Origin: a virus
Length of the DNA stretch: 49,817 nucleotides
Reading direction: 5' to 3' (one strand)
IMG/VR virus record: IMGVR_UViG_3300030329_002542
Coordinates: 1-49,817 of that record
This document shows positions 1 through 49,817 of this stretch, in pieces. How positions within the stretch are numbered: position 1 is the first letter of the stretch; every line of letters starts with the position of its first letter. The translations under genes were made by a program, and so were the position numbers. The notes below the pieces were generated by a model. The model was not told where the DNA came from. It was given only the letters and a program-made list of their open reading frames with translations, and did not search any database.

Positions 1-383
1 CCTGCACCTGACCCAATAGCCCCTGCTCCACCACCATTGCCTGTCATAAAAGTGGAACCACCTACAGCAATCGTGGTATTACCACCTGCATTACCCGCAG
101 ATGCCGCCGCCGCAGTAATGACTCCCCTACTTGCACCCCCTGCACCGATTGTAATAGTGTAAGCCGTTGATCCTAAGAAGGTATACCTACTAACTGCTGT
201 TCCACCTGCGCCTCCACCTGATGCTGAATAGTCTACATCTCTATTGGAATGTCCACCCGATCCACCTCCTCCAATACAATAAACTATAGCCTCAACGTTA
301 CAACTTGGTGTCCACGTAGTAGTTGCCGAAAACATGATATTTGGGAGTCCTGTGTCGCCCCCTTTTTGCCCTAATATTGCCAT
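1..383 (-). CDS. Glycine-rich tail adhesin, N-terminal part (cut by window edge)
   Basis: The first 127 codons of a glycine-rich protein; the rest lies beyond coordinate 1. The ATG at 381-383 follows a good ribosome site (AGGAGA) and lies just downstream of the tail-fibre stop. The visible protein is nearly identical to the start of the complete adhesin at 48667-49722, with about two amino-acid changes (Ala to Gly around the CIGGGGSGG stretch). Glycine-rich proteins directly after the fibre gene commonly act as receptor-binding tips in short- and long-tailed phages; that role is inferred. It is probably a second allele of the complete gene at the far end, not a pseudogene. Confidence 0.85.
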   Translation of the reverse strand, partial: MAILGQKGGDTGLPNIMFSATTTWTPSCNVEAIVYCIGGGGSGGHSNRDVDYSASGGGAGGTAVSRYTFLGSTAYTITIGAGGASRGVITAAAASAGNAGGNTTIAVGGSTFMTGNGGGAGAIGSGA

Positions 384-478
384 TAAAAAAATCTCCTGTT
401 ATAAGCTCATCCAAGAATCAATCGTGCCATCTACAAAAACCAACTGTACCGCGTTGCCTTTGGGCAGTGTTCCATCAG
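1..478. repeat. Left contig-end homology block
   Basis: This block aligns without gaps to the other end of the window (49340-49817). By hand count there are about 43 mismatches in 478 positions (about 91% identity). It covers the 3' end of the tail-fibre gene, its intergenic ribosome site and the 5' part of the glycine-rich adhesin gene. Most differences are synonymous. It is not an exact terminal repeat, so it is either a strain variant at a circular junction or a real duplication. Confidence 0.9.
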
Positions 479-2828
479 CAGCAACTTCATCTATCTCTTC
501 TGAATTGCGCCCTATCGTTACCGTTGCAGCTCCAACATTTTTGATGGTCACTGTGTCACCTCCGCTTGGGCTACTTGGCAACGTAACCGTGAATGGAGTC
601 GATGCGTGATTGCAAATCAACTGGTCACCGCTACTTGCCGCATAAGTTGTCGTTTTGATCGACCATGCACTGTATAATCCACCAGAGGTAACCCAATCCA
701 GATTACCGCTACCGTCTGTTTTTAAGACTTGATTTGCGCTACCATCCGAAGTAGGCATGACCCAAGCTGCTGACCCTGAAGCAATGGTTAAGGCCGATCC
801 ATCAGACGATAGATATTCACCGCCTTCATCGTATAAATAAAGTCGCCTATTGTCGGCAAACCGAGCAACCTCATTACCATCATATTGCTGTATAACAAGA
901 TCCTTTGAATCTACCAAAGGTTTAAAGATTACATCAGAAGAAGAGTTTGTAATTGACATCAATTCTGTGCCACCATCAGCGTAAACAATACCCTGATCGG
1001 CTGTATCAGAATCGAGTGTAATCTTATCTACAGTGTCCAGTGTAATTGCCCCACTGTCACTACTGTCATCTGTTGTCGTTATACTATATACCCCTGCCGA
1101 ACTAACAGCATGGGTAACATACTCTTGAGCATCGTATTTTAAGACTAATGGAGCAGTGGTATTAGTGATACTTACCGCACCAGTAAATGTAGCCCCTGAC
1201 AACGCTGCATAATCAGAAGTGGCCGCTACAGCCATTGTTCCAAGTCCTAATGACGTTCTTGCGGTAGCTCCGCTTTCAGCTACCCAACCACTTGAAGAGC
1301 CAACTATAAAGTTTCCATCTGAACTTGATAGACCTGCAATAGCTGTTAGGTCAGCATCTAATGCTTGATACAATGACCCTAATGCGGTTCCTCCTAAAGT
1401 AATTGCATCTGCTTCAAGCGTTCCGTCCACATCTACATTTCCACCAATATCTAACGAGTCTGCTGATATTTCTCCAACGAATGCCAGCTCCCAACTGGTC
1501 GCCGTTGCGTGTGGAGTTATCGTGACTCCACTAACAAATGTCCCTTCTGAAGCTATATCATTCCCAAAAGTAAGAACACCACCATTAGCTGCATTAATCT
1601 TCCAGTCGTCACCAGCATCTGCACTTGCGTCAGCCGATAGTACTATACCTACACCTGCATCATTAACTCCTGCCTGTATTAAAAGAGAATCATAACCAGC
1701 TTCATCATACTCTAGTTTAATATCAGAGTTAGTGCCAAAAATAATCTCTTTGCCGTCCGCTAACGTTAAGCTGTTTAAACCGCTAATATTAGAACTATCA
1801 TCTATCACTACAGCACTATTTGCTTGTATTGTAGTTCCGCCTGTTCCATTAGCAGTTATTATAACATTGTCTGTTGATCCTGTGCTTCCACCTATTGTAC
1901 CTTCTGATACAGATGTCCATGATAATGTTCCGCTTCCATTAGTTTTTAATACTTGGTCCGCACTACCATCACTAGAGGGTAATACCCAAGCGGCACTGCC
2001 TGATGCAATCGTCAGATTTGATCCGTCTGAACTAAGATATTCTCCACCTTCATCATAGAGGTATAGCCGTCTATTATCAGCAAATCGTGCGACTTCGTTG
2101 CCGTCATACTGTTGGATCACTATATCCTTTGCATCAACTAAAGGCTTGAATATCACATCACTGGAACTATTGCTGATACGAAGTAGATTTGTTCCACCAT
2201 CCGCATACACTATACCTTCTGTAGCCGTGTCTGAGTCAAGTGTAATAGAGTCTACTGTATCTAGTGTAATAGCACCACTATCGCTACTATCATCAGTAGT
2301 GGTAATGCTATAAACACCAGCTGAACTTACCGCATGAGTAACATATTCTCCCGAATCATAACTAAGAACAAGATTTGAGTCACTAAGAGTAAGGACTTCT
2401 TTTGCTGATCCGCTAGAATAGACAGAAAAAGAAAACTTTGAATCTTCTGTTCCATCTGTAACGTCAGTAGCTATAACATCTAAATAGCCCATGTCATGCA
2501 CAGTTCCTGCACTGTTTCTAACTTGAAAAGCCGCTCTCGTTCCATCGTTATCAGAAGTCGTATCATCTGTCGGATCAAGGGCAAAATTAACAGCTAAATT
2601 AGCACCTGAAGCTGTACTTGTGGACGTAAAACTTTTTGTTCCTGTTATAATTTGTGATGTACTTTTACCCACAATTCCATCTGTAGCAGTAAGATTAACA
2701 TTAGCTTCATTTATACTTGTACTTTCAATAAATGAAATAATATTGTTAATCCAATCTCGTACCTGTTCTGCCTCTATGTCATCACCTGGATTCGGTAGTG
2801 ACGTAGCTGGTCTTGTTATTGTCGCCAT
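399..2828 (-). CDS. Tail fibre protein with duplicated beta-rich repeat
   Basis: An 809-residue, Ser/Thr/Gly/Asp-rich protein in the fibre position after the tail nozzle gene. The start ATG has an AGGAG ribosome site. The N-terminus (about 1-70) resembles the conserved virion-attachment end of marine-type phage fibres. Residues about 157-304 and 565-712 are two copies of one module, mostly identical (VTHAVSSAGVYSITTTDDSS in both). Residues 485-560 contain a common fibre-shaft pattern (LYQALDADLTAIAGL ... ATARTSLGLG). The last 100 residues look like a compact beta domain. It presumably trimerises and contacts the host surface. Function is inferred from composition and position. The gene's 3' end recurs at the other window edge. 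Confidence 0.85.
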   Translation of the reverse strand: MATITRPATSLPNPGDDIEAEQVRDWINNIISFIESTSINEANVNLTATDGIVGKSTSQIITGTKSFTSTSTASGANLAVNFALDPTDDTTSDNDGTRAAFQVRNSAGTVHDMGYLDVIATDVTDGTEDSKFSFSVYSSGSAKEVLTLSDSNLVLSYDSGEYVTHAVSSAGVYSITTTDDSSDSGAITLDTVDSITLDSDTATEGIVYADGGTNLLRISNSSSDVIFKPLVDAKDIVIQQYDGNEVARFADNRRLYLYDEGGEYLSSDGSNLTIASGSAAWVLPSSDGSADQVLKTNGSGTLSWTSVSEGTIGGSTGSTDNVIITANGTGGTTIQANSAVVIDDSSNISGLNSLTLADGKEIIFGTNSDIKLEYDEAGYDSLLIQAGVNDAGVGIVLSADASADAGDDWKINAANGGVLTFGNDIASEGTFVSGVTITPHATATSWELAFVGEISADSLDIGGNVDVDGTLEADAITLGGTALGSLYQALDADLTAIAGLSSSDGNFIVGSSSGWVAESGATARTSLGLGTMAVAATSDYAALSGATFTGAVSITNTTAPLVLKYDAQEYVTHAVSSAGVYSITTTDDSSDSGAITLDTVDKITLDSDTADQGIVYADGGTELMSITNSSSDVIFKPLVDSKDLVIQQYDGNEVARFADNRRLYLYDEGGEYLSSDGSALTIASGSAAWVMPTSDGSANQVLKTDGSGNLDWVTSGGLYSAWSIKTTTYAASSGDQLICNHASTPFTVTLPSSPSGGDTVTIKNVGAATVTIGRNSEEIDEVAADGTLPKGNAVQLVFVDGTIDSWMSL
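693..1136 (-). repeat. Fibre-gene internal repeat, copy 2
   Basis: Encodes fibre residues 565-712, homologous to residues 157-304. The protein copies are highly similar but the codons have drifted, so the duplication is not recent, or has been kept under protein-level selection. Confidence 0.85.
1917..2360 (-). repeat. Fibre-gene internal repeat, copy 1
   Basis: Encodes fibre residues 157-304, including GGEYLSSDGS and ARFADNRRLYLYDEGG, which recur exactly 408 residues later. Confidence 0.85.
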
Positions 2829-2841
2829 TCTGTTCTCCTAA

Positions 2842-4407
2842 TTAAGCGTCAAGGGGAATATATTCAACAAAATACCCCTCAATACTTGAGGGACTACTAC
2901 TTTCCCACTCTGGTGCAATAGTCTCACAAACACGATTTACAAAAACATCAGCCCTTAACGCTCCTGCACCAGGCCACTTAAGACCAGCATTCCAGTTAAG
3001 TCCTGAGTCCCATGTTATACCCGTACCAAGTCTTACTTCTTCTTGATAAAAACTATCTCTTCCTTCGTTTATATTAGCTCTAAATGTTACAACTTGTTGT
3101 CCTGCTCTTTTTCGGTATAATGTAGTAACATTAAGTATATGTTTAGATCGGCCAGGCAAACCAAGATCATTAGGACTCATCTTAATACGCCATGTATAGT
3201 TCGTTCCATTATCATCATTTATAGCGCTTGAATTACCTTTATACAAAGCACCATCAGCACCACCAAACCAATCTTGTATCACACCATCACTATTAGTAAA
3301 AGTACTCGCAGTGTTCATAGTGTTAGATGGGATATCTAACCATGTATCATTTGTTTCCCAATCCCAAACAAGCACTTGATCAAACCCTACCCCACTTGAC
3401 GCATGTTTAACCATAAAACGAACTTGTCGATCTCTTTCCCGAACAAAAGCTTGAGCATGTTGTAATCGACTTTGATTCAAAGCAAAGAAATCTTTTGTGT
3501 CATCACTATTCATAATTTGATAACTATTATCAGGCATAATAGCAAATATACCCTCTTTAGCTATTCCACAAATAAACTCAGGACGAGCGACAATAGAATG
3601 CTTTGCTACAGGTGTAAACCCTCGTATTTCTTGTGAGTCAACAAAACTCATCATCCCAATATCACCTGTATGTAAATATCCTACATGCACCCCTAAATTA
3701 GTAAAAGAATAAAAATTATTCCAGTTACTAATGGAGCGTATAATATCACCAAACCCTATATTCCACCTGTGATTACCTTGCCATGAAGTAATATCAATTT
3801 CATGTGTTTGTCTGTTTGATTGACACCAAACAAGCTGTGATCCTTTAAACACTCCACCTTCCGTAATGCCAGAAGCAATTAAAGTATTTCGGTGCATAGC
3901 TATACTAGCACACTTCGTAAAAGGCATTCCAGTTAAGTCCGTAGTATTACTTGATGTACTTCCTGTCCAAGTTCTTACTTGATCTTTACTATTGTTAATT
4001 AATAACTTATCAGCATTAGAAACAAAAGTAAATTGAACTCTATCATCCTCGTCCCCAGTAAGATCAGATCCTGTTATATTACTTCTAGTTGTTCCATCAT
4101 CATTATAAATCTTTGTTGGTGTTACTACTACATAACGAGTATCGCCAGACCTAAATTTAACTTCATGTAGCCCAACAGGATTGTTTTCTACCTGAGACGA
4201 CGAATAAAGTTCGTAGCCATATCTACTATGAGCAACACCGCGTTCTGAAATATCAATATTACGCATTATTTCAGCGTGTTCAGGTGTAAGCCGTTCATCA
4301 GGGTAAAACCATCTTGATCGCTGTCCTTTTATCCTAAAAATAGGACTAGTGGTTGCTTGACTTGATATTCTTACATTTTGATTTATTAGATTACTTGCAG
4401 TTGCCAT
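2842..4407 (-). CDS. Tail nozzle protein (P22 gp10 / T7 gp12-like position)
   Basis: A 521-residue protein between the adaptor and fibre genes, the place of the tail nozzle in podoviruses. It is rich in short beta strands with many aromatic and Asn/Thr residues (for example WNNFYSFTNLGVHVGYL and QVLVWDWETNDTW), consistent with the beta-propeller fold of P22 gp10 and T7 gp12. It has no signal peptide or membrane segment. The ATG follows AGGGG. It should assemble as a hexamer on the adaptor and carry the fibres. Length is close to P22 gp10 (472 residues). The assignment rests on position, length and strand pattern, not on a diagnostic motif. Confidence 0.7.
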   Translation of the reverse strand: MATASNLINQNVRISSQATTSPIFRIKGQRSRWFYPDERLTPEHAEIMRNIDISERGVAHSRYGYELYSSSQVENNPVGLHEVKFRSGDTRYVVVTPTKIYNDDGTTRSNITGSDLTGDEDDRVQFTFVSNADKLLINNSKDQVRTWTGSTSSNTTDLTGMPFTKCASIAMHRNTLIASGITEGGVFKGSQLVWCQSNRQTHEIDITSWQGNHRWNIGFGDIIRSISNWNNFYSFTNLGVHVGYLHTGDIGMMSFVDSQEIRGFTPVAKHSIVARPEFICGIAKEGIFAIMPDNSYQIMNSDDTKDFFALNQSRLQHAQAFVRERDRQVRFMVKHASSGVGFDQVLVWDWETNDTWLDIPSNTMNTASTFTNSDGVIQDWFGGADGALYKGNSSAINDDNGTNYTWRIKMSPNDLGLPGRSKHILNVTTLYRKRAGQQVVTFRANINEGRDSFYQEEVRLGTGITWDSGLNWNAGLKWPGAGALRADVFVNRVCETIAPEWESSSPSSIEGYFVEYIPLDA

Positions 4408-4416
4408 TTATCGCCC

Positions 4417-5412
4417 CTATGAAGCTAATCCAAAGTCAACACCTTTTACTAAGGGACGACCTGGACGTTGACGATAACCAGGTGCTGATTGCACATTAGT
4501 AAAAACATGAATAGCAGCTGGGGCTGAAGTAGCTCTACCTGAAAATTCATCAAGACGTTGAGAAAAAGTTAATCTATGCGCACCCGCAGTATCTGATTTT
4601 CCCCACGCAGCTAATAAATCTTGTGTAACACCAAAAATTAATAAATCATGAAATTGTTCATCAAACTTAGGCCAATCATAATCATTTACTAAAGGAGGCA
4701 CACGCATTTCAGCGCGAACATTATAAGTAATTGAAGTTCCTGGAATTGGGTTAAACTCTATTGTAACATAATTAGGACTGTCATACATAATAGGAATATA
4801 AGCAATCTGATTACCTGCATTATCTTTAACTGTTATATCACCAGAAAATTCCTGATTACTCAATGGAGCTTTAACAATTCTTTCAACACCTAAAGCAGAA
4901 CTATAACTATGAGAAGAAGCTACATTAGATGTACCATTCATTTGAATAAGTTCAGTTACTAAATCACCGTTATTATTAAACCCTTCAACCCTTAAATTGT
5001 AATTAGAACCACTATCAGAAGTACTACTACTAACAACAGTAAGAGTACCATTTGTAGAAGGATACTTTTGCGTTCCTCTTGTCTCTGCTACAAAGAACTC
5101 ATAAGGAGTCCCCGTGTCAGTGGAACCTGCTTCTCTACGATCAAAACTCCGTGCAGACGTTTCTTGTAACATACGCGGAGTTGTAGGATCTTCTATGTTT
5201 TTAATTTTACGAACACCCAAAGGCATACCAAGTGTGGCTTGGTTCTGCACACTAGCAACCGTAAAAACACGATCTTCATATGGAGTGTCTACCACCTCTA
5301 ATACGCGGAAGTAAACAGTATTTATCATTCTTTTTATTAATGTTTCAGCTTGTCCTCCAGTTCCTTGTCCAGCAAAAGCAAGTATTTCTTCTACTATCTT
5401 TTTATAATACAA
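4417..5412 (-). CDS. Head-tail adaptor / tail tubular protein A-like
   Basis: A 331-residue protein starting with TTG, which has an AAAGGAA ribosome site about 7 bases upstream and sits just after the preceding TAG. Helical N-terminal (1-45) and C-terminal (about 245-300, KFDEQFHDLLIFGVTQDLLA) segments enclose a beta-rich insert (about 110-235). This is the arrangement of podovirus adaptors (P22 gp4, T7 gp11), in which helices pack on the portal and an extra beta domain points outwards. It lies directly upstream of the nozzle gene. The role is inferred from order and architecture. Confidence 0.6.
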   Translation of the reverse strand: MYYKKIVEEILAFAGQGTGGQAETLIKRMINTVYFRVLEVVDTPYEDRVFTVASVQNQATLGMPLGVRKIKNIEDPTTPRMLQETSARSFDRREAGSTDTGTPYEFFVAETRGTQKYPSTNGTLTVVSSSTSDSGSNYNLRVEGFNNNGDLVTELIQMNGTSNVASSHSYSSALGVERIVKAPLSNQEFSGDITVKDNAGNQIAYIPIMYDSPNYVTIEFNPIPGTSITYNVRAEMRVPPLVNDYDWPKFDEQFHDLLIFGVTQDLLAAWGKSDTAGAHRLTFSQRLDEFSGRATSAPAAIHVFTNVQSAPGYRQRPGRPLVKGVDFGLAS

Positions 5413-5414
5413 GG

Positions 5415-6056
5415 CTAGGTTCCTTTCTTACCCCCGCCAGCTTGCTCAATTCCCATGTTAAGTAAATCTTGTGCATCAGGTGATAATGGCTGACCGCTTT
5501 GTTGTGCCATTCCCATTTTAAACATCTCAGCAAAAGCTTTAAACATATCTGATTGACTTTCTATTCTTTTCTTATCTTCACTTTTTAGCATGTTAGCTCT
5601 TGCTTCAGGCCCATTAGTTTTCTTAACATATGCTACACGGAATTGCCACTCTTGAAAAGTGGGAACTTGCTCATCGGGATTAGCGTCTATGTAAGCATCT
5701 ACTTCTTCCATACTCATTGGAGCTCTTCCGCCCATAATACCTACTATACGACCTAATGTTCCTTTAAGTCCTATAATAAGACCATCATCAATAGATACAG
5801 GGCGTGGATCACCATCTATTCCCATAACTGTAAGTCTTGGTTGCCTTCTTGTTCCTGAAGCTAAATCGGTGGTTACTTCCTTCATCCATTCACCTTCAGG
5901 TTGCCAATCAGCCCTATCTTTATTTGTACTAATATAGGACGTAAAGACAACTTCTCCTTCTTGTTCTTTTGACAGAATAAGAGGTACTCCAGCTTCTAAA
6001 TCTCTTTCTTCTACTCCTAATTTTTCTTCTTTTTCTACGTCAATTAAAACTGGCAT
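5415..6056 (-). CDS. Conserved late protein of unknown function, tail region
   Basis: 213 residues if it starts at the ATG at 6054-6056, which has a clear AAGGAAGG ribosome site; an upstream in-frame ATG at 6119 would overlap the previous gene and has no site. The N-terminal half is beta-rich and acidic; residues about 60-120 carry WQPEGEWMKEVTTDLASGTR and an Ile/Gly-rich stretch (LIIGLKGTLGRIVGIMGG). The C-terminal third is helical, Met/Gln-rich and ends GGGKKGT. It lies between two small genes and the adaptor, so a virion or assembly role is likely. I do not recognise a family. Confidence 0.75.
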   Translation of the reverse strand: MPVLIDVEKEEKLGVEERDLEAGVPLILSKEQEGEVVFTSYISTNKDRADWQPEGEWMKEVTTDLASGTRRQPRLTVMGIDGDPRPVSIDDGLIIGLKGTLGRIVGIMGGRAPMSMEEVDAYIDANPDEQVPTFQEWQFRVAYVKKTNGPEARANMLKSEDKKRIESQSDMFKAFAEMFKMGMAQQSGQPLSPDAQDLLNMGIEQAGGGKKGT

Positions 6057-6072
6057 ACCAGCCCTTCCTTTC

Positions 6073-6285
6073 TCAGCCGTACATGACTGAATCGTAATGA
6101 TCTTCGGGCTCTTCAACATCCTCTTCTTCGCCCTTAGACTTCATGTTTAACTTCTTTTCTATCGCATCCAGTCGACAGATTATCTGCTCTAATTGCCCCA
6201 TACCTTTATGCTTCTCAGGCCCCAAATCAGAGCTTCCTCCACTACTAAGAACTATCTCTAGACCCTCACTCATATGTGGTTTCAT
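6073..6285 (-). CDS. Small acidic coiled-coil protein
   Basis: 70 residues. The start overlaps the previous stop as ATGA, so translation is probably coupled. A short helix (LEQIICRLDAIEKKLNMK) has heptad-like spacing; the C-terminus is strongly acidic (EEEDVEEPEDH). It could be an assembly factor or small virion part. No family is recognised. Confidence 0.65.
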   Translation of the reverse strand: MKPHMSEGLEIVLSSGGSSDLGPEKHKGMGQLEQIICRLDAIEKKLNMKSKGEEEDVEEPEDHYDSVMYG

Positions 6286-6608
6286 TGTATTGTAAATCCT
6301 GTAGCGTTAATTTGGCAATCAGCGCTGCTAGAAGCTATAACTGCTGTGACAGCTGCATCTCTACTTGCCACCCATCCATTAGGATTAGTAAAACTAAACG
6401 AAATACCTTCTACTGATACATCTATCTTCCATTCAGCTAACACCGTAGATCCATCTTTCAACTGTATAGTACTGTCAGCGTCTACATGACCACTCACATG
6501 ATCTGTAACAATTACTTTACTAGAAACAGCCGACTTAGTAGCTGTCGCACCAGAATCTGTTCCAGCTGCAGTAGCACTCCATCTACCATTAAGAGCAACA
6601 CTATCCAT
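6282..6608 (-). CDS. Small beta-sandwich-like late protein
   Basis: 108 residues with alternating beta strands and Ala/Ser/Thr-rich turns, no membrane segment and no signal peptide. It starts with an ATG that overlaps the end of the glycosyltransferase gene by 8 bases. The composition resembles the small decoration-type proteins beside the capsid gene. It might be a decoration or fibre-associated domain, but nothing diagnostic is present. Confidence 0.65.
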   Translation of the reverse strand: MDSVALNGRWSATAAGTDSGATATKSAVSSKVIVTDHVSGHVDADSTIQLKDGSTVLAEWKIDVSVEGISFSFTNPNGWVASRDAAVTAVIASSSADCQINATGFTIQ

Positions 6609-7563
6609 AACTCACCTCTTTCAAAGTATCTTCACTGACCCATTTTTTTATTGTTTCTATCATAAACTTAATTCGATCATTATAAGTGTGCATTTCTCGT
6701 ACTTTTATATGACCATTCTTTGCTATTTCTTCACGTTCCATAGGATGTTTTAAAGCCCAATCAATCTTCTCAACAGCTTCTTCGGGACTTGTATATCCTA
6801 AGAAATCTTCACCTTCTTTAAATCCTAAACTTTCAATACCGACAACATCAGTGTTTGTAACAAGACAGGTTCCATAACTAAGACATTCAAAAAACCGCAT
6901 GTTTAAATCGTCACGAATAGAAATATTAAATCCCACTCTACCTCTTGCATAACGAACAGCGGCATCCACCATAAAACTACCAAAAGATAACCAACTATTA
7001 GAGAAAGCAGAAAAAACTTTATCTAAGTATTCTATTCGATCATTACCAACTTGCTCACCATCAATAATATGACCACGATTTAAAAATCCAACAAAAACTA
7101 CATCGTGTCTTTTATTAACTCCCCATTGTCCAATTTGTTCTTCTGGTAGTCTAGCAAGTTCTCCGGCAGTAAGATCAACACTTGGTGTGCAAGCAAGAGG
7201 AAGCCAATGAACATTATCAACTCCATCATTCTTCATCTTATCTACAGCTGGAAGTTGAGCAACAAAAACAACATCAAATTTCTTTGCCCACTCTAATCTT
7301 GTATCATAACCTAAGTGCGTATCAACAAGATAACAACACTTTGGCGCATCGCCTTTAGGAAGTTCCATAGGGATGTCATCTCTACCGTCATCCACAAACA
7401 GCCAAAAATCATGCTCTCCATAGTCAACCTCATCGTGAAAAGGTCTAGTGTACCGCTTCATACCTGTGTCAACATAGCCTTCACGAAAGAATGCTTCACT
7501 TATTCTTCTTGCTGTCCCATTATTCCTTATTTCAGCGTTATAGAACAATCCAGGTGATTTCAT
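6601..7563 (-). CDS. Glycosyltransferase, GT-B fold, CgeB-like
   Basis: 320 residues. Two Rossmann-like halves are visible. The C-terminal half has the features of CgeB/GT4-type transferases: HDVVFVGFLNRG near residue 155, and VGFNISIRDDLNMRFFECLSYGTCLVTN, with the acidic sugar-nucleotide-contact region (RFFECLSYG). It would transfer a sugar from an activated nucleotide donor in the host cytoplasm. Its start overlaps the upstream transferase stop as TAATG. Acceptor unknown: virion protein, host surface glycan or modified base are all possible; expression with structural genes favours virion or surface. Family confident, substrate not. Confidence 0.8.
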   Translation of the reverse strand: MKSPGLFYNAEIRNNGTARRISEAFFREGYVDTGMKRYTRPFHDEVDYGEHDFWLFVDDGRDDIPMELPKGDAPKCCYLVDTHLGYDTRLEWAKKFDVVFVAQLPAVDKMKNDGVDNVHWLPLACTPSVDLTAGELARLPEEQIGQWGVNKRHDVVFVGFLNRGHIIDGEQVGNDRIEYLDKVFSAFSNSWLSFGSFMVDAAVRYARGRVGFNISIRDDLNMRFFECLSYGTCLVTNTDVVGIESLGFKEGEDFLGYTSPEEAVEKIDWALKHPMEREEIAKNGHIKVREMHTYNDRIKFMIETIKKWVSEDTLKEVSYG

Positions 7564-8813
7564 TATGCAGCCACCTTTCTTGCTTCTACTCTTATTGCTC
7601 CTGCTTCATCTTCTTCGATATTATCTATTTTAAACCCACAAGTTTCAATTAAGTTCTGGAGTGCGTCTTTATTAAAAGCATGAACATGAGTATAATCAAT
7701 AAGCATAGTAGAAAGCCTATCGTGATTGGGAACAGACAAAAACAACATTCCATCCTCTCTTAATAATCTAAACCATTCTTTCATAGTACGCAAGACATCT
7801 ATTGTGTGTTCTAAAATATGTGTGGCCACGATATAAGATTGACTACCAGCATCAAGAGGTATATCAGCGGCATCTGCAATTAACTCTGCTTTACTGTCTT
7901 TTCCTTGCTGTCCTCCCGCATCTCCTGTTGAGTCATTTATATCAACACCTAAAGCTCCCTCTATTTTCTTGTCACCGCACCCTATATTTAAACCTTGTTC
8001 TCCATCAAATTTTTTAGTAATTTCTTCTAACCATAAATCTTCGCGTGAACTTTCTAACTTATTAACCATAGACTCAATATTTGCCCAACCCATACGAAAA
8101 CAATCATACCACGCCTTTACACCATGTTTCTTTATTATGGCATTATTAGTTAATTCTTGATGCCAACTTGAATCCCAATGACCTTCATGTACTCTACTAC
8201 CTGTCTGTTGTCCAAAGTGATGTAAATAACAACGCTTATCAACACGTAAATCATAACCTGCTTTAGTTAATCTAATGCTTAAATCTAAATCATCACCGCC
8301 AGGTAATGTAGGATCTAATCCACCTAAATCTTTTAAAACATTAGTTCGTATGGCCAAGCAAAAACCAATTAATATAGCAGAATTAAAAACAACACTAGTA
8401 TCCATATACATTAAACTTTGAGCACCAGCAACAAAATTAGAACAGGGGTTAACTGCTCCTACACGACCCTCATTAAAGTTAGAAAGAAGAACACGCCAAA
8501 ACTCTTGTTGATTAGGAATAAAAACTACGTCATCATTTAACATACAAAAATACTCAGTATCACAATCTTCTAAAGCTAAATTAATAGCTCCCATCCAACC
8601 AAGATTTTCTTTAGGTTCTATAACTGTAATAGGTAACTTATTATTAATATTATTACCCATATCTAGTTTAAATTTTACTTCGCCTTTTCCCCCATTATCA
8701 ACTATAATTACATTTAAAGGATACTCAGTATGCTTAAATAAACTTTTAATGCACCATTCTAATTGTTGTAAGTTATTCCACGTTGGAATTGCCACAGTTA
8801 ACAAAGGTTTCAT
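7563..8813 (-). CDS. GT2 glycosyltransferase fused to SAM methyltransferase
   Basis: 416 residues in two domains. Residues 1-235 are a GT-A fold GT2 transferase: AIPTWNN near the start, IIVDNGGKG at 36-44, and the metal-binding acidic motif LNDDVV at 92-97; GGDDLDLSIRLTKAG at 172-186 is the second GT2 signature. Residues about 265-416 are a class I methyltransferase: NIGCGDKK at 276-283, VDIND around 290, ADIPL and HILEH. One polypeptide may add and methylate a sugar, or one domain may act on the product of the other. Translation is coupled to both neighbours through TAATG overlaps. Confidence 0.87.
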   Translation of the reverse strand: MKPLLTVAIPTWNNLQQLEWCIKSLFKHTEYPLNVIIVDNGGKGEVKFKLDMGNNINNKLPITVIEPKENLGWMGAINLALEDCDTEYFCMLNDDVVFIPNQQEFWRVLLSNFNEGRVGAVNPCSNFVAGAQSLMYMDTSVVFNSAILIGFCLAIRTNVLKDLGGLDPTLPGGDDLDLSIRLTKAGYDLRVDKRCYLHHFGQQTGSRVHEGHWDSSWHQELTNNAIIKKHGVKAWYDCFRMGWANIESMVNKLESSREDLWLEEITKKFDGEQGLNIGCGDKKIEGALGVDINDSTGDAGGQQGKDSKAELIADAADIPLDAGSQSYIVATHILEHTIDVLRTMKEWFRLLREDGMLFLSVPNHDRLSTMLIDYTHVHAFNKDALQNLIETCGFKIDNIEEDEAGAIRVEARKVAA

Positions 8814-9652
8814 TATAACACCTTTGTTTCACTAGGAGACATTAAATCTTTATACTCATCAGGTATGGTTTCACGATAATGCCAATAAGCATCTTCATGA
8901 GCCCATCTTGGCGCATGTTCTTTATGTTCAGTTTTTACTCTTGTGTCAACATACCTTTCAATTCCATACTGAGAACAGCGATAACAAAAATACCAATCTT
9001 CGCCACATCCTGTACTCATAAACCATGGCTTAGGAATTTCTTTAAACACATTCATGTTATAAAGAACACAAGCTCCCCCCATAGATAATTGACCGCCTAT
9101 ATCATCACTACCTACAAGTTGATCTTTAGGGTAGTCAAATATAATATCCGAGTTATCAATCATCATAGTATTATTATTTGGGTCTATTTTCTTTTTAACA
9201 CTAAAAATAACAGGGTAAATAGGGTGTCTAGCTGTAAACGCTAACGCACCAACTACGGGAACTTGATTTCTAAGTAAAGAAAGAAACGCAGATTGTTTGA
9301 ACTTCATATCTGCATCCCACCAGAATAGATAATCAGCTCCCCACTCTAGTGCCACATCTACAATCATTTCTCTGGCTTTTCCCACAAGACTACACCTGCT
9401 ATAGTCAACAAGAGCTATCTCAAGACGCCCTAGTAAGTCATAATCTTCTTCTGTAGGGTTCCCCGCCTCATCACCTGACTCATCTAACATAGGAAGTTTA
9501 TCTCTTAATCCTAACCATGTATCACGAGGCATAGAATCACGCATTATAGTTCTTTCACGCAACGCACCAAAGTACATCATCATATCCATATACAATGGGC
9601 CTGTATCCGCATCAGGCCCATCATACCACGGTAAGCCTATTACTAATTTCAC
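8813..9652 (-). CDS. GT-A glycosyltransferase with DxD motif
   Basis: 279 residues, GTG start overlapping the previous stop as GTGA. The core has a DxD-type motif in YLFWWDADMKF (around residue 115), preceded by helix SRCSLVGKAREMIV, and a later GCGEDWYFCYRC segment typical of the catalytic-acid region in GT2-like enzymes. It is the first of three consecutive sugar-transfer genes. The acceptor cannot be read from the sequence. No membrane anchor is present, so it acts in the cytoplasm. Confidence 0.8.
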   Translation of the reverse strand: MKLVIGLPWYDGPDADTGPLYMDMMMYFGALRERTIMRDSMPRDTWLGLRDKLPMLDESGDEAGNPTEEDYDLLGRLEIALVDYSRCSLVGKAREMIVDVALEWGADYLFWWDADMKFKQSAFLSLLRNQVPVVGALAFTARHPIYPVIFSVKKKIDPNNNTMMIDNSDIIFDYPKDQLVGSDDIGGQLSMGGACVLYNMNVFKEIPKPWFMSTGCGEDWYFCYRCSQYGIERYVDTRVKTEHKEHAPRWAHEDAYWHYRETIPDEYKDLMSPSETKVL

Positions 9653-9900
9653 TCAGCCCTGCCTTCCATTTTATCACGCAACCATTCACCGAAAGTTCTT
9701 CGGCTAATTAGCCCCAATTTTAACTGTAAAAACTCAAAAACACTACCTTGCTCTAACGGCTTCATCACATGCCCTAAGTGATGCTTTTTTATTTTATCTG
9801 AAGCCTTTAACCAATAAATTCTACCACAATCACAACGAACCAGATAATCCCCCGCCTCTTTGGGATCAACTGGTTTTAAAAAATTATAAATCCAATTCAT
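9649..9900 (-). CDS. Small protein with single CxC zinc-like knuckle
   Basis: 83 residues, ATG with an AAGGG ribosome site. The motif VRCDCGRIYWLK gives only one Cys pair, with His residues at KKHHLGH as possible further ligands. The rest is helical (SVFEFLQLKLGLISRRTFGEWLR). It heads the glycosyltransferase group and is coupled to it by a GTGA overlap. Function unknown. Confidence 0.65.
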   Translation of the reverse strand: MNWIYNFLKPVDPKEAGDYLVRCDCGRIYWLKASDKIKKHHLGHVMKPLEQGSVFEFLQLKLGLISRRTFGEWLRDKMEGRAE

Positions 9901-9922
9901 TATCAGCCCTTCATCTTATTGC

Positions 9923-9946
9923 GAGGAAGCAGATTTCTCTGCCTCC
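9923..9946 (-). terminator. Hairpin between decoration gene and glycosyltransferase block
   Basis: GCAGA-tttc-TCTGC core extended by GAGG/CCTC pairs with one mismatch. It lacks a clear T-run on the minus strand, so it may attenuate, stop 3' decay or mark processing rather than terminate fully. It sits where capsid-level expression would need to drop to enzyme level. Confidence 0.4.
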
Positions 9947-9972
9947 CCACTGTGATACAACATGAAACAAAG

Positions 9973-10467
9973 TTACAAACCACGAATAAATACGTGATCG
10001 GAATAACTAGCAGCTGCTCCTTGAGCGGCTTTGTGCTGAGCTTCACCGATTGTACTTAATGCAATAACAGCGGCAACACCACTATTTGCGACATTAGTAC
10101 TAGTTAATCCAACACTAGCAGCATTAAAAGGGACAAAACCACACATACCAACACCTGGATTAACAGTTTTTGCTAGCCCAGTTGCGGCAACAAGTACAGA
10201 CTCATGATAACCATAAACCTGCAAAACACCTGTTTCAGCCCCATCAGGAATATCCTCATAAGCTAAACCAATAAAACCACCACCTCCGTCACCGGCCACA
10301 GTGGTGTCTGAAATCAACCCGCCTGCATTTGTCGCAACACTAGCAGTTGATTTTGTGTTGGCGTACTTAAAGACCGGCCAGTGTGTAGTTAGCGTATGTC
10401 CAGTTAAGTTAGACACAGCTACCCACGCACGTTCCGTATCCGAACGATTTACTGTTTGCATCCACAT
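9973..10467 (-). CDS. Probable capsid decoration / head fibre protein
   Basis: 164 residues, ATG after a GGAG site, two genes downstream of the capsid protein. Beta-rich and Ala/Gly/Val-rich, with IGLAYEDIPDGAETGVLQVYG, the kind of pattern seen in small head decoration proteins. It ends in an Ala-rich helix and SYSDHVFIRGL. No signal peptide. Probably binds the outside of the shell; assignment from position and composition only. Confidence 0.6.
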   Translation of the reverse strand: MWMQTVNRSDTERAWVAVSNLTGHTLTTHWPVFKYANTKSTASVATNAGGLISDTTVAGDGGGGFIGLAYEDIPDGAETGVLQVYGYHESVLVAATGLAKTVNPGVGMCGFVPFNAASVGLTSTNVANSGVAAVIALSTIGEAQHKAAQGAAASYSDHVFIRGL

Positions 10468-10480
10468 AAGTTAATATCTC

Positions 10481-10756
10481 CTAAACTAAGGTTGCTTCAA
10501 AATTCCAAACGTCAGCATTATCACCAGCATGAACCATACGAACTGATCCATTAGCAGTATCTTCTGTTCCGTTATTGGAATTAAGTGTTATTTCTGGACT
10601 CTCTTGTCCATCCGAATTTATTGCCCAAAAGCTAAGTATACGGCTTTTGGTATCTGCCAAAGCTATCGTCTCACCAGTTGCAGTGCATGTTGCAGTACCT
10701 GTTAGCACAAGACGATTACCCATACGGCCTTCAGAGGTAATTGCTGTAACTCCCAT
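10481..10756 (-). CDS. Small beta-rich head protein (decoration-like)
   Basis: 91 residues next to the capsid gene, nearly all beta strand by pattern (NRLVLTGTATCTATGETIAL, ILSFWAINSD). ATG about 10 bases from the capsid protein stop. High expression is expected from its place. Probably a capsid-stabilising or decoration protein; not assigned to a family. Confidence 0.6.
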   Translation of the reverse strand: MGVTAITSEGRMGNRLVLTGTATCTATGETIALADTKSRILSFWAINSDGQESPEITLNSNNGTEDTANGSVRMVHAGDNADVWNFEATLV

Positions 10757-10765
10757 ATCTACCCC

Positions 10766-11749
10766 CTATGTCAAACCAGTTAATTTGCCCAAACCAGCAC
10801 GTAGGTTAGTAGCCATGTTACCTTGAAACAGAATCGGAGCCAAGAACGAATCTTGGTTTACTGGACTCTGCATACCATCAGGTCCCATGCTAAAGTACGC
10901 ATCCTTATGAACAAAAATCATGATGTGCTTACTGTTGAGAACATACAAGGTTCCAGAAGGACACTTGCCTTCCCAAAAGATACCAGCACCACGGAAACGA
11001 GGCTTAATACTAAGATCGCCTTCTCCACCTGGTGTATAACGAATTGCAGGCACGATCAACGCTTCAAGAGTCTCAGCCATTGTCTGAGTCGTAAAGATAG
11101 CGTCTGGATCACCTTCTACACCTGAAATCTCAGTACAATCATTAAACAGTGTACGGAGGTTAGGTAGAAGATTAGCCGCTGCATTACCAACACCAGTAAT
11201 AACATTGTTACGCCATTTGTCGTTATTACCAAAGTTAATATCTGCATACGTACCAGAAGTGTTCGTTGTGGCAACCATTGCTTCCAAGCCTGTAATCTGC
11301 TTAGAACCGTTTGCCGTTCCATCACTGAAAGCATCAGTGGCCAAGTTATCAGCCAATGTCGCTTCTGCTTGGAACAAACGATCTTTAGCGAGATCACGAA
11401 TACGGCTTTCGCCTTGATTACTACGTTTCTCGATACCAGAAATTACGACAGTCGTAGCCGCTTGCTTCCAATCAAAGAAAGCATTCGTCTGTCCATCATA
11501 ACCTGAAGGATCAAGAGTTTCATATCCTGAGTAACGCTTAAAGTTACCAGAACCTTCATACATTACAGGCAGTTTAATTCTTTCACCACCAGTTAACTTC
11601 TTAATACGACTTCCTTCATTAAGCCACTTCCAAAAAGGACTACGTTTGTGTACTTGGTCACGGAGCATTCCGCTATCCAAATAATTCATAACAGTGGAGC
11701 TAAGTAAACCACCCCATGTTATACTCGGACTTGCATCTTTAATTCCCAT
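10766..11749 (-). CDS. Major capsid protein
   Basis: 327 residues, directly after the scaffold gene and before the decoration-like genes. The length and pattern fit an HK97-fold coat: an N-terminal arm (1-50), a long helix with RIRDLAKDRLFQAEATLADNLA (around 120-140) equivalent to a spine helix, and a beta-rich P/A domain ending in NMATNLRAGLGKL. There is no large N-terminal delta domain because a separate scaffold is encoded. The first residues contain ASPSITWGGL, which is closely matched in the 45-residue basic protein at 14892-15029. Strong call from gene order and length; fold not proven. Confidence 0.85.
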   Translation of the reverse strand: MGIKDASPSITWGGLLSSTVMNYLDSGMLRDQVHKRSPFWKWLNEGSRIKKLTGGERIKLPVMYEGSGNFKRYSGYETLDPSGYDGQTNAFFDWKQAATTVVISGIEKRSNQGESRIRDLAKDRLFQAEATLADNLATDAFSDGTANGSKQITGLEAMVATTNTSGTYADINFGNNDKWRNNVITGVGNAAANLLPNLRTLFNDCTEISGVEGDPDAIFTTQTMAETLEALIVPAIRYTPGGEGDLSIKPRFRGAGIFWEGKCPSGTLYVLNSKHIMIFVHKDAYFSMGPDGMQSPVNQDSFLAPILFQGNMATNLRAGLGKLTGLT

Positions 11750-11768
11750 TACAATCTCTCAAGAAAAT

Positions 11769-11782
11769 GAGGCTCACGCCTC
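11769..11782 (-). other. GTGA tetraloop hairpin upstream of capsid gene
   Basis: GAGGC-gtga-GCCTC on the transcript, between the scaffold stop and the capsid ATG. A short GC-rich GNRA-type tetraloop hairpin in a 5' leader can stabilise the downstream message, which would suit the most abundant protein. Only 5 bp, so moderate confidence. Confidence 0.4.
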
Positions 11783-11788
11783 TTGTTA

Positions 11789-12691
11789 TTATTGTCCAGT
11801 AAGCTGTCGCTTACCTAGTGCCCAAGCTCGTTCGAATACATCTTCAGCGGAATCATTTCTCTCAGGGTTGTAAATCCGTACTCTTGGATTTCCTCCCCTT
11901 GAACTTCTTCTAACGGTCGCACTTGGTGATGGTCTTTGTGTTTGCTGACGTTGTGGTTGCCCTTGTCTTTGTTGTTGAACTGGGGCTTGAGCTCCAAACT
12001 CCAGTTTATACAAATCAAGAGGTGTTATACCATTCGCTGGGTCTTGTAATTGAGCAAGTCTATTACGTAACCGTTCCTGAACTTCAGGATGAATATTGAT
12101 ATTACCATTTTCGTCACGTTCTCCAAATTGATCACCAAACTGTTCGTAAGCATCTACCAAGTTTTGTTGGATGTTGGCCCTTGACGCTTGTCGTTGGACT
12201 CTTTCCTGCAACTCTTGACGCGGGAGATAACCTAAATGGTCAGCCATAGCTCTAAACATTTCTAAATGCTCATCAGAAACTCCATCAGGTAAACCAGGCT
12301 GTTCTGCCTGACTTTCATCCTGACCTTGTGGCGCTTGGCCTTCTTCCCGTTGGTTTAACATTTGCTCACGTAAACCAAGAACTTCTCCTTTTAACTGATT
12401 CCACTCATTGATGTTCTGGTGCATTTGACGTTGCATACCAGACATGATTCTAGCAGCCTCAGGGTCACTCGTACGTAACCGTGCAAGCACTTCATCAGTG
12501 CCTTCTCTTCGCGCCTGTGAAACTGGTGCATCAGGCGCTTCTTCTTCTACTACTTCCAGACCATCTAAGACACCTTCATCATTGGCATCTCCCCATTCAG
12601 CAGCTTCCTCAGCAACAAATGCCCTAAAATCTTCCTGCGAAGCTACATCACCAGCTCCTGCATCGCCCATATTTCCAGCCACTTCTGACAT
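11789..12691 (-). CDS. Scaffolding protein
   Basis: 300 residues immediately upstream of the capsid gene. The composition is typical of scaffolds: acidic N-terminus (EEAAEWGDANDEG), a long helical Gln/Glu-rich centre (about 80-200) and a basic C-terminal end with PRVRIYNPERN and KRQLTGQ that would contact the coat. Residues 225-260 are a low-complexity Gln/Arg/Pro stretch. Its start uses a GGAGG site that can be hidden in a hairpin (see 12700-12738). Role inferred from position and composition, which together are strong. Confidence 0.8.
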   Translation of the reverse strand: MSEVAGNMGDAGAGDVASQEDFRAFVAEEAAEWGDANDEGVLDGLEVVEEEAPDAPVSQARREGTDEVLARLRTSDPEAARIMSGMQRQMHQNINEWNQLKGEVLGLREQMLNQREEGQAPQGQDESQAEQPGLPDGVSDEHLEMFRAMADHLGYLPRQELQERVQRQASRANIQQNLVDAYEQFGDQFGERDENGNINIHPEVQERLRNRLAQLQDPANGITPLDLYKLEFGAQAPVQQQRQGQPQRQQTQRPSPSATVRRSSRGGNPRVRIYNPERNDSAEDVFERAWALGKRQLTGQ

Positions 12692-12699
12692 ACTAATAT

Positions 12700-12738
12700 C
12701 CTCCGCAAAATTGTAGGAGGCTCTTTTTATGTAGCCTC
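12700..12738 (-). promoter_or_regulatory. Mutually exclusive hairpins over the scaffold ribosome site
   Basis: On the transcript, GAGGCT (12738-12733), AGCCTCC (12722-12716) and GGAGG (12704-12700) occur in that order. The middle arm can pair with either neighbour. Pairing with the third arm hides the scaffold ribosome site; pairing with the first frees it. This could tune scaffold translation. Stems are only 5-6 bp but GC-rich. Confidence 0.4.
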
Positions 12739-12739
12739 A

Positions 12740-13171
12740 TTATTTAAGACCTTCCCCTGCATTTGGAAGATCATCTATCTTGTGAGTACCTGTAATCTCA
12801 CCTTTGTCATTCATCGTAGTAACTTCTGCATCACTCTTTGATTTTGGTGGCTTCCAAACTTTGCCCTTTGGTTTCTGTTTCCCAATTAAGTTTGGCATCT
12901 TTGAATCGAAATTCCTGCCACCATGAACGGGATCCCCAGCCTCTATAACGCCCTGCTGTTCCATTATAGCTTTTTTGTGACGCTTACTGTAAACATCACT
13001 ATTTAATCCCTCATCAAAGTATTCCTCAAAAGTCTCTGCCGTGAAACGCTCAGGTACTCTTTTCATCTTATTGCCACAATGACAACTTGTGGCTTTATTC
13101 CTTTCCTCAACTGTCCGAAGAAAGTCTTGTTTCTTTTCACAGCTACTACATACAAATGAATATACTGGCAC
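12740..13171 (-). CDS. FmdB-type zinc-ribbon protein
   Basis: 143 residues, GTG start with AAAGGAT upstream, overlapping the previous stop as TAGTG. The N-terminus is a classic FmdB/Zn-ribbon_8 domain: MPVYSFVCSSCEKKQDF and, about 20 residues later, CHCGNKMKR, giving two Cys pairs for one zinc. The rest (about 50-143) is basic and disordered, ending DDLPNAGEGLK. Such proteins are often found in phage head operons without a proven job. It lies directly upstream of the scaffold. Confidence 0.75.
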   Translation of the reverse strand: MPVYSFVCSSCEKKQDFLRTVEERNKATSCHCGNKMKRVPERFTAETFEEYFDEGLNSDVYSKRHKKAIMEQQGVIEAGDPVHGGRNFDSKMPNLIGKQKPKGKVWKPPKSKSDAEVTTMNDKGEITGTHKIDDLPNAGEGLK

Positions 13172-13866
13172 TATCTTATCCTTTCATTAGGATTTTCCCA
13201 CAGTTCCGGATACTTACGCCTTGCTTTCATTTCATCCGACTCTTCTTCTAATACGGCACGTAACGGATTCTTATCCCCAACTCTTTTACCTGTAGGATCA
13301 GTGGCTTTTGATAATGCTTTTCTTTTTTGTAATATATCATAAAGTTCTTCATATTCATCAGTGCCTACAGCAGGAGGATACATAGTTCCCGCAGCTTCAT
13401 CTTTAAATAGTTTCGCTAATAAATCATCAAACATATCAGCTTGCTTCCAATTCTTAGGAGCTATTTTTGGCCCACCTAGCATAGACAAAAGAACTTCTGT
13501 TTCTATATCTTCACCTTTTGTAGGTAACGATTCTCCAGCCATAGACAAAAGTTCTCCTGTGCCTATTGAAGAAAGAAGCTCAGGCGGAACATTCAAACCT
13601 GCATCTTCATACTGTGCTATAAGATCTTCTGCTATTTCTTGTCGTTCTTCTTCACTGGGAATATATCCTTTAGCTTTTTCGATATATTTTCCTATTTCAT
13701 CCATTATACCCAAAGTCTCACTTCTCGGCCACGGTGTTCCTCGCCTTGAATCATAAAGCGGTTCTTCGCCTGCAAAGAGTTTTTCTTCTTTTTCTTTAGG
13801 CGGTGACGGTAACTTATTCTTTTGTCTGGTTCTTGTAGCGTCTTGTCTTGTTTGACTTTTTGCCAT
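13171..13866 (-). CDS. Late protein of unknown function, Lys/Glu-rich
   Basis: 231 residues from the ATG at 13864-13866 (AAGGA site); an upstream in-frame start at 13905 would overlap the previous gene and is less likely. The N-terminal 35 residues are basic and disordered (TRQKNKLPSPPKEKEEK), followed by helical segments (MDEIGKYIEKAKGYIPSEEERQEIAEDLI) and acidic loops. It shares the head operon with the portal and scaffold. No family recognised; could be an assembly factor or minor head protein. Confidence 0.7.
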   Translation of the reverse strand: MAKSQTRQDATRTRQKNKLPSPPKEKEEKLFAGEEPLYDSRRGTPWPRSETLGIMDEIGKYIEKAKGYIPSEEERQEIAEDLIAQYEDAGLNVPPELLSSIGTGELLSMAGESLPTKGEDIETEVLLSMLGGPKIAPKNWKQADMFDDLLAKLFKDEAAGTMYPPAVGTDEYEELYDILQKRKALSKATDPTGKRVGDKNPLRAVLEEESDEMKARRKYPELWENPNERIR

Positions 13867-13867
13867 T

Positions 13868-14608
13868 TTATTTTTTCCTTCTTGGGTCAGTAGGAGAATA
13901 ATCAAGAAGCCTACCTACGTTTGGGCTATACCAATCTTCTTGGTACATTGGAGTTTCTTCTTCTCGTTGATCCGCACTTAATAGACCTCTACTTTTTTCC
14001 GCTTTATCTCGTCTGGGATTAGCATACTCACCTTCCCAATCACCTCCCGTATATTCATTTATCTTTTCTGATAATATCGAAAGAAGCTGATAGATAGTAC
14101 CTGGAACATTCATGTAATGGCCAGACCAGTCTTCAAAGTTCGTATTTAAACTTGGACGCTCATCCCATGAAGGATTATACTTTAATCTATCTTTCTCTCG
14201 AGCTTTCATTTTATTTAACTTATAAGGATTAGCAAAGTGTTCAACACCCTCTTCATCAATCCCAACCGACATAATGTAATTTGCTAATTTTTTACGGACT
14301 TCAGGAGAAGCAAAATCTGCACTGGGTTGATCAGCCTCCAAATCTCCAGCTAAAAATTCAGCTAAAATACCTTCAGGGTCTATCGAACCTCCACTTCTGA
14401 TTTGCTCCCCATAATCATAACGGGGACCATACTCATCAAAGTCACCTAAAGCTTCCTCGTCTAAAGGATTAAATTCACCTAAGTCAAAATCCATAGTAGG
14501 GGAAGGTCTATTAAGACTACTTTTTCCTGCTCCACGCTGTCCGTACATGCGAACATTATCTCGCATTTTTGATCTTTGTCGCTCTTTATCTTCTTTTCTT
14601 TTTGCCAT
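13868..14608 (-). CDS. Late protein of unknown function, charged
   Basis: 246 residues starting MAKRKEDKERQRSKMRDN, a strongly basic N-terminus, then acidic and Tyr/Asp-rich segments (FDLGEFNPLDEEALGDFDEYG). The last part is again basic. Both this and the next gene start MAK + basic residues and end with charged tails. No membrane segments or known motifs. It is probably a head-operon accessory protein. Confidence 0.7.
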   Translation of the reverse strand: MAKRKEDKERQRSKMRDNVRMYGQRGAGKSSLNRPSPTMDFDLGEFNPLDEEALGDFDEYGPRYDYGEQIRSGGSIDPEGILAEFLAGDLEADQPSADFASPEVRKKLANYIMSVGIDEEGVEHFANPYKLNKMKAREKDRLKYNPSWDERPSLNTNFEDWSGHYMNVPGTIYQLLSILSEKINEYTGGDWEGEYANPRRDKAEKSRGLLSADQREEETPMYQEDWYSPNVGRLLDYSPTDPRRKK

Positions 14609-14610
14609 TA

Positions 14611-14895
14611 CTAGTCCTTTTCTTTTTCTGCGCGTTGTAGTTGATAACGAGCAACAGCATCTAAAATCCTATCACGATCCCGACCAGCGTTACCAAAAAA
14701 GAGATTAGAAGCACCCTCATCATAAAATAACTGATCTTCATCAGTAAACGTAGTATCCCCCGCAGCTAATAACTCTTCTTTTCGTTGTTCTATTTCAGCC
14801 GTTAAGTTAGGCACTTTTTCTCGCTCTTCTGCCTTTAAGCTATCTAATTCAGAACTGCCGAAACCACTTTCAAGAATTTCTTCAAACCAGTTCAT
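14611..14895 (-). CDS. Small acidic head-operon protein
   Basis: 94 residues, starts by ATGA overlap with the basic protein before it. Sequence is helical and acidic with a central LTAEIEQRKEELLAAG helix and a C-terminal RILDAVARYQLQRAEKEKD helix. An acidic protein made in step with a very basic one (14892-15029) may act as its partner or chaperone; this is inference from the overlap. Confidence 0.7.
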   Translation of the reverse strand: MNWFEEILESGFGSSELDSLKAEEREKVPNLTAEIEQRKEELLAAGDTTFTDEDQLFYDEGASNLFFGNAGRDRDRILDAVARYQLQRAEKEKD

Positions 14896-15029
14896 TTTGT
14901 TTTCCTCACTTTAACCTTGACTTTATGTTTAGGCTTAGTTTTCTTTCTTTTTGGCTTACGTTTAGCAAGAGCCACATTAGTTGTACCTGTTAACCCTCCC
15001 CACGTAATATTAGGTGTTGCGTTACTCAT
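14892..15029 (-). CDS. 45-residue basic protein with capsid-like N-terminal motif
   Basis: Start and stop overlap both neighbours (TAATG and ATGA), which supports real translation. The N-terminal half contains ATPNITWGGL, 8 of 10 identical to ASPSITWGGL at residues 6-15 of the major capsid protein, but with different codons. The second half (about 22-45) is almost entirely Lys, Arg, Pro, His and Val. A short capsid-like peptide joined to a DNA-binding-type tail suggests a protein that docks on the shell and touches DNA, but this is inference. I know of no named family. Confidence 0.75.
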   Translation of the reverse strand: MSNATPNITWGGLTGTTNVALAKRKPKRKKTKPKHKVKVKVRKTK

Positions 15030-15454
15030 TAATAGCTCCATATCGTAGGACGTGGAACATGAAAATCATCTTCGCTTGTTATGTTATCTATATGTAAAAA
15101 CCGCCCATCACCCTTTTGCTTAATGCCTATACCTGTAAAGTTAAGACTTAACGCTAGAGATAAAACATCATAAGCCAACTCACGGTCACAAGCAATATCA
15201 ACTGCTTTTCCTGTCGTGTGAGCACCGCCTGGCTTCCCTCCTTTTATTTTAGCTGCTTCTATATGGTGTGTAACATCCCGATATCCAGATGTTATAGTTA
15301 AGGGTTTACCTAACTTACTACGCAACAACTGTAACTTATCCATAAAACCTTCATCAACAAAACAAATGCCTGTTTCCTTGCATTTCATTTCATTAACACT
15401 AAAATTAGGCCAACGATCTTTAGGCCAATCACTTGGATTACTAAATGTTCCCAT
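15029..15454 (-). CDS. Peptidase M15-type endolysin-like protein
   Basis: 141 residues, single M15_3-like domain covering the whole protein. Zinc ligands and catalytic residues visible: ITSGYRDVTHH, GAHTTGKAVDIACD (His and Asp) and FLHIDN (third His). This family cleaves D-Ala or L-Ala-D-Glu bonds in peptidoglycan stems. There is no signal peptide, so it would need a holin if it is the lysis enzyme. It lies between the portal and head genes rather than with the membrane genes at 47-48 kb, so it could instead be a virion-borne wall enzyme. Confidence 0.85.
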   Translation of the reverse strand: MGTFSNPSDWPKDRWPNFSVNEMKCKETGICFVDEGFMDKLQLLRSKLGKPLTITSGYRDVTHHIEAAKIKGGKPGGAHTTGKAVDIACDRELAYDVLSLALSLNFTGIGIKQKGDGRFLHIDNITSEDDFHVPRPTIWSY

Positions 15455-15479
15455 AACTATGTTTCACCCTGCAATAAAG

Positions 15480-17702
15480 TTAAGAAGCCTCAGCTTCACC
15501 AGCTTGACCACCTTCATTAGCTGTATTACGATTAAATGCTGATGGATCTATTGGCCCTATTCCTGTGTCAGCTGTTTGTCCCGCTAAAATAGCATCTTGG
15601 GCAGCAGCTGCTGTAGGATCAGTAAACTCAGGAGCACGACCTTGTTGTGTTCTAATTGGTTGTTGAGGTAAACCTTCTTGTCCTGCTTGTTCTGGCGCCA
15701 TTCCCGGTTGCATGGCCGCTTGCTGTTGTTGTATTTGATCAGCTTTTTGTGCGCCTTGTTGTCTCAGCATATTACTAGAGTACTCTAACATAGGTAATAG
15801 CTCTTCAACCGTTTCTTCGCTAAATCCTCGAACAAGAACACGTCTAGCAAGTTCTGGAATGTTTGCTGGAAGTCCAAAAGACTCAACAAGAAGTGGTGTC
15901 ATACCTGAGAACAGATTTAACAAGTCCATCAACTGTTTTCTCTCTACATTAATAGCTGCCGCATGACTCGTAACATCCATTGTTGTCCAGTACTCACCTC
16001 TTGCCATTTCAGCTGTTATTTCAACAAAACTAGCTGCACTACGGTCAATAAAGAAAAGTTGATCTGGTAAGTACTGTAAATCCATTTGCAACATTTTACG
16101 AGCTTTACGAACTTGAAATTCACTAAGCAACGCACTACGCCTATTCTCACGACTGGTATTACGCCTTTCAAATATACTAGCTTCTGTAGCTGTTTCTGTT
16201 GAGGGCATAGCAACTGGCTGTGGCGTTCCTACAGACCTATCAAACATTTGCTGTAGAAGCGACATCATTTCATTTTTCTCGTTTGGAACCTGTTGAAACG
16301 GCATAGGAAGTATAGCATTACTTGCTCCACGCTCTGCAAGACCGGGAACTTCTATAACACTACCATCAGGCGCATCTAACATATCAGCTATAATAGTCTT
16401 ATTAATTCCTAACTTCGGATCAACAAGCCACACATTCTTTTGCTTCCTTATAGTAGAAAGGAAGGAATCAAGAATTTCATTAATAAGCGCTTGTACTGTA
16501 TCGCCTCCACCAAGAAGAAGCGTAGGAAGATGGTACCAACTATTTATACCCGCATGATAAGAAACTATCTCAACAGGATAATCATCTATACGATCATAAG
16601 GCCATTCTTCTTCCTCTTGTATAAACACATCAGAACCTTCTACAATCGTCACTAAAATATTCCTAAACTTACCTGGTGCTATAGGAAAATTCCTCGCCCA
16701 AATCTCCCAACCACGCACTACATCAAAACCATCTTCTACTTCTTCTCCCTCATCATACTGAGGAGCATCTTCGTATCGTGTAGGCTCAATTTGATCTGTG
16801 TTTTTATAGCCTGGATTAGCTTGTACTTCAGCTAAGGGAAGTTCCCAACCAAAAGCTATCCAACGAGCATCATTAGGACCTTCCTCAGAAAACGGATCAG
16901 TCAAGAACATATCGGGACGCCATCTTACTGCATACGGAGCGCCTCTACGAATATTACTATTAGCTGCTGGCTCAGGGCGATCAAGATATTGCTTATGTAA
17001 AGTTATATGATTATCTAAAGCACTTAATATAGGCGCCCTTTCCGCCTTTGATCTTTTTTCTAATTTAAACTGCGCCATAAGTTCTTTGCGTAGCGCTTTA
17101 TGACTCTCAATGTGAAACTGATGATCGTTATCGGTTTCCACTCGTAATGGTTGCCCAATAGCCAAGAGAGTGTTTTCTTCTTCTGGATCTTCATCAGCGT
17201 CTAATGCTCCCTCCATTTCCGCCACAAATTCATTTTTTAGCTCGTCTGTATCTAAAGTGTAACCTAACTTAACCACCCCATAAGGATTAAGAAAAGCATC
17301 TAAGACTATGCGCTCATCTACTCTTAATTGATTAGTTTCACGATAACGATAATTTACAACCTTTTCTACTGCTTGTGCATAACTTAAGCTTTGCGGATCT
17401 TCTGCATCAAGCCTTTCAGCAGCGTTTCTGTTTTGTGGATGAACTTTAAAAACTGGAGCACGATCCAACATATTAGCAATAGACTGATCAATCCAGCCGA
17501 ATATAAGACCGCTCTTAGTTCGTCTAACATGATCTTCATCATAATCTTCACCTTCAGTTGCTTCACGATCTGTAGACGCTTCATTATAATATTGTTTCTG
17601 TAATACATCACACGCATCAAATAAAGGTTTAGCTTTCTGCTGACTATAAGCAATCTGATTCTGCCAATAAGCCACTCTATCTTCTTCTAGCTCAGGATAC
17701 AT
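15480..17702 (-). CDS. Portal protein (P22-like size)
   Basis: 740 residues, directly downstream of the large terminase and overlapping it by 11 bases. P22 gp1 is 725 residues. Typical features: an N-terminal helical wing with VRRTKSGLIFGWIDQSIANMLDRAP, a central region rich in Asp/Glu/Trp (RWIAFGWELPLAE; GWEIWARNFPIAPGK), the crown/stem helix region QALINEILDSFLSTIRKQKN, and a Gln/Pro-rich C-terminal tail (about 660-740). It forms the dodecameric DNA channel. No frameshift. Confidence 0.9.
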   Translation of the reverse strand: MYPELEEDRVAYWQNQIAYSQQKAKPLFDACDVLQKQYYNEASTDREATEGEDYDEDHVRRTKSGLIFGWIDQSIANMLDRAPVFKVHPQNRNAAERLDAEDPQSLSYAQAVEKVVNYRYRETNQLRVDERIVLDAFLNPYGVVKLGYTLDTDELKNEFVAEMEGALDADEDPEEENTLLAIGQPLRVETDNDHQFHIESHKALRKELMAQFKLEKRSKAERAPILSALDNHITLHKQYLDRPEPAANSNIRRGAPYAVRWRPDMFLTDPFSEEGPNDARWIAFGWELPLAEVQANPGYKNTDQIEPTRYEDAPQYDEGEEVEDGFDVVRGWEIWARNFPIAPGKFRNILVTIVEGSDVFIQEEEEWPYDRIDDYPVEIVSYHAGINSWYHLPTLLLGGGDTVQALINEILDSFLSTIRKQKNVWLVDPKLGINKTIIADMLDAPDGSVIEVPGLAERGASNAILPMPFQQVPNEKNEMMSLLQQMFDRSVGTPQPVAMPSTETATEASIFERRNTSRENRRSALLSEFQVRKARKMLQMDLQYLPDQLFFIDRSAASFVEITAEMARGEYWTTMDVTSHAAAINVERKQLMDLLNLFSGMTPLLVESFGLPANIPELARRVLVRGFSEETVEELLPMLEYSSNMLRQQGAQKADQIQQQQAAMQPGMAPEQAGQEGLPQQPIRTQQGRAPEFTDPTAAAAQDAILAGQTADTGIGPIDPSAFNRNTANEGGQAGEAEAS

Positions 17703-19323
17703 AATTTACCTGTTCTGAATCCCATTCTTCATCAAGGGGACTCTTTTCGGGGAAAGGAAGAACTATCGCTCCTCTATTCCAAGCACGTCCACGCCTTCTA
17801 TCTGTATTCATATTACGATAATCATCAAAAGATAATCCTTGAACTTCTAAATTAAAATTACGCTCATCTACAGGATCTAATCCTTTAGCTACGAGCAAAT
17901 CATCCAGCTTCATACCAATAAGAGCAAAAGCATCCACTTGGTCATCATTCTTCCCATTGGGAAACTTTGTCAACTCATATTGAAAGTCTGCAAGCCAGGG
18001 AGCCGCTGAGGGTGCGTGGACATAACCCATCTGCATAGCTCCTGCAATAGAACCAGCACGCTGTGGAGAATCTTTACGCCCACGACCGATAACCGAAACA
18101 TCCACACAAGATGTCCAAGCTCCAGCTGCTTTACGTGCTTTTGTAAGTATTGGCCCTATGGCCTTTTGCATATGAACTTTCTCGAAAAACCATTGTAAAG
18201 GCTCATGCTCAAGCATCATTTCTACACACTGTGAAACACCACCAAGAATATCGACTTGTTTACGGTACACGTCAATGATCCAAATATGACCTTCAGAACA
18301 CACGCCAAACACCATGTGTACAGTGTAATCTCCACTACCTTCTGTAAGGGCAAAGTCACTAGACCCATAAAGGGTTATGTTTTCCGGCAACTCATTACGG
18401 TGATAAAGGCGTAAGTCTTGTGGCTTAAATAAGTCCCCTTCATCTGAGAATGGCTTCTGCTGATGAACAGCCATAAAGATGTTAGGGTTTCTTTTCCTTA
18501 GTTGTTCCAACTCATCTTTTGTTCTTCTATTAGGACCATCAGGAAGAAGTGGCTCACCTTCCTTACGACCAAGAGGATCGTCACTTTCAGCTAACGAGGG
18601 AACCTTTACAATGTCCCATTCTTCTTCACTTTCCTCATGTAGCTTTTCTATTCTACCGCCCAAGTCATCATCATGCCACCTCTGCATTATAAGGATAACA
18701 CTTCCAGGCCCATCCTTATAAGAACGTAGACGATTCAAGAGAACACCTGCATACCAATCCCACACCATTCTTCTCTGATTATCACTAAGAGCACTTTCAT
18801 AACTCTTAAAAGGGTCATCAATTACAGCAATATGACCGTGAAATCCTATGAGTCCACCTCCTACACCTTCAGCTTTATACTCACCCCCTTGATTCGTTTT
18901 CCACTCAGCCATAGCCGTAGCATCACTGGCTAACGCGACATCTGGAAATAGCAATGCGTATTTAGGGTGCTGTAAAAAGTTCCTTACATTCCTACCGAAA
19001 CTCTTCGCAAGAGCCTCATCATAAGAAGTCTCAATAAACTCCATATCGGGATTACGCCCAAAAAACCAACTTGGAAAAAATTCGCTTGAGAGGCGGGACT
19101 TACCTATCGCCGGCGGAACAAAAATGGCAAGCCGCCTTAATCTTCCAGCCTCCACGTCCTCAAGTTTACGTGCGATCAACTTATGTATGTCGAAAGGCTC
19201 GTAACTGGGATCCATAAACTTACAGTAGTCTATCAGCGATTTCTTCGCAGCTTGCCTACGTGCAAGTTCTTCAGCAGCACCCTTAACGGTAAGCTCAACT
19301 TTTTCCCCGTAAGCTTCACTCAT
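17692..19323 (-). CDS. terL: Terminase large subunit
   Basis: 543 residues from the ATG at 19321-19323, which overlaps the small-subunit stop; a GTG just upstream at 19326 is the alternative. ATPase domain: Walker A VPPAIGKS (about 69-76), Walker B IAVIDDP (about 165-171) and coupling motif LIMQRWHDDDL (about 211-221). Nuclease domain: SSDFALTEGSGDYT with Asp323, and NDDQVDAFAL near the C-terminus, an RNase H-like metal site. It drives DNA into the prohead and cuts concatemers. The Walker A has Pro-Ala-Ile instead of the more common basic residues, which is still within the family. Confidence 0.95.
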   Translation of the reverse strand: MSEAYGEKVELTVKGAAEELARRQAAKKSLIDYCKFMDPSYEPFDIHKLIARKLEDVEAGRLRRLAIFVPPAIGKSRLSSEFFPSWFFGRNPDMEFIETSYDEALAKSFGRNVRNFLQHPKYALLFPDVALASDATAMAEWKTNQGGEYKAEGVGGGLIGFHGHIAVIDDPFKSYESALSDNQRRMVWDWYAGVLLNRLRSYKDGPGSVILIMQRWHDDDLGGRIEKLHEESEEEWDIVKVPSLAESDDPLGRKEGEPLLPDGPNRRTKDELEQLRKRNPNIFMAVHQQKPFSDEGDLFKPQDLRLYHRNELPENITLYGSSDFALTEGSGDYTVHMVFGVCSEGHIWIIDVYRKQVDILGGVSQCVEMMLEHEPLQWFFEKVHMQKAIGPILTKARKAAGAWTSCVDVSVIGRGRKDSPQRAGSIAGAMQMGYVHAPSAAPWLADFQYELTKFPNGKNDDQVDAFALIGMKLDDLLVAKGLDPVDERNFNLEVQGLSFDDYRNMNTDRRRGRAWNRGAIVLPFPEKSPLDEEWDSEQVNYVS

Positions 19324-19960
19324 CACTAACGGTGCTTTCTGTGGGAGCCGCCTCTGATAGCGCTTCCATAACTAGTTTCTGACTTTCTGGGCTGATATCA
19401 CTAAACTCTGCTTCTATTGCCTCAGGCCGTTCTGCAGCTTGATTAAGAGCTGCAATCAGTTGATCTGTACTTGCCTCATCTATAGAATGTACTTGCTGAC
19501 TCTCTATTTCTTTTCTTTCTGTGTAACCACGATCTTTACCGAGTGTCTGTAGAACCTTCCAACTATAAGCAAGATTACCTTCTTCAACTGCCTCAAATAC
19601 ATTATCCTCAGCTGTATCTATAACCTTTTCTCTGGCCTCATTATAGAGGTCACGGAGTCTCGGATTCTTTGCAATGTGATGTCGAACAGCAGCTCCGCTA
19701 CCAAGGCCGACACGCTGAGCTACTTTGGACAATATGCCCTTGCAGTCTATAATTGCCTCTGCTATATCTGATTCTCTAGCGCGTTCCTGGTCACGGACTG
19801 CTGTCTTAACTTCTACGTCTTGCTTTGCTCTTGCACTAATTGCAGGAGCGCTACATCCTATAACTCCAGCCGCTTGTTCTAATGTTCGTGTGCCTGTAAG
19901 AGCATTTATAATAATCGAACTATCTATCTCCCTACGTCTACCTTGTCTACCTGCTGGCAT
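19316..19960 (-). CDS. terS: Terminase small subunit
   Basis: 214 residues from ATG 19958-19960 (GAGGAG 11 bases upstream; a GTG at 19972 is too close to that site). N-terminal DNA-binding region with two helix-turn-helix-like segments: LTGTRTLEQAAGVIGCSAPAI and ILSKVAQRVGLGSGAAVRHHI. A central coiled segment (NEAREKVIDTAEDNVFEAVEEGN) fits the oligomerisation core; the C-terminal part is acidic and would contact the large subunit. It recognises the packaging site. Stop overlaps the start of the large subunit gene. Confidence 0.8.
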   Translation of the reverse strand: MPAGRQGRRREIDSSIIINALTGTRTLEQAAGVIGCSAPAISARAKQDVEVKTAVRDQERARESDIAEAIIDCKGILSKVAQRVGLGSGAAVRHHIAKNPRLRDLYNEAREKVIDTAEDNVFEAVEEGNLAYSWKVLQTLGKDRGYTERKEIESQQVHSIDEASTDQLIAALNQAAERPEAIEAEFSDISPESQKLVMEALSEAAPTESTVSDE

Positions 19961-20001
19961 ATCTTTATCCACTCCTCATAAGTAGGAGATTGTTCTCTCA
20001 T

Positions 20002-20232
20002 TTAGGGTACGGAGGGAAGTTCACAATCAGAGTCACGTGCAGGGCTGGATGTTGGGCGTAACTCAATTTGGCCCTCCCTCCGGCCCGTTCCATTAAGAAC
20101 TTCTGCTGTCTCCGCAATTTTCTTGCTCGTATCAGACCCAAGAAGATCACTAACAACTCCTTGCCTAATAAGGGCGTGAGCTTTCCACAACCCCCGAATA
20201 CCGCCTCCAGCCTGACTATCTTTAATAACCAT
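20002..20232 (-). CDS. Small first gene of the late operon, possibly leaderless
   Basis: 76 residues, first on the late transcript. Its ATG (20230-20232) lies about 7 bases after the -10 box at 20239-20244, so transcription would start at or next to the start codon and the message would have no ribosome site. Helices KAHALIRQGVVSDLLG and SKKIAETAEVL are plausible; the C-terminus is disordered. Function unknown. A downstream start is possible but has no better site. Confidence 0.55.
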   Translation of the reverse strand: MVIKDSQAGGGIRGLWKAHALIRQGVVSDLLGSDTSKKIAETAEVLNGTGRREGQIELRPTSSPARDSDCELPSVP

Positions 20233-20238
20233 ATAAAG

Positions 20239-20267
20239 AAGATAGCAAATTAAAGGATAGTTGTCAA
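20239..20267 (-). promoter_or_regulatory. Late-operon promoter (leftward)
   Basis: On the minus strand: TTGACA (20267-20262), 17-bp spacer starting ACTA, TATCTT (20244-20239). The TTGACAACTA start is shared with the rightward promoters at 24091 and is close to those at 22017, 27284 and 29546. It faces the terminase, portal and capsid genes. One of the -10 bases departs from the TATATT used in the early arm. Confidence 0.75.
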
Positions 20268-20346
20268 AACATTTCCTTAGACCAACAGAAGATCCATTCT
20301 ATCCACTTAGGACATTTGAAAAATAGGTGGGAATTTTGAAGGCTCT

Positions 20347-20371
20347 TTTATCAGCATACTGCGCTGATAAA
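20347..20371. promoter_or_regulatory. Inverted repeat in the divergent control region
   Basis: TTTATCAGC-atactgc-GCTGATAAA, 9-bp perfect arms, midway between the leftward promoter (20239-20267) and the rightward promoter (20427-20455). Suited to a dimeric regulator that controls the early/late balance; it could also form an RNA hairpin. Confidence 0.5.
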
Positions 20372-20426
20372 GGGGGATGCCGACGCGAGGAGGGCAAATT
20401 TTTTTTCATTTTCTGTGTTTTTTCTC

Positions 20427-20455
20427 TTGACATTGGACTAGTACTTTTGTATATT
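20427..20455 (+). promoter_or_regulatory. Early rightward promoter P1
   Basis: TTGACA (20427-20432), 17-bp spacer, TATATT (20450-20455), 28 bases before the first early gene with an AAGGAGG site. One of five nearly uniform promoters. Confidence 0.85.
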
Positions 20456-20470
20456 TGTTAGAAGAAAGGA

Positions 20471-21034
20471 GGATATGACTAGATGTCTACAACAAAGGAA
20501 ATTTTCAACATGGAACAACAAAACATTTTGACGGAAAATTCTGTCGAAGATTTTAATGTCAGTACTGAAGATTTGACGGATGTTGTAGAAAATCAATTCT
20601 TTAGAATTTTGAAGATTCTGTTTAATGACGAAGGTACTTTTTATCTCACACAAAAATGTGATGGGAATGTCTGTAAAACAGAATACATCAATCTACTAGA
20701 ATTGAATAAAACAGAATTAACGTTGTTGGCAGTATGCGAATTGCGTAGACGTTCTGCAATCGTGTTGCGAGATTCCAAAAACGGAATAACAAGCACACAA
20801 TTATATAAGGACGCACAGAAAGAGACGCAACAGTACAACGGGAAAGAATTGTCGGAAAAGAAGAAAAGAATTTCTTCGGATTCATTAAGTGCTCGTATGA
20901 TGGATTTGTTTTTATTGCGTAAATCTGGAGAAATTACAGACGAACAATTTTCCGATCAAGTAGACATTTTACAATTCGAATATGCACCAAAAGACGAATA
21001 ACATAAACACATAATCAGACATCTAGTCATATCC
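20471..21034. repeat. 18-bp perfect inverted repeat flanking first early gene
   Basis: Left arm GGATATGACTAGATGTCT at 20471-20488; the exact reverse complement is at 21017-21034. The left arm covers the end of the ribosome site and the ATG of the gene at 20483; the right arm begins 16 bases after its stop. In the transcript the arms could pair and block translation; in DNA they could be recombination or protein sites. Confidence 0.9.
20483..21001 (+). CDS. First early gene, unknown function
   Basis: 172 residues from an ATG with AAAGGAGG and ideal spacing, 28 bases after promoter P1: likely one of the first and most expressed proteins. Acidic N-terminal half, then helices (LLELNKTELTLLAVCELRRRSAIV; ELSEKKKRISSDSLSARMMDLFLL) and an acidic tail. 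No known motif. Codon use (many TTG Leu, GAC/GAA) looks slightly unlike the genes downstream. Bracketed by an 18-bp inverted repeat, so possibly an inserted cassette. Early position suggests a host-takeover protein; that is inference. Confidence 0.85.
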   Translation: MSTTKEIFNMEQQNILTENSVEDFNVSTEDLTDVVENQFFRILKILFNDEGTFYLTQKCDGNVCKTEYINLLELNKTELTLLAVCELRRRSAIVLRDSKNGITSTQLYKDAQKETQQYNGKELSEKKKRISSDSLSARMMDLFLLRKSGEITDEQFSDQVDILQFEYAPKDE

Positions 21035-21080
21035 AAATTTCATATCATACAAACAAAAACACAAAACAAAGAAAAGAAAA

Positions 21081-21338
21081 ATGCAATTAGAACAAGAAAA
21101 AATATTCGTTTTTTTGAAAGGTGTCGTCAATTCAAAAGACAATTCCGTTGCATCGTACTTGTCGGAATTGGGGATCACAAATTCAATGGAAAAAGTAGAA
21201 TACGTTTTTGATCAATTTTTTTCACATAGAAAAGATTTCAAAGAAATAAACGAGTCTTACACAATTCACGAAAAACAAGATATGTGTTTTCAAGTACTAG
21301 ACAAAACAAAAGAATTTATTCGTTTTATTACTTTATAA
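21081..21338 (+). CDS. Second early gene, unknown function
   Basis: 85 residues with no good ribosome site (AAGAAAAGAAAA before ATG). Helical, aromatic-rich (YVFDQFFSHRKDFKEIN). The last codons lie within a 13-bp perfect inverted repeat, followed by a strong terminator at 21363-21401. Probably transcribed with the gene before it. Family unknown. Confidence 0.65.
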   Translation: MQLEQEKIFVFLKGVVNSKDNSVASYLSELGITNSMEKVEYVFDQFFSHRKDFKEINESYTIHEKQDMCFQVLDKTKEFIRFITL

Positions 21339-21352
21339 TAAACGAATAAATT
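21313..21352. repeat. 13-bp perfect inverted repeat at gene end
   Basis: AATTTATTCGTTT (21313-21325) and AAACGAATAAATT (21340-21352), 14-base loop, spanning the stop codon of the preceding gene. AT-rich, no T-run after it. May protect the 3' end or act with the terminator immediately downstream. Confidence 0.8.
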
Positions 21353-21362
21353 GTCCAGCAAT

Positions 21363-21401
21363 TTGGGGAATGTGCTAGTTTAGGCATTCCCCAAAATTTT
21401 T
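21363..21401 (+). terminator. Intrinsic terminator after first early unit
   Basis: TTGGGGAATG, 12-base loop, CATTCCCCAA, followed by AATTTTTCC. Ten-pair stem plus T-run ends the two-gene early unit. Confidence 0.85.
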
Positions 21402-21525
21402 CCAAAAATCCCAAAACTATTTGCGGATCCTATAGCTATTTCAATTTTTCATAGCCATTCTCATTATGAAAAAACTATTCCCAAAATAAAAAAACTATTT
21501 CCATCTTTAAACCATTTAAATCATT

Positions 21526-21553
21526 AGCGGTTCCTACTGCTGAACCGCTTTTC
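21526..21553 (+). terminator. Hairpin with T-run inside the gene-free region
   Basis: AGCGGTTC, 8-base loop, GAACCGCT then TTTTC. Could be a second terminator backing up 21363-21401, or the end of a short untranslated RNA. Confidence 0.55.
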
Positions 21554-21589
21554 GCATCCCCTAGCGGCTATTATTGACATTGCCTGAAA

Positions 21590-21612
21590 CTGTATTGCAA
21601 TTTGTAACAAAG
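21590..21612. promoter_or_regulatory. 23-bp palindromic site, copy 1
   Basis: CTGTATT-N9-AACAAAG, with the same centre pattern (GCAA..TGT) as the perfect-arm copies at 24054 and 37358; 19 of 23 positions match each of those when oriented alike. Likely a weaker site for the same protein. Confidence 0.55.
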
Positions 21613-21898
21613 TTAGAATAAAACGATAGCCATTTTTATAGTCATAAACTTTTTTATATACCCCCAGCCATTTAGTGGATACTACAACCATTATGTTTTT
21701 CCCTCCAGCCTTTTACTAAATCCCCCCAGCCATTAGCCATTTTTAAAACCATAAACTATTTTTTTAATGGAAAACATTTTAATTCACAATAAACTAAACA
21801 AATTCTCAGCGGCTGCTAAAGAATCTCTATGTTTTTATGTATAGCATAGCCTATGTGTCCCCTATTCCACGACCTTTCTTGTATATGTGCAACAGAGT

Positions 21899-21933
<35 letters not shown>

Positions 21934-21980
21934 AGCTACAATACCAAAATAAACCAATAATCCCTGTCGGCCATACTACC

Positions 21981-22001
21981 CATAGTCTATGTTATACATA
22001 G
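21981..22001. promoter_or_regulatory. Overlapping CATAG/CTATG palindromes upstream of P2
   Basis: CATAGTCTATG (21981-21991) and CTATGTTATACATAG (21987-22001) overlap and end 15 bases before the P2 -35 box. Placement fits an operator. A related CATAGCCTATG lies at about 21845-21855. Confidence 0.45.
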
Positions 22002-22016
22002 ATCCATAAAGATCCC

Positions 22017-22045
22017 TTGACAACTACACAAACACACCTTATATT
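22017..22045 (+). promoter_or_regulatory. Rightward promoter P2
   Basis: TTGACA (22017-22022), 17-bp spacer starting ACTA, TATATT (22040-22045), for the gene starting at 22090. Confidence 0.85.
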
Positions 22046-22089
22046 ATGTCATAACAATTTCGTCCACCCATTATTTGGAGTATTTCCCT

Positions 22090-22443
22090 ATGCCAAGAAC
22101 TATTAACATAAATGCACAGAGCCATCTTCCCATCTCCCTGATAGCTCAAGCAGTAGAAACTTTCACAGAAAACAATCAGCCCGTTCCCCGATCCACATCC
22201 AGCCTAATCAGAACAATCTTGGAACTATGGGTAGACCATTGTGGAATTCCACAAATAGCCTCACAAGAAGAAGCGCTAGATATCTGTTCACAGGTTGGCA
22301 TCGCCCGTCCCGAAAGGCTCGTCATCTCCTCACAAAAAGAGCTATCCTCCCGTGATTTTCAAAAGTCTGTCCCACAAAAAAGTTCCCAATCCGCAGAAGA
22401 GCTGGAAGATGCCCTCATTAAAGCCTTAGAAAAATCGACATAG
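22090..22443 (+). CDS. Putative small DNA-binding regulator
   Basis: 117 residues from ATG 22090 (GGAG at 22077-22080); a TTG at 22075 overlaps the ribosome site and is unlikely. The start, PRTININAQSHLPISLIAQA, has a strand followed by a helix, and SSLIRTILELWVDHCG is a second helix: an arrangement like ribbon-helix-helix proteins. The C-terminal half is Ser/Glu-rich. It is alone between a strong promoter and its own terminator, as expected for an autoregulated repressor or origin-binding protein. Candidate binder of the nearby palindromes; unproven. Confidence 0.7.
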   Translation: MPRTININAQSHLPISLIAQAVETFTENNQPVPRSTSSLIRTILELWVDHCGIPQIASQEEALDICSQVGIARPERLVISSQKELSSRDFQKSVPQKSSQSAEELEDALIKALEKST

Positions 22444-22468
22444 TATTGTTATAACCATGTCGATTTTT
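22430..22468 (+). terminator. Terminator overlapping the regulator's stop codon
   Basis: AAAAATCGACAT (22430-22441), 15-base loop, ATGTCGATTTTT (22457-22468): 12 perfect pairs ending in a T-run. The stem begins inside the coding end. Confidence 0.75.
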
Positions 22469-22469
22469 G

Positions 22470-22497
22470 TTGCATAGTTGCAGGGATTGATTATCTT
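22470..22497 (+). promoter_or_regulatory. Weaker rightward promoter
   Basis: TTGCAT, 16-bp spacer, TATCTT. Its downstream leader resembles that after the 24091 promoter: both carry TAGCCT(G/A)TAACAAA before the ribosome site (22519 and 24141). Confidence 0.45.
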
Positions 22498-22549
22498 TAT
22501 ATATAAGAAGAATATTAATAGCCTGTAACAAAAGAAAGGAGGTTTTAAA

Positions 22550-22933
22550 ATGTCAAATCCAGACCAATTCAGAAGAATGGCAGAGGTTGCGCATCTATGC
22601 GAAGAGTTCCTTTCGTTGGAAAATATACCTTATGCCGGCGGACATGCTATAGATGATCTTTATGGCTTTGTTGATATGTTATTACAGTCTGTCAATACAG
22701 ATTTAGATAGCGATTATCACATGCTAAATATGATCTATGACACGCCAAAAGGAGAGAAAAGAAGTTTAAATAATTTCATTTCTCAGGTTCTCGTCTTGTT
22801 TATCTGCTTACCTGTATCAACGAAAAAAGATTTAGGGTCGCTTATAAATAGAATAGTTAGTTCACATATTCTTATAAGCGAACAGGGAGATAAGTACGAA
22901 CGGAATCAAAAAAGGTGGGAAGAAAATAACTAG
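22550..22933 (+). CDS. Early protein of unknown function
   Basis: 127 residues with a strong AAAGGAGG site. Mostly helical: an N-terminal acidic helix (RRMAEVAHLCEEFLSL), a hydrophobic middle (FISQVLVLFICLPV, not long enough to be a confident membrane span) and a charged tail (QGDKYERNQKRWEENN). No family recognised. Transcribed from 22470-22497 and followed by a hairpin. Confidence 0.75.
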   Translation: MSNPDQFRRMAEVAHLCEEFLSLENIPYAGGHAIDDLYGFVDMLLQSVNTDLDSDYHMLNMIYDTPKGEKRSLNNFISQVLVLFICLPVSTKKDLGSLINRIVSSHILISEQGDKYERNQKRWEENN

Positions 22934-22940
22934 TTCACAT

Positions 22941-22969
22941 AGGGGGATCGCTATCATAGGATCCTCCCT
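22941..22969 (+). terminator. Imperfect GC-rich hairpin after 22933
   Basis: AGGGGGATC pairs with GATCCTCCCT allowing one G-T pair and one bulge; followed by TTTACTA. Weak terminator or processing site. Confidence 0.35.
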
Positions 22970-22994
22970 TTACTATAATAAGGGGATTAACCCA

Positions 22995-23225
22995 ATGGCA
23001 AAATTTCAAAAGGTTGAAGAAATTTTAAAAGCGGATCTCGGCAGAGACCTACAAGAATGTGCAGAAGAAGGTATGTTCGGTATGGATCACCATGTTGGGA
23101 TTTGCACCAATGATTGTGGTTATTACATCGAAGGTGTAGAACCTGATGCAGAAGGTTATACATGTGAAGATTGTGGTACACAAACAGTTATATCAGATGT
23201 ATACGCTTTATTTCACCTGTCATAG
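22995..23225 (+). CDS. Small zinc-ribbon protein
   Basis: 76 residues. CTNDC and CEDC, spaced about 20 residues apart, form a four-Cys zinc site; the N-terminal 25 residues are a helix (AKFQKVEEILKADLGRDLQ). Between two hairpins. Likely binds nucleic acid or a host protein; role unknown. First of several zinc-ribbon microproteins in this arm. Confidence 0.75.
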   Translation: MAKFQKVEEILKADLGRDLQECAEEGMFGMDHHVGICTNDCGYYIEGVEPDAEGYTCEDCGTQTVISDVYALFHLS

Positions 23226-23229
23226 TTTT

Positions 23230-23264
23230 AAATGGGGAGAGGCTAAATGTCTTTCCCCATTTTA
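23230..23264 (+). terminator. Intrinsic terminator
   Basis: AAATGGGGA, 15-base loop, TCCCCATTTT: nine pairs plus a short T-run directly after the zinc-ribbon gene. Confidence 0.65.
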
Positions 23265-23284
23265 CTATCACAAAGAGATTAAGT

Positions 23285-23629
23285 ATGAAAACAATTAAAA
23301 AAGTTTATGTTGCAGAAAAAGACCTTTCTTACAAAGAAGGTAAATTCAATCCCGCCAATGGAAATTTTATGATAACCTGCCCTTGTTGCCAAAAGATCGT
23401 CCCAATGGCTGAACAATCAAGGAAAAAAGGTTTGATTCTTGATGGCACTCAAAAGATAATGGTTATGCACTGGGACAAAGGTTATCGTACCAAAAAACAT
23501 AAATGTCCCCATGGTAACCAATGTTCAGCAAGTAAGTTTAATCGTTTTAATAGTCAAAGTAGATCAGGAAAAAGGGCTAGCAGTATTTTAATTAGCTGTC
23601 ACGAATGTAAAAACTTAGAAAGGAAATAA
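23285..23629 (+). CDS. Zinc-binding small protein
   Basis: 114 residues from ATG 23285 (GAGATT upstream); the reading frame is open further upstream across the preceding terminator, which argues against a longer protein. Cys pairs CPCC, then CPHGNQC and CHEC near the end, with a nearby His, suggest one or two zinc sites. Basic overall (RKKG, YRTKKHK, SGKRASS). Probably nucleic-acid binding. Confidence 0.75.
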   Translation: MKTIKKVYVAEKDLSYKEGKFNPANGNFMITCPCCQKIVPMAEQSRKKGLILDGTQKIMVMHWDKGYRTKKHKCPHGNQCSASKFNRFNSQSRSGKRASSILISCHECKNLERK

Positions 23630-23630
23630 G

Positions 23631-24038
23631 ATGGCTTCAATAGAAGAAATAAGAACTAAAAGAAAACAAGATAAAGAAGTTATGATAAGAATCATGAGGG
23701 CTTGTACTGTTTTAATGACTAGTATGAACATCTCGGCCCAAGAATTAAAATGGGAACGAGGAAAAAGCAAAAAAGTTTATGATGACATGCTTGAAACTTT
23801 AATTCTTAAAATAGCTGAATGCTACAGAGAACTAGAAAAGATAAAAATCGAAACTCAATCATACAAAGATAACTATGATAAAAGAGGCCCATTGCCGGAA
23901 AAACTAACAGAAGATCAATTAGTTTCTGAAATGTTTTTAACTAAAGATGATGATGAAGTTTATTTAATGGAATGCTCACCAGAAGAATTTACTAATCATA
24001 TGATGGATAAACTATCAGACGCCCAACAAGGAGGCTAG
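23631..24038 (+). CDS. Helical early protein, unknown function
   Basis: 135 residues starting 1 base after the preceding stop. Almost entirely helical and charged, with probable coiled coil in YDDMLETLILKIAECYRELEKIKIETQ (about residues 50-77). Acidic C-terminus. No family recognised. Ends just before the operator at 24054. Confidence 0.75.
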   Translation: MASIEEIRTKRKQDKEVMIRIMRACTVLMTSMNISAQELKWERGKSKKVYDDMLETLILKIAECYRELEKIKIETQSYKDNYDKRGPLPEKLTEDQLVSEMFLTKDDDEVYLMECSPEEFTNHMMDKLSDAQQGG

Positions 24039-24053
24039 AAAGATTGTGGATGC

Positions 24054-24076
24054 CTGTGTTGCAAATCGTAACACAG
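24054..24076. promoter_or_regulatory. 23-bp palindromic site, copy 2 (perfect arms)
   Basis: CTGTGTT-GCAAATCGT-AACACAG, perfect 7-bp arms, 14 bases upstream of the -35 box at 24091. It has no T-run, so it is more likely a protein site than a terminator. Compare 21590, 37358 and 46993. Confidence 0.7.
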
Positions 24077-24090
24077 TTTAAAAATAATAC

Positions 24091-24119
24091 TTGACAACTA
24101 TTTGATTCCTTCGTATATT
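24091..24119 (+). promoter_or_regulatory. Rightward promoter P3
   Basis: TTGACA (24091-24096), 17-bp spacer starting ACTA, TATATT (24114-24119). Palindrome copy 2 lies just upstream. Drives the regulatory block from 24167. Confidence 0.88.
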
Positions 24120-24166
24120 TATATATAGAGATTGATAATCTAGCCTATAACAAAGGAGATAGTTTA

Positions 24167-24460
24167 ATGGCAGATAGACAGTACGTAGGAGGAAATGAGC
24201 AGGACATGGATGATGCGGCCAGAATAATTTATTCCGACCAATTCCTCCGTGAAATGGTTAAATTCATCAACGTAAACCTTATTCATCTTAAAGATTGGAG
24301 GTTACAGAATCAACATCAAGAAGCGTATTTAGATCAAGGACTAGATTCCCTAGTTCGAACAAAGGTTGTAGAATTTAATAACCAAATCGAGATCATTATC
24401 GCTATATTAGAATCTAGCGGGAATGATTACATTGAAGTTTCAAACGTATTAAAAGAGTAA
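24167..24460 (+). CDS. Small early protein
   Basis: 97 residues, AAAGGAG site. Helical with aromatic and acidic residues (DAARIIYSDQFLREMVKFINVNLIHL). First gene of the P3 unit. No motif recognised. Confidence 0.75.
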   Translation: MADRQYVGGNEQDMDDAARIIYSDQFLREMVKFINVNLIHLKDWRLQNQHQEAYLDQGLDSLVRTKVVEFNNQIEIIIAILESSGNDYIEVSNVLKE

Positions 24461-24471
24461 GAGGGGCATAA

Positions 24472-25014
24472 ATGCAAACTCTAAAAGAAGATGAACGCGA
24501 GCCTGAGGAAAAAAGATCCTGCCTTGTGAGAACAAGATATGGTGATTATTACAAAAAGGTTCCGCGTAAATATGTAGCTGATCCTGATGTAAAAATAGCA
24601 AGACAACAACGACAAGCGAAAAAAGCAGAGGCTTTTGCATTGTTGTCAAAAAGTATCAGGAAAGAACTAGATATTACGCAGAAAGAACTGGGAGCATTAT
24701 TAAGAGTATCAAAGGCAACAGTTTCAAATTGGGAGAAAAAAGTATTTGTCCCTCAATTTGCCTCGCAAGAGGCGTTGCACCATATTAACACGCAACGAGA
24801 TAGTAACGGAAAAATATATCTAACCGAAAAAATGTTTGAACTTTTAGAAGAGGCAAACGCTCCAAGATTACCTCGAACCTTAAAAAGTAGAGACATTAAC
24901 AAAATCCCACGAAAACGCACCAGAAAAATATTAACAGTAGATAATTTGTTTTATGCTACAATAACATCTATTGTTGGTTATGTTGCGTATCACGTGCTAA
25001 TAATGCACAAATAA
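24472..25014 (+). CDS. XRE-type HTH regulator with C-terminal membrane segment
   Basis: 180 residues. Residues about 62-95 form an XRE helix-turn-helix: RKELDITQKELGALLRVS followed by KATVSNWEKK, with the usual LDITQKELGALL and SKATVSNWE elements. Residues about 138-153 are very basic, and 158-177 (LFYATITSIVGYVAYHVLIM) form one hydrophobic span at the C-terminus. A tail-anchored DNA-binding protein would tether target DNA to the inner membrane. Candidate binder of the palindromes. Unusual fusion; the span could instead be a dimer core. Confidence 0.8.
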   Translation: MQTLKEDEREPEEKRSCLVRTRYGDYYKKVPRKYVADPDVKIARQQRQAKKAEAFALLSKSIRKELDITQKELGALLRVSKATVSNWEKKVFVPQFASQEALHHINTQRDSNGKIYLTEKMFELLEEANAPRLPRTLKSRDINKIPRKRTRKILTVDNLFYATITSIVGYVAYHVLIMHK

Positions 25015-25017
25015 GTT

Positions 25018-25284
25018 ATGAGTAAAATAATAGATTTAAATTGCGAAATTACTCTTCGCGTAACCTATAATAAGGGAGAGGAGGAGTTGGGGAACATACA
25101 TTCCCCAGCTACCCTCTCGCCTGTAGACATAGAAAAAGTTGAAATTGTTTATGAACCATGGCAATTAGCTAGTCGTTTATTGGTCATACAAAAAACTACT
25201 GATTCTATAGACAAAGCTACATCAGATGATTTATTACTAAAAGAATATATTGAAAACTTAATAGAAAAAAAGGAAACTAAATGA
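25018..25284 (+). CDS. Small early protein
   Basis: 88 residues; starts 3 bases after the HTH gene and overlaps the next by ATGA, so it is translationally coupled. Beta N-terminal half (CEITLRVTYNKG), helical C-terminus (LLLKEYIENLIEKKE). Unknown function. Confidence 0.7.
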   Translation: MSKIIDLNCEITLRVTYNKGEEELGNIHSPATLSPVDIEKVEIVYEPWQLASRLLVIQKTTDSIDKATSDDLLLKEYIENLIEKKETK

Positions 25285-25496
25285 GAACGCCAAAATGGAC
25301 AAAGAAAGACTTCGAATTTCTAGCTGATACATTGGTAGAATGGTTTAATTCTGAACTAGACTTAAACGACAGTAAAGATGTAACTACATACGAAAGTTTA
25401 ATTCATATTGTTAGCTTTAATTTAAATCGAACAAACTCACAATATGATGCAGATAAGTTTCTTGATAGGTGCAGGACTTTGGGGCAACAACAATGA
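25281..25496 (+). CDS. Small early protein
   Basis: 71 residues with ATGA overlaps at both ends. Helical (TKKDFEFLADTLVEWFNSEL; SLIHIVSFNLNRTN). Similar small ORFs are common in phage early regions; no function is known to me. Confidence 0.7.
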   Translation: MRTPKWTKKDFEFLADTLVEWFNSELDLNDSKDVTTYESLIHIVSFNLNRTNSQYDADKFLDRCRTLGQQQ

Positions 25497-25681
25497 CAAC
25501 TTGGAAAGAAATACAAAAAGACTTAAGCAAAGAGATGAACAAAAACTTTCTTACACGAGAAGAAGGTATGGAAATATTAAAGGCTTTAGAAAGTTTAACA
25601 GAGTGGAATAAATCACAACAAAAACTTGTTGTTAAAATGCATGATGCTATAGAAAAACTAGAAGAAAGGCTGGAAAAATAA
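25493..25681 (+). CDS. Short coiled-coil protein
   Basis: 62 residues from ATG 25493. Two heptad-rich helices: EIQKDLSKEMNKNF and LVVKMHDAIEKLEERLEK. Coupled to its neighbours by overlap. Unknown role. Confidence 0.65.
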   Translation: MTTWKEIQKDLSKEMNKNFLTREEGMEILKALESLTEWNKSQQKLVVKMHDAIEKLEERLEK

Positions 25682-25682
25682 G

Positions 25683-26084
25683 ATGACCAAAGAAATAAAA
25701 GATGAGCAAATATTAACATGTTTTATGCCTAATCACAGAGATTATAATGAGCCAGTATGGGATAACTACGAAACAATTCTAAGGCTTATTAAACCTAACA
25801 AAGAGCATACGGATTACTTATTCAAGGCTGGACACGATCCTTCTTGGGAGTTTATGCGAGACAAGATAGGAGGCTACATTCAACACACGATTCTTAGCCG
25901 AGATGGAAAGACGATAGATGCTGTTTGTGATGAGGATGGGCTCATGAAACAATTAGAGCCTAATCATAATTTGTATGACCACATTGATCCTTTAGAAAAA
26001 CAATCAGAACATACATTAATAGTACCGGAGATAGGAACGCTAGTTGGAAATGTCATTATTTGGCTAAGGGGAAATATAAAATAG
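25683..26084 (+). CDS. DUF3846-like protein
   Basis: 133 residues. The pattern MRDKIGGYIQHTIL, DGKTIDAVCDEDGLMKQLEPN and, at the end, TLVGNVIIW matches the DUF3846 family found in phages and plasmids: a GG turn, strand, an 'Asp-Glu-x-Gly-Leu' loop and a final GNV(I/L)I strand. Function of the family is not known to me. The stop overlaps the GTG of the next gene. Confidence 0.7.
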   Translation: MTKEIKDEQILTCFMPNHRDYNEPVWDNYETILRLIKPNKEHTDYLFKAGHDPSWEFMRDKIGGYIQHTILSRDGKTIDAVCDEDGLMKQLEPNHNLYDHIDPLEKQSEHTLIVPEIGTLVGNVIIWLRGNIK

Positions 26085-26419
26085 TGCATGGAAATAGCAA
26101 AAAAGTTAAGGGATATCATTGCCTAACTGAATCAGAGATAGAACGGGCTAAATTTCTTAGGGAGAAAGAAGGTTTTACATACCAAGAACTAGCGCAAGTA
26201 TTTAATCGCTCGTATCAAGATATGTACCTTCTTCTCCGAGAACGAAAAGTTAAAAAAGGAAAAAGGCCTACCGTTCATAGAGCAAAACTATACACAGACA
26301 TCTTACAGCTTTTGGTGAAAGGAGAACTAAATCAAAACCAAATAGCTAAAAAGTTGAACACAACTAGACAATACGTAAGCCTCGTAAACAAGGACAGGAC
26401 TAATGATTGCAAAAAATAA
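26084..26419 (+). CDS. Double helix-turn-helix protein
   Basis: 111 residues from GTG 26084, chosen because it overlaps the previous stop (TAGTG) and has AAGGGG upstream; a TTG at 26060 is the alternative. Two HTH-like units: TYQELAQVFNRSYQDMYLLL (about 40-60) and LNQNQIAKKLNTTRQYVSLV (about 85-104). Basic linker (RKVKKGKRPTVHRAK). Likely binds DNA as a regulator or at the origin. Good candidate for recognition of direct or inverted repeats here. Confidence 0.75.
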   Translation: MHGNSKKVKGYHCLTESEIERAKFLREKEGFTYQELAQVFNRSYQDMYLLLRERKVKKGKRPTVHRAKLYTDILQLLVKGELNQNQIAKKLNTTRQYVSLVNKDRTNDCKK

Positions 26420-26804
26420 TAGCACGCAACACGGAAAAACTTATTATTATTATTGGTTTGAAGATTGCATGTGTGGGCCATATGAAACAATACAGATTGC
26501 TACAGATAAATTTCTTTCCGCTATTCAATGTGCAACTGAGTATAACGAACCACACCTATTACGAAAGGCCTTGATAAGCGCTAGTATTTATTATGACTAT
26601 ATAAATAAAACAGAAGCTGAAAACAAAGATAATTGGGCGATCATTGAAAGACAAACAAATACTATAGATACTTTAGAGAATGAAGTTCTTTCTTTGCGTG
26701 AACAACTAGATGAGATGGAAACAGAGGCGATTGAATGGAAAGAATGTTACCATGAAACAAAAGCTAAAATAGATGAGTTAAAAAATAAATATATGGAGAA
26801 CTAA
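26403..26804 (+). CDS. Coiled-coil early protein
   Basis: 133 residues; ATG 17 bases inside the end of the previous gene. The N-terminal half has YYYYWFEDCMCGPYETIQIAT; the C-terminal half (about 75-133) is a continuous coiled coil (TIDTLENEVLSLREQLDEME). Unknown role. Confidence 0.7.
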   Translation: MIAKNNSTQHGKTYYYYWFEDCMCGPYETIQIATDKFLSAIQCATEYNEPHLLRKALISASIYYDYINKTEAENKDNWAIIERQTNTIDTLENEVLSLREQLDEMETEAIEWKECYHETKAKIDELKNKYMEN

Positions 26805-26808
26805 CAAT

Positions 26809-27144
26809 ATGGCTGACGAAAATGAGGATAAGTTTTCTCCTCCTAAAGACATTAGTTCTGAAGGAATAAAAGTTCTTACAAACTTATTAGATTTAGCCAT
26901 GAAAAATGAAATGATTAAGTCTTCCGATGTTAAGCGGATACTAACGGTATTAAAAACTAATCCTTCAATGAGATTAAGCCGTATTGCCAAACGTCTACAG
27001 TCTATTAAGAGCATGGTTGCAGAGATTCAATCTTATGACCGAAGATTAGATATAGTACTCGATAATTGCCAAGAGGAACTTAACACGATACAAAAAGTAT
27101 CAGAGATGCTTCCCAATTATGATAAAACTGATAAAGAATATTAA
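26809..27144 (+). CDS. Helical early protein
   Basis: 111 residues. Helices with regular Leu/Ile spacing (IKVLTNLLDLAMKNEMI; SRIAKRLQSIKSMVAEIQ). Acidic N-terminus. No family recognised. Last larger gene of the P3 unit. Confidence 0.7.
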   Translation: MADENEDKFSPPKDISSEGIKVLTNLLDLAMKNEMIKSSDVKRILTVLKTNPSMRLSRIAKRLQSIKSMVAEIQSYDRRLDIVLDNCQEELNTIQKVSEMLPNYDKTDKEY

Positions 27145-27154
27145 AGGGAGCTTT

Positions 27155-27271
27155 ATGTCTGATATTTACTTGGCTATAAATGGTTTTATATTTCTTCTCA
27201 TAACCATTCCGTATGTACTAATAGTATTTTCTTATGTTAAAGAAACCATACAGAAAAAAATGAGAAAGTAA
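27155..27271 (+). CDS. 38-residue single-span membrane protein
   Basis: ATG with an AAGGGAG site 5 bases upstream. INGFIFLLITIPYVLIVFSY is one clear membrane span followed by a basic end (KETIQKKMRK), so the C-terminus should be cytoplasmic. Size and place suggest a small inhibitor or membrane-associated early factor; a holin is less likely in an early unit. Function unknown. Confidence 0.7.
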   Translation: MSDIYLAINGFIFLLITIPYVLIVFSYVKETIQKKMRK

Positions 27272-27283
27272 TGCATTTTGTTC

Positions 27284-27312
27284 TTGACAACTTATTATTA
27301 TGTGTGTATATT
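27284..27312 (+). promoter_or_regulatory. Rightward promoter P4
   Basis: TTGACA (27284-27289), 17-bp spacer starting ACTT, TATATT (27307-27312). Drives the leader peptide and the gene at 27425. Confidence 0.88.
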
Positions 27313-27363
27313 ATATACACAATTTGATATTATCCTCATCACTTACGATTGGAAAGAGAGGCT

Positions 27364-27423
27364 ATGATCGTAAAAGAAAAACTAAATAAGATGTTTTCCC
27401 TCAACTCTTTAAAAGGAGAATAA
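27364..27423 (+). CDS. 19-residue leader peptide
   Basis: Starts about 45 bases after the expected P4 transcription start with an AAAGAGAGG site; encodes MIVKEKLNKMFSLNSLKGE. Its last codons contain the AAAGGAG ribosome site of the next gene, whose ATG begins 1 base after the stop. Translation of this peptide would control access to that site. It may only serve coupling. Confidence 0.6.
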   Translation: MIVKEKLNKMFSLNSLKGE

Positions 27424-27424
27424 G

Positions 27425-27790
27425 ATGGCTGAAATAACCATCAATGCAAAGTCCCCAAAGACGGGACGAGAAGTTTCTTTTGTTCGTGATTTTGGTTCGA
27501 CCATAGAAGAAAGCGTTGAACTGTTCGGAGCAGAAGTTGTTCATTCTATCTTTCAGGCTCAGGCAACAATAAGAGCTCAAGGAGCCGCACGTTCGGTTCT
27601 TGATAAGGATGACAAGACCTCAGATGAAGCAGTAAAAGCTGGTGAAACATATACCCCAGGTGTCGTGCGCAGAGGCGGAGGCTCTAAGAAAGATCCATTC
27701 AAGGTTCTTGCTGAGAAAATGGTTTCTGGTCAGATTAGTAAAGACGAGATCATGGCTGAACTAGAAAAGAGATTAGCCGAAGAAGCATAA
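27425..27790 (+). CDS. Abundant-looking early protein, unknown function
   Basis: 121 residues between a strong promoter and a strong terminator, so probably highly expressed. Beta N-terminus (ITINAKSPKTGREVSFVRDF), a helix with SIFQAQATIRAQGAARSVLD, a Gly-rich linker (VVRRGGGSKKD) and a C-terminal acidic helix (DEIMAELEKRLAEEA). Could be a DNA-associated protein; no family recognised. Confidence 0.8.
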   Translation: MAEITINAKSPKTGREVSFVRDFGSTIEESVELFGAEVVHSIFQAQATIRAQGAARSVLDKDDKTSDEAVKAGETYTPGVVRRGGGSKKDPFKVLAEKMVSGQISKDEIMAELEKRLAEEA

Positions 27791-27799
27791 ACACCAGCT

Positions 27800-27840
27800 T
27801 AGGCAGGGGAGTTCCTTACGGCTCCTCTGCCTACTTTTTT
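27800..27840 (+). terminator. Strong intrinsic terminator
   Basis: TAGGCAGGGGAG pairs with CTCCTCTGCCTA (one G-T), about 10-base loop, followed by CTTTTTT. Ends the P4 unit. Confidence 0.88.
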
Positions 27841-27862
27841 ACCCTTTAATAGATAATAAAAG

Positions 27863-28183
27863 ATGCCAGAAAAAACTGTTTACATAGTAAATAATAGCGG
27901 ACATGATTTCAGTTCAGCAAAACCTTTTGGGAAGCTTGAATTTTTAACGGAAGGACTTGTTGATAGATTTAATGTAACTGGAATGTATAGGGCATTTCAA
28001 GCTAAGATAGCAGAATCAGAACCTGAAGATTTCATATTACATAGCGGGCCGGGCGTTATGAGCGCTGTTGCTTGTTCTATGTTCGCCAACAAACACGGAC
28101 GTCTTAACTTATTGTTATGGCGCGGAGAGGAAAACGGAAAACAGCGATACGTTCAGCGTAGACTATCATTTAACAAAGGCTAA
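27863..28183 (+). CDS. Conserved-looking early protein
   Basis: 106 residues with alternating strands and helices: TVYIVNNSGHDFSSAKPFG, then ILHSGPGVMSAVACSMFANKHG and a final strand LLLWRGEENGKQRYVQRRL. Compact alpha/beta fold likely. Directly upstream of the recombination nuclease. No family recognised. Confidence 0.75.
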   Translation: MPEKTVYIVNNSGHDFSSAKPFGKLEFLTEGLVDRFNVTGMYRAFQAKIAESEPEDFILHSGPGVMSAVACSMFANKHGRLNLLLWRGEENGKQRYVQRRLSFNKG

Positions 28184-28189
28184 AATAAG

Positions 28190-29146
28190 ATGAAAGAGCA
28201 CGAAACGTGGCAAGTGCTAGATGCTACTAAATTACAAACTTACATGCGTTGCCCCCGTAAGTTTTTCTTCAATTATGTATTAGGCTGGAAATCAGAAATA
28301 CCAAGTAATCATTTAGTATTCGGAAGCGCGTGGCATATGGCAATGGAAGTCTTGCTCGATAAAGGCTACAATGCGGAATCTTGCGCTGAAGGATTTTACC
28401 TCGCAGAAAGCTATATCCGAGAATTTTTTCCACCTGAATGGGATAACGGAAACGCTCCCAAAACACCAGCTAATATCCTTAGAACTCTTCCGCAATATTG
28501 CAAAACCTATGAAGAAGATGATTTTACTGTTGAGCATATAGAAGTAGCGGGAAGCGTGGCGATTGGTGAGGGGAAATTACTACATTTTAAAACGGATGCT
28601 ATTTGTCGTGACCATCGTGGAATTTTTAGCCTTGAACATAAAACAGGAAGTAGATTCTCAAATTCTTGGGCTTCTCAATGGCGACAAAAGATGCAGATAG
28701 GTATTTATAGCCATGTTCTATACTGTATGTACCCAGAGAATGAAGTTTATGGAGTAATTATAAATGGTACATTTTTTGCAAATGAGCCAAAACGCAAAAA
28801 GAACGGTGAATTATACGCGGGTGCTAGAGACACAGAATTTAAGCGCGTCCCTTGTCGTAGAACCTTACCTGCGATGGAAGCTTGGTTGGTGGAAACTGAA
28901 GAGATTTACGATAAAGTTCAGAATGATTATAATCGCTTAGCGGATGCTACAGAAGATGAGTCCATTCTTAAAGCGTTTCCTCGTAACACGGAGTCTTGTT
29001 CTGATTATGGCCAATGTCCCTTTTTGGATTATTGTAGCGTGTGGAATAATCCTTTACAACATTGTGAGGAGCCTCCTGTAGGCATGGAAGTAGACCATTG
29101 GGATCCACGTAAGGCTGATACTATACGGGAGGTAGTTGAACTATGA
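28190..29146 (+). CDS. Cas4/RecB-like PD-(D/E)XK exonuclease with Fe-S cysteines
   Basis: 318 residues. Nuclease core: His49 (SAWHMAME), Asp136 (HFKTDAI) and Glu149-x-Lys151 (SLEHKTG), then the QWRQKMQIGIY helix (Gln motif). One Cys at 21 (MRCPRKFF) and three near the end (270, 276, 282 in ESCSDYGQCPFLDYC) match the four-Cys 4Fe-4S arrangement of Cas4/AddB-type enzymes. Expected to resect DNA ends for recombination with the Sak4-like ATPase and the ssDNA-binding protein downstream. No CRISPR is present in the window. Confidence 0.88.
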   Translation: MKEHETWQVLDATKLQTYMRCPRKFFFNYVLGWKSEIPSNHLVFGSAWHMAMEVLLDKGYNAESCAEGFYLAESYIREFFPPEWDNGNAPKTPANILRTLPQYCKTYEEDDFTVEHIEVAGSVAIGEGKLLHFKTDAICRDHRGIFSLEHKTGSRFSNSWASQWRQKMQIGIYSHVLYCMYPENEVYGVIINGTFFANEPKRKKNGELYAGARDTEFKRVPCRRTLPAMEAWLVETEEIYDKVQNDYNRLADATEDESILKAFPRNTESCSDYGQCPFLDYCSVWNNPLQHCEEPPVGMEVDHWDPRKADTIREVVEL

Positions 29147-29409
29147 GCAAGAAAAAGAAAGCTAAAACAAAACAACGTGATTACTATGACGGGAAGATGA
29201 CTAAAAAAGTCTGGACACAAAGGCGTAATCGTGCTAAGGGACAGTTTGCTTTTATGCTCGGAACTGGACTCAGTATACAAGGTGACCTACATCAAGCATT
29301 ATCAAGCAGTGAGATAACACAATTAAAAGCTGTACGCACAGTATTAGCTACTATCTTAGATGACTGGAAAGAAGAGACAGATGAAGCTAAGCGAGAATAC
29401 GGGGTCTAG
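29143..29409 (+). CDS. Small basic protein
   Basis: 88 residues; ATGA overlap with the nuclease gene. Very basic N-terminus (SKKKKAKTKQRDYYDGKMTKK), then helices (SSSEITQLKAVRTVLATILDDWKEE). May bind nucleic acid or assist the nuclease. Unknown family. Confidence 0.7.
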   Translation: MSKKKKAKTKQRDYYDGKMTKKVWTQRRNRAKGQFAFMLGTGLSIQGDLHQALSSSEITQLKAVRTVLATILDDWKEETDEAKREYGV

Positions 29410-29563
29410 TTGTTCATATAAAGTTAAAAGTGTTTGCCCTTTTTGTAGAAAAGCAACAGAGATTAAAAAAGGTTTTGCTTGGCATTTACGTTACTTTTGT
29501 TGGATAACAGTCTGGGAAAAATGTGAGGACTGCGCAAAAAAAGACTTGACAACTGTCGAATAA
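29381..29563 (+). CDS. Zinc-ribbon microprotein
   Basis: 60 residues from ATG 29381, overlapping the previous gene by 29 bases; a longer start at 29360 has no ribosome site. CPFC and CEDC make a four-Cys zinc ribbon. Promoter P5 lies inside its 3' end. Function unknown. Confidence 0.65.
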   Translation: MKLSENTGSSCSYKVKSVCPFCRKATEIKKGFAWHLRYFCWITVWEKCEDCAKKDLTTVE

Positions 29564-29574
29564 AGGATTATATT
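29546..29574 (+). promoter_or_regulatory. Rightward promoter P5
   Basis: TTGACA (29546-29551), 17-bp spacer starting ACTG, TATATT (29569-29574), overlapping the end of the upstream gene. Drives the repair/replication genes. Confidence 0.85.
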
Positions 29575-29622
29575 ATATGTATATTAATTCTATTTCTACT
29601 TACTATTTGAAGAAGGGAAGCT

Positions 29623-30033
29623 ATGCAGACTTTTGTTCCGTTTGACGATGTTCACACTTCCATTGAGTGCCTTGATTATAAAAGACTCGGCAAGCAACGT
29701 GTAGAAGCGTCACAGATTATCAAAGCACTTACCATAGATGACTATGGATGGAAGAATCATCCAGCTACTAAAATGTGGGACGGATATATTCCGGCACTAA
29801 AGTGGTATCACGACATATGTATAGCAGAATGGATTAGTCGTGGATTCAATAACACCATGAAAATGTTTGCTCCCATACTCGAGAACATAGAAATGCCTGA
29901 GTGGTGGGGCGACAACCGTGTACATGCCTCCCATAGAGCTGCGTTGCTATGGAAAGAACCAGATCATTACAGACAGTTTGATTGGAAAGAAAGTCCTCGT
30001 GTAGATTATCACTGGCCTACACAGGAGAAATAA
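29623..30033 (+). CDS. Pyrimidine dimer DNA glycosylase family protein (Pyr_excise, MSMEG_6728-like)
   Basis: 136 residues covering the whole domain. MQTFVPFDDVHTSIECLDYKRLGKQRVEA, the helix with GWKNHPATKMWDGYIPALKWY, and HASHRAALLWK are the signatures of this family, distantly related to T4 endonuclease V. It would remove UV-damaged bases. GAAGAAGGG precedes the ATG. First gene after P5, so repair starts with replication. Activity not proven; many members are uncharacterised. Confidence 0.85.
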   Translation: MQTFVPFDDVHTSIECLDYKRLGKQRVEASQIIKALTIDDYGWKNHPATKMWDGYIPALKWYHDICIAEWISRGFNNTMKMFAPILENIEMPEWWGDNRVHASHRAALLWKEPDHYRQFDWKESPRVDYHWPTQEK

Positions 30034-30034
30034 G

Positions 30035-30856
30035 ATGACCGAATCAAGTAGCGATAAGTTCCTTCGCATCAAAGAAAGAGCGGAGGCAACACGCAACCGC
30101 TATGCGGAGAGTAGCAGTAAGTATTCAAACTTCCTTGTCTATGGAGACTTCGGCACAGGCAAGACACAGCTAGCAAGCACATGCCCTACGCCAGTATTCA
30201 TTGACTCGTTTGATCCAGGTGGTACAAAGACGTTAGCACTCCAAGATGGCATTGAAAAGGGTGACATCATTGTAGAGAATAAGTGGGAGGCTGATTCATG
30301 GAAAGACCCGTTCGCGTTTAACGAGTGGGAAAAGGAAATGGAACAGCGTAAGAAGGAAGGCTTGTTCGATCATATAGGAACCTACGTTCTTGACAGTGCA
30401 ACGAAATGGGCTGACTGTATGATGTGGGAGATACTCCGTAGAGGTACTCGGGGTAAGACTCGCAAAGGTGGTAACCCAGAACTACAAGACTACCTCGTTC
30501 AACAGATGACCGCAGTAGACTGGCTCGGTGTTCTCATGGGCTATCCTTGTCACACACTTGTAACAGGTCACATAGGACTAATCAAGGATGAGGTATCAGG
30601 TAAGATAGAAACAGGACTCTTACTTGCCGGAAAGCTGAGCGAGAAGGTACCTTTGGTCTTTGATGAGAAGTATGTATCTCTTGTTAAGAACTCATCAGGA
30701 GGTGTCAATCATACTTTGCTAACTAAGAACGATGGGTACTACAAAGCAGAGACTCGCATGGGCGGCTCACGATTTGAACAGAATGAGAAGCCAGACATCA
30801 ATGCCTTACTTCGCAAAGCAGGTCGTGATAATGATAACAAGGAGAGCTTATTCTAA
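30035..30856 (+). CDS. Sak4-like RecA-family ATPase
   Basis: 273 residues. Walker A GDFGTGKT at 37-44, a Walker B-like strand ending in Asp-Ser (TYVLDSAT, about 126), and the Sak4/AAA_24 layout with FIDSFDPGG after Walker A. These phage ATPases promote single-strand annealing or DNA loading with a cognate ssDNA-binding protein, here probably 31391-31798. Starts 1 base after the previous stop. Confidence 0.85.
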   Translation: MTESSSDKFLRIKERAEATRNRYAESSSKYSNFLVYGDFGTGKTQLASTCPTPVFIDSFDPGGTKTLALQDGIEKGDIIVENKWEADSWKDPFAFNEWEKEMEQRKKEGLFDHIGTYVLDSATKWADCMMWEILRRGTRGKTRKGGNPELQDYLVQQMTAVDWLGVLMGYPCHTLVTGHIGLIKDEVSGKIETGLLLAGKLSEKVPLVFDEKYVSLVKNSSGGVNHTLLTKNDGYYKAETRMGGSRFEQNEKPDINALLRKAGRDNDNKESLF

Positions 30857-31212
30857 TGGAAGAATTAACTGATTATAATGGCATAGTTTTCGAAGGATTG
30901 AAACAGTACGGGCCTGATTTATCTGAAGGTAAAACATTAATAATTGTGCAAAGTCATCATTCTGGTAAACACCATACACACCAATTAGACATACCTCATG
31001 ATGTATTTAAAGCTAGAATAGAAGAAAGTGAAAAACTTAAAGAAAAGAGAGTATTCATACAGGACATCTTTCCAGAACTAACGGATAGCCAACGTGAGGC
31101 TCTTATGACTGGTATTTCAAGCAAAGAGTGGGATGATATATTTCCAGAAGGTGACCAGTATGATATGGAAACTAAAGAAGGCGTAACCTTTGGCGAAAGA
31201 AAAATGGTGTAG
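30856..31212 (+). CDS. Unknown protein in the recombination unit
   Basis: 118 residues, start overlaps the stop of the ATPase by 1 base. A beta N-terminal half (KTLIIVQSHHSG) and a helix-turn (LTDSQREALMTGISSKEWDDIFPEG). Not recognised. Coupling with the ATPase suggests a related role. Confidence 0.75.
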   Translation: MEELTDYNGIVFEGLKQYGPDLSEGKTLIIVQSHHSGKHHTHQLDIPHDVFKARIEESEKLKEKRVFIQDIFPELTDSQREALMTGISSKEWDDIFPEGDQYDMETKEGVTFGERKMV

Positions 31213-31390
31213 GGGTGTCTTTTACTTCAAAGTGGGAATCGTTCTCACGGGGTAATTCACACCGAGACATCTCTACACCTAACTGGGCTCAGGAACCCCA
31301 ATCAAAAATCTTTTATTATTATCGTAACTGTGTATCATATTGGTACATAGTAGTCTTTATCTTTTTTCAAACTAAAAAGGAGAAACCCAA
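31213..31390 (+). other. 178-bp structured intergenic leader
   Basis: No supported gene. Contains GTGGGAA-tcg-TTCTCAC (7 pairs with one G-T, 31241-31257 region), a GGG..CCC hairpin further on (TGGGCTCAGGAACCCC) and an AT-rich end before AAAAAGGAG. Probably a 5' leader of the ssDNA-binding protein gene or a processing site. No strong consensus promoter seen. Confidence 0.4.
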
Positions 31391-31798
31391 ATGGGAATCT
31401 TAGATGTTAACTTGAATGATGCAGAAGAACTGAAAACGCTGAAAGATGGCGAGGAAGTAATGCTACGGATTGGTCGTGCGGAGGAAACTCCTAATCGTAA
31501 TGATCCAAGTCGTTTCAATCTTGCACTTACGTTTGATGTTCCCGATGATAAGTTGGTAGACGATATACGTGTATGGCTCCCTATTCCTTCCGCATCCACT
31601 AAGGAAGATGATCCTAAGCGTTACGTCAAGCAGGTCAACCGTTTCAAGCAATTCTGTGACTGTTTCGGTATTGATACTGGAGGTAGCATTCAGACAGAAG
31701 ATATGCTTGGACTTGAAGGTTGGGTTATCATCGCTGAGGATACGGGATTGAACGGTGAGCCACAAAATAGTGTCCGCCGTTTTATCAAAAAGAAGTAA
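31391..31798 (+). CDS. DUF669-like ssDNA-binding protein
   Basis: 135 residues, strong AAAAGGAG site. Begins MGILDVNLNDAEE, contains FKQFCDCFGID and ends LGLEGWVIIAEDTGLNGEPQN before a basic tail (VRRFIKKK). This order matches DUF669-type phage proteins, which work as SSBs with Sak4-like ATPases and have an OB fold. It has its own leader and terminator, fitting high expression. Confidence 0.7.
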   Translation: MGILDVNLNDAEELKTLKDGEEVMLRIGRAEETPNRNDPSRFNLALTFDVPDDKLVDDIRVWLPIPSASTKEDDPKRYVKQVNRFKQFCDCFGIDTGGSIQTEDMLGLEGWVIIAEDTGLNGEPQNSVRRFIKKK

Positions 31799-31821
31799 CC
31801 CTCTAGTATTATTCTTTAGGG

Positions 31822-31860
31822 AGCGAGGTGAGCGTTGTATGCTTGCCTCGCTTTTCTTTT
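31822..31860 (+). terminator. Strong intrinsic terminator
   Basis: AGCGAGGTGAGC pairs with GCTTGCCTCGCT (12 pairs, two G-T), 7-base loop, then TTTTCTTTT. Confidence 0.85.
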
Positions 31861-31875
31861 ACTTAACGAGGAGAT

Positions 31876-32169
31876 ATGCGATTAACTTTTGATATACCTG
31901 ATGAACAGCATGAAATACTAGTAAGGTGTATTCCTCATGGCTTCAGGAAACATACCTATAGAGCATTGATACAAGGATTTGTTGAGCAGTTAGAACAAGA
32001 TCCTGCGGGTGTTATGAAGTCACTTATAGAGAAGCACCTTGACTTTGCTGACATGGCTATGAAGGGAGTAGATGATGGACTTAGTAAGCGAACAAACTCG
32101 TCTGGAAGCCTTATCGGAGAAGGATCGAATAGAGTTGATCTTGAACGTGAGGAGCCGCAGACGGGATAG
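31876..32169 (+). CDS. Small helical protein
   Basis: 97 residues, CGAGGAG site. Starts with a strand (MRLTFDIPDEQHEILV), then helices with HTYRALIQGFVEQLEQDP, somewhat like a small DNA-binding or dimerising domain. C-terminus disordered. Unknown. Confidence 0.7.
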   Translation: MRLTFDIPDEQHEILVRCIPHGFRKHTYRALIQGFVEQLEQDPAGVMKSLIEKHLDFADMAMKGVDDGLSKRTNSSGSLIGEGSNRVDLEREEPQTG

Positions 32170-32275
32170 AAGTAAGCCAAAGCCACGTAAACCAAAACGA
32201 ACACAGAAGATGCTAGCGGGATTAGATGACCAGCAACTTCATCTTTTACTTAACATGGTAAGGAATGAGAAATGA
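32072..32275 (+). CDS. Small basic protein overlapping two genes
   Basis: 67 residues in a different frame from the end of the previous gene (98-base overlap) and ending in ATGA with the ParB-methyltransferase start. The middle is very basic (SRRRDRSKPKPRKPKRTQKM) between two helices. Translational coupling supports reality; the overlap is unusually long, so moderate confidence. May bind DNA with the methyltransferase. Confidence 0.6.
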   Translation: MMDLVSEQTRLEALSEKDRIELILNVRSRRRDRSKPKPRKPKRTQKMLAGLDDQQLHLLLNMVRNEK

Positions 32276-33642
32276 GTGAAGCAGTAGTTGAGCTAAATAA
32301 TTTACCTGTAAACGCTATTGAGTTTTCAGATAGAGCAAGAGAAAACTATAAAGATTTAGATGTATTAGTTAAAGATATAGAAGAAAAAGGCGTTATCCAA
32401 CCTATAGCCGTTATGCGTAATCCTAATAGCGCAGAACATCATTATAAGTTATTAGCAGGAGGACGGCGCTTTTCTGCTGTTGTTCTATCAGAGTCTACAC
32501 ATATTCCCTGTAGAATTTATCCTGAGACTTTATCAGAACTAGACCAAAAAGAAATAGAGTTAATGGAGAATGTTAGTCGAGATGATTTCGACTGGAAAGA
32601 AGAAGTAGCACTTCGGGACCAAATCCAAAAACTGCAAGAAGAACGTCATGGTAAGCAGGTAGGATCTGGAGGGGGCCATTCGATGCGTGATACCGCTAAA
32701 ATGCTTGGGACAAGTCCTGCTAGTATCAGTAGAGACCTAACATTAGCGCGGGGCTTGGAGGAACATGAAGATGAACTATCTAAAGCAAAAAGCAAAAGTG
32801 AAGCCTTACGGACGCTTAAGAAGATTGAAAGAAAAAAAGAAGAGAAGGCTGTTGCGGAAAATTTGGAAAAGTCTTTGCAGAATGATGGGAGTGAACGCCT
32901 TAAACGATCTTTAACTAATGGATATATAGTTGAAGATTTTTTTGAGGGCGTTGAACGTGTTCCCGATAGAGCTGTTTCTTTTGTTGAGGTAGACCCTCCT
33001 TATGCTATAGCACTTGATAAGATAAAGAGAGGCGCAGAACGAGGAACAAGTCCCGGCATAGAGAACTATAATGAGGTATCATCTGAAGATTACCAAGACT
33101 TTTTGGATCGCTTGTTTGTTGAGTGCTACCGTGTTATGGCTCCTATGTCGTGGATAGTCTGTTGGTATGGAATACAATGGTACCATGTTGTTATGGCAAG
33201 CATGGAAAATGCAGGATTTGAAGTTTGTGACCTTCCAGCTATCTGGACTAAGACAGGCCATCAGGGACAGACAAGAGCTCCAGATGTTAGACTGGGCAAT
33301 GTATATGAGCCTTTCCTTTATGCGCGTAAGGATAAGAGTAGTGTAATAAAGCAACCTGGCAGAACAAATCAATTCAGCTTTAAATCTCTACATCCAGATC
33401 ATAAAATACACCCAACAGAGCGGCCTATTGAAATGATCGAAGAAGTTATAAAAACTTTTAATACACCTGGTGGTCACACTATGGTTCCTTTTCTCGGTAG
33501 TGGTAATACTTTACTAGCTGCAACCAATTTAGGATCAACTTGTTTTGGCTTTGATCTTAGCGAAGAATATAAAAACGCATTTTTAAAGCGGGTGATGGAT
33601 GGGGAGCCCGGGAAATATAAGAGCTATAATGAAATGCAATGA
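32272..33642 (+). CDS. ParB-like domain fused to DNA adenine/cytosine-N4 methyltransferase
   Basis: 456 residues. N-terminal ParB/Srx fold: LLAGGRRF (60-67) and LMENVSRDDF (97-106), then an HTH (SMRDTAKMLGTSPASISRDL, 137-156). A coiled linker (165-205) leads to the methyltransferase: catalytic DPPY at 241-244, IHPTERP at 379-385 and SAM motif FLGSGN at 407-412. The order DPPY then FxGxG is that of beta-class enzymes. No restriction enzyme is nearby, so it likely protects phage DNA or marks sites. ParB domains can bind CTP; the arginine patch GGRR is present. Confidence 0.88.
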   Translation: MSEAVVELNNLPVNAIEFSDRARENYKDLDVLVKDIEEKGVIQPIAVMRNPNSAEHHYKLLAGGRRFSAVVLSESTHIPCRIYPETLSELDQKEIELMENVSRDDFDWKEEVALRDQIQKLQEERHGKQVGSGGGHSMRDTAKMLGTSPASISRDLTLARGLEEHEDELSKAKSKSEALRTLKKIERKKEEKAVAENLEKSLQNDGSERLKRSLTNGYIVEDFFEGVERVPDRAVSFVEVDPPYAIALDKIKRGAERGTSPGIENYNEVSSEDYQDFLDRLFVECYRVMAPMSWIVCWYGIQWYHVVMASMENAGFEVCDLPAIWTKTGHQGQTRAPDVRLGNVYEPFLYARKDKSSVIKQPGRTNQFSFKSLHPDHKIHPTERPIEMIEEVIKTFNTPGGHTMVPFLGSGNTLLAATNLGSTCFGFDLSEEYKNAFLKRVMDGEPGKYKSYNEMQ

Positions 33643-33829
33643 GTGCGGCACTAGACTAAGGGGCGCTGTTAATGCGGATGTCTATGCTTGTTTTAGTTGC
33701 GAGGTTGCATATAGTGGATTAGATGTTCGTGTTATGGCTCGGTGTAAAAGTAAATCAGTCCGTGTAGGTGAGGCGAAAAAGTACTATAAAAAGGTAGGCG
33801 AAAAAATAAAGAAAAGGGAAAACATATGA
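33629..33829 (+). CDS. Zinc-ribbon microprotein
   Basis: 66 residues from ATG 33629, overlapping the methyltransferase end by 14 bases. CNEC and CFSC form a zinc ribbon; basic C-terminus (KKYYKKVGEKIKKRE). Stop overlaps the polymerase start (ATGA). Possible polymerase accessory. Confidence 0.65.
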   Translation: MKCNECGTRLRGAVNADVYACFSCEVAYSGLDVRVMARCKSKSVRVGEAKKYYKKVGEKIKKRENI

Positions 33830-36216
33830 CCGATGCACCTTATGTTGCGGGTAGTCCCTTTGAAAAAATAGCTATTGTGGGGGAATACCCAGGTGCTGAA
33901 GAAGAACGCTGTGGGGGTGCGTTCGTAGGTAAAGCAGGACAACTACTAACTGAACTCTTGCAACATGCAGGTATAAGTAGACAGCAATGTTACTTAGACA
34001 ATGTGTTCCAATTCAGGCCGGCACGAAATGATATAAGCCCGTACTTACGAGTTCAAGAAGGCAAGACCAGAGAGAGCGCTGAGTACCATACTAATCGAGA
34101 ACAACTTCGACAACGATTAGCGGAGAGTAAGGCTAACGTCATTGTTGCTTTGGGTAATGTATCTCTTTACACTTTGACGGGAAAGACTAACGTAACAAAA
34201 CAACGGGGCTCAATTCTTGAAAGCACTTTACTTCCCGGCAAGAAAGTCATTCCTGTAATACACCCAAGCGCTGCCTTACGTGAGTTCTTGTTCCGCTACT
34301 TTATTGTGAACGATTTTCTTAGAGTAAGAAAAGAAAGTGAATTTCCTGAGATGCGCCTTAGGAATCGTCATCTTGTGCTTGAGCCTTCAATGAACGATGT
34401 CGAGCAATTCATAGCTCATTGTCGTACATTAGACCGTATAGCATATGATATTGAAGTTCGTGGTATGGAATTAAGTCATATTGCAATATCGTCTGAGCCT
34501 AATATGAGTGTGTGCATACCTTTTGTTAATGGGCAAATAGACTATTGGAATCCCGAACAAGAAGCTCACGTTATGTGTTTATTAGCGGGTCTGCTTGAAG
34601 ATCCAAAAGTCGAGAAGATAGGACAAAACTTGTCCTTCGATGCGACTTTTCTATATTCAAAGTATAATATTGTAGGCACTCCGTTACAGGACACAATGAT
34701 AGCTGCAGGGATACTCTACCCAGACTTTCCTAAAGGGCTAGATTTTCTTGTTGCTCAGTATTGTGATGGGGAACCTTACTATAAGGATGACGGCAAGGAA
34801 TGGTTCAAGAACCCATTCGGTAGTGAGGAAGTATTCAGGCGATATAATGCTATGGACAGCGCTGTTCTTATGGAAATCTTTCCTAAGCAAGAGGAAGAAC
34901 TAAAGAAGCAAGGTAACTGGGAAGCATATGAGAAACAGCGTTCCCTTCTTCATCCCTTAGTCTACGCAGGTAATAAGGGCATAAGGATGGATACAAAAGC
35001 TATGAGTGAGGCTTCTATGGAGTGCTCACGTAAAATAAGTTCTTATCAAAAACAGCTGAATGAAATAGCGGGAAGAGAACTAAATCCTAATAGCCCTAAA
35101 CAGTTAAAAGAATATTTCTACATAGAAAAGAAACAAAGAGCTTACACAAGAAATGGAAATATAACTGTAGACGATAAGGCGCTTAAGAGGATGAGTGCTA
35201 AGGGAATGAAAGAAGCTGACATAATACTTGAACTGCGTAAAGAGCGTAAGATGCAAGGTACGTATTATGAGATGAAACTTGACGAGGACAACCGTCTACG
35301 TTGCTCTTTCAATCCTGTAGGTACAGCACAAGGACGTATTAGTAGTTCCAAGACAATACGTGGAACTGGTGCTAATCTTCAAAACCAACCATGGCAGATG
35401 AATTCACTGATGCTTGCGGATGAGGGCCATATCTTAATCAATCAAGACTTAGGACAAGCAGAGAACCGTGTAGTTGCTTTTGTTAGCGGAGAGAGTAAGA
35501 TGATGCGAGCCTTTGAAGAGGGCATAGATATTCACACGCAAACAGCTAGTATGATCTATGAAATTCCACCTGAAGCGGTTACTAAAGATCAGAGGGATTG
35601 GGGTAAGCGTGCTAATCACGGACTTAACTATGATCTCGGATACAGAAGTTTTGCTCTTTATTACCAGATTACAGAAAAGGAAGCCAAGAACATTGTAGAA
35701 CGGTATCATCATATTTATAAAGGTGTACGAGAATGGCATTCTACTGTAAGAGAGGAACTGAGCAGAAGTAACAAGACACTGACAAATTGTTTCGGGCGTA
35801 AGAGGACGTTTCTTGATCGCTGGGGACATGATCTATTTAAAGTTGCCTATTCCTACATACCACAGTCTACTATCGCAGAACTAATGAACACATACGGAGT
35901 CTGTTTTCTATATCAACGCCAAGATCTTTTTCCAGAAGTTCAATTTCTTAACACTATTCATGACAGTATTCGCTATCAAATTCCACTTTCAGCGGGTGCT
36001 ACACGCATAATAGAGATTATAAAAACAGTTAAGAAAAGTTTAGAGCATGAGTTAGAATGGAGAGGAAAGACCTTTTCTATTCCTGTTGATACTGAAATAG
36101 GATTCACATTCAACAAGAAGAATATGATTGAGTGGAACGCTAAAAAAGTTGATACTGTAAGTATGAATGATTTATCTGCGGAGCTGGAAAACTATGTCGA
36201 AAAGAGTGCTCAATGA
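33826..36216 (+). CDS. Uracil-DNA glycosylase-like domain fused to family A DNA polymerase
   Basis: 796 residues. Residues 1-165 are UDG superfamily (family 4-like): GEYPGAEEE, GGAFVGKAGQLL, NVFQFRP and VIPVIHPSAA. The N-terminal Cys pair of Fe-S family 4 enzymes is missing. Residues about 200-350 are a 3'-5' exonuclease with Asp208-x-Glu210, Asn268/Asp272 and Tyr340/Asp344, all present. Residues about 375-796 are PolA: motif A with Asp541 (QDLGQAENR), motif B Arg590, Lys594, His598, Tyr602, and motif C HDS at 712-714. His598 stands where E. coli has Phe762. Main replicative polymerase. Similar UDG-polymerase fusion is known from SPO1-type phages. Confidence 0.92.
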   Translation: MTDAPYVAGSPFEKIAIVGEYPGAEEERCGGAFVGKAGQLLTELLQHAGISRQQCYLDNVFQFRPARNDISPYLRVQEGKTRESAEYHTNREQLRQRLAESKANVIVALGNVSLYTLTGKTNVTKQRGSILESTLLPGKKVIPVIHPSAALREFLFRYFIVNDFLRVRKESEFPEMRLRNRHLVLEPSMNDVEQFIAHCRTLDRIAYDIEVRGMELSHIAISSEPNMSVCIPFVNGQIDYWNPEQEAHVMCLLAGLLEDPKVEKIGQNLSFDATFLYSKYNIVGTPLQDTMIAAGILYPDFPKGLDFLVAQYCDGEPYYKDDGKEWFKNPFGSEEVFRRYNAMDSAVLMEIFPKQEEELKKQGNWEAYEKQRSLLHPLVYAGNKGIRMDTKAMSEASMECSRKISSYQKQLNEIAGRELNPNSPKQLKEYFYIEKKQRAYTRNGNITVDDKALKRMSAKGMKEADIILELRKERKMQGTYYEMKLDEDNRLRCSFNPVGTAQGRISSSKTIRGTGANLQNQPWQMNSLMLADEGHILINQDLGQAENRVVAFVSGESKMMRAFEEGIDIHTQTASMIYEIPPEAVTKDQRDWGKRANHGLNYDLGYRSFALYYQITEKEAKNIVERYHHIYKGVREWHSTVREELSRSNKTLTNCFGRKRTFLDRWGHDLFKVAYSYIPQSTIAELMNTYGVCFLYQRQDLFPEVQFLNTIHDSIRYQIPLSAGATRIIEIIKTVKKSLEHELEWRGKTFSIPVDTEIGFTFNKKNMIEWNAKKVDTVSMNDLSAELENYVEKSAQ

Positions 36217-37357
36217 TTGGGTAGACTCATATATGGAGTTTACCGAGAACACTGAGCCTCCTACCGGATTTAGGCGTTGGGTTGCTCTATCGACCATAGC
36301 AAGTGTTATGGAGCGTAAATGTGTTTTGCAGTGGGGAACAGAAACATTTTACCCTAATATGTATATTGTACTTGTCGGCCCTCCTGCAGCTCGTAAAGGA
36401 ACTGCAATGAGAGTTGGCAAATCATTTTTAGATTCTTTGGGAATAGCGGCTGCTAGCGATGAATCTAGTCGTCAGAAATTAATAAAGAGTTTACAAGAGA
36501 GTGCAGCTGTAGATCAAACAGAAGATAGTACAATGGTACATCATTCTAGCATGACGATACATAGTAGTGAGTTAACAGTATTTCTTGGGTACGGCTCAAG
36601 GGAAATGTTATCCATGCTTTGTAAATGGTATGATTGTGAAGGTCGATATACATATGACACTCACGCAAGAGGAAAGGAAGAGATACCAAATGTTTGGGTT
36701 CACTTATTGGGGGCGACAACGCCAGGTCAACTACGTGCGGCTTTGCCTGAAGATGCTGTCGGTAGTGGGTTTACTAGTAGGGTTGTATTTATATACGAAG
36801 AAAAGAAAGGAAAGACAGTACTCAAACCTAGCCTCACAGATGAACAGATCAGACTTGGAGAATTACTTGCACAAGATTTAGCGGAGATAAGAAATATCGT
36901 AGGAGAGTTTGTACCAACAGAAGAGTATGAAGATCGTTACTATAAGTGGTATGCAGATAGTGAGAGTAGGCAAATCTTTGTTGATCCTCGTCTTGACTAT
37001 TATGTACAAAGGCGTCCGACACATTTGTTTAAACTATCTATGATTTGTTGCGCTAGTCGTGGCAGTTCTCAGATACTTGAATTAGAAGATTTAGAACGTG
37101 CCATTGAATATTTACATGAGGCGGAAGAAAGTATGCCACAAGTATTTGCGGGAGTAGGTGCTAATCCTTTAGCGGCTGTCCAATCAAGACTATCAACTGT
37201 TGTCGAGCAATTTCAAAGTGTCCCAATCTCTACCGTTGCTCAAATGTTTGCGGATGATGCCAGTGCCACACAACTGCTTGAGGCTATACAAGCATTACAA
37301 CAGCAGGGTAAAATAACACATGATATTGTAAATCAGAAGTTAAGATGGAGGGAGTAA
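36194..37357 (+). CDS. DUF3987-like primase/helicase
   Basis: 387 residues from ATG 36194 (GGAG about 10 bases before; overlaps the polymerase end by 23 bases); an ATG at 36167 has no site. Walker A GPPAARKGTAM around residue 57, a central HSSELTVFLGYGSREML, and VWVHLLGATTPGQLRAALP followed by GSGFTSRVVFIYEE: the order typical of DUF3987 helicases. The C-terminal 80 residues (QSRLSTVVEQFQSVPISTVAQMF) look like a winged helix. Likely the replicative helicase; no separate primase is recognised. Confidence 0.8.
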   Translation: MSKRVLNDWVDSYMEFTENTEPPTGFRRWVALSTIASVMERKCVLQWGTETFYPNMYIVLVGPPAARKGTAMRVGKSFLDSLGIAAASDESSRQKLIKSLQESAAVDQTEDSTMVHHSSMTIHSSELTVFLGYGSREMLSMLCKWYDCEGRYTYDTHARGKEEIPNVWVHLLGATTPGQLRAALPEDAVGSGFTSRVVFIYEEKKGKTVLKPSLTDEQIRLGELLAQDLAEIRNIVGEFVPTEEYEDRYYKWYADSESRQIFVDPRLDYYVQRRPTHLFKLSMICCASRGSSQILELEDLERAIEYLHEAEESMPQVFAGVGANPLAAVQSRLSTVVEQFQSVPISTVAQMFADDASATQLLEAIQALQQQGKITHDIVNQKLRWRE

Positions 37358-37380
37358 CTGTGTTCCAGATTGCAACACAG
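37358..37380. promoter_or_regulatory. 23-bp palindromic site, copy 3 (perfect arms)
   Basis: CTGTGTT-CCAGATTGC-AACACAG, starting directly after the helicase stop codon. In reverse orientation it differs from copy 2 at only four positions, all in the 9-base centre. Confidence 0.7.
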
Positions 37381-37386
37381 ATGAAT

Positions 37387-37472
37387 CCACCAGATGCCAC
37401 CAGAACGTCAAACCATGATGGGATATATACCAACATAGGGTACCTTATTTAAACCCACCAGAACGCAAACCA
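37387..37472 (+). repeat. CCACCAGA direct repeats
   Basis: CCACCAGA at 37387; CCACCAGAACG-T-CAAACCA at 37397-37415; CCACCAGAACGCAAACCA at 37455-37472. The long copies differ by one inserted T. They fill the gap before the last early gene, next to palindrome copy 3. Confidence 0.75.
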
Positions 37473-37481
37473 GAGGATAGA

Positions 37482-37853
37482 ATGGACATTAAAGAAATCA
37501 AAACACGATCACAATTACTAATCGTACTAGCAGAATTAAAAGATTATTGTGACCCACTTAAAATGATAGGCCCAACACCTTTAGAGGATCAAATAAAGAA
37601 GTGGTTACGACAATTAAAACGTGATGAATATATAGAAGCTAATAAACCTTTGCTCTGGTTAATAGACACCCCCGCTCCACAAGTACGTATAACTCCGATA
37701 GGAAAACGTGTTGCGTTCCGTGAATATTTAAAGCTATTGCCTGAAATAGGTGATGAGGAATTTACAGAGACTATAATGTCCCTCTGCCTATCTCGTGGTA
37801 AGCTAGTACAAAGGGACATAAGTCATAGACTATCTGATGCTATTATGGATTAG
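37482..37853 (+). CDS. Last early gene, unknown function
   Basis: 123 residues. Helical with basic stretches (DQIKKWLRQLKRDEYIE) and a C-terminal segment LSRGKLVQRDISHRLSDAI that could be a winged-helix-like unit. Its 3' end overlaps the end of the opposed gene by 11 bases, so the arms collide here without a visible terminator. Confidence 0.75.
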   Translation: MDIKEIKTRSQLLIVLAELKDYCDPLKMIGPTPLEDQIKKWLRQLKRDEYIEANKPLLWLIDTPAPQVRITPIGKRVAFREYLKLLPEIGDEEFTETIMSLCLSRGKLVQRDISHRLSDAIMD

Positions 37854-40800
37854 GATTGTTAAGGGCTTGTTGCTGTTTATACCTACGTTCAAAGTCACGC
37901 GCTAGTTTTACGTTCTCGAAGTTTTTGCCTCGAAGTACTCTACGAACATCTACAGGCCGTAAGTTTACACCTAACTCTCTTACGGCACTGTATTCCTCTT
38001 GTCCTCTAGCTACTGCACGTTGTGGACGTAGCCAATATTTACCTAAAGGAGGAAATAAAGCACTAGCTACTTGTTCTGTCTTTTTCTCTACCCTATTCCA
38101 AGGTGCGTCTACACCAGGCAGCCATCTTAAGTCAGGATCAACTTCGCCTGGAAACTTTTCTAACGGCGCACCAGTAAAGAAGCTCTTACCCGCTTGATCT
38201 TCAAAGAATATCTTAATGGCAGGATTAAGCCCAGAAACAAAATCTTTGCTGTTTAATTTATTCAATTCTAGTATAGGTAAATCAGGAGCTATAAAGATAG
38301 GATACCCATCTTCATCCATAGCAGGAAGTTGAACTGCCTGTATCTCCTCAAAATAATCTGGTGTAGGAACTGTTGGATAACCTGATTCCGTAACAAAGTT
38401 TTCTACAGCATTTTGCAACTTAGGAACCTTAGCTAACCTTGCAGGATCTTCTATAACTGCCATCATCATTCTAGGTAAAGCAAACCTTTGCCAAGCATAA
38501 AAAGGCATCATTGAAGCAAAAACTTGTCGCTCTACTTTTGATAACTTTCTATAATCAAAGTGCCATTTCTTTGTTTCAGCAGCCGCTGTATCTAAACTGT
38601 CTCCCTTAGCTAAACGGTCAATAAACATCGCTATACGTCCATTATTTTCTGGTATAGTAGCAGCCGCTCTATTTCCAGAAACAACCCAATCATGTGCATT
38701 AATAGCTTTCTGCCCTATCCCTGTACGCTCTGCCCTTTCCATTATTTCAAGTCCTGCTTTTAATGCGTCACCCTTTGCAAGAGGTTTACCTTTTTTAGTC
38801 TTAGCTTGTGTTTCAGCAAGGGACTTTACTTCTTCCTCTGTTAGTTTAGGCATTTTTGTTTGCCACAAGTAATCATTTATATTTTCACCTGTAGGCCCCA
38901 TATGCCCAATAGTTTGCGGAACATCAAACTGTTTGGCTAATTTACCTACTTCAGCTGCGGATAAAACTTTTCCATCAACTTTGATTTTAGGAAAAGGCAT
39001 TGAAGCAAAGTCTTTATATCCCAAAGTTTTTGCTATGCCGTTAAACCCTTTAGCTACCCATACAGGCAATTCTCCTGCACCTTCTGATGCTACTTGAACT
39101 TGTAGCGCCTGTAAATGGCGTTTAATTAATCCTGTGCCTGTGGGTAATTTAAAGCTCACATCACCTAAAGCTCTGCCACTTAAATTAACCTCTTTAGCGC
39201 CCACGCCTCTCAACCAATTCATAAAGACCATACCCGTAAAGTTACGAATATGAAAACCCGGACTTAATGTTGCCCATGCTCGCCACGGTGATACAATTTT
39301 ATTAGCTAAGTTAAAGAATCCTGTTAGCTCCTCAGGCCTCCCTAACGCTACATCCGCTTTGTTCATGTGGTCTACAACTTCTTCGGGTAAAACAAAACCA
39401 CCTTCTATTCTATCTTCAAACTCACCTGTTTCCGCATTCTTGACTACTCTCTTTCTTTCGAGAATAGCCATACCTGATCCATCTTCTTTAAGATCACGTT
39501 TAAGTCTGTTATATGCTTTAGTACCTTCTTTTGATCCATCAAAAAAATTAGGACTTAAAGGCGTACTAAAAGGATTACCATTAGGTAGCGTGGCTTCTAA
39601 ATTACCTACATTCTCCATAAACTTACGCGATTGAATCCACCGAGCGTGCTCAAAACCCCTATGCACCAATAGATTGTAAACATCTAGTTCAGGAGGTACT
39701 GATTTAGATCCTCCCTTTAGAATACTTCTTAATGCTTGTTCTGTTGTTTTTCTTCCTCGTTGTTGCATGAAAGAAGCTTTTTGTTCTGATTCAATGGGTA
39801 ATCGTTTGGGTAGCCCTCGATCGTACATATACTGATCATAAGACTTATCTAGTCTTGGCCTGACTAGACCTCCTCTGTATAAATAACCCTCTTGAAAAGT
39901 ACTCTCATCTAATAATCCCCACTTTTTTTCTTTTTGAAATAAGTCACGATGAAACTTATTTATTTCATTTATTGTTTGCTGTACTTTTTCTAGTCTTTCT
40001 ACAGGCATTAGACCAGCATCAACAAGTCTTTTTGCGTTGTCTTTTAATACCGTACTACCCACTTGATTAGTTTGATCAAAAAATAAACCAATCAATACTC
40101 TTTCAGCTGGAGCCATATTATTTGTTAGTCGTTCTATTCTTTGCATCACAGGTCTAAATTCTTCTATTATACCTGCTTCTGCATAGTCACGCTCACGTAA
40201 AACCTGAGTTCCTACATCTTCTCCTTTTGTGCCTACAATATCTTTTAACTTTTGCTCCGGTCTAAATATACCGTCAAACCAATTTCCAAAGGCTGAACCC
40301 TTTAACCCTGTGGCTTTGCCGACAGTCTTAGCGCCTTTACTCGCAGTCTTTGCTAACACTGCACCAGGTATGAGATTAATGGGATCAGCTATAACATCTA
40401 AAAGAAAAGCGGTTGCTGAAGCTCCCCAATAGTCAATTCCGTTTTCATCGAACACATCTTGAAAGGTAGTTCTTTCAGCGTTAGCCTTTTCATAAAAGGG
40501 CATAGCGTTTGCAAATTCTACTCCTGCTCTTTCGAAAGCCTCAGCAGCTGATCCTGTTCTTATTAGTTCACTTACAAATCCTGCTGTTGCATAGTTACCC
40601 GAAGATAGTACATCAAAGATGGGAGTTAATAAGCGCGCACCATGATAATCGGCAGAAGAAGCTAAAGATTCATTACCTTGCTCTCTTAAGTAATCATCAA
40701 ACTCTTTGCCTTGACCTACATTCTGCATACGCCTTCTTATTCTGTTTATTTCCGTTGCAGCTCTTTTTTCTGCGGCTAGTTGCTGTCTATTAAGATCTAA

Positions 40801-41040
40801 AGAAGTTCCAAACTCTGCACCTTGTGGATCAACAAAAGAAGGAACAGCTCTGGCATAAGGGTCATTAACTATGTCCTCAACAAAAACGTTATTTTGTTGT
40901 TCTTGAGTCATCGCCCTTAAAGTAGGACTAGCATCAAAAATTGAAAACTTAGATTCTTCTTTTGGGGCAAGTGGAATATCGTCTTCCGTGTTGTACCCCA
41001 TTATGCTAGCTAATGAAGGAATTTTATCTAACTCTATCAT
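37843..41040 (-). CDS. Large internal virion protein (1065 residues)
   Basis: One of three consecutive giant late proteins, the place and size of T7 gp14-16 or P22 ejection proteins. Mostly helical with a hydrophobic middle. Residues about 590-620 contain NKIVSPWRAWATLSPGFHIRNFTGMVFMNWL, an 'FHIRN...NW' pattern seen in large phage virion or polyvalent proteins. No lysozyme or transglycosylase motif seen. Likely ejected with DNA to form the channel across the envelope. Function by analogy. Confidence 0.7.
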   Translation of the reverse strand: MIELDKIPSLASIMGYNTEDDIPLAPKEESKFSIFDASPTLRAMTQEQQNNVFVEDIVNDPYARAVPSFVDPQGAEFGTSLDLNRQQLAAEKRAATEINRIRRRMQNVGQGKEFDDYLREQGNESLASSADYHGARLLTPIFDVLSSGNYATAGFVSELIRTGSAAEAFERAGVEFANAMPFYEKANAERTTFQDVFDENGIDYWGASATAFLLDVIADPINLIPGAVLAKTASKGAKTVGKATGLKGSAFGNWFDGIFRPEQKLKDIVGTKGEDVGTQVLRERDYAEAGIIEEFRPVMQRIERLTNNMAPAERVLIGLFFDQTNQVGSTVLKDNAKRLVDAGLMPVERLEKVQQTINEINKFHRDLFQKEKKWGLLDESTFQEGYLYRGGLVRPRLDKSYDQYMYDRGLPKRLPIESEQKASFMQQRGRKTTEQALRSILKGGSKSVPPELDVYNLLVHRGFEHARWIQSRKFMENVGNLEATLPNGNPFSTPLSPNFFDGSKEGTKAYNRLKRDLKEDGSGMAILERKRVVKNAETGEFEDRIEGGFVLPEEVVDHMNKADVALGRPEELTGFFNLANKIVSPWRAWATLSPGFHIRNFTGMVFMNWLRGVGAKEVNLSGRALGDVSFKLPTGTGLIKRHLQALQVQVASEGAGELPVWVAKGFNGIAKTLGYKDFASMPFPKIKVDGKVLSAAEVGKLAKQFDVPQTIGHMGPTGENINDYLWQTKMPKLTEEEVKSLAETQAKTKKGKPLAKGDALKAGLEIMERAERTGIGQKAINAHDWVVSGNRAAATIPENNGRIAMFIDRLAKGDSLDTAAAETKKWHFDYRKLSKVERQVFASMMPFYAWQRFALPRMMMAVIEDPARLAKVPKLQNAVENFVTESGYPTVPTPDYFEEIQAVQLPAMDEDGYPIFIAPDLPILELNKLNSKDFVSGLNPAIKIFFEDQAGKSFFTGAPLEKFPGEVDPDLRWLPGVDAPWNRVEKKTEQVASALFPPLGKYWLRPQRAVARGQEEYSAVRELGVNLRPVDVRRVLRGKNFENVKLARDFERRYKQQQALNNPNP

Positions 41041-41050
41041 AATTTATTCT

Positions 41051-43114
41051 CTACCTTCCCATTGATTTTAACCGTCGTTGTGCTTCTTTCTCACCTTCTT
41101 CTGCTGTGTATTCAGATAGGTCTTTAGGTACATCAAGGAGCCAGCCTAGTCCTTTATGCATTGGAGTAGCTTCTCTCCAATCTTCGCGCCACGGTATACC
41201 AATTAACTTATTACGTTTATTGCTTGTTAGCTCTTTTGATGATGGTTTTTGCCTTTTGATTTCTTGTTCTGTTTTATATTTAGCTATATTTTCCGGAGTT
41301 CCTAGAAGTTGTGTTAATTTTTCATCCGCTGCAGCCACCGCTGAGGGGTCATTAATGTTATAAATACTACCATCAGGTAACATTTGGTATCCCCTATTAA
41401 ACAATTCTTGAAGTACATCCGCTTCCAAGTTTAGTCCAATATGCTCTCCCTCATATACCGAACTGAAAGGTACTACACTTCCATCAGGTGCTGTAAACGA
41501 GCCAACAGGTTCATCTCCCATAATTGGCTGTAATGTATCTGTATACTCTTTTAATTCGGCTAATATTTTTAAGTTCTGCTCCGGTGGAATTGGTTGTCTT
41601 TTACCTTGTCGTATATGTTGTTTTTGTCCTGTTCCAATTTCAATAATAGTATCAACAACTTGACTTACCTGCACTAAATTACTTTCCGTTCTTATTTCTT
41701 TTCTTAACTCTGGATCAACATCAAGTCCTTGTCGTTTTCTAACTACTGATTCTACAAGTGATACAGGCCACAATGAAGGGTCATCTGCTAATCGCTCATT
41801 AAAGCCTAAACTACGTGCGTAAGCAGGGAATCTTAGAATAGATCTTATTTCTTCATCCGTAGCACCTTCGGCTTTATACGTAAGATAATTTTCTTTGTCC
41901 GTCTGCCACCGATTCTCAACATCCTTTCTAATAAGATCAAGTTTGGCTTGTTCAGATTTTGTTGCATAATCAAGCGCCTCTGCTTGATATGTTTCAATCA
42001 CCTCCTTGTCTATATTATTCGTTACAAACTTAGGTGGATTAGCAAACCAATCACGCACTAAGGCTTCATCACCAATTTCCGCTGCATCCGCTACTGTCTT
42101 GCGCAGCCAGCTATTTGCTTTTACTAATTTTTCATCTAATAAACCTTCTTGTGCTAATTTTATTGGTACATCAAATCCTTTAAGTATATGAGGAGAAGGG
42201 TTATATTTATCTATCCACACCAACACAGATTCAGGTGATTGTATTACTTCCGGTATTTGCATCATAGATAAAAACGCTTGATTATTAGTTTTTTGTAGAT
42301 CCGTTTCTATGCTGTCTATTATACGCGAAGTGTCTAACTCACTCATACCTTGTGTTAGTAACAAATTTTTATATTTATCTATTTCTATTTTTGCGCCTTC
42401 TATACCATCAACAAGATTAACATCGTTAATTTTTATAAGTTGATCTCGAAGCTCTTTTATCTTTGGCATCGTTTCTTCCGCTCGCGCAATATAACTAGCC
42501 GTGCGATCTCGCATGCGCTCAAAGTGCGTTTGCGGAATTTGTCTTGTTACAGTCGGTTCTGTAGGAGGAGTATCTGTAGTAACTGTAGTTTGCTCTACAC
42601 TAGGAGGAGCATCAAAAGAAAATGGTTGTTTTGTTACAGAAGCACTATCCTCAGGTGACGCAACTGGAGGCGGAACTGACGGAGTTCCATAATCCATACC
42701 ACCAAAAACAGTACTTACATCTCCTAGTTTATCACGATCTGAAAGACCAGTTTGATATCCTTCCTCTATAGACTCTATATTAGAAAAGTCTATTGTGCCT
42801 CTTCGAGTTATATCATCATCAAATCTAGGTGAACCGGCTTTAGTGATAAGATCCGAAACGGCTGTGTCTCTTATGCCTGATACTTGGTCAATCAAATACG
42901 GCATATTATTTTCTTCTGCTAATTGTACAGCTGCTTCATACTGTCCTACATTAGCTAGATTAATTACTTTATTTTCTATCACTGCTTTCTGGGCTCTTAA
43001 CTCTCGAGCGTCAGCATTACGGCGATCAGCACTCATAGAGCCTAGTTGTATTCCGGTGGTCATTCCTGCATCAACCCCCTCAAGTGCTGAAGCTATTCTA
43101 TTCATCCATCCCAT
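41051..43114 (-). CDS. Internal virion protein (687 residues)
   Basis: 687 residues between two larger ones, with gaps of only about 10 bases. N-terminus GWMNRIASALEGVDAGMTTGIQLGSM is amphipathic/hydrophobic; the remainder is helical and charged (residues about 200-480), with a Pro/Thr-rich linker near 150-200 (SVEQTTVTTDTPPTEPTVTR). No enzyme motifs. Likely the second ejection protein. Confidence 0.7.
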   Translation of the reverse strand: MGWMNRIASALEGVDAGMTTGIQLGSMSADRRNADARELRAQKAVIENKVINLANVGQYEAAVQLAEENNMPYLIDQVSGIRDTAVSDLITKAGSPRFDDDITRRGTIDFSNIESIEEGYQTGLSDRDKLGDVSTVFGGMDYGTPSVPPPVASPEDSASVTKQPFSFDAPPSVEQTTVTTDTPPTEPTVTRQIPQTHFERMRDRTASYIARAEETMPKIKELRDQLIKINDVNLVDGIEGAKIEIDKYKNLLLTQGMSELDTSRIIDSIETDLQKTNNQAFLSMMQIPEVIQSPESVLVWIDKYNPSPHILKGFDVPIKLAQEGLLDEKLVKANSWLRKTVADAAEIGDEALVRDWFANPPKFVTNNIDKEVIETYQAEALDYATKSEQAKLDLIRKDVENRWQTDKENYLTYKAEGATDEEIRSILRFPAYARSLGFNERLADDPSLWPVSLVESVVRKRQGLDVDPELRKEIRTESNLVQVSQVVDTIIEIGTGQKQHIRQGKRQPIPPEQNLKILAELKEYTDTLQPIMGDEPVGSFTAPDGSVVPFSSVYEGEHIGLNLEADVLQELFNRGYQMLPDGSIYNINDPSAVAAADEKLTQLLGTPENIAKYKTEQEIKRQKPSSKELTSNKRNKLIGIPWREDWREATPMHKGLGWLLDVPKDLSEYTAEEGEKEAQRRLKSMGR

Positions 43115-43123
43115 ATTATTTTC

Positions 43124-46100
43124 CTAGTCTAAAGGGTTAATACTTTCACCTCGTGATGATCTCCACATAGCCCATGTAGTGCCTAACTTTAAAATATTAC
43201 CTAAAAGTCTTTCTCCTGCACCTGGTCCATCGGGCTCTCTCATATCCATATCTAGTAACAATGTTCTTTCGTCCTCGCTTAAATCACCAATCCAACCTTC
43301 ATCTGTATAACTAATACTTGGAACAAGCATCCATCCTTCACCTTGATTCCAATATGCGTCAGTCATAGCAGCTGTCGCGTCTCTGTAAGGGCGTTTCCAG
43401 CTCTCACCTTCCGTTACACCTAAGTTATAATTTTGAACTCGCGCATACGCCTTTTGACTAAAGTTATGGTCTAAAATAATTTCTAGTGTGTCACGAACAT
43501 TGCGCTCATTAAACAACTCTCCGAAAGTAACATTAAAATTACGCTGAAATTCATCTCTTAAGTCTGGGTTGTTCATTATATAATTAGTGACACTATTGGC
43601 CATCTCAGGTGTTAAGGGTATAGCACCTGTTGCATATAGACCTAATTGGCCTATGCCTATATCAGAAGCTTCATCCCCAAGCATTTCACGAACCTTACGT
43701 ATAGTGTCACCTGATGCTTCCAGACCACCGGCGCTATCGTCCATTACATCCTCTGGTCTTACTTCACTCCAACCTTCACCAAGTAAATTAACTATTGGAT
43801 CAAATACTTGATTTTTTATTGCCGCTCTTTGTTGGGGTGTATCATAGTATTTATTCACCATTCTGTTCAGCGCTTGTTGTTCATCTTCAGCTGATACTTT
43901 CTGCCCAGGTGAGTAAACACCTTCCGTAGTCGGATCAACATCTAAGATTGATGTCATAACAGCTTCTGCTTTTTGTTCATTCAAGTCTGTCAAGCGTCTA
44001 ACTCTTCGCCACTCATCATCAGCTACCCCCAACTCATTTGCCATTTGCACATCCATAGCAACAACTTCTTTTTGATGATTACTTGTAGCTTGAAGAAACG
44101 CGGCTTTGTCTGCCTCATCTGGAAAGTATTTTAGCCTTACTTCTTCAATTTTTCTTTGTATCATTTCCTGCCTGTTACCTTCGGGTATATCTGTATTGAA
44201 ATATACTGTAGTTCTAAAGTTAGCTATTTCATGCTGAGCAAGAGTAAAAGCACTCTGATCTAACCCCGAGTTTTCAGCAACAGTTCCTGTTCTAAGATTC
44301 CACTCATCTGTATATTGTGTATATCTTAAATTATACTCATCCTCTTTCAGCCCTAACTCACCTGCATGTTTAGCGCGATCATTAATGCGATCTAGCTGAG
44401 ATTCTGTTACTTTAGCTGCGGCTTCTTTGGCTCTCTGTGTCGGTTTATTTTCAACTTCTATTGTGTCTCCAGCCATTAAAAATCTAATTTCTTCGTCAGT
44501 AGGCTGTCGTCCCATCTGAGAACTAAACGTGGCTTTAAAAGCCTCTAATCTTTCTTCTGCTTCGGAGCCAGGTTTTACTAACCAAGGCATTGAAGCATAC
44601 AGCCTGTCTTCAGCTGATATATTCCACCCTAGATCAGCCGCTGTAATAGATCCCGGTCCACCTTCACCGTAAGTCTCTGCCCACTTACGCTCATTTTCTG
44701 AAATACTTATTCGAATACTGTTAAGTATCTCAGATACTATAGCATTTGTTTTATCTTCATCAAGTCCTAATTGCTTTTTTAAAATCTCTTCAAGATTTCT
44801 TGTAAATTGATCTGCTTGATTATTAATTCTCTTCAAGTCTAAATCACTTTTAGCGGCAGTGCTAAGAAGGTCTTTTACTGTATTTAACCTTTTGTCCATA
44901 TCTTCAAATTTACGGTCTGCAATTTCTTTAGTCAAACCTGCTCTAGCCGCACGTCTTTGCTTATCTAACTCATTTCTTTGATAAGTAGCCCACGCTGAAT
45001 CAGCACCGCCCCCACGTAACATAATAGTGTTAGACAGTTTTTGAAGAGCATCGTCATATTCTTGGTCTATTATAGCTTCTTGTTCTTCTTTATATGAATC
45101 GTAATCATACCGTTCATCATAAATACCTTTTAATATATTTTCAGCCCAAGTAAAAAGATCACCATAGGCATCCTGATCAAACTTATCTAAGTCATCATCA
45201 TCATCATCACCTTCTTCTTTTTGCCAGTCCATTTCTGTAGGAAATTCATCCATATCTTCTTTATCTGGAACTCCATCACCATCACTATCCTTATCATCGT
45301 CATCGCCACTATCTGGATCATCAACTACCTCTCCTTGAACTTCAGACCCATCATTGTATATTTCCCAGTTGTAAAATAGTCCATCTTGGGCCTGTCTAAC
45401 TTCAGTTTTAACAAGTTTTGGCTCCCCCTCATCTTCATCTTCATCTTCAAAATCTACTCTACCTTCTTCCATTTGAGCGGCAATACGGTTTCTTTCAGCT
45501 TCATTACGCGCTCTTTCTTGTTCTTCTTCTAACCTTTTTAATTCTTCTAACCTTTGTCTTTCTTTTTCTTCTTCTTCCCGTTTTGCCCGCGCTTCTGCAC
45601 TTTCTACTTGCCCCGCTTCCATTTCTCGTTTTTGTCTAGCGGCTGTTTCTTCTGGAGTTTCGCTCCTATCTCCAATACTAACCTCTTTATAATCTTCAGC
45701 AGTATCTATATTTTCAGGTTGCTTTAAAGATTTAACGGCATCAGGAACAGGTTGTTGTTGCTCGCTTCTAGGAATAACTTTTGCATCATCATACATTCCC
45801 TCTATAGCTGCATTTCGTTCTCTTTCTGCTCGCTCTCTATTTTCTTTATCTTTCTGTTCTTGAATACGGTCGTTCCGTTCTTTTTCTGCAGCTTCTCGAT
45901 CTCTAACGGCTTTTTGCTCTGCTTGATACTTGTCATACAATGCTTTATATTCAGGCCCAGCTAAATAATCACGCACACGATTTTTAACTTGTGGATTAGT
46001 AATAGAATCTAAACTATACTGAGTTCCTATACTATTACGAATTTCATTTATTATACCACTAGCTTCTCGTGCTGCAGCCTGTTCTTGCTGTTCCGCTAAT

Positions 46101-46942
46101 TTTCTATCTTCTTCTGCTTTTATATTACGTTGTCTTTGTTCTTCTCGCTGTTGTTCATCAATCCTTGCTTTTTCTTCTCGTTGTCTTTGTTCTATTTCAG
46201 CGTCAGTTTCATAACCAGGTGCATAGTCTTTTTCCTCACCTTTGACAAGAACTTTATCTCTTCCTTCATACCCAGTGTTAGTAGTTAAAATTCTTTTTTT
46301 ATCTTCTTCACTAGGAATTGAAGTTGTTGTAAACTCAGAATCTGGAGTATTGTATTTTGGATCATTTCCTGAAGGTTTTACACCTCCAGCCGGTAATAAA
46401 CTAGTATCCCCCTTAACTTCTTCATCAACACGTCCACGTCCTTGTGGACTCTCAGTGGGATTAACAGGCGCATTAGGCATATAAGTAGCAGGCGCACTCT
46501 TTATAGCATTTATTTCTGCTAGAGTAACTCCAAGCAAATCAGCTATTTGAGAATCATCATAGTTAAATCCTCGTGCCGTAGCTTTAGCTTTTACATCCTT
46601 ATATCGCCTTCTAAGTTCTTCTTGTTCTTGTTCCGCTCTAACCTCAGGAGATACTGATGGTGCGACAGGGTCAGTTGGTATATATGTTGGGAGCCCTTTT
46701 TGCATCTGCTCATCAACAGTGCCACCTTTTGCCAAGTCAATATAACTCTTACTTCTTTCTTTCTCGGCTGAAAAATCAGTACCCGGAGCTACAGGAGTAG
46801 TAGGGACATAAGTAGGAAACTCACTCTGCACAACATTTCCTTCGTCCGCTTGCTGAACAAAAAATTTTTCTCGTTTTTTTCGGTCTATCGCAGCTTGAGC
46901 CTCTGGTGTTATAGCCACTGAGTGGCCACTTGCATGTGGCAT
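43124..46942 (-). CDS. Giant internal virion protein with calcium-type repeat (1272 residues)
   Basis: 1272 residues. N-terminal 170 residues contain repeats of the type (F/L)PTYxPTxPVAP at 42, 84 and 152. Residues about 250-490 are long, very charged coiled coil. Residues 496-590 are acidic, with DSDGDGVPDKEDMDEFP at 552-568, a thrombospondin-3-like calcium loop. The remaining 680 residues are helical and globular. No signal peptide, no clear peptidoglycanase motif. First of the three ejection proteins on the transcript. Confidence 0.75.
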   Translation of the reverse strand: MPHASGHSVAITPEAQAAIDRKKREKFFVQQADEGNVVQSEFPTYVPTTPVAPGTDFSAEKERSKSYIDLAKGGTVDEQMQKGLPTYIPTDPVAPSVSPEVRAEQEQEELRRRYKDVKAKATARGFNYDDSQIADLLGVTLAEINAIKSAPATYMPNAPVNPTESPQGRGRVDEEVKGDTSLLPAGGVKPSGNDPKYNTPDSEFTTTSIPSEEDKKRILTTNTGYEGRDKVLVKGEEKDYAPGYETDAEIEQRQREEKARIDEQQREEQRQRNIKAEEDRKLAEQQEQAAAREASGIINEIRNSIGTQYSLDSITNPQVKNRVRDYLAGPEYKALYDKYQAEQKAVRDREAAEKERNDRIQEQKDKENRERAERERNAAIEGMYDDAKVIPRSEQQQPVPDAVKSLKQPENIDTAEDYKEVSIGDRSETPEETAARQKREMEAGQVESAEARAKREEEEKERQRLEELKRLEEEQERARNEAERNRIAAQMEEGRVDFEDEDEDEGEPKLVKTEVRQAQDGLFYNWEIYNDGSEVQGEVVDDPDSGDDDDKDSDGDGVPDKEDMDEFPTEMDWQKEEGDDDDDDLDKFDQDAYGDLFTWAENILKGIYDERYDYDSYKEEQEAIIDQEYDDALQKLSNTIMLRGGGADSAWATYQRNELDKQRRAARAGLTKEIADRKFEDMDKRLNTVKDLLSTAAKSDLDLKRINNQADQFTRNLEEILKKQLGLDEDKTNAIVSEILNSIRISISENERKWAETYGEGGPGSITAADLGWNISAEDRLYASMPWLVKPGSEAEERLEAFKATFSSQMGRQPTDEEIRFLMAGDTIEVENKPTQRAKEAAAKVTESQLDRINDRAKHAGELGLKEDEYNLRYTQYTDEWNLRTGTVAENSGLDQSAFTLAQHEIANFRTTVYFNTDIPEGNRQEMIQRKIEEVRLKYFPDEADKAAFLQATSNHQKEVVAMDVQMANELGVADDEWRRVRRLTDLNEQKAEAVMTSILDVDPTTEGVYSPGQKVSAEDEQQALNRMVNKYYDTPQQRAAIKNQVFDPIVNLLGEGWSEVRPEDVMDDSAGGLEASGDTIRKVREMLGDEASDIGIGQLGLYATGAIPLTPEMANSVTNYIMNNPDLRDEFQRNFNVTFGELFNERNVRDTLEIILDHNFSQKAYARVQNYNLGVTEGESWKRPYRDATAAMTDAYWNQGEGWMLVPSISYTDEGWIGDLSEDERTLLLDMDMREPDGPGAGERLLGNILKLGTTWAMWRSSRGESINPLD

Positions 46943-46992
46943 TATTTAACCTTCTTTGTGTTATTTTTCATTCTTATATCCCTGCGTTTTGA

Positions 46993-47015
46993 CTGTGTTT
47001 CAGGTTGTAATAGAG
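46993..47015. promoter_or_regulatory. 23-bp palindromic site, copy 4 (degenerate)
   Basis: CTGTGTT-TCAGGTTGT-AATAGAG. Same spacing and matching centre as copy 3 (CAG.TTG). It lies about 50 bases upstream of the giant internal virion protein gene on the minus strand. Confidence 0.45.
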
Positions 47016-47019
47016 TTGT

Positions 47020-47169
47020 TTAAAACAAATCCATAACTGCCGCAACTACATTACCAATGCCTTCTTCTGATACAGTAATACCAATACCGCCTAATAAAGC
47101 GACTAAAAATCCAGCGATAATCTTAACATTCTTTTTAGTCTTACCTTCTTTAAGAAGCTTCTCCTTCAA
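47020..47169 (-). CDS. 49-residue membrane protein, TTG start, holin candidate
   Basis: Not preceded by ATG; TTG at 47167-47169 has GGA 8 bases upstream and overlaps the previous gene by 20 bases. The protein has a basic N-terminus (KEKLLKEGKTKKN) and one hydrophobic segment (VKIIAGFLVALLGGIGITV), then an acidic end. One-span proteins of this size in the late cluster can be class III-type holins or pinholins; the assignment is inference. Confidence 0.55.
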   Translation of the reverse strand: MKEKLLKEGKTKKNVKIIAGFLVALLGGIGITVSEEGIGNVVAAVMDLF

Positions 47170-47344
47170 TTTGTTTTTCCAAAACTTCATCGTTAATTTC
47201 CTTTTTGTTTAAATTTACTTTACCTTCTAATACATCAAGCATTCCTCTAAGGCGTTGCCACTGAGGATCTGCGGTTAGTACTTGAGTTGCCCGTTGTTCT
47301 AATGCTTTTTCCACGACCTGCTTCAACTCATTACTATCTATCAT
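47150..47344 (-). CDS. Small acidic helical protein
   Basis: 64 residues with an AGGAG site. Entirely helical (SNELKQVVEKALEQRATQVL; GMLDVLEGKVNLNKKEINDEVLEKQ). Overlaps the next membrane protein, suggesting a partner, perhaps an antiholin or assembly factor; uncertain. Confidence 0.7.
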   Translation of the reverse strand: MIDSNELKQVVEKALEQRATQVLTADPQWQRLRGMLDVLEGKVNLNKKEINDEVLEKQIEGEAS

Positions 47345-47358
47345 CTTGATATTTCTCC

Positions 47359-47514
47359 TTAATAAGAACTGGGCGTTTTACCCCCCATGCGATTGCCCAG
47401 ATTTGGGCCCTTAGATTTACGTTTAGCTTTAGCCTTGATTTTAGCCTTAGCCTTCTTTGCAGCTGCTTTACCTTTTGCTGTATATGGGTATTTCTTTCCT
47501 CCAACTTTAGGCAT
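47359..47514 (-). CDS. Lys/Ala-rich basic microprotein
   Basis: 51 residues starting MPKVGGKKYPYTAKGKAAAKK, then repeated Lys-Ala pairs, ending NRMGGKTPSSY. ATG overlaps the preceding gene by 8 bases. The VGGKKYPYTAKGK start recurs in many marine phage small proteins as I recall. Probably DNA-condensing or a minor virion protein. Second such basic microprotein in this genome. Confidence 0.7.
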   Translation of the reverse strand: MPKVGGKKYPYTAKGKAAAKKAKAKIKAKAKRKSKGPNLGNRMGGKTPSSY

Positions 47515-47908
47515 CTGATTCCTCCATAGTTGCGAAGTCCAAATCTAACTTATCTAATGGACGTTCAATTTGTAGTGACTTTAACTCACTGTTGGAAACA
47601 TTTAAAAGTGTGCCTCCAACTATATGACCATCTTTTACTTGATACACATAAAATGTGGTACTAGTAATAGCAGTTTTTGATATTCTAGCTGGTCTACGTT
47701 TTCCACCCACTTGAATATAACACGTTTGATTCTCGTCATATTTACTTCCTAAAAAGACCGTAGCTCCGGCCAGAATATTTTCAATAGTATTACGTAAAAA
47801 CAGCAAAGCCAATCCAACAATAAACCAGAAGCTATATTGTTCTATTAATACTCCTAATCCTGATTGCTCAGAAAATTTGGATATGGCTTCAGCTGCTTCT
47901 GTTTCCAT
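47507..47908 (-). CDS. Minimal MscS-like membrane protein
   Basis: 133 residues. Residues about 24-46 (SFWFIVGLALLFLRN) begin a hydrophobic helix that continues as amphipathic NTIENILAGATVFLG, matching the pore helix of MscS. Residues about 56-116 resemble its beta domain: CYIQVGGKRRPARISKTAITSTTFYVY, DGHIVGG and LLNVSNSELKSLQIE, the last corresponding to the 'IPN(S/G)xL' segment. The two other transmembrane helices and the alpha/beta domain of MscS are absent. In a lysis cassette it may form a pore or sense membrane tension. TAATG coupling to the gene upstream. Confidence 0.6.
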   Translation of the reverse strand: METEAAEAISKFSEQSGLGVLIEQYSFWFIVGLALLFLRNTIENILAGATVFLGSKYDENQTCYIQVGGKRRPARISKTAITSTTFYVYQVKDGHIVGGTLLNVSNSELKSLQIERPLDKLDLDFATMEESDA

Positions 47909-48345
47909 TATGACTTATTAGTTGCCTTATATACTTCAGCAAATAATACAGTAACTATCCAAACCATTGCACCATAAACTGCTTCGTGTTCCCAAAACAA
48001 CTGCCATTTCTTATCAGCTCCATTACGAGCAAAAGGAAAACCGATTGTATGCCACAGCTGATACAGAATTGTTATACATATAGCTGCTCCCCCACTCCAT
48101 GCAGCAGCCTTCTTCGATTCATCGGCGGCTTTTTGTCGTCTACTCAAAGTAACCAGAGACCGTTTAGCAGATTTGAGTTCGCCCTTCAGATCATCGCGGT
48201 CATGCTTGTATTCTTTAGCCACAATGTTTTCGTTGCTCACCTGTTGACGCAGATGTTCAATCTCTTTAACGGCCTCAACATAGAGCCTTCTCTGTCTCTC
48301 TGCGGAGGGTATCTGCTCTGGAGGTGGATATTTTACCGGAGACAT
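47908..48345 (-). CDS. Coiled-coil protein with two membrane spans
   Basis: 145 residues. Residues 14-75 are a coiled coil (AVKEIEHLRQQVSNENIV; LKGELKSAKRSLVTLSRRQ). Two spans: about 80-103 (AAAWSGGAAICITILYQLWH) and 121-140 (AVYGAMVWIVTVLFAEVYKA). Candidate holin or membrane-associated lysis regulator. Directly followed by the MscS-like gene through TAATG. Confidence 0.7.
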   Translation of the reverse strand: MSPVKYPPPEQIPSAERQRRLYVEAVKEIEHLRQQVSNENIVAKEYKHDRDDLKGELKSAKRSLVTLSRRQKAADESKKAAAWSGGAAICITILYQLWHTIGFPFARNGADKKWQLFWEHEAVYGAMVWIVTVLFAEVYKATNKS

Positions 48346-48347
48346 CT

Positions 48348-48662
48348 TTAGCTACCTATTGTAGGCTTGGTTTCTGGAAAGTCATCTGTAGCGGGCCAAT
48401 TACGCAATGCGACCCTATAGGCCATTATCGCAGTATGCTCTGGATGGTCTGTCACTGTTACGAACTTATCTGTGCGATTGAGTTCACCATCTCGCCACAA
48501 ACGAGCCTCAAATCTGGCAGTTTCGGCTTTTATCTCTTCCGATTCTTGCGGCACAGGTATTAATTCATAACTACCTCCACCTGCGACTATTCGTGCCATT
48601 TCTTCCGTTGCAACAATATTACCTGTCGTGCCATCTTCATAAGTTATTTTGTAATCTGCCAT
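48348..48662 (-). CDS. Tail fibre assembly chaperone-like protein
   Basis: 104 residues directly after the adhesin gene. The C-terminal half, RFEARLWRDGELNRTDKFVT then YRVALRNWPATDDFP and a Pro-rich end, has the (R/W)-R-D-x-L-x-x-T-D and YR-x-ALR-x-WP signature of phage tail assembly chaperones (Phage_tail_APC type). It would help fold or attach the fibre or adhesin. Confidence 0.75.
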   Translation of the reverse strand: MADYKITYEDGTTGNIVATEEMARIVAGGGSYELIPVPQESEEIKAETARFEARLWRDGELNRTDKFVTVTDHPEHTAIMAYRVALRNWPATDDFPETKPTIGS

Positions 48663-48666
48663 TTCA

Positions 48667-49722
48667 TTACCCCATTGACGTTGGAAAAATTAAGACAACC
48701 CCTGCTCCACCTTTTGCAGTGAAACACCTGCCTGATGAATCCGTTGTGCGTGTAGCTCCAGAACCTGCACCCATAGACACCCTTGATCCGTAGCTCCACT
48801 CAAAAGCATCCGCTACAACCGTACCTCTGCCTCCCTCAAATGGGCCAGTGGTTTGTCCCACGTAGGTCCCATTACCTCTACTTTGGGCAGTGTCAAAACG
48901 GTAATTTGCGCCACCGTTCATAATTTGACCTGCATGGTACTTGTTTGTAATGTTCGCATACTGACTTGGACTTCCCAAATCAGGCCCATTATAAGTGGTA
49001 TTCTGATGCTCATCATAAGAAAATAACTCAGGGAACGGAGCCAATAATACAGGTATGTCTTTCGATTGGGCTGTACCCATATTATCCATAGAGCCTTTTT
49101 CTTCGGTAGCATAAACACCAACTTCTTGGTATTGATTTAGCGCACCACCAAAACTATGCTCTACAACACTTGATGTGGACGCACCTGTTATACCTGCTTG
49201 ACCTGCACTACCAGTCATCCATAGTCCTGTAGCACCACCTCCACTAGCTTGTTTTGTACTAGCACAAGCTCCACCTGCACCTCCTGTATAGTTAGCTATG
49301 GTTCCTCCACTCGCTGAACCACCTGTACCACCAGAACAACCTGCACCTGACCCAATAGCCCCTGCTCCACCACCATTGCCTGTCATAAAAGTGGAACCAC
49401 CTACAGCAATCGTGGTGTTACCACCTGCATTACCTGCAGATGCAGCAGCAGCAGTAATGACCCCCCTACTTGCACCCCCTGCGCCGATTGTTATGGTGTA
49501 AGCGGTTGATCCCAAAAAGGTATACCTACTAACGGCTGTTCCACCAGCACCCCCACCTGATGCCGAGTAGTCTACATCTCGATTGGAATGTGCGCCTGAT
49601 CCACCTGCGCCAATGCAATAAACTATAGCTTCAACATTACAACTTGGTGTCCATGTAGTGGTTGCAGAAAACATAATGTTCGGCAATCCTGTGTCGCCAC
49701 CCTTTTGTCCTAATATCGCCAT
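48667..49722 (-). CDS. Glycine-rich tail adhesin
   Basis: 351 residues, ATG after AAAAGGAG. Residues about 35-190 are Gly/Ala/Ser-rich with repeated GGGAGG, GAGGAS and GGSAS clusters, like polyglycine-II adhesin tips. Residues 195-270 have longer loops (YQEVGVYATEEKGSMDNMG). The end (GGAGVVLIFPTSMG) is typical of glycine-rich phage tail proteins. Cys24 and Cys32 flank the first strand. Probably the receptor-binding tip. The same gene start is found at the left window edge with mostly silent changes. Confidence 0.8.
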   Translation of the reverse strand: MAILGQKGGDTGLPNIMFSATTTWTPSCNVEAIVYCIGAGGSGAHSNRDVDYSASGGGAGGTAVSRYTFLGSTAYTITIGAGGASRGVITAAAASAGNAGGNTTIAVGGSTFMTGNGGGAGAIGSGAGCSGGTGGSASGGTIANYTGGAGGACASTKQASGGGATGLWMTGSAGQAGITGASTSSVVEHSFGGALNQYQEVGVYATEEKGSMDNMGTAQSKDIPVLLAPFPELFSYDEHQNTTYNGPDLGSPSQYANITNKYHAGQIMNGGANYRFDTAQSRGNGTYVGQTTGPFEGGRGTVVADAFEWSYGSRVSMGAGSGATRTTDSSGRCFTAKGGAGVVLIFPTSMG

Positions 49723-49817
49723 TAAAAAAATCTCCTTTTATAAGCTCATCCAGCTATCAATCGTGCCATCTACAAAAACCAACTGTACCGCGTTGCCTTT
49801 GGGCAGTGTTCCATCAG
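49340..49817. repeat. Right contig-end homology block
   Basis: Collinear with 1-478 with no gaps; about 43 hand-counted differences, clustered at third codon positions. The first 60 and the last 58 bases are identical or nearly so. Confidence 0.9.
49738..49817 (-). CDS. Tail fibre protein, C-terminal fragment (cut by window edge)
   Basis: The last 26 codons of a gene matching the end of the fibre at 399-2828; protein identical over the visible part (ends DSWMSL). One serine uses AGC instead of TCT, a two-base silent change. Continues beyond the window; probably an allele of the complete fibre gene. Confidence 0.85.
   Translation of the reverse strand, partial: DGTLPKGNAVQLVFVDGTIDSWMSL

Follow-up and report, generated by a model that had tools for sequence, protein, structure and literature searches.

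A single-helix relative of the MscS mechanosensitive channel encoded by uncultured phages

Uncultured phages encode a small protein that we regard, with very little doubt, as a genuine, if severely truncated, member of the MscS superfamily. The explanation that we favour, at a probability of roughly 0.5, is that this homologue forms a ring of the MscS type around a conducting pore. The gene was found in the window, by which we mean the whole 49,817-base stretch of DNA analysed, a complete IMG/VR record (IMGVR_UViG_3300030329_002542) of an uncultured virus of bacteria. The ends of the window overlap by 478 bases, which makes it probable that the genome is nearly complete and either circular or terminally redundant. 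The two terminal copies (1-478 and 49340-49817) are 91% identical, and their differences reflect either a strain mixture or real terminal variation. Reading leftward from position 49,722, the genes encode a Gly-rich fibre, a fibre chaperone, a two-span coiled-coil protein, the MscS-like protein and three small products, beyond which come three genes for very large proteins (687-1272 aa) that matched no family. The features discussed below are as follows.

48348-48662, minus strand: upstream gene, tail fibre assembly chaperone-like protein (PF16778, E 1e-7, and a PHROG tail fibre assembly match)
47908-48345, minus strand: coiled-coil protein, apparently with two membrane spans in its C-terminal part, a conserved partner gene by its adjacency in relatives
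47507-47908, minus strand: MscS-like protein, 133 aa, ATG start, whose homologues pass the PF00924 cut-off; N-terminal helix at residues 2-15, membrane helix running into a TM3b-like stretch at 18-53, beta domain at 62-105, short helix at 106-111
47359-47514, minus strand: small lysine-rich protein, 51 aa, with a weak match to PHROG 33179, function not known
47150-47344, minus strand: small helical protein, 64 aa, with counterparts in related modules (similar by eye to L175 8390-8593)
47020-47190, minus strand: small protein, 56 aa, with one predicted membrane span, a conventional holin candidate
15029-15454, minus strand: M15 peptidase, endolysin-like, with no obvious N-terminal signal (PHROG 894 endolysin, E 6e-24; PF08291)

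The earlier note on this DNA had placed the gene between a two-span protein on one side and small late genes on the other, and this setting holds; the strand, which the note did not state, is the minus strand. The stop codon of the two-span gene and the start codon of the MscS-like gene overlap as TAATG, and the start of the 51-aa lysine-rich gene overlaps the end of the MscS-like gene. Two related contigs (L030 7871-8038 and L031 791-958) carry a small Arg/Lys-rich open reading frame in a gap between the two-span and MscS-like genes, a gap that the window lacks. Elsewhere in the window we noted three composite proteins: a DNA polymerase A with an N-terminal fusion to a uracil-DNA-glycosylase family domain (33826-36216; PF03167, E 7e-21), a single protein combining a glycosyltransferase family 2 domain with a methyltransferase domain (7563-8813), and a fusion, recognised by eye, of a ParB-like N-terminal part to a DNA methyltransferase-like part (32272-33642).

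The 133-aa open reading frame is a genuine gene, beyond chance. Proteins 70-95% identical to its product are encoded on 26 IMG/VR contigs, and in all 26 the gene is adjoined by the two-span gene, whose product is 54-92% identical; the same adjacency was seen in further loci. Codon comparisons indicate that strong purifying selection acts on the MscS-like gene: the third codon position diverges most among close relatives, and dN/dS is ~0.06-0.3 where dS could be estimated.

Neither the window protein nor its close relatives gave anything useful in direct sequence searches of Pfam, PHROGs and PDB, and PDB profile searches with deeper alignments of the family gave no match either. The wider family was reached through the neighbouring gene: a search with the two-span protein led to contigs whose next gene encoded a 40%-identical version of the MscS-like protein. 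From there the family opened to 95 IMG/VR matches, of which 80 were kept, and it is now known from more than 100 IMG/VR phage contigs, with members of ~100-147 aa. The more distant members are connected by links that are each strong: the window protein is 41% identical to L075 over 132 aa and 46% identical to L092 over 109 aa, and L075 and L092 share 50% identity over 108 aa. The best match of the window protein in BFVD was a 138-aa viral protein at 52% identity. T4-type Gp23 capsid genes were present on 6 of 20 sampled family contigs, and a T4-type capsid gene is also carried by the 168-kb phage that encodes the L092 protein. The family recurs across unrelated uncultured phages, yet when three of its clades were searched by tblastn against 50,697 phage records, no relative turned up.

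Two family matches came from bacterial genome bins, one from a Gemmatimonadetes bin (L175) and the other from a phage-like contig in a Pelagibacter bin (L176). In the former, an integrase-like gene lies beside the same small-gene module, made up of two-span, MscS-like, coiled-coil and one-span genes (6632-8720), and the locus is apparently a prophage remnant. One phage contig carries two diverged MscS-like genes ~360 bases apart (L118 5001-5345 and 5709-6035), the second with a canonical IPN motif. Since this tandem pair occurs in a single contig, we do not propose heteromers as a general feature of the family.

The relationship to MscS had originally been recognised by eye, and it was borne out by sequence profile, by profile-profile alignment and by fold search; every motif that the earlier note had cited is present in the open reading frame. 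The window protein alone has no Pfam match, and PF00924, the MscS beta domain, found nothing when searched against the window record, so that membership rests on its relatives. Three of them score above the curated Pfam cut-off of 20.2 bits: L092 (26.9 bits, E 5.3e-6), L095 (23.5 bits) and L118 5709-6035 (24.1 bits, covering profile positions 1-59 of 68). Across the family PF00924 was the most frequent Pfam match, found in 45 of 62 members at E<=1.

Profile-profile alignment agreed with these matches. When the 62-sequence family profile was aligned to 13 cellular MscS proteins with hhalign, the scores were 34-36, as against a mean of ~13.7 and a maximum of 26.6 for 400 column shuffles. The alignment comprises 52 columns over TM3b and the first strands, and is gapless with L109-based profiles. 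Even a shallow profile of close relatives scored 27.2 against MscS, a value reached by none of 800 shuffles. Among 109 real proteins or clusters used as controls, one exceeded 23, and this was the second MscS-like protein of the tandem pair (L118 5709-6035), with its canonical IPN motif. At the level of residues, the phage family and E. coli MscS have in common the glycine in TM3b, the threonine within the STT stretch and the IPN asparagine; at the last of these sites some phage members have IPN, VPN or LPN, and the window protein has VSN. Overall, homology to MscS is stronger over the beta domain and TM3b, and weaker over TM3a.

An unrelated SH3-like beta barrel on a phage membrane protein, with no more than a resemblance to MscS, is an alternative account; small barrels are common, and NifZ was matched weakly by 21 family members. 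We consider this very improbable, since the match to PF00924 (profile positions 1-59) takes in the TM3b helix together with its junction, several members exceed the Pfam cut-off, and both shuffled and real controls score far lower.

Structure prediction points the same way. A first AlphaFold model of the window protein, built from a shallow alignment, was weak (pLDDT 62.6), and a deeper alignment was therefore assembled through the neighbouring two-span gene. The resulting template-free model is of moderate confidence (mean pLDDT 76.1, pTM 0.48) and contains helices at residues 2-15 and 18-53, followed by four strands (62-67, 70-79, 83-92 and 95-105). In a Foldseek search of 350,542 PDB chains, its top five matches were E. 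coli MscS (probability 1.00, E ~0.003, 91 columns, rmsd 4.7 A), and the next were Trypanosoma cruzi MscS (probability 1.00) and YnaI. The list also holds Tudor and ribosomal SH3-like domains, which speaks for the SH3-like alternative; however, MscS led the PDB searches with both models, the shallow one at a probability of 0.97. No Foldseek match passes E 0.001, and we thus take the fold search as support for the sequence evidence, which it accompanies rather than replaces.

The protein is a much reduced MscS. Hydropathy and the AlphaFold model together confirm the build proposed for it, one membrane helix and a beta domain within 133 residues: the Kyte-Doolittle scale marks a single hydrophobic segment at residues 18-38, within the modelled helix 18-53, and those relatives that were read also have one apparent membrane helix. 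The phage proteins retain an N-terminal helix, TM3 as their single pore-like helix, and the beta domain. They lack TM1, TM2 and the C-terminal alpha/beta cage, and the chain ends shortly after the beta domain. Where canonical MscS proteins have at least two to three membrane helices, the window protein has one.

How such a protein might act can be outlined by analogy with MscS. As in MscS proteins, the beta domains would hold the subunits together as a ring, placed in the inner membrane of the host, and the single helices would surround a central opening. Its acidic N-terminus would lie outside and the Arg/Lys residues that follow the helix inside, as for MscS TM3. Judging from the position of the gene, it would be made late, from the structural operon. 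Upon stretch or disturbance of the membrane the ring would leak ions or small solutes, and in the final phase the phage would thereby adjust the infected cell's turgor or membrane potential. By this analogy, ring assembly is probable, and a conducting pore may be given about even odds. As its role, we tentatively suggest that it controls the osmotic or ionic state of the infected cell at a late stage. With similar reserve, we suggest that a single-helix MscS is common to several lineages of uncultured phages and acts as a tension- or voltage-responsive pore controlling turgor or the time of lysis.

Several observations speak against a channel. TM2 is absent, although even T. cruzi MscS keeps it, and the gene contexts in other lineages point to no one function. 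There, the neighbours of the MscS-like gene include tail fibre and structural genes, a P22-like portal, ribonucleotide reductase, a zeta-toxin-like kinase and outer-membrane-like proteins. The kinase gene lies immediately upstream of the MscS-like gene in six loci (for example, L092 5142-5918; PF06414, E 2e-11). Such varied neighbours would fit an auxiliary function, and the beta domain might instead serve as a membrane-anchored ring or adaptor that conducts nothing, or might co-assemble with host MscS-type channels and change or block them. TM3 and the beta domain are all that is left of the channel, and the membrane helix is bulkier than the glycine/alanine-rich TM3 of MscS. Conservation along it has no significant helical periodicity, and we thus neither demonstrate nor claim a pore-lining or packing face. 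We nevertheless hold a non-conducting protein to be rather unlikely, as different lineages jointly conserve the TM3-like helix and the junction that leads from it into the beta domain, including Gly48, Phe52 and Gly54. A conducting MscS-type ring remains our preferred reading.

The earlier note had assigned the gene to a lysis cassette, and this label did not stand. No lysis enzyme adjoins the gene, so the label interprets the locus and does not describe anything observed there. The M15 peptidase, ~17 kb away across the joined ends, is the one enzyme of a lysis type that could be recognised in the window. The peptidase is present in the records of 7 of 11 relatives, in all seven on the same strand as the MscS-like gene and 13-24 kb from it in contig coordinates. 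In other lineages the neighbours differ, and no lysis family appeared in the best 25 of 60 PHROG matches of 90 neighbour proteins.

In a further alternative, the protein is a holin or a part of lysis timing: its ring, alone or together with the two-span and one-span (47020-47190) proteins, would open the inner membrane for a cytoplasmic M15 peptidase. No signal peptide is obvious in the peptidase. When the late region of the window was scanned for hydropathy, the MscS-like gene cluster alone yielded small membrane proteins (the two-span protein fell below the threshold of the scan, and its spans were recognised by eye). Any holin of this phage is therefore probably one of the two-span, MscS-like and one-span proteins. 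The two-span and MscS-like genes are strictly linked in close relatives, where the downstream small membrane protein also has a counterpart. Yet the endolysin is not adjacent, either here or in the seven relatives, lysis families are missing from the best 25 PHROG matches of the neighbours in other lineages, and either of the neighbouring membrane proteins is a more conventional candidate for a holin; the downstream protein of one relative matches a holin at E 0.5 only. A holin function therefore appears unlikely to us. Separately, we considered the two-span neighbour as an Rz-like spanin, and rejected this because its coiled-coil matches were weak (E 0.28-0.32) and judged to be chance. The MscS-like protein may serve in lysis timing or osmotic balance, the roles that the earlier note had raised.

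If the MscS-type ring with a conducting pore is correct, a mechanosensitive channel has been reduced to one helix and one small domain, and the least that is needed for sensing membrane tension becomes directly testable. Osmotic control would be added to the known functions of phage accessory genes. Should the pore control turgor or the time of lysis, the end of the lytic cycle would gain a new mechanism, carried out by a minimal form of mechanosensitive channel.

Phage holins and pinholins are small late membrane proteins. The MscS-like protein resembles them in this respect, but it has no holin family match and is not beside an endolysin. Viral relatives of mechanosensitive channels have been reported before, and what is new here is the single-helix phage branch of MscS, of which we found no description in the open-access literature searched, a search that was not complete. 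In 2022, gp51 of the isolated phage PANV1 (Paraglaciecola Antarctic GD virus 1) was described with an HHpred match to mechanosensitive channels and a single, weakly predicted and doubtful membrane helix; by this description it may be similar to the phage family (PMC9239159). Large eukaryotic viruses encode MscS-like and MscL-like proteins whose function is not known; in contrast to the phage form, their MscS-like protein has three predicted membrane helices, and their small proteins (101 aa) resemble MscL (PMC6163359). MscL-type genes have been reported in estuarine phages (PMC13288924).

Among cellular channels, E. coli MscS (PF00924; PDB 2vv5, 5aji) shares with the phage protein the TM3b helix, the beta domain and the Gly, Thr and Asn positions. 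It has three membrane helices and an alpha/beta cage in 286 aa, whereas the phage form has one helix and no cage in ~100-147 aa. Another parallel is the 'miniature MscS' of T. cruzi (PDB 9bgq), the smallest characterised MscS channel, which is heptameric, has a conductance of ~478 pS, and demonstrates that TM2, TM3 and the beta domain still conduct without the cage (PMC12334622). Like the phage protein, it has an N-terminal helix, TM3 and a beta domain, and lacks the alpha/beta cage. It differs in keeping TM2, which the phage protein lacks, and in having been shown to conduct. In size, the phage form falls below even this smallest MscS-type channel of known activity.
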